A DNA stretch of 64,000 nt, taken from positions 1-64,000 of the forward strand of contig JAPKMR010000017.1 in assembly GCA_026645815.1 (NCBI GenBank), given 5' to 3'. Shown here in pieces: positions 1-64,000 of the stretch (positions within the stretch are counted from its first letter, which is position 1; the number at the start of each line of letters is the position of its first letter). The DNA comes from Anaerolineae bacterium (lineage in GTDB: Bacteria > Chloroflexota > Anaerolineae > B4-G1 > SLSP01). Under the pieces are notes generated by a model. The model ran no database searches. It saw only the letters and a program-made list of their open reading frames with translations, and was not told the DNA's origin. Both the position numbers and the translations under genes were made by a program.

Positions 1-30
1 AAAAAATCACTCAAAGAAAGGTATTTGTAT
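1..30 (+). repeat. Truncated copy of the ~117-bp intergenic hairpin element (right end only)
   Basis: The first 30 bases match the right end of the elements at 6738-6853 and 26441-26557 (AAAATCA, then CAAAGAAAGGTATTTG). The left half lies outside the window. The similarity to the 26441 copy continues loosely past GTATTTG, up to the hairpin at 41-78. Confidence 0.7.
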
Positions 31-40
31 CATAATGGTT

Positions 41-78
41 ATTCGAACGCGGCGCCGAGTACGGCGCCGCGTTCGAAT
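41..78. repeat. Perfect hairpin with GGCGCCG-AGTA-CGGCGCC core
   Basis: Two 17-base arms (41-57 and 62-78) are exactly complementary around the loop AGTA. The GGCGCC core and loop recur at 24263-24308 and 26674-26717 with different outer arms. The hairpin lies downstream of the minus-strand exporter operon and could stop transcription, but it has no T-run. Confidence 0.85.
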
Positions 79-142
79 ATTACTCTTCAGACTAAGCCAG
101 GCAAATGTGCTACGGTCGTCGGACGCGCTCCTGCAAATGCCC

Positions 143-277
143 TTATTTGCCGCTGCGAGGAATTCGCACTTGCGGCTTTTGTCCCTTATTGCGAGGGGGA
201 TGTGCCTTGTCATTCAGATTGCGATCTTGCTTCTGCACACGATCAAAGGTCGTGTGCTCTCGTTTTTTACGACTCAT
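143..277 (-). CDS. Small, very basic protein of 44 residues, unknown function
   Basis: An ATG at 277 follows AGAAGGAG at a 6-base spacing, which is among the better ribosome binding sites in the region. The frame stays open to TAA at 143-145. The product starts MSRKKREHTTFDRVQKQD and ends in PQVRIPRSGK. Lys, Arg and His dominate, there is no Cys, and no membrane segment is visible. It starts 33 bases after the stop of the ABC exporter gene on the same strand, so it is probably the last gene of that operon. I do not recognise the family. A nucleic-acid or ribosome-binding role would fit the charge but is only a guess. A chance open frame remains possible. Confidence 0.5.
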   Translation of the reverse strand: MSRKKREHTTFDRVQKQDRNLNDKAHPPRNKGQKPQVRIPRSGK

Positions 278-310
278 CTTCAACTCCTTCTATGTGGCGT
301 GAGTGTGCCG

Positions 311-2128
311 CTATGCCGTACCGACCGCCTGGTAAACGCCATATTGCTGCTCCAGCGACCGGCGGAATTGCCGCGTGTACAGATCATAGTAAGCGCCGCG
401 CTGCTGAATCAGTTCACGATGCGTGCCCACTTCCATGATATGCCCGTTCTGGATCACCAGAATGCGGTCCGCGCTCTTGATAGTCGAGAGACGATGCGCA
501 ATCACCACACTCGTGCGACCCGCCATCACCGCTGCCATTCCTTGCTGAATGTGCGCCTCGGTCAGTGTGTCCACCGAACTCGTCGCCTCATCCATGATGA
601 GCACATCCGGGTCTGCCAGCACCGCTCGCGCCAGGCTGATGAGCTGCTTCTGTCCGACAGAGAGCAATACACCGCCCTCGCCCACCTGCTCCTCATAGCC
701 ATGCTCCATCTCAGAAATGAAATCGTGCGCACGCGCGATGCGCGCCGCCTCTTCCACCTCAGCATCCGTTGCATCAAGCCGTCCGTAGCGGATGTTCTCC
801 CGCAACGTGCCGGAGAACAGGTGCGGAGTCTGCAGCACCATTCCAATGTGCGACTGAATCCCATGCTGGGTCAGCTCCGTATAGTCTTTACCATCAATCA
901 GAATTCTCCCAGCAGTCGGTTCGTAGAAACGGCACAGCAGGTTGACGATAGTAGATTTGCCGCCGCCCGTCGGTCCGACAATGGCGATGTGCTCACCCGG
1001 CGCGATGTGCAGGTTGAAGTGCTCCAACACCGCCTTGCCAGCCTCGTAGTGAAAGCTCACATTCTCAAAGGCAATGCTGCCGCGAATGTTGCCCGGTTCT
1101 CCCGCCCCCTCACGGTCCAGCACATCAGGCTTCGAGTCAATGAGCGAGAACACCCGCTCCGCAGAAGCCACGCTGTGTTGCATCTCAGCATACACCCGCG
1201 CCAGGTCTTGCAGGGGCCACATCATGAACGTCAGGTAGGAAAGGAAAGCCTGAATCCCACCGATGGTCAGGCCTGCGATCCGTACCTGGAAACCACCGTA
1301 CCAGATGATGGCGCCGACTCCCAATGCGCCGACCAGCTGCACCAACGGCAGAAACAGCGCCGAGAGCCATGCGACGCGGTAAGCGGCGCGGTACATGTTC
1401 GATGTCTTCTCCCCAAACTCGTTCAGGTTCTGCTTCTCGCGAACCAGCGCCTTCACCACGCGAACCCCGGAGATATTCTCGTTGTATGCTCCCGTGATAA
1501 TCGAGTTCAACTTACGCATCTGACGGTATTCCGTGAGAATGCGCTTTTTGAAGTAGAAGGTGATCACACCCATGATGGGCAGAATCACGGCAACGACAAG
1601 CGCCAGTTTCCAGTTGATGATCGCCATGAAAATCATGGAGGTGATGATGTTCAACACCGCCCACGTCGAATCCACGATCCCCCAGGTCACCAGCTGCGCA
1701 ATGCGCTCAGAGTCGGAGGTTACGCGCGACATGATCCAACCCACCGGCGTTCGGTCAAAGTACGAGAACGACAGTTCCTGTAAGTGATTGAAGGCTTTGC
1801 GACGCATATCATACTGCACTCGCTCGCCCAAGACGCCCGCCAAGTAGATGAAGACAAACACCGTTATCGCCTGCAACAGCGCCATCCCGCCATACATCGT
1901 CAGCAGCTGAAGCAGATGGGGCACGTTACCCACGGCGATGCCTTCGTCAATGATGCGCTTGCTCAGGTAGGTGAAGTACGAATCCATGATCGAGGTGCCG
2001 GCAATCATCACCACAAAGCCCACCACCCAGTGCCAGTAGGGCTTCACCTGTTCGAGAATGCGCAGCATCACTTTGCCGTTGAGCTGCGCCGTGAAATCTT
2101 GTTCTTGAAATTCATCGTAGTCAGACAT
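311..2128 (-). CDS. ABC exporter half-transporter (subunit with degenerate signature motif)
   Basis: This 605-residue protein has an N-terminal ABC exporter membrane domain (about residues 30-325, six helices) and a C-terminal ATPase. Visible ATPase motifs are Walker A GPTGGGKST (385-393), signature LSVGQ instead of LSGGQ (489-493), Walker B VLIMDE with the catalytic Glu (about 509-514) and H-loop IAHRLST (His544). It follows the gene at 2317-4239, and together they should form one heterodimeric exporter. Its Walker B is canonical and its signature is not, whereas the partner shows the reverse. That is the pattern of BmrCD/TM287-288-type exporters with one catalytic and one degenerate ATP site. 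The linked acetyltransferases and leader peptide suggest drug efflux; the substrate is not deducible. Gap 2129-2316 holds only a GAAGACCGG/CCGGTCTTC inverted repeat. Confidence 0.95.
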   Translation of the reverse strand: MSDYDEFQEQDFTAQLNGKVMLRILEQVKPYWHWVVGFVVMIAGTSIMDSYFTYLSKRIIDEGIAVGNVPHLLQLLTMYGGMALLQAITVFVFIYLAGVLGERVQYDMRRKAFNHLQELSFSYFDRTPVGWIMSRVTSDSERIAQLVTWGIVDSTWAVLNIITSMIFMAIINWKLALVVAVILPIMGVITFYFKKRILTEYRQMRKLNSIITGAYNENISGVRVVKALVREKQNLNEFGEKTSNMYRAAYRVAWLSALFLPLVQLVGALGVGAIIWYGGFQVRIAGLTIGGIQAFLSYLTFMMWPLQDLARVYAEMQHSVASAERVFSLIDSKPDVLDREGAGEPGNIRGSIAFENVSFHYEAGKAVLEHFNLHIAPGEHIAIVGPTGGGKSTIVNLLCRFYEPTAGRILIDGKDYTELTQHGIQSHIGMVLQTPHLFSGTLRENIRYGRLDATDAEVEEAARIARAHDFISEMEHGYEEQVGEGGVLLSVGQKQLISLARAVLADPDVLIMDEATSSVDTLTEAHIQQGMAAVMAGRTSVVIAHRLSTIKSADRILVIQNGHIMEVGTHRELIQQRGAYYDLYTRQFRRSLEQQYGVYQAVGTA

Positions 2129-2316
2129 TGTGTAACTCCAGTGTCAAAATTGGAAACTCCATAGCACCCTTCGGTTGATAGCGGCTGTTTAAACAGCCTC
2201 GCCACTTCTGGCTCGACCGAAGACCGGCGACCGGAAACCGTAGCGTTTAAGGCCATTGCAGTCGTCAGTCTCCGGTCTTCCGTCAATCAACCCTGATGTG
2301 CACCAGTAAGCGTGGC

Positions 2317-4239
2317 TCATGCTGCCAGCGCTACTTCTTTCTCCACTTCTTCTTCGATCCGCGCCTGAATCTGGTAAATCTCCCGGTAGAGACCATCCTC
2401 CTGGATGAGATCATCGTGCACGCCCTGCTGGACGATGCGCCCGCGGTCGAGCACCAGAATCCAATCCGCTCGCATCACCGTCTGAATGCGGTGTGCAATC
2501 ACGAAGGTGGTCCGGTTCTCCATCAACCGCTCCAGGGCTGCCTCGATCTGCATTTCGGTATCGGTATCCACCGAAGATGTAGCGTCGTCCATCACCAGGA
2601 TGCGCGGGTTCTTGAGCAACGTCCGGGCAATCGCCACACGCTGCCGCTGCCCGCCGGAAAGGGTGACGCCTTTCTCCCCAACGAGGGTGTCATAGCCCTG
2701 CGGGAAGGAGAGAATCACATCGTGAATCGCCGCTGCTTGTGCCGCCGCAATCACTTCGGCTTCCGTCACCTCGCGCCCGGTGCCATAGGCAATGTTGTCA
2801 CGAATCGAGCGTGAGAACAGGAACGGTTCCTGCTCTACAATGCCGATCTGCTGCCGCAACAGCACACGCGAGTACTCAGTGAGTTCCTTACCATCCAGGG
2901 TGATGTGCCCACTCTGATAATCATAGAAACGCAGCAACAGGTTGACGATACTGGTCTTGCCCGAACCGGTCGAACCGAGCAACGCGATGGTCTGACCCGG
3001 CTCAACGCTGAAGGAGATATCGTGAAGCACCTCAACCAGCTTAGGCTCTGCCGACGGACCCTTGCCATTACCCTTGGAGGTGTCCTCTTGGGGTACTACG
3101 GGCTGATAGGCGAAACTTACATGGTCGAAGACCAGATTTCCTTGCATCAAGCTTTCCCCTGTGGGGGCAAGTCCACCTTCGATATCCTCACGGTCCTCGG
3201 CGATGATATCCGCCACACGTCCAAAGGAGACCAGACCTCGGGATACATCCACGATCAAGCGTCCCAGGTTGCGCAAGGGCCAGACGATCCAGATGATCAT
3301 GCCGGTGATTGCCAGGTATGTGCCCAACGTGAGCTCGCCCCTTGCCGCCATCACCGCCCCCGTTCCGATCACGATCAGAGTCTGCGCCGAGCACAGAATA
3401 TCAGAAAGGGGCCAGTAGAGCGAGTGCATCATGGTCAGCTTCTTGCCGCGCTTGTACTTCTCGTAGTTTTGCTCCTCGAACTTGTCAATCTCATAGCGCT
3501 GGCGGGCGAAAGCCTTCACCACGCGCACCCCCATCAGGTTTTCCTGAAGCGTCGTCGAAAGTGTGGCTTCCTGTTCCTGATAAGCTTCATACGCCTTTGA
3601 TACACGCCCGAAGAAGAGATACGACATGATGATCACGGCGGGCATAACGATGATTGAAAGCCAGGCCAGGTTGCTGCTCAACCGCATCATCATGCTGAAG
3701 TTGATCGCAAAGAGCGCCACGATTCGACCGATGCCGATGGCTTGATCGGCATAGAAGCGCCGCACGGCGTCCACGTCCGAAGTCGCCCGCGAGATCAGCT
3801 CGCCAGTCTTGGCATGATCGTGATAGGTAAACGACAGCCGTTGAATGTGATCATAGAGATAGTTGCGCAAACGCAACGTGATACCCTCGGAGGCTCTGGC
3901 TGACCAGACGCCCCGCAGGTACGAAAACAACCCTTCTGCGCCGGCTAAGCCGACGAAGCCGAATGCCAACCAGGGCAACCACTCCAGGTGCATACCTTCG
4001 GTCAGCACGTCATCTACGACAACCTGCAAGAGCATGTAGGTAGCAGTTCGTGCTGCCGCCCCTAGCGCCACGCTGATCAACGCGCCCAGGTAAACCCAGT
4101 GATAGCCCGTCATCATGCGCCACAAGCCCACCGCGCGATTCTTGTTGACAGTCTGCTTCAGGTCAAAAGCCAGCTCTTTCATGGTTCGTTGTTCCAGTTT
4201 ATCACTCGTTAGTTTCAGTTGTAGTGTGTCCTGTGCCAT
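2317..4239 (-). CDS. ABC exporter half-transporter (subunit with Asp in place of the Walker B Glu)
   Basis: This is a 640-residue ABC exporter half-molecule: membrane domain at about residues 45-345, ATPase at 370-620. Motifs: Walker A GSTGSGKT (422-429), canonical signature LSGGQ (527-531), Walker B ILVMDD with Asp552 where the catalytic Glu is expected, and H-loop His583. The non-canonical Walker B would face the LSVGQ of the downstream subunit, giving one dead site. The other site would combine this LSGGQ with the partner's Glu. A 20-residue insert precedes the ATPase (about 380-400). The start at 4239 is supported by GGAAGGAG 13 bases upstream and overlaps the end of the GNAT gene by 38 bases, so translation is probably coupled. 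Met20 (4182) is an alternative start without an obvious binding site. Confidence 0.95.
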   Translation of the reverse strand: MAQDTLQLKLTSDKLEQRTMKELAFDLKQTVNKNRAVGLWRMMTGYHWVYLGALISVALGAAARTATYMLLQVVVDDVLTEGMHLEWLPWLAFGFVGLAGAEGLFSYLRGVWSARASEGITLRLRNYLYDHIQRLSFTYHDHAKTGELISRATSDVDAVRRFYADQAIGIGRIVALFAINFSMMMRLSSNLAWLSIIVMPAVIIMSYLFFGRVSKAYEAYQEQEATLSTTLQENLMGVRVVKAFARQRYEIDKFEEQNYEKYKRGKKLTMMHSLYWPLSDILCSAQTLIVIGTGAVMAARGELTLGTYLAITGMIIWIVWPLRNLGRLIVDVSRGLVSFGRVADIIAEDREDIEGGLAPTGESLMQGNLVFDHVSFAYQPVVPQEDTSKGNGKGPSAEPKLVEVLHDISFSVEPGQTIALLGSTGSGKTSIVNLLLRFYDYQSGHITLDGKELTEYSRVLLRQQIGIVEQEPFLFSRSIRDNIAYGTGREVTEAEVIAAAQAAAIHDVILSFPQGYDTLVGEKGVTLSGGQRQRVAIARTLLKNPRILVMDDATSSVDTDTEMQIEAALERLMENRTTFVIAHRIQTVMRADWILVLDRGRIVQQGVHDDLIQEDGLYREIYQIQARIEEEVEKEVALAA

Positions 4240-5314
4240 TGCCGTTGTTCTTCTCCTTCCCAGGGAGCAATCCCTGAGGACTTTCCCATACAGGTTTGCG
4301 ATAGGTCACAAACTCTTTGACCGTGACAAAGCCCATGCTCTCATACAGCTGTCGGGCGCCGTTGGGGTTCTGGGCATCTACGCCCAATGCCGCCTCGGCC
4401 ATTCCCTGTGCTTTGAGCACCTCAAAGCTGCGCGCGATCAATGCCCGTGCAAGCCCCAGTCTGCGCCAGGGACGACGTACACAGATGGTTTCCGTGTAGC
4501 CCCGCAGTCGCCCGAATACTGTATTCTCCCTATCATCAATGAAGTTGAGAATCATACCGGCTACTTCATCCCCAGCCCAGGCTACCTGCCACAACTCCGG
4601 TGTGAAGATGGGCATTTCCTGCCACTCGCGCAAGTGCTTGAGGCCCCATTCCTCATCGTTATAGCCCCAGTGATCGCGAAAGGCTTCCTGCGCCGCTGCC
4701 CAGATCGTCTCGATTTGCTCTGGTTGCACCGGACGCACCTCCAATCCTGGCGGCAGAGGAATCTGGGGAATATCCTCCAGATTCGCGCGCACCATGGAAT
4801 AGCCATAACGCACCGGTTGGTAACACTCTGCCAACAACAAGCGCGTCCAATCCCGTTCCGTGTTACTAGCCCAAGATTCGAACATCTGAATGGGCGCCTC
4901 GGCTCTCTGTGCCAGGGCAATTCGGCGCAAATGTGCCTCGTTATAGCGAAGCATCGCTTGCCGGATGCCGGATTCACGCCAGTCCGGAACCACCTGCGCA
5001 AAGTGCGCATAGGTCCGCGTTCCGTCATCAAATTGCATCCACCACATTCGCCCGTAGCCAACGACGTACCCGTCAATTTGAGCAAAGAGCATATCCCGGT
5101 AGGGGTCGCAGTTGCTCAGGTAACGATACTGGCGGGCGATATCGTCTTCCGATTCTACCCATTCAAGGTTATCGCACTCCCGCGCCTGGCGGAAGACTTC
5201 CACCATCGCTGGATAATCACTCTCGCCACGAAAACCGCGAAAGACCAACCCTGCAATCGCTGGCGTATCCGCCACCGCAATCGTATCAGTTTGTACTGCT
5301 AATGTCTCTAACAT
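4202..5314 (-). CDS. Tandem-GNAT acetyltransferase
   Basis: A 370-residue protein with two GNAT folds. The N-terminal one looks degenerate. The C-terminal one carries the acetyl-CoA loop as RRPWRRLGLARALI, followed by the usual ALGVDAQNPNGARQLYESMGF ending. The start was placed at ATG 5314, after GAGGG at a 7-base spacing; the longer frame to 5395 would overlap the upstream stop. It sits second in the operon driven from 6721 and resembles the gene before it in layout, so the two probably arose by duplication. GNAT enzymes of this type acetylate small amines or antibiotics. Here the linkage to an efflux pump suggests detoxification, which is inference. Confidence 0.88.
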   Translation of the reverse strand: MLETLAVQTDTIAVADTPAIAGLVFRGFRGESDYPAMVEVFRQARECDNLEWVESEDDIARQYRYLSNCDPYRDMLFAQIDGYVVGYGRMWWMQFDDGTRTYAHFAQVVPDWRESGIRQAMLRYNEAHLRRIALAQRAEAPIQMFESWASNTERDWTRLLLAECYQPVRYGYSMVRANLEDIPQIPLPPGLEVRPVQPEQIETIWAAAQEAFRDHWGYNDEEWGLKHLREWQEMPIFTPELWQVAWAGDEVAGMILNFIDDRENTVFGRLRGYTETICVRRPWRRLGLARALIARSFEVLKAQGMAEAALGVDAQNPNGARQLYESMGFVTVKEFVTYRKPVWESPQGLLPGKEKNNGNGTGHTTTETNE

Positions 5315-5391
5315 GTTCGCACCCTCAAAGTGTGTAACGATTTCCGGAAAGGGGCTTACGACATAGGAAGCCCCTTTCCGCGCTGCAGAAC

Positions 5392-6426
5392 TCACGCGCC
5401 CAGGTCGAGCGTTGCCAGGCTCTCCCCCGGACGCAATTCCTTCTCAAAATTGACATATTGCCGGACCACCTTCATGCCAGCCCGCTCGTAGAGCCGGGTC
5501 GCCCCAGTGAGGCTTTGGGCATCCACACCCAAGCCGACCCGCTGGCGTCCTCGACGCTGAAACTCGCGGAAACTGTGGTGCAGCAGCGCCAATCCCAGCC
5601 CTTGATGTCGCCAGGGGCGCAGCACACCCAATGTGCCGACCCAACCCATCTCAGGGTCCTCCGGAAGATAGCTATGGCACAATGACATCCCGGCAATTTC
5701 CGAGCCAGCCATTGCCACAAACCAGAGCGAAGGATCAAACTCCGGATCATGGTCAATGTGGTGCATCCACTGACGGAAGTCTTCCTCCTCAGGACGCTGC
5801 ACATAGCCCCAATGATCCTTGAAGGCAACCGAAATCGCTCGAATGAGCGCCCGTTCCTCCACGCCGCGCACAAAGGGGCGAATCACAATCCCCTCCGGCA
5901 ACACAGGATCCGGCACGGGACCATCCAGCTCAATTACCATCCGCGAGAAGTAGCGCGCCATGGAGAAACCCTGGATTTCGAACAACTCCTGCGCCAGCAA
6001 ATCGGTGCTCAGAGTCCCTTGCGTCAAGACAACCTGGGTTCCCTCCGGCGCCCGTGAAATCCGTTGGCGCGCGGTGTTTTCAACCCAGCGCAGTAAAGAG
6101 CTCCCAATACCCTGTCCGCGATACTGTGGGTCTACCCGCCCCCAGCAGTACAGGCGCACATAAGGCGCGGTCGCCCAAAACTCAACGTAGCCCACCAGGG
6201 TCCCATCGGAGGCGAAGACCAACCGGGTGTCCTGAGCCAGATCAAAGCCCGGGGATTGCCATTCGTGATCGAGATCCTCGGCCTTGAATTCAGTGTGCCC
6301 AAGCTGCTCCAAAGCACAGCGGTTGAACAAGTCTGCGGCGCTAGCCACATCCCCAAAAGTTGCCGGTCGCACGCTGAAAGACGCTGAAATATCCATAAAT
6401 TCACTTTCACGCTCACTCGTTTTCAT
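5392..6426 (-). CDS. Tandem-GNAT acetyltransferase, first gene of the exporter operon
   Basis: A 344-residue protein with two GNAT domains. The first (about residues 20-165) has an acetyl-CoA loop, DPQYRGQGIGSSLL. The second (about 185-320) has RPWRHQGLGLALL and the typical LGVDAQSLTGATRLYERAGM. Both loops look intact, so both halves may bind acetyl-CoA. The start at ATG 6426 follows GGAGGGGAATT; upstream in-frame Met codons lack a binding site and fall inside the attenuator. The stop lies 77 bases before the next GNAT start. Its substrate cannot be read from sequence. Confidence 0.88.
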   Translation of the reverse strand: MKTSERESEFMDISASFSVRPATFGDVASAADLFNRCALEQLGHTEFKAEDLDHEWQSPGFDLAQDTRLVFASDGTLVGYVEFWATAPYVRLYCWGRVDPQYRGQGIGSSLLRWVENTARQRISRAPEGTQVVLTQGTLSTDLLAQELFEIQGFSMARYFSRMVIELDGPVPDPVLPEGIVIRPFVRGVEERALIRAISVAFKDHWGYVQRPEEEDFRQWMHHIDHDPEFDPSLWFVAMAGSEIAGMSLCHSYLPEDPEMGWVGTLGVLRPWRHQGLGLALLHHSFREFQRRGRQRVGLGVDAQSLTGATRLYERAGMKVVRQYVNFEKELRPGESLATLDLGA

Positions 6427-6461
6427 AATTCCCCTCCATCTAACTGCTCCACCGAACAAAA

Positions 6462-6547
6462 AGGCCGTGGATTGGACCCCCACGGCCTCAAAGAGGAATC
6501 AGAAACAAAAAAAAGGCCGTGGGTTTTGCAGTGACCCACGGCCTTTT
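6462..6547 (-). promoter_or_regulatory. Four-segment transcription attenuator (tandem terminators plus antiterminator)
   Basis: Read on the minus strand, a 14-bp perfect stem (6534-6547 with 6511-6524, 9-base loop) is followed by eight U. A second stem (6480-6488 with 6462-6470) is followed by five U. Both stems use the same GGCCGTGG sequence. Segment 2 (CCCACGGCCT) can therefore also pair perfectly over 10 bp with segment 3 (AGGCCGTGGG), which would disrupt both terminators. It lies between a leader ORF and the first acetyltransferase gene. The 1:2, 3:4 and alternative 2:3 pairing is the layout of trp-type attenuators. Confidence 0.8.
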
Positions 6548-6557
6548 GACATTCAGA

Positions 6558-6659
6558 TTATGTCAACCTTCCGACAGGCGCACTGCGACAAGGTGAGACA
6601 GCTGCGCTACCGAAAACGCGGCTCACCCGTGTCATGAAGAAGGTAAAATTGTTGGTCAC
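6558..6659 (-). CDS. Leader peptide (33 residues) of the acetyltransferase-exporter operon
   Basis: A GTG at 6659 follows AGGAG (6668-6672) at an 8-base spacing, and the frame is open to TAA at 6558-6560. The peptide begins MTNNFTFFMTRVSR, with three Phe in the first eight residues, and ends SAPVGRLT. The promoter at 6694-6721 would start RNA about 15 bases before its binding site. The stop codon is 10 bases before the first attenuator stem. A ribosome held near the end of this ORF would cover segment 1 and favour the antiterminator. No other protein coding is apparent here. It is too short for homology, so the call rests on position, binding site and attenuator. Confidence 0.65.
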   Translation of the reverse strand: MTNNFTFFMTRVSRVFGSAAVSPCRSAPVGRLT

Positions 6660-6693
6660 AGTGCTTACTCCTGATTAGCTTTGAACAGTAATT

Positions 6694-6721
6694 ATTATAC
6701 GCCCACCCCGAAAAATGTCAA
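6694..6721 (-). promoter_or_regulatory. Consensus sigma-70-type promoter of the exporter operon
   Basis: On the minus strand, TTGACA (6716-6721) and TATAAT (6694-6699) are separated by 16 bases. Both hexamers match the housekeeping consensus exactly. Expected RNA start is near 6687, giving a leader of about 260 bases before the acetyltransferase gene. Confidence 0.85.
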
Positions 6722-6737
6722 TAAGTAAAACAATGGG

Positions 6738-6853
6738 GCGTTTCAAAATGGGGGTGAAAATCTCAGGCGCTCCTACAGGGCGCAGGAGAAAGTTGATTTT
6801 TGACGGCGGAGCTTTGCTCCGCCGTCAAAAATCAATCAAAGGAAAGGTATTTG
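6738..6853 (+). repeat. ~117-bp intergenic hairpin element, copy A
   Basis: The copy runs from GCGTTTCAAAATGGGGGTGAAAATC, here written in part, to CAAAGGAAAGGTATTTG. It contains a perfect 20-bp stem with a 3-base loop (6793-6812 and 6816-6835). Related copies are at 26441-26557, 37463-37568 and, without the hairpin, 26938-27001. The rest of the gap to 7003 shows nothing I recognise. Confidence 0.85.
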
Positions 6854-7003
6854 GTGGTCAATTATCTGCCCTGCACCGGTTCGACTTGCACTCATGCTCG
6901 TTTGGGTGAAAATAGGTGACGATAGGCCATACGTGTGCAGACGGTGCACCAACCAGAAGCCTTCGACCAGGTGTAGCGCAGCCTGCATGGAAAGGGGACC
7001 ACA

Positions 7004-7774
7004 GTGAAAATTGACCTCAATTGCGATATGGGTGAGAGCTTTGGACAGTATCATCTTGGCGATGATGCCGCCATGCTCGATATCATCACCTCCGCTAACA
7101 TTGCGTGTGGCTTGCATGCGGGCGACCCACTGGTGATGCGGGAGACTGTGACTAACGCTGCCCGTCGAGGCGTCGCCATCGGAGCGCATCCCGCTTATCC
7201 CGACTTGCAGGGCTTTGGACGGCGCAAGATGCAGATGTCGCCGGCAGAACTGGAAGCCTTTCTCATCTACCAACTGGGGGCGCTGGCGGGCTTCGCGCGG
7301 GCTGCGGGGACGCGACTCGAGCACGTTAAACCGCACGGGGCGCTGTACAATCAAGCTGTCAGCGACCCTGATATCGCCGCAGCTATCGCGCGAGCAGTAA
7401 TGGCCTTCGATCCGGCGCTCATTGTCGTTACCTTGCCCGAATCCGCGCTGCGACTTGCTGCGCTCGGCAGCGGGCTGCGGGTCGCGCTGGAAGGCTTTGC
7501 CGATCGTGCCTATCTGGCAAATGGCACATTGGCGCCCCGCAACCTCCGCGGGGCGGTCATCCATGATCCAGATGTGGCTGCTGCTCGCGCCATCCGCATG
7601 ATTGTGCAAGGGGAGGTTGAAACGCTCGAAGGCGCGGTGATTCCCTTGCGGGTGAATACTATTTGCGTTCACGGCGACACACCCGGCGCGGCGCAGATTG
7701 CCGCACACCTGCGCGAGGCGCTCGAAAGAGCGCAGGTCACACTCATGTCACTGAATAAGGTACTGGAAGGGTGA
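7004..7774 (+). CDS. pxpA: 5-oxoprolinase subunit PxpA (LamB/YcsF family)
   Basis: A 256-residue LamB/YcsF protein with the family opening MKIDLNCDMGESFG and the conserved ACGLHAGDP, GAHPAYPD and HVKPHGALYN segments. In bacteria PxpA works with PxpB and PxpC to open 5-oxoproline to glutamate with ATP, removing a spontaneous damage product of glutamine and glutamate; it acts in the cytoplasm. Start is GTG 7004 after AAGGGGA. The gene overlaps pxpB by 4 bases, and pxpC follows, so the complete enzyme is encoded here as one operon. Length is normal. Confidence 0.95.
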   Translation: MKIDLNCDMGESFGQYHLGDDAAMLDIITSANIACGLHAGDPLVMRETVTNAARRGVAIGAHPAYPDLQGFGRRKMQMSPAELEAFLIYQLGALAGFARAAGTRLEHVKPHGALYNQAVSDPDIAAAIARAVMAFDPALIVVTLPESALRLAALGSGLRVALEGFADRAYLANGTLAPRNLRGAVIHDPDVAAARAIRMIVQGEVETLEGAVIPLRVNTICVHGDTPGAAQIAAHLREALERAQVTLMSLNKVLEG

Positions 7775-8424
7775 GTCGTTATCCCCGCATTCTGCCCGTC
7801 GGTGATAGTGCCTTCACGGTTGAATTTGGAGCCGTCATCGAAGAACGGCTTGTGGCGCAGGTGCAGGACTTCGAAGCCGTGTTGGGCGCGCACCCTATCC
7901 CGGGGATTCGCGAAACAGTACCCAGCTATTGCGCCCTATTGGTCGTCTACGATCCGCAAAATTGCCCCGCGGCAGTGATGCGAAGGGCACTGGAGCAAGC
8001 GTTGACCCTAATGACAGGCGGCGTTCATGCGGCAGGGCGATTGATTGAGATTCCTGTGCATTACGGCGCCGTTGACGGTCCTGACTTGCAGGATGTTGCC
8101 GGCTTTCACCAGTTATCTTCCGAAGAGGTCATCGCTCTCCACACCGCCCCGACCTATCGCGTGGCGATGTTGGGATTCGCGCCCGGATTTGCTTATCTAC
8201 TGGGGCTAGATCCACGGCTGGCTACATCCCGGTTGGCAACGCCACGCACCCATGTCGCGCCCGGCAGCGTTGGTATCGCGGGCAATCAGACGGGCGTGTA
8301 TGCGCTCAGCACCCCCGGCGGTTGGCGCATCATCGGGCGCACGCCATTGGTGCTCTTCGACCCGACGCGCCCGGAGCCTTTTCTAGTCCGCGCGGGGGAT
8401 TCCGTGCGCTTCGTGCAAGCATGA
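7771..8424 (+). CDS. pxpB: 5-oxoprolinase subunit PxpB (KipI-like)
   Basis: A 217-residue AHS1/KipI family protein. Visible family blocks are LPVGDSAFTVEFG at the start, GIRETVPSYCALLVVYDP, the HYG turn, and the strongly conserved MLGFAPGFAYLLGLD with PGSVGIAGNQTGVY and TPGGWRIIGRTPL near the end. Translation starts at GTG 7771, inside the last codons of pxpA. It partners with PxpC to form the ATP-dependent carboxyltransferase-like part of 5-oxoprolinase. The older name, inhibitor of KinA, comes from Bacillus; the neighbours support the metabolic role. Confidence 0.95.
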   Translation: MSRYPRILPVGDSAFTVEFGAVIEERLVAQVQDFEAVLGAHPIPGIRETVPSYCALLVVYDPQNCPAAVMRRALEQALTLMTGGVHAAGRLIEIPVHYGAVDGPDLQDVAGFHQLSSEEVIALHTAPTYRVAMLGFAPGFAYLLGLDPRLATSRLATPRTHVAPGSVGIAGNQTGVYALSTPGGWRIIGRTPLVLFDPTRPEPFLVRAGDSVRFVQA

Positions 8425-8431
8425 GGCGAGG

Positions 8432-9406
8432 ATGGTAAGTTCAGACCTGATGGAGATTCTCGATCCGGGCTTTCTGAGCACGGTGCAGGATGCCGGGCGT
8501 TATGGATGGCTGCGCTACGGCGTGCCCCCTTCCGGACCACTGGACGCGGCGGCATTTCAAGCCGCCAATGCCCTCGTCGAGAATGCGCCAGCTGCTGCCG
8601 GAATGGAAATTACCTGGACCGGACCGGCGCTGCGTATCACACGGGATGCACTCATCGCCGTCTGCGGTGCGGACTTCGAACTGTGGGCAGGCCGGCGCCC
8701 AGTGCCGACCTGGCACAGCGTGGTCCTGCGCGCGGGAGAGGTACTGCGCTTTGGAACGCGCCGCAGCGGCGCCCGGGCTTATCTGGCAGTAGATGGCGGT
8801 ATCGCCTTACCCCCATATCTTGAGTCACAGGCGACCTATCTGCCCGGCGGCTTTGGCGGCATGGAGGGTCGCGCCTTGCGGGCGGGGGATCACCTGCCCC
8901 TGCACCGAAGCCAGCTCGATCCCTTTGCAGCAGCAGGCAAGTGCTGGTCCCTATCGCGGCGACCCGCTTACAGCGCCAAGCCGGTTCTGAGAGTGATTCT
9001 GGGGCCGCAGGCCGAAGCATTCACCCAAGAAGGGATAGCCGCTTTCCTGAGCAATGCCTATAGTCTTTCTGCCGCCTCAGATCGCATGGGAGCGCGCCTG
9101 CACGGGCCTGCCATCGCGCATGCCGGGCATGCCGGGCATGCCGGCACAGGGAGCAGCATCTCCGATGGGGTGATTGCCGGATGCATACAAGTTCCGCCGG
9201 ATGGACAGCCCATCATCATGCTGGCGGATCATCAGAGCACAGGGGGCTATCCCAAGATTGCCGTGGTGTTGCGGGCTGACTTGCCGTTGTTGGCGCAGCT
9301 GCTACCCGGAGACCAGATGCGCTTTCAGGCGCTCGATGCAGTAGCATCACGCAGGAGCATCACCTGGAACCGGGAGGTGATCTCTAATTCCCCGGCGCCT
9401 GCTTGA
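8432..9406 (+). CDS. pxpC: 5-oxoprolinase subunit PxpC (KipA-like)
   Basis: A 324-residue AHS2/KipA family protein with LDPGFLSTVQDAGRYG, GVPPSGPLD, YLAVDGGI and the C-terminal QVPPDGQPIIMLADHQSTGGYPKI block, written here in shortened form. It starts 7 bases after pxpB. An unusual in-frame triplication of GCCGGGCAT near 9117-9145 gives HAGHAGHAG inside the SDRMGARLHG...SSISDGV region. This is a local expansion in an otherwise ordinary protein and probably lies in a surface loop. Confidence 0.94.
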   Translation: MVSSDLMEILDPGFLSTVQDAGRYGWLRYGVPPSGPLDAAAFQAANALVENAPAAAGMEITWTGPALRITRDALIAVCGADFELWAGRRPVPTWHSVVLRAGEVLRFGTRRSGARAYLAVDGGIALPPYLESQATYLPGGFGGMEGRALRAGDHLPLHRSQLDPFAAAGKCWSLSRRPAYSAKPVLRVILGPQAEAFTQEGIAAFLSNAYSLSAASDRMGARLHGPAIAHAGHAGHAGTGSSISDGVIAGCIQVPPDGQPIIMLADHQSTGGYPKIAVVLRADLPLLAQLLPGDQMRFQALDAVASRRSITWNREVISNSPAPA

Positions 9407-9410
9407 TATG

Positions 9411-9442
9411 TGGGATTTCGTAGCAGGTCGCTGACCGAAACC
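9411..9442 (+). repeat. Short dispersed repeat shared with 35153-35184
   Basis: TGGGATTTCGTAGC followed by AGGTCGCTGACCGAAA is repeated in inverted orientation at 35153-35184 with only a few changes. It sits just after pxpC. No coding function is apparent. Confidence 0.6.
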
Positions 9443-9580
9443 GCACCACGCCCCTTACACTGCACCTGAAGCGCGAGCAAGGCATTCGCCCGGGGTTGAC
9501 GAAGTAGCCAATCTGCATAGCGGATTCTACAGGGGACGCAGAAGCCCGCTGAACTGCTACGAATGCCCTATGTCTGTACG

Positions 9581-9608
9581 TTGACCTGCCAGCACAATCG
9601 AGTAAACT
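9581..9608 (+). promoter_or_regulatory. Probable promoter of the moa operon
   Basis: TTGACC (9581-9586) and TAAACT (9603-9608) are separated by 16 bases, about 47 bases before the moaA start. Match to the sigma-70 consensus is good but not perfect. I saw no recognisable Moco riboswitch in the gap. Confidence 0.55.
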
Positions 9609-9654
9609 TACGCTTAGGATGAAATCGCGAAACCAGCATTAGAGGATCACCAAC

Positions 9655-10644
9655 ATGCCGTTTTCAGACTCTTACGCCCGCCCCATCGAGTACCTGCGCG
9701 TTTCCGTCACTGACCGCTGCAACCTACGCTGTCGCTACTGCATGCCCGAAGAGGGCATCCAACCGATAGCCCACGATACCGTGCTCCGCTATGAAGAAAT
9801 CGTGCGCATCGTACGCGTAGCAGTCTCAATGGGTCTCATCCATGTGCGCCTTACCGGCGGCGAACCTCTGGTTCGCCGGGGCATCGTGGACCTGGTGGCG
9901 CAACTCGCCGCTATCCCCGGTCTGGAAGACCTTTCCATGACCACCAACGGCATGTGGCTAGAGCGTTATGCGGGCGAATTGGCACAGGCGGGGTTAGGGC
10001 GTATCAATCTAAGTCTGGATACCCTGCGATCAGAGCGCTTTCACGACATCACCCGCCTCGGGAATTTGGAGCAGGTGTTACGCGGGCGTGAAGCTGCGCT
10101 CAAAGCCGGATTGCGTCCGGTCAAGGTCAATACCGTCGTGGTGCGCGGCATGAACGATGATGAAATTGTGGATTTGGCAAGGCTAACGCTGTTGCCGGAT
10201 TGGCACGTGCGTTTCATTGAGATCATGCCGTTGGGAACCGGCGAGCACTGGACGGAGAATGGCGTCGTGACAGTTGCGGAAATCCGTGCGCGCGTGGAAG
10301 CGGGGTTGGGGTCACTGGTCTCTGTGCCCAACGAGACCGGCGTCGGACCGGCACGTTATTATCAATTACCAGGTGCGGCAGGAACCCTGGGCTTCATCAG
10401 CCCCGTGAGTGAGCACTTCTGCCATGCCTGCAATCGCCTTCGACTCACCTCAGATGGGCACTTGCTGCCTTGCTTGATGTCCAATCATTCGATTGATCTA
10501 CGCACGCCGCTGCGCGCCGGCGCCAGCGACGCGGAATTGCAAATCATATTCGAGAGAGCGATCCTGGCAAAACCTAGAGGTCACCATCTGGCAGAGCACC
10601 AACTTCCGGAATGCTTGCTGCCCATGTCAACCATAGGCGGGTGA
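9655..10644 (+). CDS. moaA: GTP 3',8-cyclase MoaA
   Basis: A 329-residue radical SAM enzyme that rearranges GTP to (8S)-3',8-cyclo-7,8-dihydroguanosine 5'-triphosphate, the first step of molybdenum cofactor synthesis. The radical SAM cluster motif is C22-x3-C26-x2-C29, followed by LTGGEPL and MTTNGMWL. The second, GTP-binding cluster uses FCHACNRLRLTSDG and a third Cys in LLPCL (about residues 255, 258 and 272). The protein ends in STIGG, and the C-terminal Gly-Gly is required for activity in characterised MoaA. moaC follows after 57 bases. Confidence 0.97.
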   Translation: MPFSDSYARPIEYLRVSVTDRCNLRCRYCMPEEGIQPIAHDTVLRYEEIVRIVRVAVSMGLIHVRLTGGEPLVRRGIVDLVAQLAAIPGLEDLSMTTNGMWLERYAGELAQAGLGRINLSLDTLRSERFHDITRLGNLEQVLRGREAALKAGLRPVKVNTVVVRGMNDDEIVDLARLTLLPDWHVRFIEIMPLGTGEHWTENGVVTVAEIRARVEAGLGSLVSVPNETGVGPARYYQLPGAAGTLGFISPVSEHFCHACNRLRLTSDGHLLPCLMSNHSIDLRTPLRAGASDAELQIIFERAILAKPRGHHLAEHQLPECLLPMSTIGG

Positions 10645-10701
10645 AAGGGCATAACACACGCGGACCAGCACAGCCTGAGCCGCAATCGAAAAGGATGCTG
10701 C

Positions 10702-11193
10702 ATGTCTGAGCCACAACTGACACACATTGATGAACACGGCGCCGCCCGGATGGTGGATGTGAGCGCAAAACAACCCACGCAGCGGGAAGCACTTGCCGCA
10801 GGTGAAGTGCGGATGCAGCCCACAACGCTCGCGTTGATTCAGGCAGGCGACGTTGCCAAGGGGGATGTACTTGCGGTCGCACGGGTCGCCGGCATCATGG
10901 CGACCAAACGCACACCGGAGTTGATTCCGCTGTGCCATCCCCTACCCATCACCAGCGTCACCGTAGATTTCGAATTCGATACGGAACGCTCCGTCATCGC
11001 CATCACTTCCTGCGTGCGGTGTACGGGCATCACCGGCGTGGAAATGGAGGCGCTCACTGCGGTGAGCGTCGCAGCACTGACAATCTATGATATGGCGAAG
11101 GCTGTGGACCGCAGTATGGCCATTCAAAACATCCGCCTGCTCGAAAAACACGGCGGGAAGAGCGGGGATTGGGTACGTGGAGATAATCTCTGA
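10702..11193 (+). CDS. moaC: Cyclic pyranopterin monophosphate synthase MoaC
   Basis: A 163-residue MoaC that converts the MoaA product to cyclic pyranopterin monophosphate. Conserved blocks are [60 protein letters not shown] and the C-terminal [12 protein letters not shown]. Length and motifs are typical. It lies between moaA and a MOSC gene in one operon. No moaD, moaE or moeA is present in the window. Confidence 0.97.
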
Positions 11194-11247
11194 AAGCTGA
11201 GGCGTGATGTATCCCGCGCATTCACTTCTGTATTTGGAGGTCAAAGG

Positions 11248-11703
11248 TTGAAAGGCAAAGTGGTCGCTGTTTGTGTCAGCGACAAAAAAGGTGTAGTCAA
11301 GAAAAATGTTGGCAGCGGGGTTCTGCGCGTGAATTGGGGTCTGGAAGGGGACGCCCATGCCGGGGACTGGCACCGCCAGGTTTCATTACTGGCTTGGGAA
11401 TCCATCGAAACCATGCGCGCAAAAGGGCTCAAGGTAAAAGAGGGGAGTTTCGCCGAGAATATCACGACCGAGGGATTAGAACTGCACACGTTAGCCGTGG
11501 GCACACAGATGAGGTTGGGTACGGCGCTGGTCGAAGTCACACAGATTGGCAAGGTCTGTCACAGTCACTGCGCTATCTACTATGCTGCGGGAGATTGTGT
11601 CATGCCACGAGAGGGCATTTTCGTCAAAGTGCTAGAGCCGGGTGAAGTTCACACCGGCGATGTTGTAGAAGCATATCATCACCCCACAGGAGAAGCCCTA
11701 TGA
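11248..11703 (+). CDS. MOSC domain protein
   Basis: A 151-residue single MOSC (Moco sulfurase C-terminal) domain. Typical features are WGLEGDAHAGDWHRQVSLL, GSFAENITTEGL, GTALVEVTQIGKVCHSHCAIYYAAGDC (in part) and the closing GIFVKVLEPGEVHTGDVV. The conserved Cys lies in the CHSHC segment. Stand-alone MOSC proteins are thought to carry or process sulfur or molybdenum cofactor. The position after moaA-moaC fits a cofactor role, but its exact reaction is unknown. Start is TTG 11248, after TTTGGAGG at a 7-base spacing. It overlaps the next gene by 4 bases. Confidence 0.9.
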   Translation: MKGKVVAVCVSDKKGVVKKNVGSGVLRVNWGLEGDAHAGDWHRQVSLLAWESIETMRAKGLKVKEGSFAENITTEGLELHTLAVGTQMRLGTALVEVTQIGKVCHSHCAIYYAAGDCVMPREGIFVKVLEPGEVHTGDVVEAYHHPTGEAL

Positions 11704-12761
11704 AACGCAATCACTGGATATGGTTGATTATTGCCACCTTGCTAATGGGTGTGCTGGCATGTACGGGCGGCAAGTCTGTCACACCGGCACCGGAAACGCC
11801 CGCTATCGAGACAGCTACGCAGGAGGCTCCGACCCTACGTCCCACACATACCCCTGCGCAGCCCACGGCCCAACCTACAACAGCACCGAGTACAGCGGAA
11901 CCTAAGCCCAAAGTGACAGAAGCCCCCACAGTGGTTGCGGGCGCCTCGCTGGAGGTCATCAACGAGAGTGGCGTCGAGCTGGCGGAGTTGTATATCTCGG
12001 GGGTCGAGGATTCCTCCTGGGGTGCGAACCAGCTCAGCGAGAGTATCGTTCCTGGTGGAAGTATCACCATCCAGGCGCTGGAAGAAGGAACCTATGATCT
12101 GAAAACCGCGTTTGCCGATGGCAGCACCGCTGAAATTATGTACAGCGTCTTGCTCAGCGGGGAAAACTCCTGGACGGTATTCGGCATGGAAGGCCTACCC
12201 GACAATGCCGTCCTGCGCTTCGAGGAAGATTTCACGGATAACCGCAACAACTGGGGGAATAGCTTCAGCGATGAGGTAGATTATCCCGCCCCCGGTGACG
12301 GTCAGTACTGCATCAATATCAAGGTGAGCGAAATGACCGCCTGGGAATGGTACGAACCGTTTCGCACCGACGAGTTTCTGACTGAGGTGCAATGCTCGCT
12401 GGACGCAGGCACCGATGCCAGCTGCGGGCTAGGCTTCGGTCCCGATGGCGACAACCTCTTCTGGTACGAACTGGATGCCGAAACGCAATCCTATGCTGTG
12501 CACTTGCTTCAGGATGATGCCTGGCAAGAGTCGTTGATTGGCTGGACGGAAGACCTGCACATCAACCCGAGCGGCGCGAATTATCTGGCACTGGCACGCA
12601 TCGAAGGCACGCTCTATGTTTACGCGAATGGCATGCTTATCAACTGGGTGGATACAGATTTGTTTCCCACCGGGCGCGTCGGTATTGGGGGCGCCACCTA
12701 TGAAGACGCTCCCGTGAACATCTGTCTGGATGATTTGATGGTGTGGCGCATCGAAAAATAA
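11700..12761 (+). CDS. Lipoprotein with Pro/Thr linker and beta-sandwich domain
   Basis: A 353-residue secreted protein. The signal peptide ends in a lipobox (LMGVLAC, Cys21), so it should be lipid-anchored on the outer face of the membrane. Residues 25-75 form a Pro/Thr/Ala/Glu-rich linker. Residues 80-150 look like a small beta domain. Residues 165-353 contain FTDNRNNWG...EDF-type strands and end in a concanavalin-like sandwich (YLALARIEGTLYVYANG, VGIGGATYEDAPVNICLDDL), as in DUF1080-like carbohydrate domains. Its start overlaps the MOSC gene, and the PqqD/SPASM gene follows after 65 bases. Specific function unknown. Confidence 0.8.
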   Translation: MKRNHWIWLIIATLLMGVLACTGGKSVTPAPETPAIETATQEAPTLRPTHTPAQPTAQPTTAPSTAEPKPKVTEAPTVVAGASLEVINESGVELAELYISGVEDSSWGANQLSESIVPGGSITIQALEEGTYDLKTAFADGSTAEIMYSVLLSGENSWTVFGMEGLPDNAVLRFEEDFTDNRNNWGNSFSDEVDYPAPGDGQYCINIKVSEMTAWEWYEPFRTDEFLTEVQCSLDAGTDASCGLGFGPDGDNLFWYELDAETQSYAVHLLQDDAWQESLIGWTEDLHINPSGANYLALARIEGTLYVYANGMLINWVDTDLFPTGRVGIGGATYEDAPVNICLDDLMVWRIEK

Positions 12762-12826
12762 GCGCGAGTATGGATGAGGGTTTTAAGCCCTCACGACGCT
12801 CTGAATTCTCCGAAGGAGGAGGCGAG

Positions 12827-14125
12827 ATGAAGTTTACCGACTGGCTGCAACAATTAATCTCCCGCATCCGTCCAAAAGAACCGGTGAGCATTCCACCCGG
12901 CATGACCCACTACCTGAGAGAAACCGAGACCGGCATCACACGCTTCCATCTCCGCGTCGAGCGTGATGGCAGCGGCTTGTTGGTCACCAACGCCACAGCC
13001 TTAGCGCGGCTTTCACCCTCTGGCGTCATCATCGCCAAAGCGCTGCTGGAAGGACGATCTGAGGTTGAAGTCCTTAGCACCCTCAAGGCGACATTTCGCG
13101 GCGCTGCGCCAGAGACCATGGCCAACGATATCGCCAGTATCAACCAGCTCCTGCAACAGCTCACCGCTCCGGGCGATGCCTATCCGGTCTTCAACCTCGA
13201 TGATGCAGCGCTCGCTACCGATGCAGCAGAACTGATCGCCCCATTGCAGGCGGCACTGCCCCTGGCGTCCCCGGACACGCTACGGCCTTTGTTAGAACGC
13301 CTCTGGGAGGTGGGCATTCCACACGTGATTTTCTTCGCCCCGAAAACCCCCAATGCCACAGACCTGGTGCGAGCTGTGGAACGCGCCGAAGACCTCGGTA
13401 TGATCGCAGGGGTGCGCGCCCGCGCCTCCGACCTGCTGCAGGAAGGCTTGCTCAACGACCTGATGGTCGCAGGGCTGGATCACGTCACGTTCCCCTATGC
13501 GGCGCTCGATGCGGACCTACACGACGCCTTGTTCGGCGCGGGCGATCACCAGGCAGCTGATACGGTATTGGCATGGCTGGAAGAAAACCAGCTCTGTGCC
13601 AACATCGAAATTCCGCTAGTCGAGACTACCCTGCCAGGACTCGAAACCATGATTCATAGTCTGCTAGACCGCGGCGCCGACAACTTCTCCTTTGTAACCT
13701 ACGTCACCAAGGACCCGGCGCTCGCAGGGAAGCACCACGGCGCTCTGGATGCTGATGCGATGCCACAAATCGCTGCCATCGTCGAGGAAGGCGCCCACGA
13801 AGTGCAGGCGCGTTTCCTCTGGGAACCTCCGGTGGAACGTGACCCTGGGCAAACGCTTGCCGAACAGTTGCAGCAAGGACCGCGCTGCGCCGGCGACGTC
13901 GCCATCCGTGTGGAGAGCGATGGGCGGGTGATTCCGCCACGAGGTCCCTATCAGAGCGCCGGCAATTTGCTACAAGACAGTTGGGATGTCATCTGGAACC
14001 ATGAGGCTTTCCGGCGTTATCGCGAACGCGTCGAGGCGCTCACCCGTTGTGAGATTTGTCCCGGACTCGTTATCTGCGCCGCAGATTGCCCGCGGGAACG
14101 GACGGGATGGGCACAAAAACCGTGA
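12827..14125 (+). CDS. PqqD-SPASM protein lacking the radical-SAM cysteines (pseudo-radical-SAM)
   Basis: A 432-residue protein with three parts. Residues about 25-100 resemble PqqD, the small winged-helix recognition domain that binds RiPP precursor peptides. Residues about 110-330 follow the strand-helix pattern of a radical SAM/SPASM barrel (LLERLWEVGIPHVIFF, AEDLGMIAGVRARASDLL, LMVAGLDHVTFPY). However, the segment where CNLxCxxC should occur reads FNLDDAALATDAAEL with no Cys at all. The C-terminal SPASM part keeps CAGDVAIRVESDGRVIPP, GNLLQDSWDVIW and Cys near 408, 411, 417 and 421. The start at ATG 12827 follows AAGGAGGAGG. It is immediately upstream of the Cys-tailed protein. It cannot make a SAM radical as written, so I infer a recognition, scaffold or iron-sulfur role. 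Confidence 0.75.
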   Translation: MKFTDWLQQLISRIRPKEPVSIPPGMTHYLRETETGITRFHLRVERDGSGLLVTNATALARLSPSGVIIAKALLEGRSEVEVLSTLKATFRGAAPETMANDIASINQLLQQLTAPGDAYPVFNLDDAALATDAAELIAPLQAALPLASPDTLRPLLERLWEVGIPHVIFFAPKTPNATDLVRAVERAEDLGMIAGVRARASDLLQEGLLNDLMVAGLDHVTFPYAALDADLHDALFGAGDHQAADTVLAWLEENQLCANIEIPLVETTLPGLETMIHSLLDRGADNFSFVTYVTKDPALAGKHHGALDADAMPQIAAIVEEGAHEVQARFLWEPPVERDPGQTLAEQLQQGPRCAGDVAIRVESDGRVIPPRGPYQSAGNLLQDSWDVIWNHEAFRRYRERVEALTRCEICPGLVICAADCPRERTGWAQKP

Positions 14126-14168
14126 AACTCCCCTCTACGGAACAACGACTACATTTAGGGAGGTGGAA

Positions 14169-16058
14169 ATGAAACGCAATTATCGGATTCTCTATGGTCT
14201 CGTGTTGGTCATGCTGCTAGCGCTGCTGCTAGGGATGCGCGAACCCGCCGTGGCACAGAGCTATCGCTTCGAGGTCCCCGAACTGCGCATGCAGGTCTAC
14301 GTGCAGCCCGATGCATCTGTCAAGATCGAATACGACATCACCTTCAAGAACCTGGGCGCGACGATTGAGGTCATTGATATCGGTACGCCGCACAAGAACT
14401 ACAATATCGGCAACATGAGCGCCTCGATGAACGGCGTGGGCTTGAACGATATTCGAAAATCCACGTATATTGATACCGGGGTCGAAATCCATCTGGGCAG
14501 TCAAGCCATTCCGATGGGAGGCGCCAGCACCTTACACTTCGAGTTCACCATGCCGGACATGGTCTATCAAGATACGACGCGTAAAGACTACGCCTCACTC
14601 CAAATCACGCCGACGTGGTTCGATAGCAGCTCGGTAAGTGGCTCAACGGCAATCTGGGTCGCCATCCACATGCCCGAAGGGGTATCGGCAGACGATATGC
14701 TGTACCAAAAGGTGGAGTTCACGCAGAAAGCGCTCTTTCAGGGGCGGGCGGTCGCCGTTTGGAACTGGGAAGAAGGTCGCGCCACACAGGAGTACCTGGT
14801 GGGGGTGTCCTTCCCTCAAGTGGGCATGGATCGGGTCATCACGATGACCCTCATAGATTTGATGGTCAAGTGGATGGAGGACAATCCCAACACGCGCATG
14901 ATCATGGGCTTGATTCAAGCGCTGCTCTTTGGCGTGCTGTTCTTCCGCTTTACCGGTGGGACCGGATGCGCGCTCTTCGGCATGTTGATGGTGGGCCTGG
15001 GGGTACTGATCATCATCAGCCCGCTCGCACAACTCGTCGCCCTGCCGCTGCTCGTGCTGCTGGTCATTATCAACGAGTGGCAGCTGAGCCGGCGCAAGAA
15101 GACATACCTGCCCCCTATCGCGCAAGTCGAAGGCGGCGGCATCAAGCGCGGGTTGACGGCGCCCGAAGCTGCCACGCTGCTTGAGATGCCGCTCAACAAA
15201 ATCCTCACCCTCGTCATCTTCGGTTTACTCGCGAAAGGTATTCTGCAACAAGTCGAAGATGACCCGCTCAAGGTAGAAGTCGCCGAACCCTTCCGCACGC
15301 TCGCTAACCCCAACCTCAAGACGACAAAGGCCCGACTGGAAGCCCGCCGTCAGGCAGCTCAAGATTTGAAGACCATCATCCACAAATACGAGGATGGATT
15401 CCTGCAGCTGTTGGAGAAACATCCGGGTAAAGCCGTCAAAGATATTGATTTCGCCCCGGCAATGCAGATTCTCATTACTGACACTGCCGAGAAGATGAAG
15501 GGCTTCGACCTTTCAGATACCAAAGAATATTATCAGCGCATCATGGAACGCGCCTGGCAGCAAGCCCAAACTATCGGCGAGATTCCACAGCGCGAGGAAT
15601 ATCTCGATAAGTATCTGCCCTGGGTGATGATGAATGACAACTATCCAACCGTGCTGACCACAGGCGGCTACAGCTATTGGCCCCGCTGGATTCGGCACTC
15701 TCGCCCCATCAGCACTGGCGGCGGCGGAATGCAAGCGCCTATTCCGAGCGGCAGCGGTAGGCCTGTGGCAGGAGGACGCACAACCCTGGGTGATGTGGGG
15801 TCGTCCTTCGCCGGTTGGGCGCAAGCCACCGCCGGTGGGCTGGCAGGCGCCATCATGCCGGGGTCGCTCAAAGTCCCGGGCGTCAAAGGCGGGGTCGTTG
15901 ACCTGAGCGGTGTGGATAAGGTCACCGGCGATGTCTTCGAAGCCCTGTCCAAGAGCTCCTCCGGCGGCGGTGGTGGCGGCGGCGGAGGAGGGCGTAGTTG
16001 CGCCTGCGCCTGCGCGGGGTGTGCCTGCGCCTGTGCCTGCGCGGGCGGTGGCAGATAG
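14169..16058 (+). CDS. Membrane protein with glycine run and (Cys-Ala)n C-terminal tail
   Basis: A 629-residue protein. It has an N-terminal signal or anchor helix (about 5-25, ending AVAQS), then an extracytoplasmic beta-rich domain of about 240 residues. Two to three membrane helices follow (about 300-375: LIQALLFGVLFFRF, then GMLMVGLGVLIIISPLAQL and LVLLVIINEW). Next comes a domain with LTAPEAATLLEMPLNKILTLVIFGLLAKGIL, resembling the winged-helix-like part of DUF2207 proteins. The end is low-complexity: ten Gly, RS, then seven Cys alternating with Ala in two blocks (three and four Cys, separated by Gly), closing GGGR. The start at ATG 14169 has AGGTGGAA upstream. The tail is discussed as a possible modification substrate of the neighbour. 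Confidence 0.75.
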   Translation: MKRNYRILYGLVLVMLLALLLGMREPAVAQSYRFEVPELRMQVYVQPDASVKIEYDITFKNLGATIEVIDIGTPHKNYNIGNMSASMNGVGLNDIRKSTYIDTGVEIHLGSQAIPMGGASTLHFEFTMPDMVYQDTTRKDYASLQITPTWFDSSSVSGSTAIWVAIHMPEGVSADDMLYQKVEFTQKALFQGRAVAVWNWEEGRATQEYLVGVSFPQVGMDRVITMTLIDLMVKWMEDNPNTRMIMGLIQALLFGVLFFRFTGGTGCALFGMLMVGLGVLIIISPLAQLVALPLLVLLVIINEWQLSRRKKTYLPPIAQVEGGGIKRGLTAPEAATLLEMPLNKILTLVIFGLLAKGILQQVEDDPLKVEVAEPFRTLANPNLKTTKARLEARRQAAQDLKTIIHKYEDGFLQLLEKHPGKAVKDIDFAPAMQILITDTAEKMKGFDLSDTKEYYQRIMERAWQQAQTIGEIPQREEYLDKYLPWVMMNDNYPTVLTTGGYSYWPRWIRHSRPISTGGGGMQAPIPSGSGRPVAGGRTTLGDVGSSFAGWAQATAGGLAGAIMPGSLKVPGVKGGVVDLSGVDKVTGDVFEALSKSSSGGGGGGGGGGRSCACACAGCACACACAGGGR

Positions 16059-16064
16059 CGAGAC

Positions 16065-16802
16065 ATGCACGACTCGGCTGCACTGCCGCTACCGGAACAA
16101 CTCGCGTTGCAAGCCCAATGGCTGGCCCCAGCGCGCTCACGGATGTTACGTGAGCGCGGTATCGCGCGCCGGCAGTGCGTGTTGGACCTGGGAGCTGCCT
16201 ATGGCACAGTCACAGCAGAACTGGTGCGCCGCGCCGGAGGCAGGGTCATCGCGCTGGATCGAGAGTTCACGGCGCTCATGCATCCGCAAGGGACGTTTGC
16301 GGGCGCTCTGCGCGCTGGCGGGGATGCGCGAGCCTTACCGTTTGCCACGGCAAGCTTCGATCTTGTCTTGAGCCAGTGTACCTTGCTCTGGACTACACCT
16401 CTCGAAAGCACCATCCAAGAAGTAACGCGGGTATTGCAACCGGGCGGCGCACTCCTGGCGCTCGAGCCGGACTACGACGGGCTGATGGAAGATCCCCCCA
16501 GCATTGAAACGCGCACGTTATGGCTGGCGGCGCTATCCCGCGCCGGCGCCAATCCAACGGTGGGACGCCGGTTGCCAGGTCTGCTCGCAGCGCAAGGGTT
16601 CCAGGTGCGTGTGGCGCTCTTCGATAGCCTGGTCCCCCCTGCTTCGGAGCGTTTTGGGTTCTTGCGCGGCTTGCCCCTTATGCCAGAGGAACGTGAACGG
16701 CTATCGCGGGTGGAGCGCCAGGCGCAGGCTCTCGAAGGACCCTGGGCGCAGGTAGCCCATCTGCCCTTTTTTCTGATCACTGCGATTAAACCCAGACTGT
16801 AA
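16065..16802 (+). CDS. Class I SAM-dependent methyltransferase
   Basis: A 245-residue methyltransferase of the Methyltransf_11 type. Motif I is VLDLGAAYGTVT (about 40-51). The acidic residue after strand 2 is in RVIALDREF, motif II is FDLVLSQCTLLWT, and post-motif VLQPGGALLALEPDYDG follows. The start codon is only 7 bases after the stop of the Cys-tailed gene, so the two are co-transcribed and probably work together. The substrate is unknown; a peptide, a lipid or a cofactor are all possible. Ordinary length, no odd features. Confidence 0.85.
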   Translation: MHDSAALPLPEQLALQAQWLAPARSRMLRERGIARRQCVLDLGAAYGTVTAELVRRAGGRVIALDREFTALMHPQGTFAGALRAGGDARALPFATASFDLVLSQCTLLWTTPLESTIQEVTRVLQPGGALLALEPDYDGLMEDPPSIETRTLWLAALSRAGANPTVGRRLPGLLAAQGFQVRVALFDSLVPPASERFGFLRGLPLMPEERERLSRVERQAQALEGPWAQVAHLPFFLITAIKPRL

Positions 16803-16853
16803 GAGTTACACAAAGTGGTCATGCCGTGCTGAAACTCGCCGGAAGATGTGTTT

Positions 16854-16881
16854 TTGCAATTTTTCTGATTTCGGCTAAAAT
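16854..16881 (+). promoter_or_regulatory. Promoter of the rel leader
   Basis: TTGCAA (16854-16859) and TAAAAT (16876-16881) lie 16 bases apart. RNA would start near 16888 and carry about 220 bases of leader before the rel gene, including the leader ORF and terminator. Confidence 0.6.
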
Positions 16882-16942
16882 AGACCCAACATGAGTTCGA
16901 GGGCACACCTGATTCTCAAAGATTGCAGGCGAGGTAATTCCC

Positions 16943-17035
16943 ATGGCAAAGCCCCATCATTGCCAGGCTATGTTTATTGCACGTGACTGCTGGCGAATGC
17001 AGCCTTATTCTACGCTGCTGCATAATCAATTCTAA
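16943..17035 (+). CDS. Possible leader peptide (30 residues) ahead of rel
   Basis: An ATG at 16943 follows GAGGT at a 7-base spacing, and the frame is open for 30 codons to TAA at 17033-17035. The peptide starts MAKPHHCQAMFIARDCW and contains paired His, two Cys, one Trp and four Met/Phe. The stop codon touches the base of a strong terminator (17034-17071). That spacing is what one expects for ribosome-controlled attenuation. The alternative is that 16888-17075 is a small RNA gene and the ORF is accidental. Two internal hairpins (TGGCAA/TTGCCA; ATGCAGC/GCTGCAT) are visible. Confidence 0.5.
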   Translation: MAKPHHCQAMFIARDCWRMQPYSTLLHNQF

Positions 17036-17075
17036 AACCCCGCGCTTTTCTTGAGACAAGCGCGGGGTTTTGTTT
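17034..17075 (+). terminator. Intrinsic terminator or attenuator upstream of rel
   Basis: A perfect 14-bp stem (AAAACCCCGCGCTT at 17034-17047 and its complement at 17058-17071) is followed by TTTTGTTTT. It lies 35 bases before the rel start, in the sense direction, so full-length rel mRNA from the upstream promoter must read through it. Confidence 0.85.
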
Positions 17076-17109
17076 TCCCAATGAACAGAGAGATGTAGAG
17101 GAAAATCAG

Positions 17110-19083
17110 ATGGTCACTCCAGCCGAAACCGGATGCTCCGAGAATCAGGTCGAAAGCGCTTACCGCCGATTGACCGATGCGCTCGCCTATCTTCCGGAAA
17201 CGGATCTGCAGCTGATTCAGGAAGCTTTTCGGACCGCGCGCGATGCCCACAATGGTCAGAAGCGCAAATCCGGCGAGCCTTATATTTGCCATCCCATCGC
17301 CATCGCCGAAACCCTGGCCCACATGCATATGGATGCCGCCAGCATCTCCACCGCATTGCTCCACGATGTGCTGGAAGATACAACGATTAGCTACGAAGAT
17401 TTGAACCAGAAGTTCGGTGTCGAGATTGCCCAATTGGTATTGGGGTTGACCAAGTTTGACGAGCGCGTGGAGGCGCTACGCACGCAACGACTCGAAAACC
17501 TGGGACAACTCTCCCCCGAACAACGCAATGCTGCCAGCCTGGGAAATCTCTTTCTCGCCATGACCGCCGACCTGCGGGTCATCGTGATCAAACTGGCAGA
17601 CCGGCTGCACAACATGCAGACCCTCGAGGCGCTAAGAGCGGATAAGCGGCATCGCATGGCGGTGGAGACCGATGAGCTCTTTGTCCCCACCGCCAGTCGT
17701 TTAGGAATCTGGTTCCTCAAACAACAGCTCAGTGACCTGTGCCTGAAAGAGCTGCAACCCGAAATTTACGCGGAGATCAAGGAGACGCTTGCCGCGCGGA
17801 CACAGTTGCTCACGGAAACCTTAAATACCACCGTGGAGCAACTACACGAACAGCTACTGGCAGCCGGGCTAAACCCCACAGTGACGCCGTTGGATAACCC
17901 GGTATCCACCTACTATCGCAAAATTCAAGAGAATGGCAGCGATCCCACCCAAATCTACGAAACATTGCGGCTCTACATTGTGATGGATACGCCTATGGAA
18001 TGCTATCTCGCTTTGGGATGTGCCCATGAACTATGGCCCCCGCTACAGGGTGAGTTTCGAGACTATATTGGGGCGCCGGAGCACGATCTCTATCGCGCCC
18101 TGCACACCACGGTCGTAGGCCCGGAGGGCCATCATGTAGAGATTCGTATCTACACCGAGCAGATGCAACAGCTGGCGCAATACGGCATTGCCCTCTACTT
18201 GCAACACGGGAAGACACAACCGCTGCCGGAATTGTCGCTGATCAAAGAGATTACCTCCCTGCTTGAAGAAGACCCCCAGTCTTTCATCAACCAGCTCAAA
18301 TACGAGGTGGCGCCGCAGCGTATTCGCTTGTTCACGCCGGACGGCGATGTGATCAATATGCCGGCAGGGGCGACGCCGTTAGATTTCGCCTACGCCATCC
18401 ATACCGAAATTGGGCATAAATGCCAGCGTGCGCTGGTCAACCGGCAATCCGTGCCCCTCAATATCCAGCTAAGCAATGGCGCGCAGGTAGAAATCATCAC
18501 CAGACTAGAGGGGGGACCGGAACGCAAATGGCTCGATACGGACCTGGGTTATGCACGACACCCTGAAACCTTGCGTTCCATTCGCCGGTGGTTCGCGCGG
18601 CTATCAGAAGTCGAGTTGCAGCAGCAGGGTCGTGAGCTTATCGAAAAGGAAATTGCGTGTTGGGGAGAGTGTGAGGGGTGGACGCCGGATCAACTGCACC
18701 GGCTTGCCCGACACCGAGGCTTAACAAGTGAAGATTTCTGTCTGCGGGTGGGCAAAGGCGATATCCTTCCCGGATCGCTTAGCGCTTCTGTGCTCGATGA
18801 AGCGCTGGGAGATGACTCAGGGCAACGACATACCATCATCCTGGAAATCTATGCAATGGATCGTCCGGGGTTGATGTTCGACACTCTGCGCATCGTCGTG
18901 GATGAGGGTTTGGGTGTGGCAGATGCGATTGCGCATCAGATCGAAGCAGAAGGACTTGCCGTGCTGTACCTTGTCATCAAAACGGAGAATACGCGCATGG
19001 TAGCCCGCATTGCTCACCGTCTGGAAGAAGTGCGCAGTGTACTGCGAGTACGGCGAGTTAAAACCCTGCCACAGTCAAGGTAA
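17110..19083 (+). CDS. Rel/SpoT-family protein, probably (p)ppGpp hydrolase only
   Basis: A 657-residue long RSH protein. The HD hydrolase domain is intact: His61, H85-D86, E89-D90 (LLHDVLEDT) and KLADRLHNMQTL (161-172). In the synthetase domain the usual GRxKxxxSIYRKM loop is replaced by PLDNPVSTYYRKI (260-272). The usual PKxNGYQSLH reads PEHDLYRALH, and EVQIRT reads EIRIYT, so several ATP- and GDP-binding residues are missing. A TGS domain (about 405-465) and a C-terminal ACT domain (about 580-655) remain. I infer a hydrolase-biased or regulatory protein. Another synthetase should exist elsewhere in the genome. Transcription may be controlled by the leader at 16888-17109. Confidence 0.88.
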   Translation: MVTPAETGCSENQVESAYRRLTDALAYLPETDLQLIQEAFRTARDAHNGQKRKSGEPYICHPIAIAETLAHMHMDAASISTALLHDVLEDTTISYEDLNQKFGVEIAQLVLGLTKFDERVEALRTQRLENLGQLSPEQRNAASLGNLFLAMTADLRVIVIKLADRLHNMQTLEALRADKRHRMAVETDELFVPTASRLGIWFLKQQLSDLCLKELQPEIYAEIKETLAARTQLLTETLNTTVEQLHEQLLAAGLNPTVTPLDNPVSTYYRKIQENGSDPTQIYETLRLYIVMDTPMECYLALGCAHELWPPLQGEFRDYIGAPEHDLYRALHTTVVGPEGHHVEIRIYTEQMQQLAQYGIALYLQHGKTQPLPELSLIKEITSLLEEDPQSFINQLKYEVAPQRIRLFTPDGDVINMPAGATPLDFAYAIHTEIGHKCQRALVNRQSVPLNIQLSNGAQVEIITRLEGGPERKWLDTDLGYARHPETLRSIRRWFARLSEVELQQQGRELIEKEIACWGECEGWTPDQLHRLARHRGLTSEDFCLRVGKGDILPGSLSASVLDEALGDDSGQRHTIILEIYAMDRPGLMFDTLRIVVDEGLGVADAIAHQIEAEGLAVLYLVIKTENTRMVARIAHRLEEVRSVLRVRRVKTLPQSR

Positions 19084-19114
19084 TCCGTAAAAGCACCGGG
19101 TAAAGGAAATTGCG

Positions 19115-19780
19115 ATGTGTGGTAGATTCTTTATCGCCCTGAAGTATGATGACCTCGAAGCCGCGTTTCCGGAGTTCGAAGCGCCTCGAGAATGGCAAGC
19201 ACGTTACAATATCGCTCCCACACAACCCGTGCCGGTGGTTGTCAACGACGGACAACCCTATATCACCTTTTTCCAATGGGGATTGGTCCCCTCATGGGCA
19301 AAAGACCCCTCGATTGGCAACCGGATGATCAACGCGCGGGCGGAGACACTGGCAGAAAAGCCTTCCTTTCGTGCGGCATACCGGCGAAGGCGCTGCTTGA
19401 TACTGGCAGATGGCTTTTACGAGTGGCGCGCCGAACCTGGGCAGCGCGCCAAGACGCCTTTAGCCATACGGCTGCGCTCGGAAGCGCCGTTTGCGTTTGC
19501 CGGTTTATGGGAAGTGTGGCGTCCGGATGACACCCCGCTGCTCACCTGTACCATCATCACCACAGAGCCGAACGCACTGATGGCGCCCATCCATGATCGT
19601 ATGCCGGTCATCCTGCCACGGAGCGCGTATGCCACCTGGCTCGATCCCGCCGAACGTAGCCCACACGACTTGCAGCACCTGCTGACGCCCTATCCGGCTG
19701 AGGAGATGTTCGCCTATCCCGTCTCGACATTGGTCAACAACCCGGCTAACGATGTTCCAGAGTGCATCGCACCGGTATGA
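19115..19780 (+). CDS. SRAP domain protein (HMCES/YedK family)
   Basis: A 221-residue SOS response-associated peptidase family protein. These proteins bind abasic sites in single-stranded DNA and shield them by a thiazolidine crosslink with the N-terminal Cys. Catalytic features are all visible: Cys2 after the removable Met (MCGRFF), Asn73 (MINARAET), Glu103 (ADGFYEW) and His160 (PIHDRMP). It follows rel by 31 bases and precedes a GH13 enzyme; no functional link to either is evident. Confidence 0.95.
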   Translation: MCGRFFIALKYDDLEAAFPEFEAPREWQARYNIAPTQPVPVVVNDGQPYITFFQWGLVPSWAKDPSIGNRMINARAETLAEKPSFRAAYRRRRCLILADGFYEWRAEPGQRAKTPLAIRLRSEAPFAFAGLWEVWRPDDTPLLTCTIITTEPNALMAPIHDRMPVILPRSAYATWLDPAERSPHDLQHLLTPYPAEEMFAYPVSTLVNNPANDVPECIAPV

Positions 19781-19819
19781 CGGGGTCTCTGCTTATTCGT
19801 TACTTTTTCAGGAGGGAAA

Positions 19820-21145
19820 ATGGCACAAGACACACCGCTCGCGTATCGGAATCTGGTAATCTACGAAATCTACGTCCGTAACCACGGTCCAAACGGCACG
19901 TTTGCTGAGGTGGAAGCGGATTTGCCCCGCATCAAGCGCCTGGGAGTAGATGTCATCTGGTTCATGCCCATCCACCCCATCGGGCAACAGAACAAGAAGG
20001 GGGACCTGGGCTGTCCCTATTCCATCGCCGATTATCGCGGCGTCAATCCCGAATACGGCACCCGCGAGGATTTTGCGCGGCTAATCCAGACCGCGCACGC
20101 GCTGGACCTCAAAGTAATGATTGACGTGGTTTACAATCACACGGCCCACGATTCCGTGCTGGTGCGCGAACACCCGGAATGGTTCCACCAGGATGCCAAC
20201 GGTGTACCGGTGACCACCGTGCCGGAGTGGAGCGATGTGATTGACCTGAAACACCCCGACCCCGGGTTGACTGCTTATCTCATCGAGACGCTGCAAGGCT
20301 GGGCGCAATTTGGCGTGGATGGCTTTCGCTGCGATGTCGCCTCGCTGCTGCCCCTGGAGTTCTGGCTAGAGGCGCGAGAAGCCGTGGCGCGGGTGAAACC
20401 GGGGGTGATTTGGATGGCAGAATCGGTGCATGCACGTTTCGTGGAGTACCGCCGGAGCGTCGGGTTGAGCGGGCTTTCGGACGGCGAACTCTACGGCGCG
20501 TTCGACATCACCTATGCCTACGATATATGGGCGATGGCGCAAGCGGCTTTCAAGGGCGTGGCGCTGCCTTCACGTTACCTGGAGCTGCTACGCCTCCAGG
20601 ACGCCATCTACCCGGCGAACTACGTCAAATTGCGCTGCGTGGAAAACCATGATCAACCTCGCATCATGGGTTATGTGCCCCAGCGCGAACGGGCGCTGGC
20701 ATGGAGCGCTTTCGAGGCTTTCAACAAGGGCGCTTTCCTCATCTACGCCGGGCAGGAATCCGGCGCGACGCACACTCCCTCGCTCTTCGACGTGGACAAA
20801 ATAGCCTGGGGTGATTATGCACTTGAGCCTTTCCTCGCCGCTCTGGCAGGGTTGAAGAAGGATATCGCGCAGACGCAAGGGAAATTCACGCTGCTGGCAG
20901 GCGAACCTGCGATTCAAGCCGCCTGGAGCGCGCCCGACGCCGGACTGCATGGCGTCTTCAATGTCTCGGGCAATAGTGGCAGCGTTGCAGTGCAATTGCC
21001 CGATGGCGTCTACACCGATATGTTGACTGGCGCATCCGTCAGCGTCAATGCGGGTCAGATCCCTCTTCCGCAAACCGCGCTGATCCTGCGCACGCCAGAA
21101 CTGGCCGACCTAAAGCTATTGCACTCGACCATGATGGATTTCTGA
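19820..21145 (+). CDS. Glycoside hydrolase family 13 enzyme (alpha-amylase type), cytoplasmic
   Basis: A 441-residue GH13 enzyme. Region I is DVVYNH (102-107). Region II is GFRCDVASLL, with the nucleophile Asp172. The acid/base Glu201 lies in WMAES, and region IV is VENHDQP with Asp277. A C-terminal beta domain follows the barrel. There is no signal peptide, so it probably acts on intracellular maltodextrin, trehalose or glycogen-type substrates. The exact subfamily cannot be fixed from the motifs. Clear binding site AGGAGGGAAA before ATG 19820. Confidence 0.93.
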   Translation: MAQDTPLAYRNLVIYEIYVRNHGPNGTFAEVEADLPRIKRLGVDVIWFMPIHPIGQQNKKGDLGCPYSIADYRGVNPEYGTREDFARLIQTAHALDLKVMIDVVYNHTAHDSVLVREHPEWFHQDANGVPVTTVPEWSDVIDLKHPDPGLTAYLIETLQGWAQFGVDGFRCDVASLLPLEFWLEAREAVARVKPGVIWMAESVHARFVEYRRSVGLSGLSDGELYGAFDITYAYDIWAMAQAAFKGVALPSRYLELLRLQDAIYPANYVKLRCVENHDQPRIMGYVPQRERALAWSAFEAFNKGAFLIYAGQESGATHTPSLFDVDKIAWGDYALEPFLAALAGLKKDIAQTQGKFTLLAGEPAIQAAWSAPDAGLHGVFNVSGNSGSVAVQLPDGVYTDMLTGASVSVNAGQIPLPQTALILRTPELADLKLLHSTMMDF

Positions 21146-21175
21146 GTCAAAGGGCTGCTAGCTGTTGTAGTCTTC

Positions 21176-21208
21176 GTGTTGCGGGGCGCAAGGTGCGCCC
21201 CGCAACAC
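21176..21208. terminator. Hairpin after the GH13 gene
   Basis: Perfect 15-bp stem (21176-21190 and 21194-21208) with a 3-base loop, 30 bases after the stop. It has no strong T-run. A short tandem of CGCGCCGCGCATCT follows at about 21230-21262. Confidence 0.55.
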
Positions 21209-21330
21209 GGTCTTTACGGGACGTGCACCTCGCGCCGCGCATCTCGCGCCGCGCATCTCGCGCCTTGTCGTATAGCCTGGACGTGGTATGTTTAGGCTGT
21301 TGCAGCCAATGACAAGGAGCGCTCACAAGA

Positions 21331-21972
21331 ATGGATCAAGTTGTAGACCGTGACCTGCGCCAAACGGTTTCGAGATTCTCACAGGCAGGCGTAGTGGTTA
21401 TCGCCGCCTATGTTGCCGCGCAGGTTCTGGCGGATATCGGAAGCCTGAAAATCGCCCTGGTGGGTGGATTTAGCATTGATGGCGGCACCTTCATCTACCC
21501 GCTCACCTTTACTCTGCGGGATATGGTACACAAGCTCCTGGGGCGTCGCAGCGCCAGAACCATCATCGTCGCGACCGCGGGTATCAATCTGCTCATGGCG
21601 GGCTACTTTGCATTTCTCAGCGCACTCCCACCCGATCCCAGCTGGACGCTGCAAGAAGCGTTCGCCGGGGTTCTCACCCCAGTATGGCGCATTGTCATTG
21701 CCAGCATCGCTGCGGAAGTCTTCAGCGAGCTACTGGATACCGAGGTCTACCATTTGTGGGTTACCCGCATCACGCGCCGGTATCAATGGGCGCGGGTACT
21801 GCTCAGCAACGCGTTCAGTATCCCTGTGGATAGCCTGATTTTCTGTTGGGGCGCGTTTGGTGGGGTTTTGCCGCCAGCCATTGTCTGGTCCATCTTCTGG
21901 GCGAATGTGTTGGTCAAAGGGCTTACCACGCTGATCAGTCTGCCAGCTATTTATCTGGTCAAGGGGGAATAG
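21331..21972 (+). CDS. VUT-family queuosine precursor transporter
   Basis: A 213-residue membrane protein of the YhhQ/VUT (DUF165) family, with about six helices. Family marks include YVAAQVLADIGSLKI, the DGGTFIYPLTFTLRDMV segment and ITRRYQWARVLLSNAFSIPVDSLIF (in parts). Characterised members import queuosine precursors such as preQ0 and preQ1. A tRNA-guanine transglycosylase gene lies 1.1 kb away on the other strand, which supports that role. The precursor-making genes queC-queF are not in the window, so salvage is plausible. Confidence 0.88.
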   Translation: MDQVVDRDLRQTVSRFSQAGVVVIAAYVAAQVLADIGSLKIALVGGFSIDGGTFIYPLTFTLRDMVHKLLGRRSARTIIVATAGINLLMAGYFAFLSALPPDPSWTLQEAFAGVLTPVWRIVIASIAAEVFSELLDTEVYHLWVTRITRRYQWARVLLSNAFSIPVDSLIFCWGAFGGVLPPAIVWSIFWANVLVKGLTTLISLPAIYLVKGE

Positions 21973-22015
21973 CCTGACACCAGCCATTATTTACTCGCTT
22001 TGCGAAAAGAGACCT

Positions 22016-23062
22016 GTGATAGACGAGATAAAATTGCAACAAGATGATGAACCGATAGAAAACACGGCGCCAGAGGATAAAAGCCTGGCGCTGATTGAGG
22101 CTTTCCTCAGCCAGCATGGTGCGCTCGCAAGTTCAGAGGCGGTTACTCTGGAAGATGAAACGCCGCCTGAAGGGTACCGCTCAGGCTTTGTGGCGTTGAT
22201 TGGGCGTCCCAATGCCGGGAAGTCCACGCTGGTGAATGCCCTGGTCGGGCAGAAAATCGCCATCGTTTCGTCCAAGCCACAAACGACGCGCAACCGCATT
22301 CTCGGCATTGTCACCCGCGCCGAAGCGCAAATCATGCTTGTGGATACCCCGGGCATCCACAAGGACCCGGTATTTCGCCTGAACCGCCGAATGATCGAGC
22401 AGGCTGTGGCAGCGATTCCCGACGCGGATGTCATTCTCTTTCTCGTGGACCTTACCACGACCCCGCGCGATGAGGATATACACATCGCCACGCTGCTGCG
22501 CCAGAAAGCTGCACAGCGACCGGTTCTGATCGTGGGCAATAAGATTGATCGCATTCCGCAAGAACTGGCGGAAGCACACCTGGAAGCCTACCATGCGCTG
22601 TTACCGAATAGCACCCGCATTCCCGCGATTAGCGCTCTGGAAGGGACCGCGCTCGATAGCCTGTTGGAAGCCATTATCACGCGCCTGCCCGAAGGACCCC
22701 GCTACTATCCGAATGCCCAAATCACCGACCAGACTGAACATCATATCGCTGCGGAGCTGATCCGTGAAGCAGTGCTCAACCTCACGCGGCAGGAAGTGCC
22801 CCACGCCAGCGCGGTGCTGGTAGAGGATTTCGAGGAGCGTGAGAATGGCATCACCTACATCTCCGCCACGCTATGGGTGGAGCGAGATTCACAGAAGCCC
22901 ATTCTCATCGGCAAGGGCGGGGAAAAACTCAAGCGTATCGGATCAGCCGCACGCGCCGAGCTGGAGCGCTTCATCGGCGGGCAGGTCTACCTCGAACTGT
23001 GGGTCAAGGTCAAACCGAAGTGGCGGGATGACGTTGCCCGACTGCGGGAACTGGAATTATAG
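22016..23062 (+). CDS. era: GTPase Era, 16S rRNA-binding
   Basis: A 348-residue Era: GTPase domain with G1 GRPNAGKST (63-71), switch region KPQTTRN, G3 DTPG and G4 NKID, followed by a KH domain with ILIGKGGEKLKRIG and ending KPKWRDD. Era binds the 3' end of 16S rRNA and checks 30S maturation. An acidic N-terminal extension of about 50 residues precedes the usual start, and the only usable initiation codon is GTG 22016 with a weak binding site. The extension is unusual in length but begins before any in-frame Met, so it seems genuine. Confidence 0.95.
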   Translation: MIDEIKLQQDDEPIENTAPEDKSLALIEAFLSQHGALASSEAVTLEDETPPEGYRSGFVALIGRPNAGKSTLVNALVGQKIAIVSSKPQTTRNRILGIVTRAEAQIMLVDTPGIHKDPVFRLNRRMIEQAVAAIPDADVILFLVDLTTTPRDEDIHIATLLRQKAAQRPVLIVGNKIDRIPQELAEAHLEAYHALLPNSTRIPAISALEGTALDSLLEAIITRLPEGPRYYPNAQITDQTEHHIAAELIREAVLNLTRQEVPHASAVLVEDFEERENGITYISATLWVERDSQKPILIGKGGEKLKRIGSAARAELERFIGGQVYLELWVKVKPKWRDDVARLRELEL

Positions 23063-23068
23063 CCACCA

Positions 23069-24253
<1,185 letters not shown>

Positions 24254-24262
24254 TTATAACAG

Positions 24263-24308
24263 TTTTTGGGTGCAGCGGCACCGAGTACGGCGCCGCTGCA
24301 CCCAAAAA
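24263..24308. repeat. Hairpin with GGCACCG-AGTA-CGGCGCC core
   Basis: Arms of 21 bases (24263-24283 and 24288-24308) pair with one mismatch around the loop AGTA. It has the same core as 41-78 and 26674-26717 but different outer arms (TTTTTGGGTGCAGC). The ends carry T and A runs, so it could also terminate transcription in either direction between tgt and its minus-strand neighbour. Confidence 0.8.
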
Positions 24309-24345
24309 TGACAGGGCTAACCCCAATCGCAGGCCCCCAAAGGTA

Positions 24346-25218
24346 TCAGGGCGCGGGGGGCGTAGGCAAGGGCGAAAGCCCAGGCGTGACCTCTAGCGGC
24401 GTCTCTGGGAGCGTTGTCTCAACAGTTGCGGCGGGCAATACCAGTTCCATCACCTCTGCCCACAACGCTTCCAGTTCCAGACCCACGCGGAACGAACGCT
24501 CGTTGATCAATGTCTGGAGCTCCTGTAGCCGTAGCTTTAGCGCCGCAAGTGTTGGCTCCAAATCAGGTAACAGGGCGCGCGCCTGTTCCAAGTGGGCGAT
24601 GGCAAGGGTGGTCGCCTCAGCTGCGGCGCGCGGGTCTTCCTCCAGGAGCAACAGGCGCACCCGTAGCAAGTCCTGCGCGGTCTGGAGTAATGCCACACGT
24701 CCTTCCAGCACGCCTACTTGCTGATTGACCGTCTCGTCTTTGCCTTCCACCAACTCTTGCAATAATGCAAGCTCCGCTTTCAAATCCACCAGCAGCTCAC
24801 CCTGCGCTTTTACATCTGCCTCAACGTCAAGCAAATCTGCCTCCAGCGTTGCGACATGCGCGGTTGTCTCGTCCAATGCTGCGGTTTGAGAGGCGAACGC
24901 CTCGTCGCGACCGGCGGTTTCCTCGCGAGCCTCCTGCAATGCCGTTTCCAGCGTCGTCAAGCGCTCCTCGAAATTCTGCAAATCGGTCTTGGCCCGCGCC
25001 TGTTCCTGCGTTACACGCTGTTCCAATGCCGTGATGCGGGCAGTATTTTCCTGCACGGGACGGACAAAGGTGCGATAGACCCAGGGCACGCCGAAGTACA
25101 AGCCCGCACCGATGAGCAAGCCCAGAACGATGACGAAAATCAAGCGCAACATGAATTTGAAGAATACGCCTACTGCGCGCCAAAAGGCGCTCCCTGATGA
25201 AGCTGGGGTTTCAGTCAT
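24346..25218 (-). CDS. Membrane-anchored coiled-coil protein
   Basis: A 290-residue protein: short cytoplasmic N-terminus, one membrane helix (about 17-45, FMLRLIFVIVLGLLIGAGLYF), then a long Glu/Leu/Ala-rich coiled coil (about 55-175). A helical region follows, and a Pro-rich C-terminus. There is no enzyme motif. Its ATG overlaps the stop of the helix-hairpin-helix gene by 4 bases, so the pair are translated together. I infer that the two coiled coils interact. Function unknown. Confidence 0.75.
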   Translation of the reverse strand: MTETPASSGSAFWRAVGVFFKFMLRLIFVIVLGLLIGAGLYFGVPWVYRTFVRPVQENTARITALEQRVTQEQARAKTDLQNFEERLTTLETALQEAREETAGRDEAFASQTAALDETTAHVATLEADLLDVEADVKAQGELLVDLKAELALLQELVEGKDETVNQQVGVLEGRVALLQTAQDLLRVRLLLLEEDPRAAAEATTLAIAHLEQARALLPDLEPTLAALKLRLQELQTLINERSFRVGLELEALWAEVMELVLPAATVETTLPETPLEVTPGLSPLPTPPAP

Positions 25219-26279
25219 GGCTGCACCTCCGGTTCGATAGGAGTCTGCGGTGTTAGCTCTTCACCGCCGAAAAGTTCCGAGAGCAAGGCTTGCAAGCGCT
25301 GGAAGAAAGTCTCTGCCTTTGCTGTGCGCGTCTCTACATCGGCAACCTGCTGCGTAAGGGTCTCCGTTGCTTCCTGCAAAGCGGCGGTCTCCTCATCCAG
25401 CGTTTCAACTTCGCTGCGCAGTCCTTCTACCGCCGCTTCAGCCTGGTCCATCCGCGCCGTCAGCCCTTCAAGGCGGTCAAGGCGCTGGCGCAAACCGCTC
25501 ACTTCGGTCTGCAACGTTTCCTGGCGCGCCCCAAGATCGGTTGTTTGGTTCCGCAAGTCAATGATGGCAGGATGGTAATCCATGTTCAAGGTGCCGTTGA
25601 TGCTGTTCAGCACCAGGAGGGAGAAAATCATCCCCAAGATACTGCCGGCAAAGACGGCAGCGACCCAAGCCAACCAGCCCCAAGCCGATTTTTTGGCAGC
25701 ACGCGGCTCACGGGCGGCGGTGGATGCAGACGCGGGAGGCGCCTCGGGACTAGGCCTCGAACGAGGGGCGGCAGGCGGCGGTTCGGGTGTCGGGGCAGAG
25801 GGCAACGGTCGTGAGGCCGAAGGTGCGGGTTCCAGGGCAGCTGCCAGTACAGCAGGCAGTGGCTCAGACGGCGCCTCACCATCAGCATCGGGAATGGGAG
25901 GTACAGTTTCAGCCTCCGCCAACGGCAGCGCGGCTTCGTCAACCGGAGGCGGGGCCTCTTCCAAAGGCGGAAGAGCCAGCGCAGGGTCTACAAGTTCCGG
26001 TGCGCCAGCGAGAGGCTCGGGCGGCGGGAAAGATACCATCACATGCTCAGAGAGTCCCGCGAAGACTTTTTGGCCAATACCCGGCACTGCCATCAGCTCC
26101 TCAACGGCAAGAAAAGGGCCACGCTCCTCACGATAGGCGAGAATGCGCTCTGCAAGTACAGGGCCAATGCTGGGAATGCGCGTGAGTGTAGCAGCACCGG
26201 CGGTGTTGAGGTCAACCCGGGAAGGGGGCGCGGTAGATGGCGCCTCCTCAGTCTCGGGGACAATGATTGGGATTTCCAT
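25215..26279 (-). CDS. Helix-hairpin-helix, membrane and coiled-coil fusion protein
   Basis: A 354-residue protein. Residues 21-82 form a ComEA-like double helix-hairpin-helix (VDLNTAGAATLTRIPSIGP, ELMAVPGIGQKVF), a fold that binds DNA without sequence specificity. Residues 85-195 are Pro/Ala-rich. One membrane helix lies at about 199-224 (AWGWLAWVAAVFAGSILGMI), and a coiled coil at 245-335. This order is unlike ComEA, where the helix comes first and the HhH is outside. Here the HhH would be cytoplasmic if the N-terminus is inside. The start at ATG 26279 has AAAGGAGGG. Promoter at 26394-26422. Confidence 0.78.
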   Translation of the reverse strand: MEIPIIVPETEEAPSTAPPSRVDLNTAGAATLTRIPSIGPVLAERILAYREERGPFLAVEELMAVPGIGQKVFAGLSEHVMVSFPPPEPLAGAPELVDPALALPPLEEAPPPVDEAALPLAEAETVPPIPDADGEAPSEPLPAVLAAALEPAPSASRPLPSAPTPEPPPAAPRSRPSPEAPPASASTAAREPRAAKKSAWGWLAWVAAVFAGSILGMIFSLLVLNSINGTLNMDYHPAIIDLRNQTTDLGARQETLQTEVSGLRQRLDRLEGLTARMDQAEAAVEGLRSEVETLDEETAALQEATETLTQQVADVETRTAKAETFFQRLQALLSELFGGEELTPQTPIEPEVQP

Positions 26280-26393
26280 ATACCCTCCTTTAGCAGTAAC
26301 TACAAAGCCAGTGGGAAATCACAGGGAAATAACCGGAAATCGCTGAAAGTCTCTGTGATGAAGCCGTGTTCTTGAATACCACACTTCAATGTC

Positions 26394-26422
26394 ATTGTAT
26401 AGCGGATTTGGAAAGCTTACAA
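26394..26422 (-). promoter_or_regulatory. Probable promoter of the HhH/coiled-coil operon
   Basis: On the minus strand TTGTAA (26417-26422) and TACAAT (26394-26399) are 17 bases apart, about 115 bases before the start codon. Confidence 0.45.
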
Positions 26423-26440
26423 GCCAAGATGGGATACGGG

Positions 26441-26557
26441 CGCATTTCACGCCGGGGGCGGCAATCTCAAACGCCCCTATAGGGCGTGTTAGAAAGGTGA
26501 TTTTGTGCGGCGTGGCGCTGCCACGCCGCACAAAATCACCCAAAGAAAAGGTATTTG
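26441..26557 (+). repeat. ~117-bp intergenic hairpin element, copy B
   Basis: It aligns end to end with 6738-6853. The central stem is 21 bp and perfect (26496-26516 with 26520-26540), but the arm sequence differs from copy A (GTGCGGCGTGGC instead of GACGGCGGAGC). Confidence 0.85.
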
Positions 26558-26673
26558 CATGATAGTCGTTTTACTTTTTCCCCGAAGTTGAAACGCACCC
26601 GGGGATACACAACAGGTTGTTGGTGGTAATCAGAAGAGGTCCTGCAAACAGATGAAGAGGATCTTTTTTTATG

Positions 26674-26717
26674 TAAATTGAGAGCGGCGCCGGGTACGGC
26701 GCCGCTCTCAATTTACA
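26674..26717. repeat. Hairpin with GGCGCCG-GGTA-CGGCGCC core
   Basis: Perfect 20-bp stem (26674-26693 and 26698-26717) around GGTA. The core is shared with 41-78 and 24263-24308; the outer arms (GTAAATTGAGAGC) are unique to this copy. Confidence 0.85.
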
Positions 26718-26738
26718 CCTTATTGAAAGGCAAACTTG

Positions 26739-26932
26739 CATACACCCTTCATCAGCGCTCAACTCTCTGCGCCCCGCCGTACTCGGCGCCCGTACCCGGC
26801 GCCCGTACTCGGCGCTTCTTTCTGCATGTGATTTTCGTGGTGAGGCTTCGCCCGTCCACGAAAATCACAAAAAACTACCCTCCGCGTCTCATTGGCGCGT
26901 CAAAGTGTCTAAACGCATCGTCTCACCAATAT
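26739..26932 (+). repeat. ~190-bp dispersed repeat, copy 1 (other copy at 53410-53572)
   Basis: From GCATCAGCGCTCAACTCTCTGC-like sequence through a 13-bp tandem (CGTACTCGGCGCC, about three units at 26776-26815), a GTGATTTTCGTGG hairpin and CAAAGTGTCTAAACGCAT. The copy at 53410-53572 is nearly identical but has only one tandem unit. The whole gap 26280-27080 holds repeats and no gene. Confidence 0.8.
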
Positions 26933-26937
26933 CGTAC

Positions 26938-27001
26938 AAATGCCTTTCTCTTTTGCGCCCTGTAGGGGCGCCTAAGATTTTCACCCCCGTTTTGGAACGC
27001 A
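26938..27001 (-). repeat. Short copy D of the 117-bp element, central hairpin missing
   Basis: In inverse orientation it joins the left part (GTTCCAAAACGGGGGTGAAAATC..., CCCCTACAGGGCGC) directly to GAGAAAGGCATTTG, with the ~45-bp hairpin absent. This suggests clean loss or gain of the hairpin. Confidence 0.7.
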
Positions 27002-27080
27002 CCCTACCCCAACTCGTGGTTGCAGGAGCCTTGTGGCGTGGTATACTTTGAGCATCACAATCCAGCCCAAGGAGGCAGGT

Positions 27081-27329
27081 ATGGTAGCAAAAGAGCTTCT
27101 GGATATTCTGCGTTGTCCTTACTGCGTGAGCGGCGAGACGCGCCGCAAGGACAAAGAAGACCCCGGTCAATTGACGCTGGTACGCGACAGCGTTTGGCTC
27201 GTCTGCGGAGATTGTGATCGCAAATATCCCATCCGAGAAGATATTCCAGTGATGCTCATCGAGGTAGGTAGCAAATGGCAAACGACGGCGGTCGAGGCGC
27301 TGCCGGTCCCGCCCCCCGCGGAGGACTAA
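27081..27329 (+). CDS. Trm112 family zinc-ribbon protein
   Basis: An 82-residue Trm112/UPF0434 protein with the opening MVAKELLDILRCPYC, a second CxxC in VCGDCDRKYPIREDIPVMLIEV, and a short C-terminal tail. The four Cys should bind zinc. Trm112-like proteins activate methyltransferases in eukaryotes and archaea; bacterial partners are mostly unknown. Start ATG 27081 is chosen from AAGGAGG upstream. The next gene starts inside its 3' end (55-base overlap). Confidence 0.9.
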   Translation: MVAKELLDILRCPYCVSGETRRKDKEDPGQLTLVRDSVWLVCGDCDRKYPIREDIPVMLIEVGSKWQTTAVEALPVPPPAED

Positions 27330-27568
27330 AAGCCCGTTTCCAAGGAGACTGGACCGTCCCGGCACTCAGTGCGGCGGGAGTGTGTTTCATTATCCTGGGA
27401 CTGGTCGCGTTTGCCCTCCCCGCAACCTATGAGGGGGAGCTGTTGGTCTTGCTCACGCCCAATCACTCACTGCGTGTGATGGATGTCGCAGGCGCTTTTG
27501 CCGTTGGCCTGGGCATCGTTTTAACGTGGTTGGGAGGGAGGCTGTGGCAGCGGCAAATGCACAGATAA
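27275..27568 (+). CDS. Small membrane protein, unknown
   Basis: A 97-residue protein with a polar N-terminus and two hydrophobic helices (about 30-50 and 70-90), ending WQRQMHR. It overlaps the Trm112-like gene by 55 bases in another frame and the DUF123 gene by 25 bases. The compact packing and the clear membrane pattern argue that it is real. I do not recognise a family. Confidence 0.55.
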   Translation: MANDGGRGAAGPAPRGGLKARFQGDWTVPALSAAGVCFIILGLVAFALPATYEGELLVLLTPNHSLRVMDVAGAFAVGLGIVLTWLGGRLWQRQMHR

Positions 27569-27984
27569 GCGCCAGCCCAGGCATTTACGTGCTAGCCTTA
27601 CGCCTCGACCATGCGCAGCGGCTACGCATTGGCGCCTTAGGGGAATTCCAATTCCCGGCGGGACATTATCTTTATGTAGGAAGCGCCTGGGGACCGGGAG
27701 GGTTGAGGGCGCGCGTAGGGCGGCATCTGCGGGGTGGACCCACCCGGCGTTGGCACATTGACTACCTGCGCGCGATTGCTACACCATACGCTCTGTGGGT
27801 GGCGCCAGAAGCGAGCAACGAATGCGCCTGGGCGATGCAGTTGCTGACGCTTCCAGAGGCTTGCATTGTAGCGCCGCGATTTGGCGCCTCAGATTGCCGT
27901 TGCCCGGCTCATTTGATGCTACTCAACACAGACTGCCTCAACGTCTCATTACTGCCGCAAGCGCAAACCATCCAGCTGGGATGA
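27544..27984 (+). CDS. DUF123 / GIY-YIG-like protein
   Basis: A 146-residue protein of the DUF123 family, related to GIY-YIG nucleases. Visible marks: PGIYVLAL, FPAGHYLYVGSAWGPGGLRARVGRHLR, WHIDYLR, ECAWA and FGASDCRCPAHL, some shortened. The GIY-YIG-like strand pair is present. Whether it cuts DNA is uncertain. Start GTG 27544, six bases after GGGAGG, is preferred over a GTG 18 bases earlier. Confidence 0.8.
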   Translation: MAAANAQISASPGIYVLALRLDHAQRLRIGALGEFQFPAGHYLYVGSAWGPGGLRARVGRHLRGGPTRRWHIDYLRAIATPYALWVAPEASNECAWAMQLLTLPEACIVAPRFGASDCRCPAHLMLLNTDCLNVSLLPQAQTIQLG

Positions 27985-28014
27985 CCACGATAGCCCAAAA
28001 ACAGGGGGAATCCA

Positions 28015-28782
28015 ATAAAAGATTACCTATCACAGGCTGCCCGTTTGCTCGATGTTCAACGGTTGGTTGTTTTCACCGGGGCGGGGATGTCAAAGGATAG
28101 CGGGTTGGATACCTTTCGCGACGCGGATGGGGTGTGGGCCAACAACGCGCCGCAGGATTATGCCTCACCCGAAGGCTTTCGCCGTAATCCACGCACCGTA
28201 TGGCAGTGGTATACCCAGCGACGGCGGCAGATGCTCGAGGCGAACCCCAATGCAGGGCACAGGGCCATCGCCAAATTAGATACGCTCCTGCCCCACGTTA
28301 CTGTAATCACCCAAAACATTGATGGACTGCACCAGCGAGCGGGCAACCAGCGCGTGCTGGAGCTGCACGGCAGCGTACACCGCTATAAATGCTCCAAGAA
28401 CTGCCGGGGGCTCCCCACCCTCACGCCTGTGCCCGAGCTCACGCAAGAGGAACCACTGCTCTGCCCCTATTGCGGCGCCCTGACGCGCCCGGATGTGGTC
28501 TGGTTTGGCGAGATGCTGCCGGCAGATGTCTGGGAAAGTGCAGTGGTGGAAATCGCCGTCTGCGATGCGGTGCTGGTGGTGGGCACATCGGGGGTGGTTG
28601 AACCGGCAGCCTCGCTACTGTGGCGCGCCAAAAACCGGCGGAAATCGCTCGTAGAGGTCAATCCGGAACCCACGTTGGTCAGCAGCATTGCCGATGTGGT
28701 GTTGCAGGGCAAGGCGGCTGAGGTTGTACCCACACTTGTGGCAACACTAGAGGCAAATCAGGCGGAGGACCGTGGCGGATAG
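28015..28782 (+). CDS. Sir2-family NAD-dependent protein deacylase, probable non-standard start
   Basis: A sirtuin of about 255 residues with VVFTGAGMSKDSGLDTFRD, TQNIDGLHQRAG, catalytic His in LELHGS, four zinc Cys (KCSKNC, LLCPYC), PDVVWFGEMLP and VVGTSGVVEPAA. It removes acyl groups from lysine using NAD. The conserved lead-in DYLSQAARLLDVQRL begins before the first possible TTG codon (28045). The best binding site (CAGGGGGA) is 5 bases before ATA 28015, so initiation at ATA is likely; TTG 28045 is the conventional alternative. Last gene of the 27081-28782 cluster. Confidence 0.9.
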   Translation: MKDYLSQAARLLDVQRLVVFTGAGMSKDSGLDTFRDADGVWANNAPQDYASPEGFRRNPRTVWQWYTQRRRQMLEANPNAGHRAIAKLDTLLPHVTVITQNIDGLHQRAGNQRVLELHGSVHRYKCSKNCRGLPTLTPVPELTQEEPLLCPYCGALTRPDVVWFGEMLPADVWESAVVEIAVCDAVLVVGTSGVVEPAASLLWRAKNRRKSLVEVNPEPTLVSSIADVVLQGKAAEVVPTLVATLEANQAEDRGG

Positions 28783-28938
28783 GGTAGCCGCCGGTCTGGA
28801 GTTTGAATACGTAATTGGCGCCCAGCGACGGACGATTGAACAGTTGAAAAGTGTTTTCGGGGCGGGGCGCAGCGCCGCATACGACGTTAGCGCGCTCCAA
28901 AGGCACAGATTCGAAACGTACCCCACGCGTCATTTGAA

Positions 28939-28967
28939 TTTACAATCTCAGAAAACAAGGTTATACT
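28939..28967 (+). promoter_or_regulatory. Promoter of the FG-GAP surface protein gene
   Basis: TTTACA (28939-28944) and TATACT (28962-28967) have a 17-base spacer and one mismatch each to consensus. About 60 bases separate the expected RNA start from ATG 29036. Confidence 0.65.
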
Positions 28968-29035
28968 AGAGTCACTAACAGCACAAAAAACTACAAACCC
29001 ACATCTTTTCAACCTTAGCTCACAACGGAGGGAAG

Positions 29036-32000
29036 ATGAAGATGTCACAGCTGTGGAAAACTCTGGTAGCGTTGGTGTTAGTTGTTGCCTCGCTGGAAGC
29101 AACCCCTCACCCAAAGACCTCTATCGCGGCCCCCATAGGGGAAAACCCGGCTCCGACCTCGGATGAACTAAAGCCCATTTTGCCGTCCGGCGTTTCCGGC
29201 GATTGGTGGGCTACTGTGCAGGAGAATATCCGCCAGTCGGAGTACGAAGTCACATGGCAGGATACTACCGCCCTTTCGGACCTCCCCTCCGCCTATCAGG
29301 CGCCCAACCGCGCCCAAAATCTGCGGTCCTATTTTGACCCCAACGGCCTGCGCCTGATCCCACGCCAATTCGAGGGTGAGGCGCCTCCCTGGGAATTTGG
29401 GCTGACGCTAAGCCGGTATACCGCAGGGGAGCACGTGGTGCCGCTTGCTGCGGCTGAGCTCGCTGCCGTAGACAACCGGATGGAGTACCAACGCGATGCG
29501 CTTATCGAATGGTACATCAATGATGAGCGCGGGCTGGAACAGGGTTTTACACTATTAAAACCGTCGCAGCCCGCCACCGGCGAGCAAATTGTACTCGACC
29601 TGGCGCTCTCTGGGAATCTGACACCCCGCCTCGTTGACGATGGGCGCGCGGTCGAATTTACCACCGCCGGCGGCGTGACCGTGCTGCGTTATGCGGACCT
29701 GGCTGTCTGGGATAGTGCGGGCAATGCCGTGCCCGCATGGCTTGCGCTGAGCGAAGCGGGTATCCAGATTCACCTGGATGCCACGGGCGCAGGCTTCCCC
29801 ATCACCGTGGACCCGTTGCTCTCTACACATGCCTGGACGGCTGAGAGCAATGATCCAGGCGCTTATTTTGGCCATGCAGTCGGCACGGCAGGAGATGTGA
29901 ACGGTGATGGTTACAGCGATGTCATCGTTGGAGCCTATTACTACGATGCTGGTTCGGGTGATGCAGGAGCTGTTTTTGTTTATCACGGCTCGCCCAACGG
30001 CTTGAGCACAAGCCACAACAAAATAGTGGTGAGCGCTAAGGTAGATGCCTACCTGGGCATCTCTGTGGGCACGGCTGGCGATGTCAATGGCGATGGTTAC
30101 AGCGATGTTATCGCCGGCGCGCACAATTACGATACCAAGGGACGCGCCTTCGTCTACTACGGCTCGGCGAGCGGTATAGGCGCCACTCACAACTGGTTTA
30201 CTGAAAGCGATCAAACGAAGGCGCAATATGGCTGGTCTGTGGGCACCGCAGGCGACGTGAACGGTGACGGTTATGCGGATGTCATCGTCGGCGCACGCTA
30301 CTATCCGTCTTCTACAAAGGCGGGTCGCGCTTTTATGTATTGTGGCTCTTCCTCAGGCCTGAGCACAACCCTCAGCTGGAGCGCCGAGAGTGATCAGAAT
30401 TTAGCCCAGTTTGGTTGGTCTGTGGGCACAGCGGGTGATGTAAACGGCGATGGATACGCGGACGTCATCGTGGGGGCGCCGTACTACAATAACGGACAAG
30501 ACAAAGAGGGCCGCATCTTCGTCTATCATGGTTCTGGTACTGGATTGAGCACGAATGCTGACTGGACCGCCGAAGGCGAGCAAGCAAGCGCCATGCTGGG
30601 TTTTTATGTGGCCACAGCGGGGGACGTGAATGGCGACGGTTACACTGACATCATCGGCGGGGCGGATACCTATAGCACCGTGACTGGTGCTCAAGAGGGC
30701 GCGGCTTTTGCATGGTATGGGTCGCCATCCGGTTTGGGGCTTTCTGGAACGCCCACCAATGCCGATTGGTCAGCCAGAGGCAGCCAATCGAGCAGCCACT
30801 TTGGTAGCTCGGTCGGCGTTGCGGGCGACGTGAACGGCGATGGCTACGCTGATGTCATTGTGGGAGCATGTTTGTATTCCAATGGCCAAACAGCCGAGGG
30901 ACGGGCTTTCGTCTATCACGGATCGGCTTTGGGTTTGAGCGCCACTGCCAACTGGACCGCCGAGAGTGACCAAGCCGAGGCGCAATTTGGCTGTGCGGTG
31001 AGTACAGCAGGCGACGTCAACGGCGACGGTTACGCCGATGTCCTTATTGGGGCGCGCCTGTATGATGGCGGTCAGTCCGATGAGGGGCGCGCTTATGTTT
31101 ATCACGGCGCGCCAGCCGGTTTAAGTGCAACTGCCGGGTGGACAGCCGAGGGCAACCAGACGGATGCTTACTTTGGCGTTTCGGTGGGCACAGCGGGCGA
31201 CGTGAATGGCGATGGCTACGCCGACGTCATCGTTGGGGCGCGCGACTATGACAGCAGCGAGACGAATGAAGGGCGCGCCTTTGTCTACTATGGCTCGGCG
31301 ACAGGTCCCAGCGCCACAGCCGACTGGACGGCTGAAGGGAACCAGGTCAACGCCTGGTTCGGTCGCCTGGTGAGTACGGCGGGGGATGTAAATGGCGATG
31401 GCTATGGAGATATCGTCATTGGAGCGCCCAGCTACGATGGCAAAGGAGCCGTCTTTGTCTATCATGGCAGCGCGAGCGGTCTGGGCGGTTACGGCACACC
31501 GGATAACGCTGACTGGAAAGCTGATAGTGATCAAAGCCTATCTTACTTTGGCGCCTCTGCCGGCGCTGCCGGGGACGTCAATGGCGATGGTTACAGCGAT
31601 GTGATCATCGGCGCATACGGCTATGATAACGACCAAACAGATGAAGGGCGGGCTTTCGTTTGGCTCGGTTCGGCTAGCGGATTGAACCACGGCATTCCCG
31701 GTCAGCCCGCCAATGCCGCCTGGATGGCCGAGGGGGACCAGATCAACGCCCAGTTTGGCATTGCAGTAGGCACGGCGGGCGATGTCAACGGCGATGGCTA
31801 TGCGGACGTTATCGTTGGCGCATGGCATTATAGCAATGTGGAAGGCAGTGAGGGACGCGCCTTCGTCTACCATGGCTCGGCCACAGGCTTGAGCGTAACC
31901 GCCAATTGGACAGCGGAGAGTAACCAAGCTAACGCCGATTTCGGTGTCGCAGTAGGCACTGCCGGGGATGTAAACGGCGATGGCTATGCAGATGTCATCA

Positions 32001-33685
32001 TTGGAGCCTATCAATTCGATAACGGTCAGGCCGACGAGGGCGCAGCATTTGTGTGGCACGGCTCGTCGAATGGCATCAACAACGGCACGCACGGCACACC
32101 GGCTAACGCCAGCTGGTCAGCCGAGAGCAACCAGATCTCTGCATATTTTGGTTATTCAGCCGGCACGGCTGGGGATGTCAATGGTGATGGTTACGATGAT
32201 GTCGGCGTGGGCGCCTATGCCTACAACAACGGGCAAACAGATGAGGGTATGGCCTTTGTATGGCATGGCTCGGTGAATGGCATCAACGGGGCCATGGACG
32301 GCGACCCTATTAATGCAGCCTGGAAAACTGAGGGCAATCAGAACTATGCCCAATTGGGCAATGCAGTGGGCACTGCCGGCGACGTAAACGGTGACGGCTA
32401 TGCCGATGTCATTATCGGGGCGCAGCAGGTCACCAATGGACAGACGCGTGAGGGGCGCGCGTATCTCTTCTACGGCAACGGCGGCGATGGACTGGAGGTC
32501 ATTCCGCGCCAACGCCGGGCTGATGATAGTGCGCCGGTGGCTCCGGGAGGTCAGAGCACCAATCCTACCGGAGTTCGGCTGGCAGCGCTGGCGCGCATGC
32601 CCTTGGGACGGGGTCAGGTGCGCTTTCAATGGGAGATAAAGCCGGAGGGCGTGGCCTTCGATGGCACAGGATTGGGTCAATCCACCTGGCAGGATAGTGG
32701 AACAGCTGGCTATGCCTTCGACGAGTTGGTCGGCAGCCTCACATTCGAGACGCGCTATCACTGGCGGGCGCGCATCATGGGGCGTCCGGCAAATGCAGCA
32801 AGCAGCAGCGCCATCACATACCGCAGCCGCTGGTTTTATGGCTCCACGTTATTCACCGCTCTTAGCGGTAAGCAGAGTATTGGCAGCACAGGACGGGTTT
32901 ATCTGCTCGACCAGGCCTCCTACGTTGAGGTCACCACACAGGGCACGCTATCGGAGCTCACCATGCAAGGCTACCCGCAGACAGCCCACCCACACGAAAA
33001 CGATGGAGGATTGGGAACGCAAATGCTCGACCGTTATTTCACGCTCACTCCGAATACCGGTGCATCGGATTACGACCTGACGTTGTGCCTCAACTATGAC
33101 GACGCCGAGACTGCCGGATTGGATGAGAATGACCTGCAGCTGTGCCGTTGGACCGGAACAACCTATGCCTGTCTGCCACGCAGCGCGTCCAGCAATACAG
33201 CGCTGAATCTCGCTTGCGCCGAGGATGTGACGGAGTTTTCCGACTGGGTTATTACTGGCGGCAACATTACGGCAGTTGAGCTGGCGCGTTTCGAAGCGTG
33301 GCAGTCGGGGGAGGCGGCGCTCGTCATCTGGGAAACCGCGACAGAGCTCGACAATCTGGGTTTCAATCTCTACCGAAGCGCGACGCCCGCCGGTCCCTGG
33401 TCGCAGGTCAATGCAGAACTGATCCCGGCGCAGAATCCTGGTTCGGTCTTCGGCGCGGTCTACGAGGTGCTCGATACAGCAGTGATGCCCGATAGGCTCA
33501 CTTTCTACCACCTCGAGGATGTGGACATTCACGGCGCGAGCACCTTTCACGGGCCTATTTCTATCACCTTGTCTGCGCCCGCTGTGGTAAGAGTTCGCAG
33601 TCTTGCGGCTCAAAGCGCTCCTGGATTGGGCCTGGGCATGCTATTGCTTCTCGTTTTTGCCCTGGTTGTAAAACACCGGCGCTGA
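29036..33685 (+). CDS. Large secreted surface protein with 14 FG-GAP repeats
   Basis: A 1549-residue protein: signal peptide (about 1-25), an N-terminal region of about 240 residues without a recognised domain, then 14 repeats of 60-68 residues. Each repeat carries GDVNGDGYxDVIVGA (first near residue 280, last near 1115). The DxNxDGxxD loops are calcium-binding, as in integrin alpha-chain propellers. Fourteen repeats would make two seven-bladed propellers. After the repeats come fibronectin-like segments, a C-terminal region with ARFEAWQSGEAALVIWETATE, and a membrane helix (LGLGMLLLLVFALVV) plus KHRR. So it is anchored by its C-terminus and faces outside. Adhesion or polymer binding is inferred. 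DNA repeats are diverged, not recent. Confidence 0.9.
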   Translation: MKMSQLWKTLVALVLVVASLEATPHPKTSIAAPIGENPAPTSDELKPILPSGVSGDWWATVQENIRQSEYEVTWQDTTALSDLPSAYQAPNRAQNLRSYFDPNGLRLIPRQFEGEAPPWEFGLTLSRYTAGEHVVPLAAAELAAVDNRMEYQRDALIEWYINDERGLEQGFTLLKPSQPATGEQIVLDLALSGNLTPRLVDDGRAVEFTTAGGVTVLRYADLAVWDSAGNAVPAWLALSEAGIQIHLDATGAGFPITVDPLLSTHAWTAESNDPGAYFGHAVGTAGDVNGDGYSDVIVGAYYYDAGSGDAGAVFVYHGSPNGLSTSHNKIVVSAKVDAYLGISVGTAGDVNGDGYSDVIAGAHNYDTKGRAFVYYGSASGIGATHNWFTESDQTKAQYGWSVGTAGDVNGDGYADVIVGARYYPSSTKAGRAFMYCGSSSGLSTTLSWSAESDQNLAQFGWSVGTAGDVNGDGYADVIVGAPYYNNGQDKEGRIFVYHGSGTGLSTNADWTAEGEQASAMLGFYVATAGDVNGDGYTDIIGGADTYSTVTGAQEGAAFAWYGSPSGLGLSGTPTNADWSARGSQSSSHFGSSVGVAGDVNGDGYADVIVGACLYSNGQTAEGRAFVYHGSALGLSATANWTAESDQAEAQFGCAVSTAGDVNGDGYADVLIGARLYDGGQSDEGRAYVYHGAPAGLSATAGWTAEGNQTDAYFGVSVGTAGDVNGDGYADVIVGARDYDSSETNEGRAFVYYGSATGPSATADWTAEGNQVNAWFGRLVSTAGDVNGDGYGDIVIGAPSYDGKGAVFVYHGSASGLGGYGTPDNADWKADSDQSLSYFGASAGAAGDVNGDGYSDVIIGAYGYDNDQTDEGRAFVWLGSASGLNHGIPGQPANAAWMAEGDQINAQFGIAVGTAGDVNGDGYADVIVGAWHYSNVEGSEGRAFVYHGSATGLSVTANWTAESNQANADFGVAVGTAGDVNGDGYADVIIGAYQFDNGQADEGAAFVWHGSSNGINNGTHGTPANASWSAESNQISAYFGYSAGTAGDVNGDGYDDVGVGAYAYNNGQTDEGMAFVWHGSVNGINGAMDGDPINAAWKTEGNQNYAQLGNAVGTAGDVNGDGYADVIIGAQQVTNGQTREGRAYLFYGNGGDGLEVIPRQRRADDSAPVAPGGQSTNPTGVRLAALARMPLGRGQVRFQWEIKPEGVAFDGTGLGQSTWQDSGTAGYAFDELVGSLTFETRYHWRARIMGRPANAASSSAITYRSRWFYGSTLFTALSGKQSIGSTGRVYLLDQASYVEVTTQGTLSELTMQGYPQTAHPHENDGGLGTQMLDRYFTLTPNTGASDYDLTLCLNYDDAETAGLDENDLQLCRWTGTTYACLPRSASSNTALNLACAEDVTEFSDWVITGGNITAVELARFEAWQSGEAALVIWETATELDNLGFNLYRSATPAGPWSQVNAELIPAQNPGSVFGAVYEVLDTAVMPDRLTFYHLEDVDIHGASTFHGPISITLSAPAVVRVRSLAAQSAPGLGLGMLLLLVFALVVKHRR

Positions 33686-33703
33686 GTCTCGCTCGCGAAG
33701 CCA

Positions 33704-33743
33704 AACACAGCCGGTTGGAAGCAGGTTTCCAACCGGCTGTGTT
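33704..33743. terminator. Hairpin after the FG-GAP gene
   Basis: Perfect 17-bp stem (33704-33720 with 33727-33743) and 6-base loop, 19 bases after the stop. It has no T-run. Confidence 0.6.
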
Positions 33744-33866
33744 ACAGCGCAAAGGTGATGTTTGCCCGCAAGGCAAAGTTCATCCGAGAAACAACAACTT
33801 TTCCACTGCGTTATCAGTGCTAGAATGCTTCCGTTAGCGTACAGCGCATTTCCAAAGGAGCCAAAC

Positions 33867-35138
33867 ATGAGCGACATTCGTCACCTGACCGCTGAAGGTA
33901 TTCGGGATTTTGCCAATATCGCGATTAACGCCTACCCCGGTTTCAAGATCAATACCGAGGAGGGACGGCAGCGGCTGATTGACCGGTTGATAGAGGCTCA
34001 AGAGCATATCCCGGTGCAACATCTAGTCGGGCTGTATCGCGAGGAGCAGCTGGTGGGGGGTATGCGCCTGCACGATTTCCGCATGAACATGCTGGGAGTG
34101 GAAGTCGGCGCCGGCGGCGTCGGCATGGTGGCTGTGGACTTGTTGCACAAGAAGGAGCATGTGGCCAAAGAGCTGATTGCGTTCTTCTTGCAGCATTACC
34201 GGCAACAGGGCGCCCCTTTGGCGTTGCTCTATCCCTTCAGGCCCGATTTCTATTACGCTATGGGCTTTGGTTACAGCACGAAGATCAGCCAATATCGCTT
34301 CCGCCCGGCAGCCTTACGCAAGGGTGGGTCGAAGGCACACGTCCGTTTCCTCACTGCCGAGGACAAGGATGCGCTCATGGACTGTTATAACCGCTATCAA
34401 GCTGCAACGCACGGCATGATTGTGCGTTATCCTCCGGAGTGGGATGGTTGGTTCACCAATCTGGGCCTGGAAAGGCGCCTGGTAGGCTATGTAAACGATG
34501 GACGAGTGGAGGGCTACATTCTCTTCGGCTTCAAGGCGCGGCCTGTCGGCATGAATGCCGCAGAAAGCCCTTTGCGCAACGATCTTGTTATTCGGGAATT
34601 CGTCGTCACTGGCAGAGAGGCGCTTGGCGGGTTGCTCGCCTTTCTCAGTTCGCAGGCGGATCAGGTGGACCGAATTGTGTTGACCACCACCAACGAGACT
34701 TTCCACCACCTGCTCTCCGACCCGCGCAATGAGGCAGAAACGCTGATCCCCTCCGTGTACCACGAGAGCAATGTGCAGGGAGTGGGGTTGATGGCACGCG
34801 TGCTCGATGTGCCGGGTATGTTCCGCGCCCTGGCGTCGCACGACTTCAACGGTCAGAACCTGCGATTGCGGCTCACCATACGCGATTCTTTCCTGCCCGA
34901 GAATGACGGTAGCGTACTCATCGCCTTCCAACACGGGCGGGCAACCCTGCCGGAGAGCGGGCCTCACGATGCGGAGATTGTGTTGGATGTGGCGGAGTTC
35001 TCCTCACTGCTGATGGGGGCAGTGGATTTCCAGCAGCTCTATGATTACAATCTGGCGGAGATTTCCGATCCGGCATATGTTCCGCAAGTAAGCCGGCTCT
35101 TCGCGGCGCCCAAGCCCATTTGCCTCACCGATTTCTGA
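33867..35138 (+). CDS. Eis-like GNAT acetyltransferase
   Basis: A 423-residue protein with the Eis layout: an N-terminal GNAT domain with VGAGGVGMVAVDLLHKKEHVAKELI (in part), a second GNAT-like domain (about 170-300), and a C-terminal sterol-carrier-like domain ending in a short tail (PKPICLTDF). In Eis enzymes the carboxyl end contributes to the active site. Mycobacterial Eis acetylates several amines of aminoglycosides; the substrate here is unknown. Start ATG 33867 has AAAGGAG upstream; the open frame to 33762 has none. Confidence 0.88.
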   Translation: MSDIRHLTAEGIRDFANIAINAYPGFKINTEEGRQRLIDRLIEAQEHIPVQHLVGLYREEQLVGGMRLHDFRMNMLGVEVGAGGVGMVAVDLLHKKEHVAKELIAFFLQHYRQQGAPLALLYPFRPDFYYAMGFGYSTKISQYRFRPAALRKGGSKAHVRFLTAEDKDALMDCYNRYQAATHGMIVRYPPEWDGWFTNLGLERRLVGYVNDGRVEGYILFGFKARPVGMNAAESPLRNDLVIREFVVTGREALGGLLAFLSSQADQVDRIVLTTTNETFHHLLSDPRNEAETLIPSVYHESNVQGVGLMARVLDVPGMFRALASHDFNGQNLRLRLTIRDSFLPENDGSVLIAFQHGRATLPESGPHDAEIVLDVAEFSSLLMGAVDFQQLYDYNLAEISDPAYVPQVSRLFAAPKPICLTDF

Positions 35139-35143
35139 TGAGT

Positions 35144-35195
35144 TGATAGTGTTTTTCGGTCGGCGACCCGCTACGAAATCCCAAAAACACTATAA
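35144..35195. repeat. Hairpin containing the 9411-9442 repeat in inverse orientation
   Basis: Outer arms ATAGTGTTTTT and AAAAACACTAT enclose CGGTCGGCGACCCGCTACG, which corresponds to 9411-9442. It lies just after the Eis-like gene and before the convergent SpoIID gene, and probably ends both transcripts. Confidence 0.65.
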
Positions 35196-35305
35196 CCTAG
35201 CCGATTGCCTCCCGCAGGATGAGCGGTATGAACATCTTGTGTGGCAGGAGCATCACGGTGATCTCCGTCTCGTAAATGGGCCAGGGGCGTTCCGGTTCTC
35301 TGGTG

Positions 35306-37309
35306 CTAAAGTTCACCGGCGCCACGCCCCCCCTCATCAAGTTGCATATCGAAGCGCAGGCGATAGCGTTGGAGCGCCTCGGTCTGTAATGGGGCGGTGA
35401 GGGGTACGCTCACACGAATGCTCGCACCCGGCGCCACCGTCTGCGCAATGGTCACGCGCGTGGTGGTGGTGATGACCGGCGCGCCGCTTTGGGTCTCCCA
35501 ACCGTGGTATGCCAGCGCTACCTGCCCAGTCCACGTGAGAACTCCGGTGTTTTGCACTGTAAACGTCACGAGGCGCGTTTCCGCCGGCTGCAGCAGCGGT
35601 GGGCTAACACTGCCGCTGCGCCAGTCAATTTCCAACGGCGCCCAGCGATAATCCGGGGTGAGCCGTGCGCCGGCGCTATCCCGCAGCTGGATACCGGTGT
35701 AATAGTGTGTCAGAATCTGGCGCGCATCATCCCAGCGAACGCTCCAGGGGTCGTTGCCTGCCCCGGAATAAGAGCAGCGGTTTCCGCGCGCCCAGCGGCT
35801 TGCCCCTTCCTGGCTCATTCCCCGTTGGTGCCCGTAATCGTTGGCATCACAACCGCTGCTGATGGGGTCTTCGACGCCGCGCAGATACACTCGCCCACCA
35901 TTCACCGTCCGCAACCAGGCGTCAGCGGAGAATTCCGCAAAGGCGGGTGTGTATTCCTCAGGAGATTGATCATAGGCAATGTAATATCCTGGGGCGACCG
36001 CGTCGCAGATGGTGTGCTGGCGAGCGTTGAGATTGCCGGCGGCGCAGGGATTCTCCGGATTGTCGGGGAAGCTCGCTGTGGGCAGACTCTCGAACTTGTA
36101 AGGGATGAAGGCTTGAAAGGCAGTGGAGTTGTTGATGCTGCGCCCGTCATAGATGGCGCGATAGGCGTAGCTGCGGGCAGCAGCTGCCTGTGCAATCAGC
36201 GCCGTAGCATGATAATAGGTCCCCATCTCCAGTGGTACCACATCCAGCAGGTAATCGCTTTCGATGGGAATAGTGATGGGGTTGGAAGCGTAGGGGTAAG
36301 GCAGAGTGGTTGTGCGCACACAGGGAAAATCAAGCTCGTCGCAGAAGACGGTACAGCCCCAGGCGGTGCTGCCCGGTTCGCAAAGCGTGTAGGGTTGGCG
36401 GCGCGCGCCGCCGAGCGTGAGCTGGTAGACGTGGAGAGTAATCTCCGCGGGGGGCGTATAGACGAGGGTTGAGCGAACCGGCGGCGGGTTTGGGGCCGGC
36501 ATCGAGGGTTCGGTATCCGTGAGGGTAGCGGCAGGGGTTGGCCGAAACTCACCATAACGAGCGGGAAGAAGGCACACGCGCCCCTCGGTGGCTGTAGGAC
36601 AGGCAACCGCTAGCCAGGTCCCATCTGGCGACCAGGCCAACTGGCGCCCCCACATCCCACCGCCGAAGGTCTCCTCCCGCGCCGGATAGGCTTCCCCGCT
36701 CCAGACATCCACCAGGAAGAGCTGCGCGCGCTCAACCCCATCGCCCCCTACCCCGGCAATGCCCAGTACGGCAAGCCAGCGGCTATCCGGCGCCCAGGCG
36801 AGGTCAGTGATGAAGCGAGGTGCGTTCTCCCAGGTGGTTACCTGACCCGTGCTTGAATCGAAGAGCTGCAAGCTGCTAGCAGGAAGCGGCGCGCCCACCT
36901 GTGCACCGGGCGCCAGAATCGCGGCGCGGATGCGTCCGTCGGGGCTCCATTGCGCTTCAAGAAACCGGGTTTCCGGTGAGGCGGCAACGGGGGGAGGCAG
37001 CACAGACGTACGCCCCACGGCTTGCAGCGCCGCTGACCAGGAAATGGGATTTTCCGCCAGGGCGAGGTTCCCTGTCTCGGGGTTGAAATATGTCGCCTGG
37101 GAAGACTGCCCATCAACCAGCATGAGCAATCCATCAGAAAGCCACCCGGCAATGCTTATCGCCGCAGGTTGCTCCGCCACAACCTGCGGGCGGCCAAAGA
37201 CGTAGGTTGTCAACAAAGGGGCAGCTGTTCCAGAATGACCGCCAATAGAGAGGAACATCATCAGCAATCCGATGCCGGCGAGCAGACTCAAGAGGAATCT
37301 TGTCTTCAT
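35306..37309 (-). CDS. Secreted SpoIID-domain protein with beta-propeller repeats; 3' end frameshifted
   Basis: A 667-residue protein as read: signal peptide (1-30), TolB/WD-like repeats with WSPDG and WAPDSRW (about 120-260), then a SpoIID/LytB domain. That domain has YLLDVVPLEMG, ALIAQAAAARSYAYRAIYDG and GHQRGMSQEGASRWA. SpoIID enzymes are peptidoglycan lytic transglycosylases acting on denuded glycan; the catalytic Glu is in PLEMG. A C-terminal beta domain follows. The frame stops at 35306, but if the seven-C run at 35328-35334 had six bases it would continue 36 codons to CTA 35197. That adds a protein-like end (EPERPWPIYETEITV...). Start ATG 37309 follows AAGGAG. Confidence 0.82.
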   Translation of the reverse strand: MKTRFLLSLLAGIGLLMMFLSIGGHSGTAAPLLTTYVFGRPQVVAEQPAAISIAGWLSDGLLMLVDGQSSQATYFNPETGNLALAENPISWSAALQAVGRTSVLPPPVAASPETRFLEAQWSPDGRIRAAILAPGAQVGAPLPASSLQLFDSSTGQVTTWENAPRFITDLAWAPDSRWLAVLGIAGVGGDGVERAQLFLVDVWSGEAYPAREETFGGGMWGRQLAWSPDGTWLAVACPTATEGRVCLLPARYGEFRPTPAATLTDTEPSMPAPNPPPVRSTLVYTPPAEITLHVYQLTLGGARRQPYTLCEPGSTAWGCTVFCDELDFPCVRTTTLPYPYASNPITIPIESDYLLDVVPLEMGTYYHATALIAQAAAARSYAYRAIYDGRSINNSTAFQAFIPYKFESLPTASFPDNPENPCAAGNLNARQHTICDAVAPGYYIAYDQSPEEYTPAFAEFSADAWLRTVNGGRVYLRGVEDPISSGCDANDYGHQRGMSQEGASRWARGNRCSYSGAGNDPWSVRWDDARQILTHYYTGIQLRDSAGARLTPDYRWAPLEIDWRSGSVSPPLLQPAETRLVTFTVQNTGVLTWTGQVALAYHGWETQSGAPVITTTTRVTIAQTVAPGASIRVSVPLTAPLQTEALQRYRLRFDMQLDEGGRGAGEL

Positions 37310-37462
37310 GCGAGCTCCTTGGATGCGACAGTGGCACTGGCCAATCAATTCGCGCTCATGGTTGATAGGTATGACGGGTGAGTTTCAAAATCCCGCTCTC
37401 GCGGATAGACCGTGTTATACTCTATTTGCCCGGTTTTGTAAAAACCGCATGAGCATTGGAGT

Positions 37463-37568
37463 GAGTTTCAAAACGGGGGTAAAAATCTCAAGCGCCCCTA
37501 CAGGGCGCAGGAGAAAATTGATTTTTGGCGGCGGGGCTTTGCCCCGCCGCCAAAAATCAATCAAAGGA
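37463..37568 (+). repeat. ~117-bp intergenic hairpin element, copy C
   Basis: GTTTCAAAACGGGGGT to TCAAAGGA. The stem is again perfect, with its own arm sequence (GGCGGCGGGGC and complement, 37518-37559 region). The right end is shorter than in copies A and B. Confidence 0.85.
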
Positions 37569-37628
37569 TCTGTTGGCACAACCTCTCCCCCCATGTCTTT
37601 CTATCATCCTGTTGTGGGCGCTTTCTGG

Positions 37629-37634
37629 TATAAT
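37629..37634 (+). promoter_or_regulatory. -10 element of the ABC-F gene
   Basis: TATAAT lies 36 bases before ATG 37670. No convincing -35 is seen. The short leader has no clear Shine-Dalgarno. Confidence 0.45.
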
Positions 37635-37669
37635 AACTCGCGTTGTTACCTGATTCTGGTACATTCATT

Positions 37670-39589
37670 ATGGCGCTTTTAACTGCATCAAACCTGAGCA
37701 AATTCTACGGGGCAGACCTGATTCTGTCGAACGTCGCCTTCGAGGTCCATCCTGGCGACCGTATCGCGCTGGTTGGTCTCAACGGTTGCGGCAAAAGCAC
37801 GCTGCTGGAAATTATCGCCGGACGGTTGGAATCCGACGCCGGCGCGGTGGCGCGCGCGCGCCATACACGCCTGGGCTATTTGCCCCAAAATCCCGACTTC
37901 GATGACGCCGGAACGCTGTGGGAGGCGATGGAAGCCGTCTTTGAGGGCTTGTTGGAGCAGGCTCGAGAATTGCGCTTGCTGGAGCATGACATGGCGCTGG
38001 GTGATGAAGCGGCATTGGCGCGCTATGGGGTGCTGCTAGAAGCTTTTGATGTTGCCGGCGGTTTTACTTATGAAGCCCGCATCGGGCAGGTGCTGGGCGG
38101 ACTGGGCTTCCCAAAATCCGAGTTTGAGATACCGGTGGCGCATCTCAGCGGTGGGCAGAAGACGCGCGCATTATTGGCGCGCCTGCTGTTGGAAGAACCG
38201 GACCTCCTGTTGCTCGATGAGCCGACCAATCACCTTGATATCGAGGGGATTGAATGGCTGGAGGAGCAGCTGCGCAGCTGGAAGGGGGCTTTGATAGTAG
38301 TTGCCCACGATCGGGAATTCCTCGATGCCGTGGCGACGCGTGTGTGGGATCTCACTGCTGCACAAGTAGAGGCCTACCGGGGCAATTACACCGCCTATAC
38401 CGGGCAACGCCATGCGCGCCGCCAGCAACAGCAGTCGGCTTTCGAGGCGCAGCAAGAGAACATCGCCAAGACTGAGGATTATATCCGTCGTTACATGGCG
38501 GGGCAGCGCAGTACACAGGCTAAGGGACGACTTCGGCGTTTGGGGCGCGTGGAGCGTCTCGAACGTCCTCAGGACGCTCAACAGATTCGGCTCGATTTGC
38601 ACACGAATATCCGCAGTGGCAACCTGGTGCTAGGGCTTTATGGCCTACACTCTGGCTACGAACCTGGTGTGCCTTTAGTGACGGTGGAAGAGGCTGAGAT
38701 TCATCGTGGTGAGCGGGTGGCTTTGGTCGGTCCCAATGGCTCTGGCAAAACAACCTTGCTGAGGACCGTTCTGCAAACGTTGCCGCCTCTTGCCGGGCGA
38801 GTGCGCATCGGTGCGGCGGTGCGCTTGGGTTATTTCGCCCAGGTGCAGGCAGATTTGGACCCTCACCTCACGGTATTGGAAACTCTTGCGGATGCGGGCG
38901 TTGATTTGCTCAGCGAGGGGCGCGCGTTCCTGGCGCGTTACGGTTTCCGTGGTGATGACGTTTTCAAGGAAGTCGGTGTGCTTTCCGGCGGTGAGCGCGC
39001 GCGGGTGGCTTTGGCGCTGCTTGCGCTGGAGCGCGCGAATGTCTTGCTTTTGGATGAGCCGACCAATCACTTGGACCTGCCTTCGCAGGAGACACTGCAG
39101 GATGTGATCGCACATTTCCCCGGCACCGTGTTGTTAGTCAGCCACGACCGTTATCTGATCCGACAACTCGCGACGCACGTATGGGCTATTGCAGATGGGG
39201 CTTTGCACGTCTTTGAGGGCTATCAGGCATATGCCGAGTGGCACCAGCTGCGGCGCGAGGGTGCTCCAGCCGTGCGTCAGATGGAGGACAAAGAGCGTGT
39301 GCAACGCGAATCTGCGCGCCAGGCTGAACGCGAACAACAGCGTGCTCAAGCGCGTCAGCAGCAACGCCTGGAAGCACTTGAGGCGGTCATTCATGAGCAG
39401 GAGCAGCATCTGCAGCAACTGACGACTGCCTTGGATTTGGCAGGACGCGCGCAAGATATCAGCCGGGTGACCAAACTTGGTGCGGAATATCGCCAGATCG
39501 AGGCGCATTTGAATGCTCTGCTAGAGGAGTGGGCTACAGTTGCCGGCGCGGTGATGGATTATGAATCGGAGACGAAGACCAAAGGATGA
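37670..39589 (+). CDS. ABC-F family ATPase (translation factor type)
   Basis: A 639-residue soluble protein with two ABC domains and no membrane segment. First Walker A is GLNGCGKST (36-44), signature LSGGQKTR, Walker B LLLLDEPTNHLD. Second Walker A GPNGSGKTT lies near residue 355, with signature LSGGERAR and LLLDEPTNHLD. The linker between them carries the Arg/Gln-rich helix hairpin (QRHARRQQQQSAFEAQQENIA). A C-terminal coiled coil (about 540-635) resembles Uup. ABC-F proteins act at the ribosomal E site, resolving stalls or giving antibiotic protection. The C-terminal coiled coil and its partner coaE suggest a housekeeping Uup/YdiF-like role. Confidence 0.93.
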   Translation: MALLTASNLSKFYGADLILSNVAFEVHPGDRIALVGLNGCGKSTLLEIIAGRLESDAGAVARARHTRLGYLPQNPDFDDAGTLWEAMEAVFEGLLEQARELRLLEHDMALGDEAALARYGVLLEAFDVAGGFTYEARIGQVLGGLGFPKSEFEIPVAHLSGGQKTRALLARLLLEEPDLLLLDEPTNHLDIEGIEWLEEQLRSWKGALIVVAHDREFLDAVATRVWDLTAAQVEAYRGNYTAYTGQRHARRQQQQSAFEAQQENIAKTEDYIRRYMAGQRSTQAKGRLRRLGRVERLERPQDAQQIRLDLHTNIRSGNLVLGLYGLHSGYEPGVPLVTVEEAEIHRGERVALVGPNGSGKTTLLRTVLQTLPPLAGRVRIGAAVRLGYFAQVQADLDPHLTVLETLADAGVDLLSEGRAFLARYGFRGDDVFKEVGVLSGGERARVALALLALERANVLLLDEPTNHLDLPSQETLQDVIAHFPGTVLLVSHDRYLIRQLATHVWAIADGALHVFEGYQAYAEWHQLRREGAPAVRQMEDKERVQRESARQAEREQQRAQARQQQRLEALEAVIHEQEQHLQQLTTALDLAGRAQDISRVTKLGAEYRQIEAHLNALLEEWATVAGAVMDYESETKTKG

Positions 39590-39593
39590 GGCT

Positions 39594-40277
39594 ATGATTG
39601 CGGAACAGCTGCCAGCAATAGGACTTGACACTTATCATCCGTCTGCTGCAGCTGATTCACCTGCGGCTTCTGGTGATTGTCTGCCCTATCGCATTGGTCT
39701 GACCGGCAACATCGCGACCGGTAAGTCCAATGTGGGGCAGCTGCTCAGGGAATTGGGCGCTGCCTACATTGATGCTGATAAAGTGGCCCATGAGATGATG
39801 CTGCCTGGCGCGGCAGCCTATAAGGCTGTGGTAGCATATTTTGGCGATAGTATTCTTGCTGCCGATGGGAGTATTGACCGTCGTGCTTTGGGCGCTATCG
39901 TCTTCAGCGACCCAGAAGCGTTGCGGCGCCTCGAGCAGTTGGTGCACCCGGCGACCATCGCCGAGGTTGAGCAACGTATTCGCGCCAGCGGCACAGCTGT
40001 AGTGGTGGTCGAAGCGATCAAGTTGCTGGAAAGCGGTATGGCAGAGACTTACGATGCTATCTGGGTCACCACGTGTACTGAAGCAGAACAGGTGTACCGG
40101 CTTGAGAATAGCCGGGGACTCACTCGCACCGAAGCGTTACGTCGTATTCACGCTCAACCGCCGCAAACCGAGAAATTGGCTCGCGCCGATGTTATCATTG
40201 ACACCGGTGGCGCAAAATCCGAAACCCGCGCTCAGGTACTTGTGGCGTGGGCGAAAATTCCCTGCTGCGCTTCCTGA
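39594..40277 (+). CDS. coaE: Dephospho-CoA kinase
   Basis: A 227-residue CoaE that phosphorylates the ribose 3'-OH of dephospho-CoA, the last step of CoA synthesis. The P-loop is GNIATGKS (38-45). DADKVAHEMM, RRALGAIVFSDPEALRRLEQLVHP, and VVVEAIKLLESG with the ensuing core are all typical. About 30 extra residues precede the fold. The usual lid Arg is in RLENSRGLTRTEALRRI. Start ATG 39594 is 4 bases after the ABC-F stop. The C-terminus is slightly short but complete. Confidence 0.92.
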   Translation: MIAEQLPAIGLDTYHPSAAADSPAASGDCLPYRIGLTGNIATGKSNVGQLLRELGAAYIDADKVAHEMMLPGAAAYKAVVAYFGDSILAADGSIDRRALGAIVFSDPEALRRLEQLVHPATIAEVEQRIRASGTAVVVVEAIKLLESGMAETYDAIWVTTCTEAEQVYRLENSRGLTRTEALRRIHAQPPQTEKLARADVIIDTGGAKSETRAQVLVAWAKIPCCAS

Positions 40278-40339
40278 TTCGAAGAGCGCTTCATTGCTGC
40301 CTGTGTAAGCTCAGACTGCTACATCACGTCGTATGCCTT

Positions 40340-41107
40340 ATGGTGCGTGAATTCCTGCTTACATCCGAGATTGCCAAAGCCGCTGGGGTACATCCCAACA
40401 CGGTGCGGCTCTTTGAGGCTGCGGGTTACCTTCCGCCCGTGCCACGCACCGCTAGCGGCTATCGCATGTTCACTGAGTTTCATCGCGACCAGATGATTCT
40501 GGCGCGCTTGTTGCTCCAATGGCCCTATCCTGGCGGCAAGGCGCTCGTCGAGGAAATCGTGACGCATTCCGCCGGCGGTGATTTAGGCGGAGCGCTGGAA
40601 CTTGCGTACACGTATCTCGCGCAAGTCCATGCCGAGCAGGCGCATGCTGAGGCGGCAGCCAAACTCCTCGAGCGTTGGGCGCAGGGGGTAGCAGCTGAGC
40701 CTTTCAAGGAACCGCTGACCATTGGCGCAACGGCCAAACTGTTGGGCATTACCGTGGACATGCTCCGCAACTGGGAGCGCAATGGACTGGTTACGATCCC
40801 TCGGAATCCTCGCAATGGCTATCGCCGTTACGGCTCTGCCGAGATTGGGCGATTGCGCGTGATTCGCACGCTCAGTCGCGCCGGTTACAGTCAGATGGCT
40901 CTGCTGCGGACCCTCCTGCAAGTAGACCGTGGCGCTGCCCCTGACTTGCGTCACACTCTTGATACTCCAGGTCCCAATGAAGATGCCGCCGCTATCACGG
41001 ATCAGTGGTGTACTACCCTGGCGCAAGTTGAACGACGTGTCCTCGAAGCGCTCACTTTGTTGGAGCGGATGATTCAGCACCCCTATCAGAAACCCCGTAA
41101 GCCATAA
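40340..41107 (+). CDS. Tandem MerR-type regulator
   Basis: A 255-residue regulator with two MerR winged-helix domains. One is at about 5-70 (LTSEIAKAAGVHPNTVRLFEAAGYL, R-x-SGYR). The other is at about 125-195 (LTIGATAKLLGITVDMLRNWERNGL, NGYRRYG). A Leu-rich dimer helix follows. A single chain with two DNA-binding units is unusual, because MerR proteins normally dimerise. It is followed by an inverted-repeat operator candidate (41119-41143) and then an ABC-2 exporter operon, so I infer it controls that operon. No metal- or drug-binding motif is obvious. The start codon is uncertain (ATG 40340 or GTG 40343). Confidence 0.82.
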   Translation: MVREFLLTSEIAKAAGVHPNTVRLFEAAGYLPPVPRTASGYRMFTEFHRDQMILARLLLQWPYPGGKALVEEIVTHSAGGDLGGALELAYTYLAQVHAEQAHAEAAAKLLERWAQGVAAEPFKEPLTIGATAKLLGITVDMLRNWERNGLVTIPRNPRNGYRRYGSAEIGRLRVIRTLSRAGYSQMALLRTLLQVDRGAAPDLRHTLDTPGPNEDAAAITDQWCTTLAQVERRVLEALTLLERMIQHPYQKPRKP

Positions 41108-41118
41108 CGCTATCCCCA

Positions 41119-41143
41119 AACCCTCCATTTATACACCAGGGTT
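41119..41143. promoter_or_regulatory. Operator candidate AACCCT-N13-AGGGTT
   Basis: Six-base arms AACCCT and AGGGTT flank a 13-base spacer (CCATTTATACACC is the inner part). A nearly identical copy is at 44890-44914, just past the end of the exporter operon. A possible -10 TAGAAT follows at 41145. Confidence 0.5.
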
Positions 41144-41299
41144 GTAGAATAAAAGTAGACTCATCTCACTGCCGGTGCGAGCGGCGCATGACGCGGCTCT
41201 TCGGACCTGTTTTCACTTTTCCTCTCTGGAGGGTGAAAGTGCGCCGTTCATCTTCCGGACAGAAAGATCGGGATGAGATTTTCACGACAAGGAGGCGGG

Positions 41300-42295
41300 A
41301 TGAAAGTTTCACGAATCACTGTTGCAAATCTGATGAAGACGTACCGCGTGCCGGAGCGCGAACCAGGCTTGAAAGCCGCGTTAGGCAGTCTCTTTCGCCG
41401 CACTGCCCGTGATGTGGAAGCCGTACGGGGCATCACCTTCAGCGTGGAAGCCGGAGAGATGGTCGGTTTCATCGGGCCTAATGGCGCCGGCAAAACCACC
41501 ACGCTCAAGATGCTCTGTGGTCTCCTTTATCCCACCGGCGGAGAAGCCCATGTCCTGGGTTATGTGCCCTGGGAACGCAAACCTGCGTATCTCCGACGGA
41601 TTAGCATGGTACTGGGGAATAAGAGTCAGATGCTCTGGGACATTCCCCCGCTGGACAGCTTCCGCGTCCTCAGTGAGATTTATCGCGTGCCGCCTGCGCA
41701 ATATCAACAAACGCTGGATGAACTGGTCGCTCTGCTCGAAATGGAAGATTTACTCACCAAACCTGTGCGTAACTTCTCTCTAGGCGAGCGGATGAAGTGC
41801 GAACTGGTTGCTGGGCTACTGCACCGCCCTGAAGTCCTCTTCCTGGATGAGCCAACGCTCGGGCTGGATGTTTCGATGCAAGGGCGGCTGCGGCGCTTTC
41901 TGGCGGAGTACAACCGGCACAGCGGTGTGACGGTGCTTCTGACCAGTCACTACATGGCAGATGTAACCGCCCTTTGTCCGCGGGTTATCCTGATCCACCA
42001 CGGGCAATTGCTCTACGATGGCATGTTGCAAGGACTGGCACAGCAACTCGCACCCTTTAAGCTGATTCGTATGGCTTTGCGGCACACGGATACTGAGCTG
42101 CAACTACCTGTGGGTGTCGAGATTATTGAGCGTGAGAACGGCGCCCTTAGCTTGCGCGTCCCTCGCGCCGAAGCGCCGGCGTTAACGGCACAATTGCTCC
42201 AGGCACTGCCTGTCGCTGATCTTGCCGTGGAAGATCCCCCTATCGAAGCGGTGATTGATCAAATTTATCAGGAGGGCGAAGTCGGCGTTGAATAG
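41300..42295 (+). CDS. ABC-2 exporter ATP-binding protein
   Basis: A 331-residue ATPase of the NatA/CcmA-like group. Walker A is GPNGAGKTT (about 63-71), Q-loop region GNKSQMLWDIP, signature FSLGERMK, Walker B VLFLDEPTLGLD and switch His in LLTSHYMAD. The sequence MVLGNKSQ...DIPP is typical of ATPases paired with ABC2_membrane_6 permeases. A C-terminal domain of about 80 residues follows. ATG 41300 has AAGGAGGCGGG. The two permeases lie 0.9 kb downstream, beyond a RibD-C gene. Confidence 0.93.
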   Translation: MKVSRITVANLMKTYRVPEREPGLKAALGSLFRRTARDVEAVRGITFSVEAGEMVGFIGPNGAGKTTTLKMLCGLLYPTGGEAHVLGYVPWERKPAYLRRISMVLGNKSQMLWDIPPLDSFRVLSEIYRVPPAQYQQTLDELVALLEMEDLLTKPVRNFSLGERMKCELVAGLLHRPEVLFLDEPTLGLDVSMQGRLRRFLAEYNRHSGVTVLLTSHYMADVTALCPRVILIHHGQLLYDGMLQGLAQQLAPFKLIRMALRHTDTELQLPVGVEIIERENGALSLRVPRAEAPALTAQLLQALPVADLAVEDPPIEAVIDQIYQEGEVGVE

Positions 42296-42376
42296 ATTCC
42301 ATCTTCGATTGGGGTGGCGGTCTCTGGTTCCTGGCATTCCCGGTATAGTTCGTAACATTCAAAGAGAGGAGAAATT

Positions 42377-43042
42377 ATGTTACCTAAAGTTATTCTGCAC
42401 ACCGAGGTTAGCGTTGATGGGCGTCTGGATTGGATGCTCGATGATGGCTTTCTCTACTACCGCGCTATTGCCGATTGGCAGGTAGATGCCATCATTTCCG
42501 GAAGCAACACGATGTTGGCAGCTTATTCGGAAGCCGATACGCCTGAAATGCTGGCAACCCCTGCACCGGAAAAAGCGCCGGGCTTGCAGCGTATGTTGGT
42601 GGTGGACAGTCAGGGGCGTTTGCGTTGTTGGCGGCAAATGCAGCAAAGCGAGTGGTGGGGCGAGGTGACGTTGCTCTGCTCAACCGCTACGCCGCCCGAC
42701 TATGTGGCTCACGTCAAATCCCTGGGTGTGGATGTCATCGTTGCGGGCGCTGACCATGTGGATTTGCGTGCAGCCTTGGAAGAAGTCAATGCCCGCTATG
42801 GCGTCGCCGTTATCCGCACCGATAGCGGCGGGACGTTGCACGGGGCGCTACTTCGTGCCGGATTGGTGGATGAAGTGAGCGTGTTGCTCAACCCTTGCCT
42901 GGTGGGTGGCACCTCACCGCGTTCGACCTTTGTTGCACCGGACCTGTTATCACAAGAGGGCGTGATTCCCCTCCGCCTGCTGGAAGTTAGCAACATCGAG
43001 GGTGACGTCATCTGGTTGCGTTACGCGATACGCCAGGCATAG
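42377..43042 (+). CDS. RibD C-terminal / dihydrofolate reductase-like protein
   Basis: A 221-residue protein with the RibD-C fold: LPKVILHTEVSVDGRLDW at the start, SGSNTML, IRTDSGGTLHGALLRAGLVDEVSVLLNPCLVGG in part, and the closing strand WLRYAIR. RibD-C proteins reduce pyrimidine or folate-like rings with NADPH. The genuine RibD deaminase half is missing. Its place between the ATPase and permease genes of an exporter is odd. It may modify the exported compound or be a bystander. Confidence 0.88.
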   Translation: MLPKVILHTEVSVDGRLDWMLDDGFLYYRAIADWQVDAIISGSNTMLAAYSEADTPEMLATPAPEKAPGLQRMLVVDSQGRLRCWRQMQQSEWWGEVTLLCSTATPPDYVAHVKSLGVDVIVAGADHVDLRAALEEVNARYGVAVIRTDSGGTLHGALLRAGLVDEVSVLLNPCLVGGTSPRSTFVAPDLLSQEGVIPLRLLEVSNIEGDVIWLRYAIRQA

Positions 43043-43075
43043 GTGCACGGCACGTCTGTCTGGCAAGAAAGTGCC

Positions 43076-43103
43076 CCTTGGGACGCGGCGCCGCGTCCCA
43101 AGG
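43076..43103. repeat. 28-bp perfect palindrome centred on GGCGCC
   Basis: CCTTGGGACGCGGC and its exact complement with no loop. It shares the GGCGCC core with the hairpins at 41, 24263 and 26674. It lies between the RibD-C gene and the first permease. Confidence 0.75.
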
Positions 43104-43188
43104 AGATATTCTCGCCTGTCTGCAAATCTATGCTGGCTTTCCCAAATGACCTGGCGTATGCTCCCTGGCTCTCTACAGGAGGTAGAAC

Positions 43189-43980
43189 ATGAATTTCCGC
43201 GGCGGTTGGGCTTTGATCAGAGCAACATGGCTCTCGTGGCTGCAATATCGCAGTTTCTTTTTTCTGCTTGCCTTTGGCTGGATGATCCCGCCGTTGATCT
43301 ATCTATTTGTTTGGAGCACGGCAGCGGGGGTGGGTAGCATCGGCGGGTTGACGCGAGGCGGTTTTGTTGCCTACTACCTGCTGCTTATCCTGGTGAACCA
43401 GCTCACTTACGCGCAAACAAATTGGACTGTGGGTGACACCATCCGTTATGGCGGGATGAATACGCAATTGCTCCGCCCTCTTGCGCCGATTTTCGACACG
43501 CTTTCCAGCGAGATTGCCGGGAAGGTCGTGTATATGCTCTTTGTCATCCCCGTGACGGTGTTACTGGCTCTGTTACTGCGTCCCGAGCTGCACATCACCC
43601 CGGGGGCAGCGCTGGCTTTCATCCCGGCGTTGGGCATGGCCTGGGCGTTGCGTTTCTTCTGGGGCTATTGGCTGGCTTTACTGGCATTTTGGTCGGCTCG
43701 CGCCGATGCGTTGTTGGCGCTGCAAGATACGCTGACCTTTCTGCTGGCAGGGCAGGTTGCGCCAGTGATATTGTTGCCTGGTGCTATTCGTACAGCGGCG
43801 ACCATGCTCCCTTTCCGTTACATGATTAGTTTTCCTGTTGAAGTGCTCATGGGGCAGGTTCAGGGCGTGGCTTTGTGGCAGGGCTTCATTTGGCAAGCAG
43901 GATGGCTCGCGGCTGCGGTGATTCTGTTTGCCCTTGTCTGGCGTGCTGGTGTGCGCCAGTATGCCGCTGTTGGGGGCTGA
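43189..43980 (+). CDS. ABC-2 family permease (ABC2_membrane_6 type), subunit 1
   Basis: A 263-residue membrane protein with about six helices. The pattern SRG/RGGWALIRATWLSWLQYRSFFFLLAFGWM, then YYLLLILVNQLTYAQTNWTVGDTIRYGGMNTQLLRP (in parts), is typical of this permease family, including the Gly-rich membrane-entry hairpin. It pairs with the next gene and the ATPase at 41300. AGGAGG precedes ATG 43189. Substrate unknown. Confidence 0.88.
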   Translation: MNFRGGWALIRATWLSWLQYRSFFFLLAFGWMIPPLIYLFVWSTAAGVGSIGGLTRGGFVAYYLLLILVNQLTYAQTNWTVGDTIRYGGMNTQLLRPLAPIFDTLSSEIAGKVVYMLFVIPVTVLLALLLRPELHITPGAALAFIPALGMAWALRFFWGYWLALLAFWSARADALLALQDTLTFLLAGQVAPVILLPGAIRTAATMLPFRYMISFPVEVLMGQVQGVALWQGFIWQAGWLAAAVILFALVWRAGVRQYAAVGG

Positions 43981-43990
43981 GGAGGGATTG

Positions 43991-44782
43991 ATGCTTTACC
44001 TGAGACTTATCCGGCGTTTCATTATCGTCTCCATCCATGAGATGGCAGCATATCGGTCGAATTTCTGGATCAGCGCGCTCAATGCGCTACTGGAATTGGG
44101 CGCGGGGGTACTTGCCCTGGTAATTCTCTTCGAACAGGTAGAGACCTTCAATGGTTGGACTCTGCCCGGCGTGTTGGCGTTGTTAGGCGTTTATCTCACG
44201 CTTGGCGCATTGCGGGCGCTCTTCATCGGTCCAAGCCTGGAAGCTCTGGCGGGCATGGATGGCGAAGTCTGGTCCGGAAAGCTCGATTTCACACTTGTGC
44301 GTCCGGTAGATGTGCAGTTTCTCGCCAGTTTCCGCACCTGGCGCCCCCTGAAGCTGCTCGACCTGGTGCTGGGTTTAGGCGTATTGTTTATAGCTGTCGT
44401 GCAGCTAGAACATAGCCTGACCTTCGCCGATGGTCTATCTTTCATCATTGCACTTGCCGCAGGATTGCTCATCCTCTACGCCATCCTGCTCGCCTTTGCC
44501 GGATTGGTCTTTTGGAGCCCTGGATTCCTCTTCACCTGGCTCTTCGATGCCTTTTTTCAGATGGCGCGCTACCCGGTGGGCCTTTACCCTGGTTGGCTGC
44601 GTCTGGTGTTGACCTGGGTGATTCCTGTGGGATTGATGACCACAGTTCCGGCACAAGCGCTTGCCGGTGACCTCTCGCCCCTCTCGCTCTTGAGTAGCCT
44701 GTTGGTGGCGCTGCTCTTTCTTGTAGGGGCTACGGCGATCTTCCGTACCGGGCTGCGGCGTTACGCCAGCGCCTCCAGTTAA
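43991..44782 (+). CDS. ABC-2 family permease (ABC2_membrane_6 type), subunit 2
   Basis: A 263-residue membrane protein, six helices, with MAAYRSNFWISALNALLELGAGVLALVILFE near the start and GEVWSGKLDFTLVRPVDVQFL, the counterpart of the ...RYGGMNTQLLRPLAP segment in its partner. It ends RTGLRRYASASS. Start ATG 43991, 10 bases after the upstream stop with GAGGAG between. It completes a three-component exporter. Confidence 0.88.
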   Translation: MLYLRLIRRFIIVSIHEMAAYRSNFWISALNALLELGAGVLALVILFEQVETFNGWTLPGVLALLGVYLTLGALRALFIGPSLEALAGMDGEVWSGKLDFTLVRPVDVQFLASFRTWRPLKLLDLVLGLGVLFIAVVQLEHSLTFADGLSFIIALAAGLLILYAILLAFAGLVFWSPGFLFTWLFDAFFQMARYPVGLYPGWLRLVLTWVIPVGLMTTVPAQALAGDLSPLSLLSSLLVALLFLVGATAIFRTGLRRYASASS

Positions 44783-44795
44783 AATCCCTTAAGCG

Positions 44796-44834
44796 ATTTT
44801 CCTGCGGCGAGGCGCAGCCTCGCCGCAGGAAAAT
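44796..44834. terminator. Hairpin after the exporter operon
   Basis: Perfect 18-bp stem (44796-44813 and 44817-44834), 13 bases after the stop, with T- and A-rich ends usable in both directions. Confidence 0.7.
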
Positions 44835-44889
44835 GAACTTTCTTCCGCACCCCGCCTGCTGCTCACACGGGACGCGCTATTGATTTCCC

Positions 44890-44914
44890 AACCCTCCATT
44901 TGCAGACCAGGGTT
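44890..44914. promoter_or_regulatory. Second copy of AACCCT-N13-AGGGTT
   Basis: It differs from 41119-41143 only in the middle of the spacer. It lies between convergent genes, where no promoter is expected. Confidence 0.45.
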
Positions 44915-45030
44915 TTATCCCGGTGTTGCCCGGTGTTTTCCTGTCTGCCACGTCGAGAAGCGGCTGAAGGGCAACCTCAGGAGAAATCCTCACTTTGGAT
45001 GTGCAAACCGATCTCTTATCGAGCGGCAGC

Positions 45031-45549
45031 TCAAGAGTGCTTCTTGAGCTGCTGAATCCGCAGCATGAGCCGCACCATGGCATATACGTAGACCACCAGC
45101 AAACCAGCGTGGATAACTTTCACTACATCCATAAAAACCGACGCGTGCTCCTGCGATCTGCTGAGCGTGATGAGGAAGATGGGCAAAAAGATGACCAATA
45201 GCATCATGACTCGCTGGTACTTCTGCACCTTTGACGTGTTATCGGTGTAGATTTCAGGGCTTTCTCCTTCAGCAGCTTCCTTTCGGAAATACTGCCACCC
45301 GCCCATTGCTCCGACATGTTGCCAACCAGCATCGGCAAAGAGCTGCACATATTCAGCCATATCTTTGTCGCTGGATTTGTAATCTAGCCGATACACGATG
45401 TTCTTCGGTTCGCCCTGTACAAATGGGTAGAAGCCCAATGCCGGTCGAACCAGATACCAACCCCGCTGTGCCATTTGGGAAAGCCAGGCTTCTTCACCTT
45501 CATCATTCCACGCCCCAAATATCTTGAAGAACCGCTTTTGCTCGTTCAT
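45031..45549 (-). CDS. DUF2812 membrane protein
   Basis: A 172-residue DUF2812 protein: a soluble N-terminal part with KRFFKIFGAWNDEGEEAWLSQMAQRGWYL and YRLDYKS, then two membrane helices (about 115-135 and 145-165). DUF2812 proteins usually sit beside PadR regulators, as here, with a 4-base overlap. They are thought to act as membrane-bound anti-regulators or sensors. Start ATG 45549 is chosen from that overlap. Confidence 0.85.
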   Translation of the reverse strand: MNEQKRFFKIFGAWNDEGEEAWLSQMAQRGWYLVRPALGFYPFVQGEPKNIVYRLDYKSSDKDMAEYVQLFADAGWQHVGAMGGWQYFRKEAAEGESPEIYTDNTSKVQKYQRVMMLLVIFLPIFLITLSRSQEHASVFMDVVKVIHAGLLVVYVYAMVRLMLRIQQLKKHS

Positions 45550-45896
45550 TCCTTCTCCTTCTCTATGCAATTCTTTCGCTCCAGCACTTCATGTCCATTG
45601 TTGACCATCAATTCCAGACGTTCTAATTGACGTCGGAGCACGCTATGCCCTTTCCCGGTCAAAATGTAGATTTTGCGTCGCGCCTCCTCACCGACCATTT
45701 CGAGCAATCCCTCCTTTTCCAGTGTGGAAAACGCCCCATAGAGAGTTCCAGGCCCAATCTTTACTTCTCCCCCTGTTATCGCCTCGACCTCTTGCATCAC
45801 GCTATAGCCATGCTTGGGTTCTACGAGCATGAGCATGATGTAGAATGTCGCCTCACTCAGAGGGAGGTATTTTTCTATGCTGTCATTTTTGTTCAC
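45546..45896 (-). CDS. PadR family transcriptional regulator
   Basis: A 116-residue PadR winged-helix protein: LPLSEATFYIMLMLVEPKHGYSVMQEVE, IGPGTLYGAFSTLEKEGLL, RRKIYILTGKG and the C-terminal dimer helix. Start GTG 45896 is preceded by AAAGGAGGTG. It probably represses its own promoter through the ATATCG/CGATAT dyads at 45911-45931. The ligand is unknown. Confidence 0.92.
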   Translation of the reverse strand: MNKNDSIEKYLPLSEATFYIMLMLVEPKHGYSVMQEVEAITGGEVKIGPGTLYGAFSTLEKEGLLEMVGEEARRKIYILTGKGHSVLRRQLERLELMVNNGHEVLERKNCIEKEKE

Positions 45897-45910
45897 ATTA
45901 CACCTCCTTT

Positions 45911-45969
45911 ATATCGTTATTCGATATATCGTGTATCAATATATTACCATGCGATATACCGTTTGTCAA
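45911..45969 (-). promoter_or_regulatory. PadR operon promoter with overlapping dyad operators
   Basis: On the minus strand, TTGACA (45964-45969), a 17-base spacer and TAATAT (45941-45946). ATATCG-N5-CGATAT (45911-45927), CGATATATCG (45922-45931) and GCGATATACC (45951-45960) overlap the promoter. This fits autorepression. Confidence 0.7.
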
Positions 45970-46102
45970 GCTATATTCGGAAAATAGCGGCAAAAGAGCT
46001 GGATGAATGTTGTGGGGCTTTTTTCTCTTTCTTGGGAATTCGGCGTTATAATCAGGATTGTTGTTGCCCTTGATCTATATGCGACACAAGGAGACCGGCT
46101 CA

Positions 46103-46714
46103 TTGTCTGAGATAGCGCTTTTCATCCGCGGGATTCTCATAGGCTTCGCCATTGCTGCGCCGGTGGGTCCCATCGGCGTACTCTGTATCCGCCGAACGCT
46201 GGTCGAGGGGCGCGTTGCAGGCTTGATATCAGGATTAGGCGCCGCCTCCGCCGATGCGCTCTACGGAATCATCGCTGCCCTAGGTCTAACGCTGCTTGCC
46301 GACTTCCTTACCGCACAACAGGTCTGGTTACGCCTGCTGGGCGGGTTCTTTCTCTGTTATCTGGGCGTGCGCGCTTTTCTAGCGCCACCGGTTGCCCTGG
46401 ATTTCTCGTCACCTGGCAAGAAAGGGCTGCTATCTGCCTATATCACCACCTTCTTCCTCACGCTCACCAATCCCCTGACCATTTTCGCCTTTGCTGCTAT
46501 CTATGCCGGCGTGACGAGCGCCGGTTTTCATAGCGCTAATGCATTTGTTTTGGTGCTGGGGGTTTTCAGCGGATCAGCGCTGTGGTGGACGGTGCTCAGC
46601 GCCGGTGTAAGTCTGTTTCGTAACCGGGTCACTCCAACCGTCCTGGTGTGGATCAATCGTATCTCGGGCGCATTCATCGTGGGCTTTGGTATCAAATTGC
46701 TGTTAGGACGCTGA
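46103..46714 (+). CDS. LysE/RhtB family exporter
   Basis: A 203-residue LysE-type membrane protein: LIGFAIAAPVGPIGVLCIRRTL, SGLGAASADALYG, TNPLTIFAFAAIY and ISGAFIVGFGIKLL. These proteins export amino acids or related small molecules. Start TTG 46103 is preferred. It follows AAGGAG, and the family typically begins SEIxxFxRGxLIGF; an ATG at 46079 would add eight residues. TATAAT at 46047-46052 may be its -10. Confidence 0.88.
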   Translation: MSEIALFIRGILIGFAIAAPVGPIGVLCIRRTLVEGRVAGLISGLGAASADALYGIIAALGLTLLADFLTAQQVWLRLLGGFFLCYLGVRAFLAPPVALDFSSPGKKGLLSAYITTFFLTLTNPLTIFAFAAIYAGVTSAGFHSANAFVLVLGVFSGSALWWTVLSAGVSLFRNRVTPTVLVWINRISGAFIVGFGIKLLLGR

Positions 46715-46743
46715 GCAGTTGTCATTGTGGGAGGCTTATACGC

Positions 46744-47997
46744 ATGATTCAGAGTAGAAAATCCCATTCCCAAACTCCTATAGCGCTCTCTGCCGATGAA
46801 CAGGCAGCACTTGCCGGTGAGGCGGGACCTGCAGTGCGCCGCGCCATGGAGATTGTCGTGGCGCTTGCCCAAATCTATGGCGCCGAACGCCTGATTCCTG
46901 TAGCGAGTGTGCAGATTTCTGGTGTTTCCTACCGTAACATCGGTCCGGCGGGATTGGATTTTCTCCGTAAATGGGCTGATGAGGGCGCACGCGTGCGCGT
47001 CCCTACCACACTCAATCCCGCTGCTATGGACCTGGAGGCCTGGCTCGAACAGGGTTTCGATCCGGCTTTTGCGGCACAGCAACAGGCCGTTATCGCTGCC
47101 TTCTCGCGAATGGGTGTCGGTGAGGGCAGCCCTATCCCTACCTGCACGCCCTATCTTTTGGGGAATGCCCCGCACTATGGCGAATCCCTTGCCTGGGCTG
47201 AATCCTCCGCCGTTGCTTATGCCAACAGCGTCATCGGTGCGCGCAGCAATCGCGAAGGCGGTCCGGGCGCGATTGCCGCTGCTCTTGTGGGGCGTACAGG
47301 CGCCTATGGCTTGCACCTTGAGGCAAACCGTCGCGCCACATTGCGTGTCGAGGTGCGTGTGGCTCCGCAGACCATCAGCGATTACAGTGCGTTAGGGGCG
47401 GTGGTGGGCAAGGCTGCCGGTGCGCGCGTCCCCTATTTTGAGGATTTGCCCCTTGAGCGTGGCGCGCCGCTGTGGGAAGAGAAACTCAAAGCCCTGGGAG
47501 CTGCACTCGCAGCCACGGGCGCAGTGGGGCTGTTCCATGTGGCAGGGCTAACGCCGGAAGCGCTCGCGGGGCAGATGCTCGCGCCAGAGCACGAGACCCT
47601 GGTTGTGACCGACCTTGCCCCGGGTTACGCCATGTTGACCGATGCGACTGCGTGCCCCGCATTGATCTGGATCGGTTGCCCGCATGCTTCGCTGGCAGAG
47701 ATTGCCATGGTTGCCGGTTTGGTCCAGGGGAAGCGCCTGCGTTTGCCCTTGTGGATTACCTGCGCCCGCCCGGTGAAAGAAGCCGCTATCGTGCAGGGCT
47801 TGGCTGCAGAAATCGAAGCCGCTGGCGGACGCCTCTATGCCGATGCCTGCATGGCCATCGCGCCTGTGCGTGACCTGGGCTTTGCGGCGGTGATGACCTC
47901 TTCTGCCAAAGGCGCCTATTACCTGCGTAACCTCGCGGGCGTACCCGCGCGCTTTGGAACGCTGGAGGAATGCGTAGTAGCTGCAGAGAGAGGTTGA
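46744..47997 (+). CDS. Aconitase X catalytic (large) subunit
   Basis: A 417-residue AcnX large subunit (DUF521). It has TTLNPAAMD, CTPYLLGNAPHYGESLAWAESSAVAYANSVIGARSNREGG in parts, IWIGCPHASLAEI and YADACMAIAPV. Cys in CTPYL, GCPHA and YADAC should bind an iron-sulfur cluster. AcnX enzymes dehydrate hydroxyprolines or, in archaea, phosphomevalonate. The bacterial type is usually a cis-3-hydroxyproline dehydratase. Start ATG 46744 has GGAGGC upstream. The small subunit lies 1.7 kb away at 49736. Confidence 0.9.
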   Translation: MIQSRKSHSQTPIALSADEQAALAGEAGPAVRRAMEIVVALAQIYGAERLIPVASVQISGVSYRNIGPAGLDFLRKWADEGARVRVPTTLNPAAMDLEAWLEQGFDPAFAAQQQAVIAAFSRMGVGEGSPIPTCTPYLLGNAPHYGESLAWAESSAVAYANSVIGARSNREGGPGAIAAALVGRTGAYGLHLEANRRATLRVEVRVAPQTISDYSALGAVVGKAAGARVPYFEDLPLERGAPLWEEKLKALGAALAATGAVGLFHVAGLTPEALAGQMLAPEHETLVVTDLAPGYAMLTDATACPALIWIGCPHASLAEIAMVAGLVQGKRLRLPLWITCARPVKEAAIVQGLAAEIEAAGGRLYADACMAIAPVRDLGFAAVMTSSAKGAYYLRNLAGVPARFGTLEECVVAAERG

Positions 47998-48090
47998 GCC
48001 AGAATCGAAACAGAGCGGGTTTTGGATTACTTGTATTATAATAAACGCAGTATGCAGCTACAAATGATCGCTGTACGAGGAATGAGTAGG

Positions 48091-48975
48091 ATGGAGTATC
48101 TTGACCAAATTCTGCATGGAGACTGTGAGACGGTATTGGCGCAGTTGCCAGACAACTGTGTAGATCTAATCTTCACGTCACCACCATATGCCGATCAACG
48201 CAAGAACACTTATGGTGGTATACATCCCGATAACTATGTGGACTGGTTTCTGCCCAAAGCGCGCCAATTCTATCGGGTTCTTAAGCCAACTGGCACGTTT
48301 GTCCTGAATATCAAGGAGCGTGTGGTGGGCGGCGAACGGCACACATACGTCATGGAGCTGATTCTGGAAATGCGTCGGGAAGGATGGTTGTGGACGGAAG
48401 AATTCATCTGGCACAAAAAGAACTCTTATCCAGGAAAATGGCCCAACCGGTTCAGAGATAACTGGGAGCGCTTGATTCAATTTAACAAAGATCGAAAGTT
48501 TAGCATGTACCAGGAAGCCGTGATGGTACCAGTTGGGGAGTGGGCGAAAACGCGATTAGCTAGTCTAAGTGATACAGATCGTGTTCGAGATGAATCTAGT
48601 GTAGGTAGTGGCTTTGGTAAGAATGTCTCTAATTGGGTTGGCCGTGACAAAGTTTACCCTAACAACGTCATCCATCTGGCGACGGAATGTTCCAACCGCA
48701 ACCACAGCGCAGCTTTTCCAATAGACTTGCCAAAATGGTTTATCAGATTATTCACCCAATTCGGGGATACCGTTTTAGATCCTTTTGTTGGTTCGGGTAC
48801 TACAGCATTAGCAGCTGCTCAGCTAGGACGACACTACATCGGAATTGACCTCAACAACGAGTATGTCAGTTTATCTCTCGAACGACTTACTGGAGCACAG
48901 ATTAGCCTACCCATTGTGGCAGAACCAGAGCAAGAGTACAAGGCTGATGAATGCCGAAAGGAACAAGAAGAGTGA
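48091..48975 (+). CDS. Type II DNA methyltransferase (beta class)
   Basis: A 294-residue DNA methyltransferase. The catalytic motif TSPPY (29-33) comes first and the SAM-binding LDPFVGSGTT last (about 228-238), the order of the beta class; TSPPY is common in N4-cytosine enzymes. Start ATG 48091 follows GAGGA at a 9-base spacing; 48082 is also possible. It overlaps the nuclease gene by 25 bases. G+C is visibly lower than in the neighbours, which suggests transfer. Confidence 0.9.
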   Translation: MEYLDQILHGDCETVLAQLPDNCVDLIFTSPPYADQRKNTYGGIHPDNYVDWFLPKARQFYRVLKPTGTFVLNIKERVVGGERHTYVMELILEMRREGWLWTEEFIWHKKNSYPGKWPNRFRDNWERLIQFNKDRKFSMYQEAVMVPVGEWAKTRLASLSDTDRVRDESSVGSGFGKNVSNWVGRDKVYPNNVIHLATECSNRNHSAAFPIDLPKWFIRLFTQFGDTVLDPFVGSGTTALAAAQLGRHYIGIDLNNEYVSLSLERLTGAQISLPIVAEPEQEYKADECRKEQEE

Positions 48976-49739
48976 AACCGCTAGATCTGGACCGGGTTTG
49001 TGAATATGTTAATGAAAACATCGTTGATTTTCATCAGCGACGCCTGAAATCCATCGAGACCCTAGAACTTGGCCAACTACTGCGCAAAAATCCCTATTTG
49101 TTCAGGGCAAAGAACATCAACACTGCGCCTGAATTGGTATCGGGTTTTCTTGAAGCTTTTCTATCTTCATCAGAAGAGAAATTGTTTGGTGATTTTCTGG
49201 AATCTCTAGCGGTGTTTGTTGCAGAGATGACTTGTGATGGGCATAAGTCCACAGCTCCTGGAGTTGACTTGGAATTCTTCAATAAGCGCACTCACTATGT
49301 GGTCTCAATCAAATCGGGTTCTAATTGGGGCAATAGCTCACAACAGACTAAACTGGAGCAAGATCTTAAAACTGCGGTGGCACGTGTCAAGCAAGCAAGA
49401 CGCAGTGCCAATGTCCAGGCTGTTTTGGGCATTTGTTATGGTAAAACTAAGACCAGCTACGTTCGAGGTTATTTGAAAGTGGTCGGGCAGAATTTTTGGT
49501 ATTTGATTAGTGAAAACCCCTCTCTTTACACTGAAATCATTGAACCCATCGGGTATCGAGCTAGAGAGCATAATGAGGCTTTCAAAAGCGAGAAGGCAAA
49601 TGCTGTTAATCGGCTAAATGGACAGTTTATCTCCCGTTTTTGCAACCCCGATGGATCAATTGATTGGCTGCGGCTCGTCGAGCATAACAGCGGCAATCTT
49701 GATTTGGATCACTTTCTTGTTACATCGGACGAAGTATGA
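48951..49739 (+). CDS. Type II restriction endonuclease, probably PmeII-like
   Basis: A 262-residue protein with a PD-(D/E)xK-type core: CDGHKSTAPGVDLEF (Asp near 104), VVSIKSGSNWGNSSQ (Lys near 121). This pattern, with SIKSGxNWGNSSQ, matches the PmeII family. It forms a restriction-modification pair with the preceding methyltransferase. Lower G+C than its surroundings. Its TGA overlaps the ATG of the AcnX small subunit by 4 bases. Confidence 0.82.
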   Translation: MPKGTRRVKPLDLDRVCEYVNENIVDFHQRRLKSIETLELGQLLRKNPYLFRAKNINTAPELVSGFLEAFLSSSEEKLFGDFLESLAVFVAEMTCDGHKSTAPGVDLEFFNKRTHYVVSIKSGSNWGNSSQQTKLEQDLKTAVARVKQARRSANVQAVLGICYGKTKTSYVRGYLKVVGQNFWYLISENPSLYTEIIEPIGYRAREHNEAFKSEKANAVNRLNGQFISRFCNPDGSIDWLRLVEHNSGNLDLDHFLVTSDEV

Positions 49740-50146
49740 CTCGAATTTTGTCCTTCCAGGGTCGTATCATCAAGGAGGGGCGTGCGAAGGGAGAGGCTTT
49801 GGTCTCTCCAGAACCGGTTGGTTTCCTCGGTGGTGTGGATGCGGACACCGGCATCGTCACGGAGAAGGGACATCCCCTGGAGGGGCAGTGCGTAGCGGGG
49901 AAGGTGCTCGTCTTCCCCACGGGTAAGGGCAGTACGGTAGGCTCGTATGTGCTCTACCAGCTTGCAGTGAATGCCCTGGCGCCGGTTGCCATTTTGAACG
50001 CCGAGAGTGAGCCGATTGTGGCGGTGGGCGCGATCATCGGCGAGATTCCCATGGTGGATCGAATTCCCATCGAGCAGATTCACACGGGGGATTGTGTCAC
50101 CATTGATGGGGACCAGGTCACGGTTGTGCCGTCATCGCCTGTTTGA
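49736..50146 (+). CDS. Aconitase X swivel (small) subunit
   Basis: A 136-residue AcnX small subunit (DUF126). It contains SFQGRIIKEGRAKGEALVSPEPVGFLGGVD (in parts), GKVLVFPTGKGSTVGSYVLYQ and GDCVTIDGDQVTV; the catalytic Ser is in GKGST. It must act with the large subunit at 46744-47997. Its gene starts within the stop codon of the nuclease, so it now depends on that gene for translation coupling or a promoter of its own. It converges with the TPR gene with a 29-base overlap. Confidence 0.92.
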   Translation: MTRILSFQGRIIKEGRAKGEALVSPEPVGFLGGVDADTGIVTEKGHPLEGQCVAGKVLVFPTGKGSTVGSYVLYQLAVNALAPVAILNAESEPIVAVGAIIGEIPMVDRIPIEQIHTGDCVTIDGDQVTVVPSSPV

Positions 50147-51419
50147 GCTGCTTCGCAAACCCGCCCACCAGCATCAGTAGCACCGCCGTTGTGGGATAGG
50201 CTGGCGTGCCCACCACAAAGGCAATGCCTAGCGCGATAGCGATTCCCGCCCCCACCGCCGTTTGCGTGACCGCTGCAATCGTCATCCCAAGAGCTGCCAG
50301 TGCTAACAGTATGGTATAGCCCGTCAGAATCCAGCGTACCCAACCGCGCGGCGCGATAAACACCCCGGAAATGGGAATCAGTAATCCGAGCGCAGTCAGC
50401 GGCAACAGCAAGAAGCCCAGGTTGCTCGTGAGTGGCGCGGCAACCAACCCCGCCAATCCGCCAAGCAGGCAGACCAGCACCCAGTTGGAAGCGACAACCT
50501 CCTCGTGGGGCAACGCGTGTCGCCCTAATTTATCCATTCGCACCAACAGCGCAAAGAGCGGTCGCGCTGTCCACGTTAGCCCCAAGAAAAGGTCGTGTGC
50601 GAACTCGAGCGGCAGCACCAGTAACCACAGAGGGAAGAAGGAGCGTGCCAGTGCGCGCAGGCTTTGCATCCCTACAGAGACCGAAGTCCACACAGCCCAA
50701 CGTTCACCCCAGGTTAACCCACCCATCCACAGGAAATAGCGCAGCAACAGGCGATAAAGCGGGTTGCGTGCTCGCAGCGCTTCCACGATGCCCTCGCGTG
50801 CCCACAGTGAGAGAGGATCGAGCCTGAGCGCTTCTCGGAAATGCGCAAAAGCCTCCTGGGCTTGCCCCTCCTCCAAGAGTGCCCATCCTTGCTGTGCGTG
50901 CGTACTGGCGTCATCCGGTGCTTGCCGGAGTGCCTCTTGCCGCGTCTGCCGGGCTTCGGTTCTGCGTCCCACCCGTGCCTGCGCCGTCGCCCGCAGATTG
51001 AGGCAATCCACGTGTGTAGGATCGAGCGCCAGACCCTTCTCTGCCGCTTCTAGTGCGCGATACCACTCTTTGCGGCGTGCGTAAATGCGTCCCAGTGTGG
51101 CGTGAAAGCGCGCTTCCGTAGGATAAAGTCGTAACGCATCGCGGATGGCTGTCAGTGCCGCTTCTTCATGCTCCAGGCTGAGCTGAATGTGTGCCAGGAG
51201 GTAGTGGTTCTGGGGATCGCTGGGAGCAAGGCTGATGGCGATCTGGATTTCTTGCAACGCCTCTGCATCATGGTCCTGCCGGTAGAGAACGAAGGCGAGC
51301 CTCGCGTGCAGCTCGCTATCGTTAGGGTCTGCTGCAAGCGCCTTGCGCAGCAATTCCTCGGCTTGCTGGTAGCGCCGCAAGTCAATAAGCTGTTGGATGT
51401 AGGCCTGACTCGTCGTCAT
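50118..51419 (-). CDS. TPR-repeat membrane protein
   Basis: A 433-residue protein with about six TPR units in residues 1-215 (for example QAEELLRKALAADPNDSELHARL) and four to five membrane helices in 245-425. TPRs would be cytoplasmic and recruit a partner. The next gene on the same strand is a TPR-AAA ATPase ending 20 bases before this start, a likely partner. Start ATG 51419. Confidence 0.82.
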   Translation of the reverse strand: MTTSQAYIQQLIDLRRYQQAEELLRKALAADPNDSELHARLAFVLYRQDHDAEALQEIQIAISLAPSDPQNHYLLAHIQLSLEHEEAALTAIRDALRLYPTEARFHATLGRIYARRKEWYRALEAAEKGLALDPTHVDCLNLRATAQARVGRRTEARQTRQEALRQAPDDASTHAQQGWALLEEGQAQEAFAHFREALRLDPLSLWAREGIVEALRARNPLYRLLLRYFLWMGGLTWGERWAVWTSVSVGMQSLRALARSFFPLWLLVLPLEFAHDLFLGLTWTARPLFALLVRMDKLGRHALPHEEVVASNWVLVCLLGGLAGLVAAPLTSNLGFLLLPLTALGLLIPISGVFIAPRGWVRWILTGYTILLALAALGMTIAAVTQTAVGAGIAIALGIAFVVGTPAYPTTAVLLMLVGGFAKQLKQAMTAQP

Positions 51420-51439
51420 TGCTGTTGGTTAGGAAATGC

Positions 51440-52804
51440 TCACATGCGCAAACGCTTCAGATGTTCCAGGATATCATCATACGCGCCGCCCTCGTTAGCG
51501 TAGATCGCGTAGTTTTTGGCTGTGGAAAACCACTCCTGTACGGTTGGGTTTGCCTGTTTGATGGCTTCCTGCAAATCCCCCATTGTAACCGGGGTGGGCT
51601 TGCCGGAGCGCAGGGCTTCACGCAGCCGCCGTTCTACCGCTTGATCCACTACGCCCATCAGGTCCGCACCGGAAAATCCTTCGGTCATCCGTGCCAACCT
51701 GCCAAAGTCAAGCCGCTCTATGGGTTTGCTGGCGAGGTGCAGCTGTAGAATCGCTGCGCGTGCGGGCGCGTCTGGCGGCGGGACGAAGAGCACGCGGTCG
51801 AAGCGTCCAGGGCGCCGGAATGCCGGATCGAGGTGCCAGGGCGCATTGGTCGCTGCCAGGATGAGCACGCCTTCATTTGAGGTGTCCACACCATCCAGCT
51901 CTGAAAGGAATTGATTGATGACGTGCCGTCCTGCGCTGTGGCGCAAATCTGTACGGCTGGCGCCCAGTGCATCTACCTCGTCGAAGAACAACACGCAAGG
52001 GGCGACTTTGCGCGCCAGCACGAAAGTCTCATGCAGATTCTTTTCGCTATTGCCCAGCCACATATCGAGAATCTCGTGCAAGCCCACCGAGATGAAATTG
52101 GCGCGTACCTCACCCGCCGTTGCCCGTGCCAGAAAGGTCTTTCCGCAGCCGGGGGGACCGTACATGAGAATTCCACCACCTGCCTGCTTGCCATAGGCTT
52201 TGTAAAGCTCTGGATTGGTGAGCGGATAGAGGATCTTCATGCGGATTTCCTCCTTGAGCTCCTCCATTCCGCCCACATTGGCAAAGGTGATATTGGGGCG
52301 TTCCACCGCACTGCCCGGCGGCGTTGCAGGTTCTGCCGGCATAGCGAAGAGTGCCGCCGCAGCCTCCGTGACTGGGGTGGTAGCGGCGGTTGCCGGTGCA
52401 GGCGCCCGTAATTGCGTTTCAAGTGCGGGATCGGCAAGACTTGGATTCAGTGCCACGACTTGTTGGTATGTTTGCGCGGCTTGAACTTCAGCGCCGGTCT
52501 GCAGATAGATGCGGGCTGCCAGCAACAGCGTTTCGGCCGTTGGGGCCGGCGCATGGAGCAATTCCTCCAAAATGACCAATGCGACCTCAACCTTACCCTG
52601 ATGGAAGTAGCCTTCTGCCAGCGCATGCTTGATTTCGCCATCCTCTGGCGCTGCATCGAGCGCTTGCCGGTATTCCTGTGTTGCGGCTGTGAAATCCCCT
52701 GCTTCCAGGAGCAAGTCGCCCAGATGCTTGCGCAGGGCGGCATTTTCGGGTGTTGCCGCTACTGCTGCGCGTAATGCCTGGATCAGCGTCTCGTTTTTTC
52801 CCAT
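51440..52804 (-). CDS. TPR-AAA ATPase (Vps4/Cdc48-like core)
   Basis: A 454-residue protein. Residues 1-125 hold three TPR units, then a Pro/Ala-rich linker (130-170). The AAA module has NVGGMEELKEEI, Walker A GPPGCGKT (216-223), Walker B VLFFDEVDA (about 271-279) and arginine-finger region DPAFRRPGRFDRVLF. The C-terminus (YANEGGAYDDILEHL) resembles Vps4-like ATPases. Such enzymes unfold or disassemble proteins. The pairing with a membrane TPR protein suggests action at the membrane, inferred. GGAGGTG before ATG 52804. TATAAT on the minus strand at 52880-52885. Confidence 0.88.
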   Translation of the reverse strand: MGKNETLIQALRAAVAATPENAALRKHLGDLLLEAGDFTAATQEYRQALDAAPEDGEIKHALAEGYFHQGKVEVALVILEELLHAPAPTAETLLLAARIYLQTGAEVQAAQTYQQVVALNPSLADPALETQLRAPAPATAATTPVTEAAAALFAMPAEPATPPGSAVERPNITFANVGGMEELKEEIRMKILYPLTNPELYKAYGKQAGGGILMYGPPGCGKTFLARATAGEVRANFISVGLHEILDMWLGNSEKNLHETFVLARKVAPCVLFFDEVDALGASRTDLRHSAGRHVINQFLSELDGVDTSNEGVLILAATNAPWHLDPAFRRPGRFDRVLFVPPPDAPARAAILQLHLASKPIERLDFGRLARMTEGFSGADLMGVVDQAVERRLREALRSGKPTPVTMGDLQEAIKQANPTVQEWFSTAKNYAIYANEGGAYDDILEHLKRLRM

Positions 52805-53081
52805 AGCGCACCTCCATCATGTGAGAATCGGATCAGTGCAGTGCGAATTCATGTTGAAACTCCAAGAACCTATCCCAGAATTATAGCACGATGCGGCGTT
52901 TCGCAGAGTCTTGTGGTGGAGTTGGCTTTTCGGAAGGTATCTATCCCCTAGCGGGCACAGCTCACCATTGGAGACCACCTTCAAAGCCGCTGCTTTAGGC
53001 GCAAATCCCGCATCAAGCTGAATTTCCGGCAAAAATCCTAAAGCGCCAGTGCGTATGTCGGGTATGGTCACGTTCATGCCA

Positions 53082-53110
53082 TTGACAAAGCCCCCGACCT
53101 TGCCTATAAT
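53082..53110 (+). promoter_or_regulatory. Perfect consensus promoter
   Basis: TTGACA (53082-53087), exactly 17 bases, TATAAT (53105-53110). It is the closest match to the sigma-70 ideal in the window, and no protein gene follows it. Region 52805-53081 shows nothing else I recognise. Confidence 0.85.
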
Positions 53111-53116
53111 GAGGGT

Positions 53117-53222
53117 AGAAAAGCTCCTCAACACCGGTCCAAAAGGCGCAGTCGCCAAGAGCGACTTAAGCGAAGCCAGGCGGGGAATCCGCCAAGAGAC
53201 CACGGTTTGAGGGGCTTTTTTT
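53117..53222 (+). ncRNA. Candidate structured small RNA of about 106 nt
   Basis: The expected transcript from the promoter at 53082 is closed by a 13-bp stem (53119-53131 with 53207-53219, one G-U pair) that runs into seven T (53216-53222), an intrinsic terminator. Inside it the helix continues (ACCG/CGGT and GGTC-type pairs) and encloses GGCG-CAGT-CGCC (53145-53156) and GGCGG-GGAAT-CCGCC (53179-53193). I do not recognise it as tmRNA, SRP RNA, RNase P, 6S RNA or a known riboswitch. A 33-codon frame spans it, but its ATG lies inside the -10 box, so a protein is unlikely. Confidence 0.65.
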
Positions 53223-53259
53223 GCCCCGGGCTCTCTGCCCCGGGCTCTTTGCCCCGGTA
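53223..53259. repeat. Short tandem of GCCCCGGGCTCT
   Basis: Two to three units of about 15 bases immediately after the RNA terminator. No further function seen. Confidence 0.5.
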
Positions 53260-53299
53260 TCACCTCGTCTGCAACGTCTTCGAAGGCAGTTTCCAACAT

Positions 53300-53340
53300 G
53301 CCTTGTAGGGGCGCTTGAGATTTTCACTCCCATCCTGAAA
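53300..53340 (-). repeat. Partial copy E of the 117-bp element
   Basis: In inverse orientation: GAGTGAAAATCTCAAGCGCC then CCTACAAGGC. It matches only the left part of the element. Confidence 0.6.
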
Positions 53341-53409
53341 CGTACCCGGTGCATTCGGATATACGACAGAAAATTGGAGAACAATAAGACCGTCATCTTG
53401 TAAATAACC

Positions 53410-53572
53410 CGCATCAGCGATCAACTCTCTGCGCCGCCGTACTCGGCGCTTCTTTCTGCAAGCGTGATTTTCGTGGACGGGGCTTCGCCCGTCCACGAAA
53501 ATCACAAAAGAACCACCCTCTGCGTCTCTTTGGCGCGTCAAAGTGTCTAAACGCATGGTCTCACCAATCTGA
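53410..53572 (+). repeat. ~160-bp dispersed repeat, copy 2 (see 26739-26932)
   Basis: It contains GCATCAGCG, one CCGTACTCGGCGC unit, a perfect GTGATTTTCGTGGACGGG hairpin (about 53462-53503) and AAGTGTCTAAACGCAT. The rest of the gap to 53682 includes CCAATAATTTGTCCTATACC, also found at about 57936-57958. Confidence 0.8.
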
Positions 53573-53682
53573 CCTCTGAACTTCCCAATAATTTGTCCTA
53601 TACCCGGTGCATTCGCATTGGCGGATTCTCCGGAGTCTGGTAAACTAAGAACAGGCATTCATCCCATTCTCTGGAGTGACTT

Positions 53683-55095
53683 ATGCAAACCAACTGGCTT
53701 TGGGGATATCTCATCCCCATTGGATTATTGCTTTTGGCATGGGGCGGATTGGAGCCACCGAAGGCGCGTCGCATCACGCCACTGGCTGCGCTGGCATTGG
53801 CGCTTGCCGTAATTGGCTATTGGGCGTTGGGTTACGGCCTACACCTTGGCGGCGCTTATGTCGTTAACCCCGACCCGGCGCTCCAGGGCTTGGACTTGCT
53901 CTACGGGGACAACGTGCACTTCGGCATTTTTGGCATGACCGGCTTCGCCCTTACCTGGGACGCCGGCGAGATTGTTTCCCCTACCGCCCTGGCGTTGTTT
54001 CTTAACTACCTACCCATCATGGTGGGGGCCGTCTTGCTGGTCACTTTGAGCCTGGCAGAAGCGCGCCGTTGGCTGATCGTCCTTGCGGCTGCGCTCACGG
54101 GGGCATTGGTCGCCCCGGTAGCTGCATGTTGGGCCTGGGGCGGAGGCTGGCTTTCTCAGTTGTGGCGCACCATGGAATTGGGCAGCGGTTTCGTGGATTT
54201 CGGCGGCAGCGCCTTGCTATTTTGGTTGCCTGCGAGCCTCAGTTTCGGTATCCTTATCCTGCAACCTCGCCGCCCCGCCTCAGAAGTTTCGGCGCCACCG
54301 CCAGCCTATTATCCCCTGTTAGCAAATCTTGGCGCACTCTTCGTCGGCATCGGTTGGATCGGTTGGACCTTGTCTGGCCCATTCCACTTCTACGGCGCGA
54401 CCTTTGATTGGAACCGTGCGGCGATTAACATGTTCCTAGGGATGGCGGGCGCCGCACTCACTTCGCAGCTCTATGCCTGGCTTGCTACCGGCGATATCGA
54501 GCCGCTTTTCGCGGCGCGTGGGCTTACAGCCGGGTGTGGGGCCATCCTGGCAGGCGCGGCTTTTTTGCCGCCGTGGGCGGCGTTGGTTGTGGGTCTGGTC
54601 GCGGGCCTGGTATTTCCCTTCCTGCTTTATGTGACCGAGGTTCTGCTACGCCTCAGGGATAGCGCTGCAACGGTAGCCTTAGGGTTGACCGGAGGGCTGT
54701 GGGGGTTGTTGAGTGTGGGTCTCTTTGCCGATGCGCGCGCTGGAATTGGCTGGAATGGCATGACCGGCGCGCGGGGTGTGGCCGGGTTGCTGACGCAGGG
54801 CGAGTCTCAATTTGTGGCGCAATTGCTCGGTTTGCTGGCGTTTGGGTTGTGGGGGTTGTTATGGGGATTGGTGTTGGGCGGGATCAACCGCTTGAGCCTG
54901 CCGCGTGTTCACCGGTTAGAGCAGGCGCAGCCCGTGAGCGAAGCCGCACCCGTCGAGGAATTAGCTGCTATGCCCGAAGCGGCAGAGGTCACATCCGAGG
55001 AACTGGATTCGCTGTTGGGCTTAGAACCCACGCCGGACTCAACATCAATCGAAGAGCTCTTGCCTGCTGAGCCTCTCGCATCCACTGAGGCATAG
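53683..55095 (+). CDS. Amt-like membrane protein lacking the pore histidines
   Basis: A 470-residue protein with about eleven helices and the ammonium-transporter signatures AWGGGWLSQL (151-160) and GFVDFGGSALLF (169-180). The twin pore histidines of Amt are absent. Where DFAGGTVVH is expected the residue is Phe180, and where GVHG is expected the sequence is ALGLTGG (residue 334). A long acidic cytoplasmic tail follows (about 415-470), rich in Glu, Ser and Pro. It is unlikely to conduct ammonium in the usual way. It could be a sensor or carry another substrate. It is co-directional with rsmD after 13 bases. Confidence 0.75.
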   Translation: MQTNWLWGYLIPIGLLLLAWGGLEPPKARRITPLAALALALAVIGYWALGYGLHLGGAYVVNPDPALQGLDLLYGDNVHFGIFGMTGFALTWDAGEIVSPTALALFLNYLPIMVGAVLLVTLSLAEARRWLIVLAAALTGALVAPVAACWAWGGGWLSQLWRTMELGSGFVDFGGSALLFWLPASLSFGILILQPRRPASEVSAPPPAYYPLLANLGALFVGIGWIGWTLSGPFHFYGATFDWNRAAINMFLGMAGAALTSQLYAWLATGDIEPLFAARGLTAGCGAILAGAAFLPPWAALVVGLVAGLVFPFLLYVTEVLLRLRDSAATVALGLTGGLWGLLSVGLFADARAGIGWNGMTGARGVAGLLTQGESQFVAQLLGLLAFGLWGLLWGLVLGGINRLSLPRVHRLEQAQPVSEAAPVEELAAMPEAAEVTSEELDSLLGLEPTPDSTSIEELLPAEPLASTEA

Positions 55096-55108
55096 AAAGG
55101 ATTCCGCC

Positions 55109-55660
55109 ATGCGTGTTATTGCTGGCAAAGCTAAAAGCCGTAAATTACGCTCAGTTCCGGGACCGGGCACTCGTCCTATCACGGATCGCGCTAAATCCGC
55201 GCTTTTTAGTATCCTGGGAGAGGACGTGCAAGGCGCGGCTTTTCTCGACCTCTTTGCAGGAACAGGACAGGTGGGCATCGAAGCATTGAGCCGTGGCGCA
55301 GTGCGCGCGATTTTTGTGGAGCAGGGAGAGGCTGCCTTGCGCACCATTCACCAAAACCTGACCCTGACCGGGTTGCAGACTGGCGCCGATGTGCGCAAGG
55401 CGGATGTGTTTCAGTATCTCAATCGCCCCACTTCCGAGTTTGACTTCATCTACGTGGCGCCGCCGCAATATCGTGGCCTGTGGAAACAAACGCTGACGCT
55501 GCTCGACCGGCAGATGGAGTGGTTGGCCGAAGACGGTTGGATCATCGTACAGATTCACCCCGTGGAGTTTGAAGCACTTTCTCTGGAGCATCTGACCTTG
55601 TTCGACCAGCGCCAGTACGGCAGTGTCATGCTCTGCTTCTACGCGCGCCCTGTCGCTTAA
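55109..55660 (+). CDS. rsmD: 16S rRNA (guanine(966)-N(2))-methyltransferase RsmD
   Basis: A 183-residue RsmD. It opens MRVIAGKAKSRKLRSVPG and has RPITDRAKSALFSIL, SAM motif DLFAGTGQVGIEALSRGA and catalytic-region motif VAPPQYRGLW. The last replaces the common DPPY but is frequent in this family. It modifies the 30S subunit during assembly. Normal length. Confidence 0.92.
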   Translation: MRVIAGKAKSRKLRSVPGPGTRPITDRAKSALFSILGEDVQGAAFLDLFAGTGQVGIEALSRGAVRAIFVEQGEAALRTIHQNLTLTGLQTGADVRKADVFQYLNRPTSEFDFIYVAPPQYRGLWKQTLTLLDRQMEWLAEDGWIIVQIHPVEFEALSLEHLTLFDQRQYGSVMLCFYARPVA

Positions 55661-55680
55661 TTCCGTCCGGTGGTTGTGGC

Positions 55681-55709
55681 GCGGCACCTGAGAAGCCCTC
55701 AGGTGCCGC
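55681..55709. terminator. Bidirectional terminator between rsmD and the glycosidase gene
   Basis: A 12-bp stem (55681-55692 and 55698-55709) lies between convergent genes. The T-run is weak. Confidence 0.6.
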
Positions 55710-55732
55710 TTGCATTTGTGGGACGCCTCGCG

Positions 55733-57316
55733 TTAGCGCACGTGCAAGGCAGTGAGGGTAAGCTCTCCCTCGATGACGGTGAGCGTAAGCGTGTGACGTC
55801 TTGGCAGCAGACCAGCCCCTAAAGTGAGCGGCTCTGCTGTGAGCATTACGTCATCGGCCATTGTGTTGCCATCTAGTTCTATGTGCGCCACGCTATTGCC
55901 CAGAGTGTGCAATTCCAGCGCGCGCCCTTCCCACGCCAGCGTGAGAGCTGCGCCAGGGGTGCCGCGCCGGGCGCCAATTCCGGCTTCTTCGGCGGATTGC
56001 CAGGCGCCTGTGTAAGTGACCTGCCACGTATTTGCCTGGTGCCAGCCCTGATAGAGGGTAGGCTCCAGCGTCGTGAGATACTCTTTGAGTGCCGAGTAAA
56101 CCGGCAGTGGCGTGAAGTCTGGCTCCACAAGCCGGAAATAATACCATGCTTGATCCCGTTCCAGGTCGCTTGGGCGTTTGAAGAACCATACATTGACCAT
56201 GCCCAACCAGGGCCATTCACGTTGAATGCGCTCGAAAGCCTGGACCGCATAGCGGGCTTGTTGCTCCTCTGTCACACGCCCGTAATTGGTGGGCAAGCCT
56301 TCAGGGACCGTATTGCTGTTCATCTCCGTGAGCCAGATGGGTTTGGCAGCGTCCCCGTTGCTCACCATCACATCCCGAATCCATTGGGGACGTGAGAAGT
56401 TGATCACCTGTGGGCGCATACGGCGGTCACCAGGTCCCGACCATAGCATGTAATCGTTGATCGCCATCACATCGAAGCAATCCTTTGCGCCGGCATCGTA
56501 CATCCGTTGCAGAAAGATGCTGTCCATGAGATTGTTGCTGCCATTGGCGGTCAATGTGCCCAGCTGGTCGGTGGGCGCCAGGGCGCCGCTGATGACCACG
56601 GCTTCAGGGTCTACAGCTTTTACACGAGCGTATGCGCTGCAGAGCAGGTGGGTGTAGGCTACCGGGTCCACGGGCTGATTGCCCCATTCCGGATAGATGT
56701 TCGGCTCATTCCACAGCTGGTAGTAGCGGATACGGCCCTTGTAGCGTCTTACTACCGTTTCGACGAAGTCGGCGTAGTCGTCGAAATTATCGGGCGGGGC
56801 ATATGTGCCGGCTTCATCCCCAGCTGCACGTGACCATGCCGGAGGATTGCTTAACCGTGCGATGATGCTCAGATCATAAGCTTCTGCCAGGTCCACAATC
56901 TGGTCGTATTTTTCCCACGCCGAGCGATAAGGCTCATGGCGGCGATCCTCGAAATCTCCCTTGCCGTGAATCTCTATATCTTCCCAGGTGAATTCCTGTC
57001 GAATCCACCGAAAACCCGCCTCAGAGATCATCTGAAGTGAACGCTCGCGTTTCTCTGGTTCAACCTCAAGATTCAAAAAGGTGTTGATGCCAAAGGGGGC
57101 TATCTCTGTGTGTGAAACAGGCGTGCTATCTGCGGTGCGTGGCAGGGGGCGTGTCCAGTTGAAGGCCCATTGCGCACCACCACGCAGTTGCGCGAGTACT
57201 GCCTCTTCGCCGGTAACTGTATACAGCCAGGTGCGCCATGGCAGGAACATAACCGCCGCACCCAGCAGTGCGGCGATCACAAAAAGGCCAACCAGCCAAC
57301 GCCCATAACGGCGCAT
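55733..57316 (-). CDS. Membrane-anchored clan GH-A glycoside hydrolase
   Basis: A 527-residue protein with an N-terminal membrane helix (about 8-26), a TIM-barrel domain (about 75-420) and a C-terminal beta domain. Acid/base Glu204 is in QLWNEPN and nucleophile Glu331 in WLTEMN, as in GH39/GH5-like enzymes. It probably faces outside and cuts beta-linked glycans. The family cannot be fixed without a search. It starts 6 bases after the Cys-rich gene. Confidence 0.85.
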   Translation of the reverse strand: MRRYGRWLVGLFVIAALLGAAVMFLPWRTWLYTVTGEEAVLAQLRGGAQWAFNWTRPLPRTADSTPVSHTEIAPFGINTFLNLEVEPEKRERSLQMISEAGFRWIRQEFTWEDIEIHGKGDFEDRRHEPYRSAWEKYDQIVDLAEAYDLSIIARLSNPPAWSRAAGDEAGTYAPPDNFDDYADFVETVVRRYKGRIRYYQLWNEPNIYPEWGNQPVDPVAYTHLLCSAYARVKAVDPEAVVISGALAPTDQLGTLTANGSNNLMDSIFLQRMYDAGAKDCFDVMAINDYMLWSGPGDRRMRPQVINFSRPQWIRDVMVSNGDAAKPIWLTEMNSNTVPEGLPTNYGRVTEEQQARYAVQAFERIQREWPWLGMVNVWFFKRPSDLERDQAWYYFRLVEPDFTPLPVYSALKEYLTTLEPTLYQGWHQANTWQVTYTGAWQSAEEAGIGARRGTPGAALTLAWEGRALELHTLGNSVAHIELDGNTMADDVMLTAEPLTLGAGLLPRRHTLTLTVIEGELTLTALHVR

Positions 57317-57322
57317 GGGTCA

Positions 57323-57700
57323 TTATCCTTTCGGTGCGCTGGGAACTTGCTCCGCTAGCATCAATTCCACCGGCTGAGGCAAGCCCCCTTTCGCCAGGTA
57401 GGCGCGTACTTCTGCGAGCGCTTTCTCATACCGGTCGAGGAGTTCCTCATCGTCGCCCTTGAAGCCACTGATGGTGCGGCGCGCGCAGGTGCAACAGCCT
57501 AATGATGCGCGATAGCTGTCAAGGTCACACGTAAGGCAACTGCCTAGTTTGATCATCAGCAGACCAAAGCCCAGCACTTCTTCATGATTTAGGGGAAGGT
57601 ATAGCACGCGTTCAACCAGATGTTGCCATTTAGGCCCACGCAGGTCGCGCAGCTGAGAAATGCACCGCGGGGGAAAAAGAATTTCACTATCAGGATACAT
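57323..57700 (-). CDS. Cys-rich conserved-looking protein, unknown
   Basis: A 125-residue protein starting MYPDSEILFPPRCISQLRDLRG. Its centre holds LGSCLTCDLDSYRASLGCCTCARRTI: five Cys that look like metal or cluster ligands. The end has helices and a Pro-rich tail. It appears to be the first gene of a two-gene operon with the glycosidase. The start codon is uncertain (no strong binding site). Confidence 0.65.
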   Translation of the reverse strand: MYPDSEILFPPRCISQLRDLRGPKWQHLVERVLYLPLNHEEVLGFGLLMIKLGSCLTCDLDSYRASLGCCTCARRTISGFKGDDEELLDRYEKALAEVRAYLAKGGLPQPVELMLAEQVPSAPKG

Positions 57701-57855
57701 AAAGAATAATCTCACCCATAAAATCACCTTGTTTACAGTCCGACGCCATGCGCATGTTCCCATGCTCGGACGAACTGTATTTTAACACACCGGGTGTACC
57801 TCGTCAATAGGCAAATTTGAGCTAAATGATAACGTCTGGCTCAGCCTGATAAAGA

Positions 57856-57958
57856 GTATTTCGGGGACGCGCGAAGCGCGTCCCCAAAATACAAAAAACA
57901 CCCTCTTCGTCTGTTTGCACAACCTCTTTTGGTTCTTTCCAATAATTTATCGTATACC
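57856..57958 (+). repeat. Intergenic hairpin repeat upstream of gyrA
   Basis: A 17-bp stem with one mismatch (57856-57872 and 57876-57892), followed by AAAACACCCTCTTCG and CCAATAATTTATCGTATACC, which match parts of 53500-53610. Confidence 0.7.
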
Positions 57959-57990
57959 CGGTCTGAATTCGCTCTTCCGGCTCTTTGGGG

Positions 57991-57996
57991 TATAAT
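57991..57996 (+). promoter_or_regulatory. -10 element of gyrA
   Basis: TATAAT, 43 bases before the TTG start. The next ATG directly touches this box and so cannot be the translation start from this promoter. The -35 is poor. Confidence 0.5.
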
Positions 57997-58038
57997 ATGA
58001 GCTCTGAACTTGCAGCCCCCGTCGGAGGAAAATGTACC

Positions 58039-60579
58039 TTGGAAGAACAGAACTCCATCGCAGTGCCGAATACTGCCGGGACCATCCGCACAGTAGATAT
58101 TAATCACGAGATGCGCTCTGCGTATCTCGATTACGCGATGAGCGTCATCGTGGCGCGTGCCTTGCCGGATGCCCGTGACGGCTTGAAACCCGTACAACGG
58201 CGCATTCTCTACGCCATGTATGATATGGGCATGCGCCCGGGCACCCCCTATAAGAAATCTGCCCGCATCGTCGGTGAGGTATTGGGTAAGTACCACCCCC
58301 ATGGTGATTCTGCCGTCTACGAAGCTATGGCGCGTATGGCGCAGGATTTTTCCATGCGCTATTTGTTGGTGGATGGGCAGGGTAACTTCGGCTCGATTGA
58401 TGGGGATTCCCCTGCTGCCATGCGTTATACCGAGGCGCGCTTGGGCAAACTGGCCTTGGATATCCTTACGGATATTGACAAGGAAACGGTGGACTGGACT
58501 GATAATTTTGACAGCACGCTCAAAGAGCCGCAGGTATTGCCGTCTAAATTACCCAATCTGTTGATCAACGGCTCCTCGGGTATTGCCGTGGGTATGGCCA
58601 CAAGTATCCCCCCCCATAACCTGACGGAAACCATTGCCGCGCTCATTCATCTGCTGGATAACTGGGACCGCCGGGATGAAGTCGGTGTCGAGGAGCTCAT
58701 GGAGTTCATCAAGGGACCGGACTTCCCAACAGGCGGCATCATCATGGGCCGCGAGGCAATTGTCCAGGCTTATGCCACCGGTCGAGGCAAAGTCGTTGTC
58801 CGCGCCAGGGCCGAGGTTGAGGAAATGCGCGGAGATCGTTTCCGCATCGTGATTAGTGAGATTCCGTATCAGGTCAATAAGTCTGGCTTGATCGAAAGAA
58901 TTGCAGAGCTGGTGCGCAGTGGCAGGTTGGAAGAGATCAGTGATCTGCGCGATGAATCTGACAAGCGTGGCATGCGGATCATTGTGGAGCTCAAGCGTGA
59001 TTCGCAGCCGCAGAAGGCGTTGAATCGCCTGTTCAAGTTCACGCCGCTGCAATCCACTTTTGGCATCCAACTGTTAGCGCTGGTCAATAGTGAGCCACGC
59101 ATCCTCCCGCTCAAACGTATGCTGCTGATCTTCCTTGAGCACCGCATCGAGATTATCGTGCGCCGCGCAGAGTTCGAATTGCGCCAGGCTCGCGCCCGCG
59201 CGCATATTCTGGAGGGGCTACTGATCGCCCTGGATCATCTCGATGATGTGATCCGCACGATTCGAGAATCCCCCGATGTGGAAACCGCTCGTACACGTCT
59301 CATCGAGCGATTTGATCTTTCTGAGGTGCAGGCACAGGCAATCCTCGATATGCCCTTGCGCCGGCTTACCGGGCTTGAACGCCAGAAGCTGTTGGATGAA
59401 TATGCGGAATTGCTCAAGCAGATTGCCTACCTGGAGGATTTGTTAAACTCCCCTCTGCGGCAGCGCAGTGTCATCCGCGAGGAATTACTCGCCATCCAGG
59501 AGAATTACGGCGATGCGCGTCGCACGACTATTGAATTCCAGGCGGGCGCAGATTTCGATGAAGAGGATTTCGTTACTGAAGAGCAGGTGTTGATTCCTAT
59601 TACCCAGCGCGGCTATATCAAGCGTGTGCCGACGAAGGTTTACAAGGCTCAAGGCCGAGGCGGGCGCGGCGTCATTGGAATGACAACGCGTGATGAGGAT
59701 GCTATCGTCTATATGCTTTCTGCTGATACGCTTGACACGCTGCTCTTCTTTACCGACCATGGCAAAGTCTACCAGGAGCGTGTGTATCAGATTCCTCAGG
59801 CAGACCGCACAGCGAAAGGCTCGCTTATCGCCGGCATTTTGGCGCTTAATGCTTCCGAGCGGGTTACGGCTGTGGTCGCCGTTAGTGAGTTTGATGAGCG
59901 GCATTTCCTTATGATGGTCACGCGTAAGGGCTGGATTAAACGTGTTTCACTGAGTGAATTTGTCGCAGTTCGTCCGAGTGGGCTTATCGCCATCAACCTG
60001 GAGGATAATGATGTCCTCGGTTGGGTGCGACTCACTCGTGGGCAAGATGATGTTATCTTGATCACAGAGCAGGGGCAGGGCATCCGTTTCAGTGAAACCG
60101 AGGTTCGCCCGATGGGTCGCAATGCCCGGGGTGTGAAGAGTATGCGACTGAGCGCCGGGGATAGCATCACGAGCATCGAGGTTGTTGAACCTGGCGGAGA
60201 CCTCTTCATCGTCTCCGAGAATGGCCATGGACGTCGCACTGCGCTGGAGGAGTTCTCCGCCCAAGGACGTGGTGGCAAAGGCGTGCGCGCTTACAGCATC
60301 AATGCTAAAACCGGTCCGGTGACCGCGGCTCGGGTGGTGCAGGCAAGGGATGAAATAACGCTAATCTCCCAGAACGGTCTTGTCATTCGCACTCGCGTGG
60401 CGGATATCCCGCAAATGGGGCGCTATTCCCGTGGCGTGCAGTTGATTGATCTCAAAGAAGGAGATCAGGTTGCCTCGATTGCACGTCTGCCGGAAGGTGT
60501 ATCTGATAACAATGGCACGCCGGCTAACGGCGCATCGCTCTCTGGCGCACCTGTTGACGCCGAGGAAACTGTTGACTGA
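58039..60579 (+). CDS. gyrA: DNA gyrase subunit A
   Basis: An 846-residue GyrA. The breakage-reunion domain has Tyr130 (AAMRYTEAR) and quinolone region [12 protein letters not shown] with Ser91 and Glu95, the pattern of susceptible enzymes. The C-terminal beta-pinwheel has a GyrA-box-like QGRGGRG, and a second QGRGGKG near the end. It forms gyrase with GyrB, which is not in the window, and introduces negative supercoils. Start TTG 58039 follows GGAGGA at a 9-base spacing, consistent with the promoter at 57991. Confidence 0.97.
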
Positions 60580-60676
60580 TGAACTCCTTGCCCGTTGTTT
60601 ATGGGCTAGAGCCGTTGCTGTGCCGGTTCGTTATCATCATTGCGGGCATTTGTATTCTTATTAAGGAGGATGACCG

Positions 60677-62038
60677 ATGCCCTTGACCGAGAAGCTGAGT
60701 TCCAGTCAGTTGGTAGCGCTGCTGCCTGCTGCTGACCCGGAACAACTTGCGGAGACATTGGTCGCTTTTGCCAATGCCGATGGCGGCACCGTATATATCG
60801 GTTTGACCGAAGACGGGCATCCAACAGGTGATATCTATCCCGAGGAAATCAACGGGCTGTTCCAACAGGCTGAGGCATTATGCAACCCTCCGGTACGTGT
60901 GGAGTGGCAGCAGAGCGAGTGGAGTGGCGAATTTGTCTTTGTGGGGCGAATTCGGCGGAGTCCGGACTTGCATACGCTGCGCGATGGGCGGGTATTGGTG
61001 CGGGCGAGCGCCGAAAATCGCCCCCTTCACGGTGAAAAGCTAAGCCAACTCGCCAGCACGCGCTCGATAGGGGATTACGAAGCCGAACCTGTGGCAGGCG
61101 CTACCCGGGCCGATTTTGAAGACAAGTTACTCGAGGAATTCCTCGGAAAGTGGGAAGAACGTCAGGGGCGCCCACTGACTCGCCCCCTGGACGACCTGCT
61201 AATTGAGATGGGCTGGCTTACAGCGGAACGCTTGCCTACTATTGCCGGTTTGTTGCTTTTTGGGCGCAATCCGCAGAGCTTTATTCCCCGAAGCGGCCTT
61301 ACCTTTGTGCGTTTTGAGGGAATTGGTTTGCGTGCCGAGAACGGCGAAGTGGGATATGGACGTCGTGAAGAGATCAACGGAGCGCTGCCGCAGATTATTC
61401 AACGCACCTGGGATATTCTACAAGAGGAAATGCGGCGTGGTGCAGTTGTGCGTTCCCTGCAGCGTGAGGAGAAATGGCTGTACCCACCTGCCGCTATTCG
61501 CGAGGCTTTGGTCAATGCCATTGCGCACCGGGATTACCGGCTTCACGGTCTGGGTGTCGAAGTCCGCATTTTCTCTGATCGGCTGGAGATAATGAGTCCC
61601 GGTGGTTTGCCCGGTTTCATTACCGTGGACAATATTGTGGACGAGCATTTCTCTCGCAATCCGCGGATTGTGACCGGCTTGTTTCAGTGGCGCTTCATCG
61701 AAGAACTGGGTCTGGGAGTGGATTTGATGATAGAGGAAATGATCAATGCCGGACATCCACCACCTGTTTTTAGTGCGAAACTCTCCTCATTTACCGTGGT
61801 TTTCAAAAATGTGGTGGATCATGCGCCGCAATCCGGGCCACGGCTTTCGACCAATGAACGCCAGGCTAAAGCATTAGCTTTCATTCAGCGCCAGGGACGG
61901 ATTACTAATCGTGATTATCAGGAACTCTGCCCGGATGTCACGCCGGAGACTTTACGGTTGGACCTGGCAGATTTAGTCGAGCGCAGCGTATTGTTGAAGG
62001 TCGGCGCCAAACGCGGCACGTACTATATTCTGCGCTGA
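60677..62038 (+). CDS. AlbA_2/Schlafen-type ATP-binding regulator
   Basis: A 453-residue protein. Its N-terminal AlbA_2 domain has ETLVAFANADGGTVYIGL; the middle has PPAAIREALVNAIAHRDYR and a GHKL-like block, SDRLEIMSPGGLPG, with the usual family order. The C-terminal part is a winged helix (RQGRITNRDYQELCPDVTPETLRLDL). Such proteins are transcription regulators or parts of defence systems. No other defence gene is adjacent. TAAGGAGG precedes ATG 60677. Confidence 0.85.
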   Translation: MPLTEKLSSSQLVALLPAADPEQLAETLVAFANADGGTVYIGLTEDGHPTGDIYPEEINGLFQQAEALCNPPVRVEWQQSEWSGEFVFVGRIRRSPDLHTLRDGRVLVRASAENRPLHGEKLSQLASTRSIGDYEAEPVAGATRADFEDKLLEEFLGKWEERQGRPLTRPLDDLLIEMGWLTAERLPTIAGLLLFGRNPQSFIPRSGLTFVRFEGIGLRAENGEVGYGRREEINGALPQIIQRTWDILQEEMRRGAVVRSLQREEKWLYPPAAIREALVNAIAHRDYRLHGLGVEVRIFSDRLEIMSPGGLPGFITVDNIVDEHFSRNPRIVTGLFQWRFIEELGLGVDLMIEEMINAGHPPPVFSAKLSSFTVVFKNVVDHAPQSGPRLSTNERQAKALAFIQRQGRITNRDYQELCPDVTPETLRLDLADLVERSVLLKVGAKRGTYYILR

Positions 62039-62134
62039 GCTGTTCAGTCCGATACTGGCTTTGGAGTGTAGCGCTGCCACAATATCATCTGGACCTGATA
62101 GGAAAGACAATCACCCAAGCTACGTCGCTTTATC

Positions 62135-62164
62135 AAAATTATCCCAAATATTTGGGATAATTTT
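62135..62164. terminator. 30-bp perfect AT-rich palindrome between convergent genes
   Basis: AAAATTATCCCAAAT and its complement. Direct GGGATAAT repeats continue to 62190. A and T runs at both ends allow termination in both directions. Confidence 0.65.
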
Positions 62165-62200
62165 GGGATAATGGGATTGGGATACCCTCAATGGGTAATT

Positions 62201-63304
62201 TCAGGTTGCCAGTTGTCGTAGAATCGCCGCTGTTTGTTGTGCAGTTTGTTCCCACGAGAAACGTGCCAGGTTTAACGTGCCTCGCGCAATCAAAGTCTGC
62301 CGTAAAGCCGGCTCTTCGAGTAAACGTGATAATCCCGCCTCGATAGCATCCGTATCCAGTGGGTCTACCAGGAGCGCGCCTGCGCCTGCCACTTCGGGCA
62401 GGCTTGAGGTGGCTGCGGCAAGCACCGGCACACCACAAGCCTGAGCTTCCAGCACTGGAAAACCAAAGCCCTCATACAGTGAGGGAAATGCAAAGAGGCG
62501 TGCGCCAGAAAGCAACGCTGCTTTGTCCTCTATGGCGATATAACCCGGGAAAATCACATGGCTTTCCAATCCCAGCTCTTGTACTCTGGCGCGGATTGTT
62601 TCCGCAAACCAACCGGGTGGACCCGCCAGGACCAGTAGGAGTTCGGGGTGGCGTTTGAGCACATTCCCAAAAGCGGTGATCAGACGTGCCAGATTCTTGC
62701 GCGGTTGTATCCGCCCCAGGAATAAGATGTAGGGACGATCCAGTCCATACCGCCTGTGTACCTGCGCCAGGGCTTTCGGGTCTTCGATACGCTGCAAATC
62801 TGGCTCATATCCCGGATAGACGACAGTGATCTTATCCGGTGAGATATCATAGTTCTCCACGAGCGCCTGGCGCGTCGCCATCGAATCCGCCAGAATGTGC
62901 GAAGCCACGCGCGCATTCCAACGGGTGCTGGCTTCAAGGTACAGCCGTTGGCTCCACGGGTGCGCTTCGGGAAAGCTGCGATAGCCCAGGTCGTGGATGG
63001 TGACGAGGCTGCGACGGGGGCGGATGGGCGGCAAAACATGCGCCGGTACAAACAGCACCTTCGGTGGATGCCGCAATAGCTCCCAGGAAAGGCGCACATG
63101 CGTCCACAATCTGGGAAAGGGGATCACGCGCAGTTCTGCGCCTGGAAAGGCTTCCGCTGCGGGCTGTTCACGACAGTAGAGCCGCACACCTTCATCTTCC
63201 CTCAATAACGGCAACAGCGCACGTATCAGATGGTAAGAGTAGCTTTCCGTGCCTGTGGGCGCGGTGCTGATAGCACGACTGGCGTCAATCCCAATAAGTG
63301 CCAT
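62201..63304 (-). CDS. GT4-family glycosyltransferase
   Basis: A 367-residue GT-B enzyme. N-terminal: IGIDASRAISTAPTGTESYSYHLIRALL. Linker: HDLGYRSFPEAHPW. C-terminal donor site: FLGRIQPRKNLARLITAF, FPSLYEGFGFPVLEAQACGVPVLAA with the E-x7-E motif. It transfers sugar from a nucleotide donor onto lipid or polysaccharide acceptors. Start ATG 63304, just after the S2P gene on the same strand, lacks a strong binding site. Confidence 0.92.
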   Translation of the reverse strand: MALIGIDASRAISTAPTGTESYSYHLIRALLPLLREDEGVRLYCREQPAAEAFPGAELRVIPFPRLWTHVRLSWELLRHPPKVLFVPAHVLPPIRPRRSLVTIHDLGYRSFPEAHPWSQRLYLEASTRWNARVASHILADSMATRQALVENYDISPDKITVVYPGYEPDLQRIEDPKALAQVHRRYGLDRPYILFLGRIQPRKNLARLITAFGNVLKRHPELLLVLAGPPGWFAETIRARVQELGLESHVIFPGYIAIEDKAALLSGARLFAFPSLYEGFGFPVLEAQACGVPVLAAATSSLPEVAGAGALLVDPLDTDAIEAGLSRLLEEPALRQTLIARGTLNLARFSWEQTAQQTAAILRQLAT

Positions 63305-63309
63305 TGTCT

Positions 63310-64000
63310 TTACGGAACCACGGTGAGCGGGATAGGCACCAGAATGAGGATCAGCAGCACAATCACAGCCCACCCGATGTATTTGCGGGTGGAATCCAGT
63401 GGCGTCACATCATCGAGCGGCGCTGGATGTCGTGCTCCCATTGTAAAGCCCAAAGCTCCTAACAGTGCCCAGGTCGTGCCGATACTGTTCCCCGTGAACA
63501 GCAATATCGCTGCCCAGACAAACATCGCTACCACCACGCCGCGCGCCACCAACCAGGCTTTGGGACCCCACATTGCGTATGCAATATGCCCGCCATCGTA
63601 TTGCCCTACCGGGAGCAGGTTCAGGCCTGTTACCAGAAGTCCGGCCCAGGCTGCAAAGGCGATAGGGTGCAGCATCACATCCACCCCGCCAGAAGGCAGC
63701 GATTGCCCAAAGATGACCCATTTTATGAAGTAGTAGAAGATGGAGTTGCCTTCCATTGTGTAGCTCACACCGACAGGTAAGGGCTCAACTTTGGAGAGCA
63801 GCAATCCCAGAATCAGTAACGGGATGGCGACTATCAGGCCTCCCAAAGGACCTGATACCCCTAAATCAAATACCGCCTTGCGATTGAGCAGCGGACTTTT
63901 CTGTACAATCACTGCGCCCATCGTTCCCAAGGGCGGTACGGGGATGGGGGCGAAATACGGAAGGCTTACGGGCGCCCCATAGCGTCGCGCTGCCAGGTAG
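63310..64000 (-). CDS. Site-2 protease family membrane metalloprotease (partial, 5' end outside window)
   Basis: At least 229 residues, open at the window edge. The visible part reads YLAARRYGAPVSLPYF, PPLGTMGAVIVQKS, then NLLPVGQYDGGHIAYA, where the Asp is a zinc ligand, and several membrane helices. The HExxH motif should lie just upstream. S2P enzymes cut membrane proteins inside the bilayer, often anti-sigma factors. Confidence 0.9.
   Translation of the reverse strand, partial: YLAARRYGAPVSLPYFAPIPVPPLGTMGAVIVQKSPLLNRKAVFDLGVSGPLGGLIVAIPLLILGLLLSKVEPLPVGVSYTMEGNSIFYYFIKWVIFGQSLPSGGVDVMLHPIAFAAWAGLLVTGLNLLPVGQYDGGHIAYAMWGPKAWLVARGVVVAMFVWAAILLFTGNSIGTTWALLGALGFTMGARHPAPLDDVTPLDSTRKYIGWAVIVLLILILVPIPLTVVP

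Follow-up and report, generated by a model that had tools for sequence, protein, structure and literature searches.

The window, a 64,000-nucleotide stretch of an Anaerolineae (Chloroflexota) genome, was found to hold a predicted RNA switch and an operon that all lie on the minus strand and are read leftward. The promoter (6721-6694) is followed by a leader ORF (6659-6558), two terminators, T1 (6547-6511) and T2 (6489-6461), two genes for GNAT acetyltransferases and two for ABC exporter halves. The features are given below in the direction of reading, with the supporting evidence in brackets.

6694..6721, minus strand: promoter of leader and operon, TTGACA-16-TATAAT (-35 at 6721-6716, -10 at 6699-6694)
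6668..6672, minus strand: Shine-Dalgarno AGGAG of the leader ORF, 8 nt before the start (sequence; conserved)
6558..6659, minus strand: leader ORF of 33 codons, peptide MTNNFTFFMTRVSRVFGSAAVSPCRSAPVGRLT and then stop (GTG start at 6659, stop codon 6560-6558)
6571..6586, minus strand: segment 0, GCAGTGCGCCTGTCGG, codons R-S-A-P-V-G, putative 5' antiterminator strand within the ORF (folding, swap test)
6546..6566, minus strand: hairpin H, TTGACAT-7-ATGTCAA, over the stop codon and inside the 0:1 helix (folding, 7 bp)
6528..6541, minus strand: segment 1, CCGTGGGTCACTGC, T1 5' arm core and loop, partner of segment 0 (folding, swap test)
6511..6547, minus strand: terminator T1 (segments 1:2), then a U-tract (arms 6547-6534 and 6524-6511; covariation)
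6461..6489, minus strand: terminator T2 (segments 3:4), with the same stem as T1, then a U-tract (arms 6489-6479 and 6471-6461)
5392..6429, minus strand: GNAT acetyltransferase 1, two GNAT domains (Pfam PF00583)
4202..5395, minus strand: GNAT acetyltransferase 2 (Pfam PF00583)
2317..4239, minus strand: ABC exporter half 1, membrane and ATPase domains (Pfam PF00664 and PF00005)
311..2128, minus strand: ABC exporter half 2, membrane and ATPase domains (Pfam PF00664 and PF00005)

Every feature named in the original prediction, that is the promoter, the leader ORF, its ribosome binding site and two terminators built on the same stem, was present in the sequence. The site had been given as 6462-6721; its elements stood, but its start at 6462 did not, since an operon read leftward has 6721 as its upstream end. 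The promoter matched the consensus at 12 of 12 positions and was the sole perfect one in the 20 kb scanned. The block from the -35 element to T2 was near-invariant in two close relatives (L013 and L014), where the DNA upstream of the promoter could not be aligned. As judged from sequence comparison, the putative attenuator is conserved as a unit, far above chance.

The leader peptide, used as a protein query, gave no second copy in its own genome. A scan with a motif pattern returned 13 matches forward and 14 in reverse as compared to 11 and 6 in the control; an RNA model was needed. An acetyltransferase query against the genome collection returned two near relatives only. Rfam 15 contained no family above the gathering threshold in the window, the best sub-threshold matches being far under the cut-off (for example SorY, 22.8 versus 111). 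A covariance model, R1, was built from 16 leaders using the T1 pairs only, and its E-values are rough. At E<=0.01, R1 matched 183 of 396 Anaerolineae genomes, and as many as 5 copies were counted in a genome. In a sample of 400 genomes from the phylum, 47 had a match at E<=0.001; 13 of these lay outside the Anaerolineae, and about half of the 12 inspected among these 13 matches looked like true copies. For analysis 90 copies were taken, and 40 further copies formed a held-out set.

The likely copies in Chloroflexota outside the Anaerolineae (L191, L193, L195, L196, L197 and L201) were followed by genes for an RsgA-like GTPase, ABC exporters, ABC-F proteins and a DrrA-like ATPase, as assigned by eye from translations. 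L192, L194, L198-L200 and L202, also from outside the Anaerolineae, were rejected as copies and look like plain terminators. The window's own genome carries a second copy (L203, 301-371, contig C31) with two terminators before an ABC-F gene, the leader ORF of which apparently stops just before segment 0.

An ORF preceded by a Shine-Dalgarno sequence and running into the element was found in 48 of 65 relatives, while shuffling gave an expectation of 1.8 and a maximum of 7. In 60 of 103 leaders the stop codon had one and the same spacing, and in the others it lay within a few codons of that position. More distant relatives of GNAT 1 kept a short leader ORF and the terminators, with an N-terminal part of the leader that was wholly different.

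In T1, 10 of 11 pairs covaried across 91 sequences, and none of 500 shuffles reached the observed values. T2 was detected in 76 of 90 relatives by a threshold scan, a count which includes a few weak calls, and its stem tracked the T1 stem across copies (types GGCCGTGG, GCCACGGG, GCCGCAG and GCCGCGG). The 10-bp pairing 2:3, proposed from the window sequence, was confirmed, with the T1 3' arm CCCACGGCCT matching the T2 5' arm AGGCCGTGGG perfectly, and the pairing covaried across the family (swap test z -8.1; held-out set z -5.9). The evidence for 2:3 is slightly weaker than that for 0:1, as shared stems could also come from terminator duplication. The further claim, that 2:3 disrupts both terminators, held less well. 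Without 0:1, the formation of 2:3 frees segment 1 to pair with segment 4, making it unclear whether 2:3 alone would give release, whereas with 0:1 in place segment 4 is left single; 0:1 was ranked first for this reason.

Segment 0 lies in the final third of the leader ORF, at codons C-R-S-A-P, and its sequence is complementary to that of the T1 5' arm and loop. The original prediction had overlooked it, and on the grounds of covariation and predicted folding it is the decisive antiterminator strand. In the window the antiterminator pairs GCAGTG.GCCTG.CGG with CCG.TGGGT.CACTGC, enclosing hairpin H, and the predicted 0:1 fold has an energy of -27.0 kcal/mol. The arms of H co-vary in relatives as seen by eye (TTGAC/GTCAA, GGTTA/TAACC and TTACC/GGTAA). 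A swap test on 59 relatives, one per cluster at <72% identity, gave a mean of -18.8 kcal/mol for cognate 0:1 pairs and -15.3 kcal/mol for swapped ones, the former being 3.5 kcal/mol stronger (z -10.2; 0 of 20000 permutations), though permutation figures overstate the certainty as the relatives are not fully independent. Controls using a reversed partner or the neighbouring upstream leader stretch were flat, and the result was replicated in the 40 held-out copies (z -6.3). All six pair types were represented at the variable position preceding AGT (GC 16, CG 11, UA 10, UG 3, AU 2 and GU 1). Covariation and swap tests together supported mutually exclusive structures, 0:1 against 1:2 and 2:3 against 3:4.

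Computed folds of the window RNA were used to follow the order in which these structures appear. For RNA ends from 6534 to 6518, before T1 can form, 0:1 with H was the minimum-energy fold, and T1 overtook it only once most of the T1 3' arm had been transcribed. At the T1-loop stage 0:1 with H was the fold in 124 of 128 copies, as compared to 115.7 on average and 123 at most when T1 was swapped, a modest advantage since pairing between the consensus segments occurs in any case. The terminated state of the window RNA was the more stable one at equilibrium (-60.9 versus -54.2 kcal/mol), and read-through must thus be kinetic. Kinetic switching is also found in other attenuators. A local hairpin predicted in the window RNA can hold segment 0, so that untranslated RNA may partly terminate. 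With the footprint edge taken to lie 15 nt upstream of the P site, a ribosome at the stop codon was computed to mask about 70% of the segment-0 nucleotides that are paired.

We consider it highly probable that the locus encodes a ribosome-mediated transcription attenuator of five RNA segments, in which 0:1 with 2:3 would represent the ON state and 1:2 with 3:4 the OFF state. The ORF, T1, T2, the predicted pairings 0:1 and 2:3 and the fixed stop-codon spacing are all backed by comparative sequence. During normal translation the ribosome would trail RNA polymerase to the leader stop codon, where it would cover most of segment 0 and break hairpin H; with segment 0 masked, T1 and then T2 would form and the operon would be off. 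If a ribosome were delayed in the first half of the ORF, as a ribosome-targeting drug might do, segment 0 would be free to capture segment 1 once the T1 loop is transcribed. Segment 2 would then pair with segment 3, leaving segment 4 single, and RNA polymerase would read into the acetyltransferase and exporter genes. The coverage of 70% of segment 0 by a ribosome at the stop codon is the reason for assigning normal translation to OFF and an earlier hold-up to ON. Our inferences are that a drug acts as the trigger, that the response runs in this direction and that the competition is kinetic; the stalled ribosome is most likely the antibiotic sensor of the switch, and a ribosome-targeting drug would be its likely inducer.

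Macrolides, above all ketolides, are reported to stall ribosomes at motifs of the R/K-x-R/K type (PMC8298421). This motif was present in 18 of 55 leaders, against 6.1 expected from shuffled peptides (0 of 5000 shuffles reached the observed count), and in 7 of 28 held-out leaders, against 3.4 expected (p ~0.025). It clusters near residue 13, and a ribosome halted at the motif would leave a median gap of 21 nt to segment 0. R/K motifs at other spacings were not enriched, either in the family leaders or in the held-out set, which argues against plain basic composition as the cause. The window leader does not contain this macrolide-sensing +X+ motif and has R-V-S-R instead.

The direction of the switch had originally been predicted the other way round, with a ribosome stalled at the ORF end covering segment 1, allowing 2:3 to form and turning the operon on. 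The pairing 2:3 is indeed real and covaries, and T1 starts about 10 nt after the ORF. However, a late ribosome masks about 70% of segment 0 and would thus favour termination, leaving read-through to an early stall, and the conservation of 0:1 by covariation would be pointless if late stalling meant ON. With macrolide-arrest-like motifs also sitting early in the ORF, ON by an end-of-ORF stall appears improbable. An arrest peptide was also considered, as P-x-R-S-A-P-x-x-R is common to most leaders and the C-terminus PCRSAPxGR could act like RAPP/RAPG, in which case the peptide and not the RNA would be selected. Against this, 5 of 55 leaders (L078, L080, L125, L150 and L158), as well as L084, keep the RNA with segment 0 read in another frame, although some of these frame changes may stem from single-base errors in draft assemblies. 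Leader residues also vary where the RNA pairing varies. The arrest sequence itself (R-A-P-P or R-A-P-G) was not found, the leader having R-S-A-P in a frame that is not conserved. Selection on the peptide as the chief constraint was rejected on this lack of a conserved frame and we rate it as quite improbable; the resemblance of the shared C-terminus to an arrest peptide appears better explained by the RNA.

Amino-acid attenuation in the style of trp or his would have the Phe codons sense charged tRNA-Phe, and the window leader has four Phe among codons 5 to 16, a Phe-rich start that had been taken as a pointer to the inducer. This start was common only to near relatives and is thus not a general sensor, and Phe sensing was rejected with Phe not conserved in relatives. 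Among about 80 leaders there was no common codon run of the kind a trp or his attenuator needs, and the regulated genes encode transporters, acetyltransferases and ribosome-protection proteins rather than amino-acid enzymes, making sensing of tRNA-Phe extremely improbable. It could also be envisaged that two constitutive terminators merely insulate the operon and that the ORF is accidental, as both T1 and T2 are intrinsic terminators of an ordinary, strong kind. However, they sit between a perfect promoter and the first gene, and the ORF, its stop position and the 0:1 pairing are all conserved, so that simple insulation is very improbable. The five-segment attenuator with early stalling as the ON signal is therefore the reading we prefer.

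The drug-resistance context suggested for the window extended across the family, with ABC exporters, ABC-F proteins, GNATs, HAD hydrolases and MFS pumps behind the element. Raw counts for 83 first downstream genes were 35 ABC ATPases, at least 25 GNATs, 8 HAD proteins and 3 MFS proteins. The ABC ATPases comprised 15 of the exporter type and also included ABC-F proteins; four ABC-Fs exceeded the NCBI ribosome-protection cut-off.

The trp attenuator of Escherichia coli relies on mutually exclusive hairpins, and a ribosome at its leader stop codon masks the antiterminator strand. The switch proposed here would share both properties, whereas trp senses tryptophan via Trp codons and has one terminator. 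In bmrB-bmrCD of Bacillus subtilis, a heterodimeric ABC exporter is controlled by a short translated leader together with an intrinsic terminator and an antiterminator (PMC4191407). The parallel with this system, drawn in the original prediction, was similar in principle, the window having a leader-peptide attenuator before a GNAT-GNAT-ABC-ABC operon; impeded translation favours the antiterminator in bmrB as proposed here, and two exporter halves are present, a likeness taken from descriptions. In contrast, the one terminator of bmrB lies within the leader coding region (PMC4191407), while here the stop codon is followed by two terminators, and the antiterminator strand would be formed by the end of the ORF. 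The mef(E)/mel leader of Streptococcus pneumoniae, an 8-residue peptide (MTASMRLR) containing R-x-R followed by one terminator, likewise controls drug efflux by leader-peptide transcription attenuation (PMC4335068), and R-x-R is found in many family leaders; here, however, there is a two-terminator domino with a shared stem, and the window leader is without R-x-R. The vmlR leader of Bacillus subtilis also attenuates transcription before a resistance ABC-F acting against ribosome inhibitors; it adds translation attenuation and polymerase pausing (PMC9226507) and concerns a single gene, not a dispersed family.

The element is apparently an undescribed, widespread variant of ribosome-mediated transcription attenuation. 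Leader-peptide attenuators of resistance genes are, to our knowledge, mainly isolated examples, found in Firmicutes and a small number of other groups, and no description of such attenuators in Chloroflexota was found in the literature searched, subscription papers excepted. A single RNA architecture is shared here by 183 of 396 Anaerolineae genomes and by some further Chloroflexota. We incline slightly towards the view that a single five-segment 'domino' attenuator has spread across the Chloroflexota, where it would act as a shared sensor of translation inhibition and coordinate a dispersed resistance regulon. If so, the paired GNATs, HAD hydrolases and the RsgA-like GTPase would be candidate antibiotic-response genes, and the element could be used to recognise, from sequence, the genes that ribosome inhibition switches on in a large and hardly cultured phylum. 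The numerous natural variants make the mechanism directly testable through compensatory mutations, and the two-terminator domino offers a testable reason for keeping two terminators with the same stem.

Some further observations were made on individual copies and on the surroundings of the locus. In six copies (L082, L083, L093, L096, L097 and L159) a HAD-type hydrolase gene stands behind the element and is followed by another gene. In L157 the element precedes a leucyl-tRNA synthetase gene, an unusual target, for which slow translation might itself be the signal. An interspersed repeat of about 115 bp occurs at 6735-6850, directly upstream of the promoter, and at 37465-37568; it is MITE- or REP-like, contains a 20-bp perfect inverted repeat (6793-6835) and scored about 40 copies in its own genome at 84-92% identity. 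Divergent from the attenuated operon, on the plus strand at 7004-9406, lies a gene of the LamB/YcsF family (Pfam), and the two ORFs after it, as judged by eye from the ORF list, resemble the usual 5-oxoprolinase subunit partners.

Follow-up and report, generated by a model that had tools for sequence, protein, structure and literature searches.

A putative maturation system for a Cys-Ala-tailed membrane protein, with a radical-SAM/SPASM enzyme and a conserved pseudo-enzyme, in Chloroflexota and other lineages

Radical-SAM enzymes are known to modify sequence repeats, as TvgB does on TVGG (PMC9062424), and to form thioethers on cysteines, in peptides in the case of AlbA and SkfB and in a protein subunit in the case of QhpD (PMC5682303). 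The nearest conceptual relative of the system described here is the pairing of TIGR04222 proteins with MNIO enzymes, where a large membrane protein with a disordered, Gly/Cys-rich C-terminal tail is encoded with its own enzyme for Cys modification and with a partner protein, and where modification has been proposed to take place while the protein is still membrane-bound (PMC12452194). In that system the enzyme is an MNIO and the tail is variable and predicted to be periplasmic (PMC12452194), whereas we describe a radical-SAM/SPASM enzyme (B) and a pseudo-enzyme (P) encoded with a membrane protein (T) whose near-invariant tail is predicted to be cytosolic. P, T and a methyltransferase (M) lie in a window of 64,000 nucleotides, positions 1 to 64,000 of contig JAPKMR010000017.1 of an Anaerolineae bacterium (Chloroflexota; assembly GCA_026645815.1), and all features given below are on its + strand.

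Other described systems resemble single parts of this one. SuiB, SkfB, AlbA and PqqE share the domain order or fold of B and P, and their clusters are kept by B; their substrates, unlike T, are short peptides that are cleaved, exported or turned into a cofactor. We know of no dead paralogue that serves any of these four enzymes as a fixed partner. QhpD is like B in being a radical-SAM enzyme for a protein that is kept, and forms Cys thioethers in it, but its substrate is a quinohemoprotein amine dehydrogenase subunit in which Cys is joined to Asp/Glu, with neither Cys-Ala repeats nor a pseudo-enzyme (PMC5682303). P recalls TIGR04347, a conserved haloarchaeal radical-SAM-like SPASM protein named pseudo-SAM, but that family belongs to another lineage, and P scores 24.8 bits against its model, below the cut-off of 525. 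To our knowledge TIGR04347 and P have no genomic context in common, and the targets of the ACGX and His-Xaa-Ser (Hxs) systems are not DUF2207-like. Those two systems are similar to T and B in that a repeat-bearing target is encoded with one or more SPASM radical-SAM proteins (NCBIfam; Haft and Basu), but their repeats are different and their models are a poor fit; B, for one, reaches 61 bits against the ACGX model, for which the cut-off is 400. DUF2207 proteins (PF09972/PF20990) have, like T, a beta domain, membrane helices, a winged-helix part and a Gly-rich tail; in contrast to that of T, the ordinary DUF2207 tails examined are Gly- or Gly/Ala-rich without Cys, including in a copy from the same genome (L260). 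A literature search for CACACA tails, Chloroflexota radical-SAM tails or AGCSxKDFY, with most subscription papers and preprints outside its reach, returned nothing, and the T-B-P system looks undescribed.

P (12827..14125) is a protein of 432 aa, and P and T each have a purine-rich, ribosome-binding-like stretch just upstream. A sequence-only reading of the window had held that P keeps a PqqD-like peptide-recognition domain and the SPASM cysteines while having no CxxxCxxC. The last point stands: a check of the sequence found no such motif in P, and alignment with B and with a second kind of pseudo-enzyme, P2, places LIAPLQAALPLA (13232..13267) at the expected site. For the first point, the PqqD/RRE-like domain (12899..13165) is recognized from a conserved RFHLRVERDGSGLL block, an AlphaFold2 model with beta strands and helices in this region, and a sub-threshold match to Pfam PqqD at residues 60-110 (E=0.0065). 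The SPASM cysteines are kept in part, since only the second group is complete (CEICPGLVICAADC, CX2CX5CX3C, 14048..14089), but the first is reduced to one Cys, and the GX4C cysteine is replaced by Pro (GRVIPP, against GDVLPC in the aligned true enzymes). Pfam detects the SPASM domain above its cut-off (23.1 bits against 21.5) and leaves only a trace of the radical-SAM barrel (E=0.11); the model of the whole protein is that of an RRE-radical-SAM-SPASM protein, with SuiB as the nearest fold (E 5.5e-13), followed by SkfB and PqqE. P therefore has the barrel fold and SPASM domain of radical-SAM/SPASM enzymes but lacks their CxxxCxxC, and by these motifs appears to be a catalytically dead paralogue of B, without the SAM-cleaving cluster and with the PqqD domain kept.

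T (14169..16058) is a membrane protein of 629 aa. In its AlphaFold2 model, a signal-like helix is followed by an extracytoplasmic beta domain (residues 34-216, 14268..14816, pLDDT ~97), then three transmembrane helices (residues 240-262, 267-283 and 285-312; 14886..15104), and a winged-helix-like element (GLTAPEAATLLEMPL..., 15159..15281) of helix-helix-strand-strand form, predicted to be cytosolic, which aligns to the C-terminal part of DUF2207; the C-terminal end is disordered. RRKK stands close to the end of the third helix, and by the positive-inside rule this would place the tail in the cytosol, where radical-SAM enzymes work. No Pfam family matches T above threshold, and DUF2207 gives no match at E<=1; HHalign, however, aligns T to DUF2207 over the whole architecture (probability 98.1, E 8e-14, 349 columns), which indicates that T is a remote, divergent relative of that family. 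A match to TIGR04222 (NCBIfam) was absent, and a sequence search of the PDB with T gave nothing significant. Fold matches of T to M1-peptidase/ribophorin beta domains in the PDB (TM ~0.2) were left unused.

T stands within a cassette whose members are Z, a small Zn-ribbon membrane protein, T, B, P or P2, and M. M (16065..16802), which begins 6 bp past the T stop, is a class I SAM-dependent methyltransferase (Pfam Methyltransf_11, E=1.8e-14). The window holds P-T-M, with Z-B elsewhere in the genome, on contig C111; the assembly is fragmented (227 contigs, 6% contamination). This divided arrangement is that of the window's own genus; sister genera carry Z-B-P-T-T-M in a single run, with B intact (CNNACxHCYNE; SPASM CWDCPDLxMCGGGC), and in different phyla two gene orders return, Z-T-B-P2-M and Z-B-P-T-(T)-M. 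B is a true PqqD/radical-SAM/SPASM enzyme. The copy in this genome matches Pfam Radical_SAM at E 9e-23, and CxxxCxxC, GGE and seven cysteines of the SPASM region, as belong to radical-SAM/SPASM enzymes, are invariant in 20 diverse B proteins. The external radical-SAM enzyme that had been suspected is thus present, and the neighbouring methyltransferase, also proposed as part of the system, is a recurrent cassette member. T, B, P and Z all stay below the cut-offs of the specific-family models in Pfam and NCBIfam; lacking specific curated models for these four, annotation pipelines miss the system.

The members of this cassette travel together. Searched separately in 48 genomes of the order, P and T were found largely in the same genomes and on the same contigs, and the cassette is wholly absent from one order genome that is listed as 100% complete (G039). 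Among 161 Chloroflexota genomes drawn across the phylum, the tail pattern occurs in 10, and exactly those 10 contain the T body (E<1e-150) and B (E<1e-190). If they were independent, two such sets of 10 would be identical about once in 10^15, a figure that ignores shared ancestry and is in truth less extreme. At the T loci with >=2.5 kb of sequence on both sides, B, P or P2 lies on the same strand in 31 of 32, and Z is present in 20 and M in 19 of the 32; of T genes with B, P or P2 in the locus, 98 of 108 have one within 300 bp. The linkage between SPASM proteins and Cys-Ala-tailed proteins, for which a neighbourhood survey had been suggested, is thus conserved.

When 84,980 species genomes were scanned for the core of the tail, at least 118 stretches were obtained, mostly from Chloroflexota. 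Carriers available in culture are Ornatilinea apprima, Bellilinea caldifistulae, Levilinea saccharolytica and Leptolinea. Other carriers among the matches listed are Armatimonadota, Planctomycetota, Fermentibacterota, Aminicenantes, Zixibacteria, Acidobacteriota, Coatesbacteria and Hydrogenedentes, together with the Asgard archaea Hodarchaeota, Heimdallarchaeota, Lokiarchaeota and Sigynarchaeota. In several lineages that have both T and B (Fermentibacterota, Asgard), neither P nor P2 was found, and these pseudo-enzymes may not be universally needed. At two Asgard loci (L137 and L186) T occurs without B within the sequenced stretch examined, and one genome (G140) has P2 and a weak M match with T and B absent. 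In Clostridia (Hungatella hathewayi and one relative), a shortened T lies directly downstream of a B-family enzyme and consists of a beta domain, a membrane helix, a Gly linker and a Cys-Ala tail followed by AGCSxKDFY..., with no winged-helix part; the 12-kb Hungatella stretch contains no match to a pseudo-enzyme, M or Z. This arrangement points to the tail and B as the core, and B and T may form the basic unit, with P a lineage-specific addition.

The tail itself is near-invariant. After a linker of ten glycines (15963..15992), T ends in its last 19 residues as CACACA-G-CACACACA-GGGR (15999..16055), with the stop directly after; the whole C-terminus reads GGGGGGGGGGRS-CACACA-G-CACACACA-GGGR, that is, (CA)3-G-(CA)4-GGGR after the linker. 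The ten Gly and seven alternating Cys-Ala units first noticed here are as described, and to these we add that a lone Gly divides the seven repeats as 3+4 and that the chain ends in GGGR. Relatives show five length variants, built from (CA)2-5, one G, (CA)3 or (CA)4, GGGR and a stop. Homology searches that made no use of the tail found 34 T proteins, and all 29 complete ones end in the motif or a length variant; of the other five, three are truncated at contig ends, one is masked within the tail and one is a relative with another Cys tail. About 100 further T relatives from the tail-pattern scan end in the motif or a close variant. As the scan fixed the core CACAGCACA, unbiased support comes from the 29/29 and from features outside the required pattern, namely the adjoining (CA) units and GGGR-stop. 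Brief hits to the pattern in Thiothrix, Streptomyces, Nocardia and other genera (loci L107, L113, L119, L120, L126, L135, L166, L168 and L179), which have no GGGR-stop end and no linked radical-SAM gene that we saw, were regarded as chance and omitted.

Selection acts on this tail as protein. In the commonest variant, all 64 copies differ in their DNA and every synonymous codon is used, which excludes a DNA microsatellite. A string of 17-21 residues that is near letter-identical from bacterial phyla to Asgard archaea, with its codons free to vary, is rare and points to specific chemistry. Additionally, tail subtype and pseudo-enzyme match: G(CA)3GGGR occurs with P2 (42/42 loci), whereas P accompanies G(CA)4GGGR (22/22), three further apparent P2 in this count being apparently MoaA. 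Such pairing speaks for a pseudo-enzyme that acts on the tail or together with it.

We consider it likely that P, T and M are parts of one conserved system for protein maturation, in which B would modify the tail of T, with P as its partner and M as a methylating enzyme. T would cross the membrane with its three helices, having the beta domain outside the cytoplasm and, on the cytosolic side, a further part that runs through a disordered Gly linker to the near-invariant tail. B would be the catalyst, recognizing T through its PqqD-like domain and altering the tail by radical chemistry; P most likely assists as a partner, by presenting the tail or by setting the register in which it is modified; and the target that M methylates is probably the tail or something made from it. 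Clustering of neighbour genes in stretches of 2-19 kb gave no recurrent peptidase or exporter family, which suggests that the modified tail is retained on the membrane protein, probably much as QhpD matures an enzyme subunit, and that no peptide is released. As in RiPP systems, a ribosomally made candidate substrate with a repeat or core region is linked to an RRE-bearing enzyme, the PqqD-like domain being sub-threshold. Our best reading of this evidence, all of it comparative, is a RiPP-like maturation without secretion, in which the substrate stays in the membrane and a dead paralogue is dedicated to the process.

Thioethers between Cys sulfur and Ala carbons would be the most likely chemistry. 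SPASM enzymes with such an architecture are known to install Cys thioethers in peptides, as QhpD does in a protein subunit; furthermore, the lone Gly shifts the register, and a hairpin folded there would put every Cys opposite an Ala. Compared with sactipeptides, the Cys/Ala alternation is compatible, as a sequence, with a thioether from Cys sulfur to an alpha-carbon. However, B is no closer to models of thioether-forming enzymes than to those of NirJ, PqqE and AhbD, so that its sequence does not fix the chemistry, and if some modification occurs we would rate thioether formation as plausible, somewhat short of probable. A fuller proposal, which we offer tentatively and regard as rather doubtful in its entirety, is that B and its dead paralogue zip the cytosolic T tail into a hairpin round the lone Gly by nested Cys-Ala thioethers, giving a permanent structural or sensing module in several bacterial phyla and Asgard archaea.

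The thiol-rich tail could instead simply bind metal. Seven alternating cysteines are a plausible ligand set for a soft metal, and the tail may be a metal or Fe-S binding module (CxCxC) for which B and P deliver, load or sense a metal or cluster, the radical-SAM enzyme acting elsewhere or being a client. The zinc-ribbon motif in Z, and the retention of CX2CX5CX3C in a P protein that could not cleave SAM, would be in keeping with this. However, spacer residues are usually free to change where a site does nothing but bind metal, and the Ala of the tail is as invariant as the Cys. The invariant catalytic and auxiliary cluster ligands of B are those expected of an active enzyme, and the matching of tail and pseudo-enzyme subtypes is a better fit to enzyme-substrate pairing. 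We thus consider metal binding improbable as the main role of the tail.

Somewhat less probable again is that the tail is a recognition tag only, recruiting P and B to the membrane for chemistry on a lipid, a cofactor or another part of T. Conservation of a P that has lost the catalytic cluster is what would be seen in a binder, and M resembles small-molecule methyltransferases. Against this, six to eight near-identical repeats are better explained by modification at multiple sites than by docking, and radical-SAM chemistry on a repeat has the precedent of TvgB already mentioned (PMC9062424).

The pseudo-enzymes fall into P (24 proteins) and P2 (44 proteins), and CxxxCxxC is absent from every one of them; CX2CX5CX3C is retained in 22 of the 24 P proteins, and no cysteine motif is left in P2. 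On a quick tree, with approximate support values, P is a single clade of support 100 spanning Chloroflexota, Planctomycetota and Armatimonadota, P2 is one group on a branch without support, and true B proteins make up the remainder. Within the genus, dN/dS of P is 0.10-0.12 for most pairs and 0.20 for the closest. P is under purifying selection and is an old clade, and a P homologue with intact CxxxCxxC, which might have marked this copy as decayed, was not found, in agreement with the view of P as a real gene. The absent catalytic motif and the largely lost first SPASM cluster might suggest a radical-SAM copy that is in decay or redundant and lies beside T by accident, but this is very hard to credit given its dN/dS of ~0.1, its one old clade in three phyla, its constant operon place with T, and a second, separate pseudo-enzyme group alongside the other tail subtype.

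The T tail with B, with or without P, and M offers a ready system in which to test whether membrane proteins receive permanent modifications from radical-SAM enzymes. Additionally, because pseudo-enzyme and tail subtypes match one to one, the same system can probe what role catalytically dead radical-SAM paralogues play.

The genome that carries the window also encodes a related second Cys-tail system on another contig (G000:C66), in which a membrane protein resembling the tailed carrier T (L084 5317-7098) adjoins the gene for its own radical-SAM/SPASM enzyme (3867-5285; both reverse strand), with further cases in L105, L106 and L276. The T-like protein ends in the repeats CHSACHSAC...VHDACHSAC, and its partner enzyme bears the motif CQNRCFFCYAS. 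No pseudo-enzyme was seen beside this T-like protein, and some members of the system match TIGR04222 or DUF2207_C weakly.

The clostridial version comprises a gene pair in Hungatella hathewayi (L289 3042-4109 and 4022-5563, both reverse strand) and a further case in L292 (2867-3874, forward strand). Its carrier is shortened and does not stop at the Cys-Ala tail but continues with AGCS(Q/R)KDFY and then more residues; one copy has (CA)6, with the central Gly absent.

The cassette protein Z (L083 5990-6331, forward strand; relatives include L091 7426-7794) is a membrane protein of about 110 aa that contains a zinc-ribbon motif and has an almost unvarying end, CPYCGxxYQxxEEPKW or EAPKW; no curated family attains its cut-off on this protein. 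Two Asgard loci pair Z with tailed T (L137 2794-4842, L186 2316-4709; forward strand). The radical-SAM/SPASM enzyme B was not found in the roughly 3 kb of downstream sequence examined, and may be encoded elsewhere in these genomes.

Some cassettes carry an extra gene directly before the pseudo-enzyme P (L068 8465-9274, L074 5057-5767, L077 8279-9049; forward strand), and the one copy scanned, from L068, matches PF02965 (B12-dependent methionine synthase activation domain) weakly. Upstream of the cassette, window positions 9655-11703 hold the molybdenum-cofactor genes moaA and moaC together with one encoding a MOSC domain, which we treat as unrelated neighbours.

In genome G140, which lacks both the T tail and B, an orphan gene for P2, the second pseudo-enzyme, lies with a weakly methyltransferase M-like gene (L290, G140:C35, 1845-3752, reverse strand), possibly a cassette remnant. 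Elsewhere, a shortened T without the tail, retaining only the membrane and winged-helix part, follows a B-family radical-SAM gene (L128 2062-5191, L140 2783-5433, L199 353-2981; forward strand), with P2 genes nearby on the opposite strand. This tail-less protein is perhaps an adaptor form of T.
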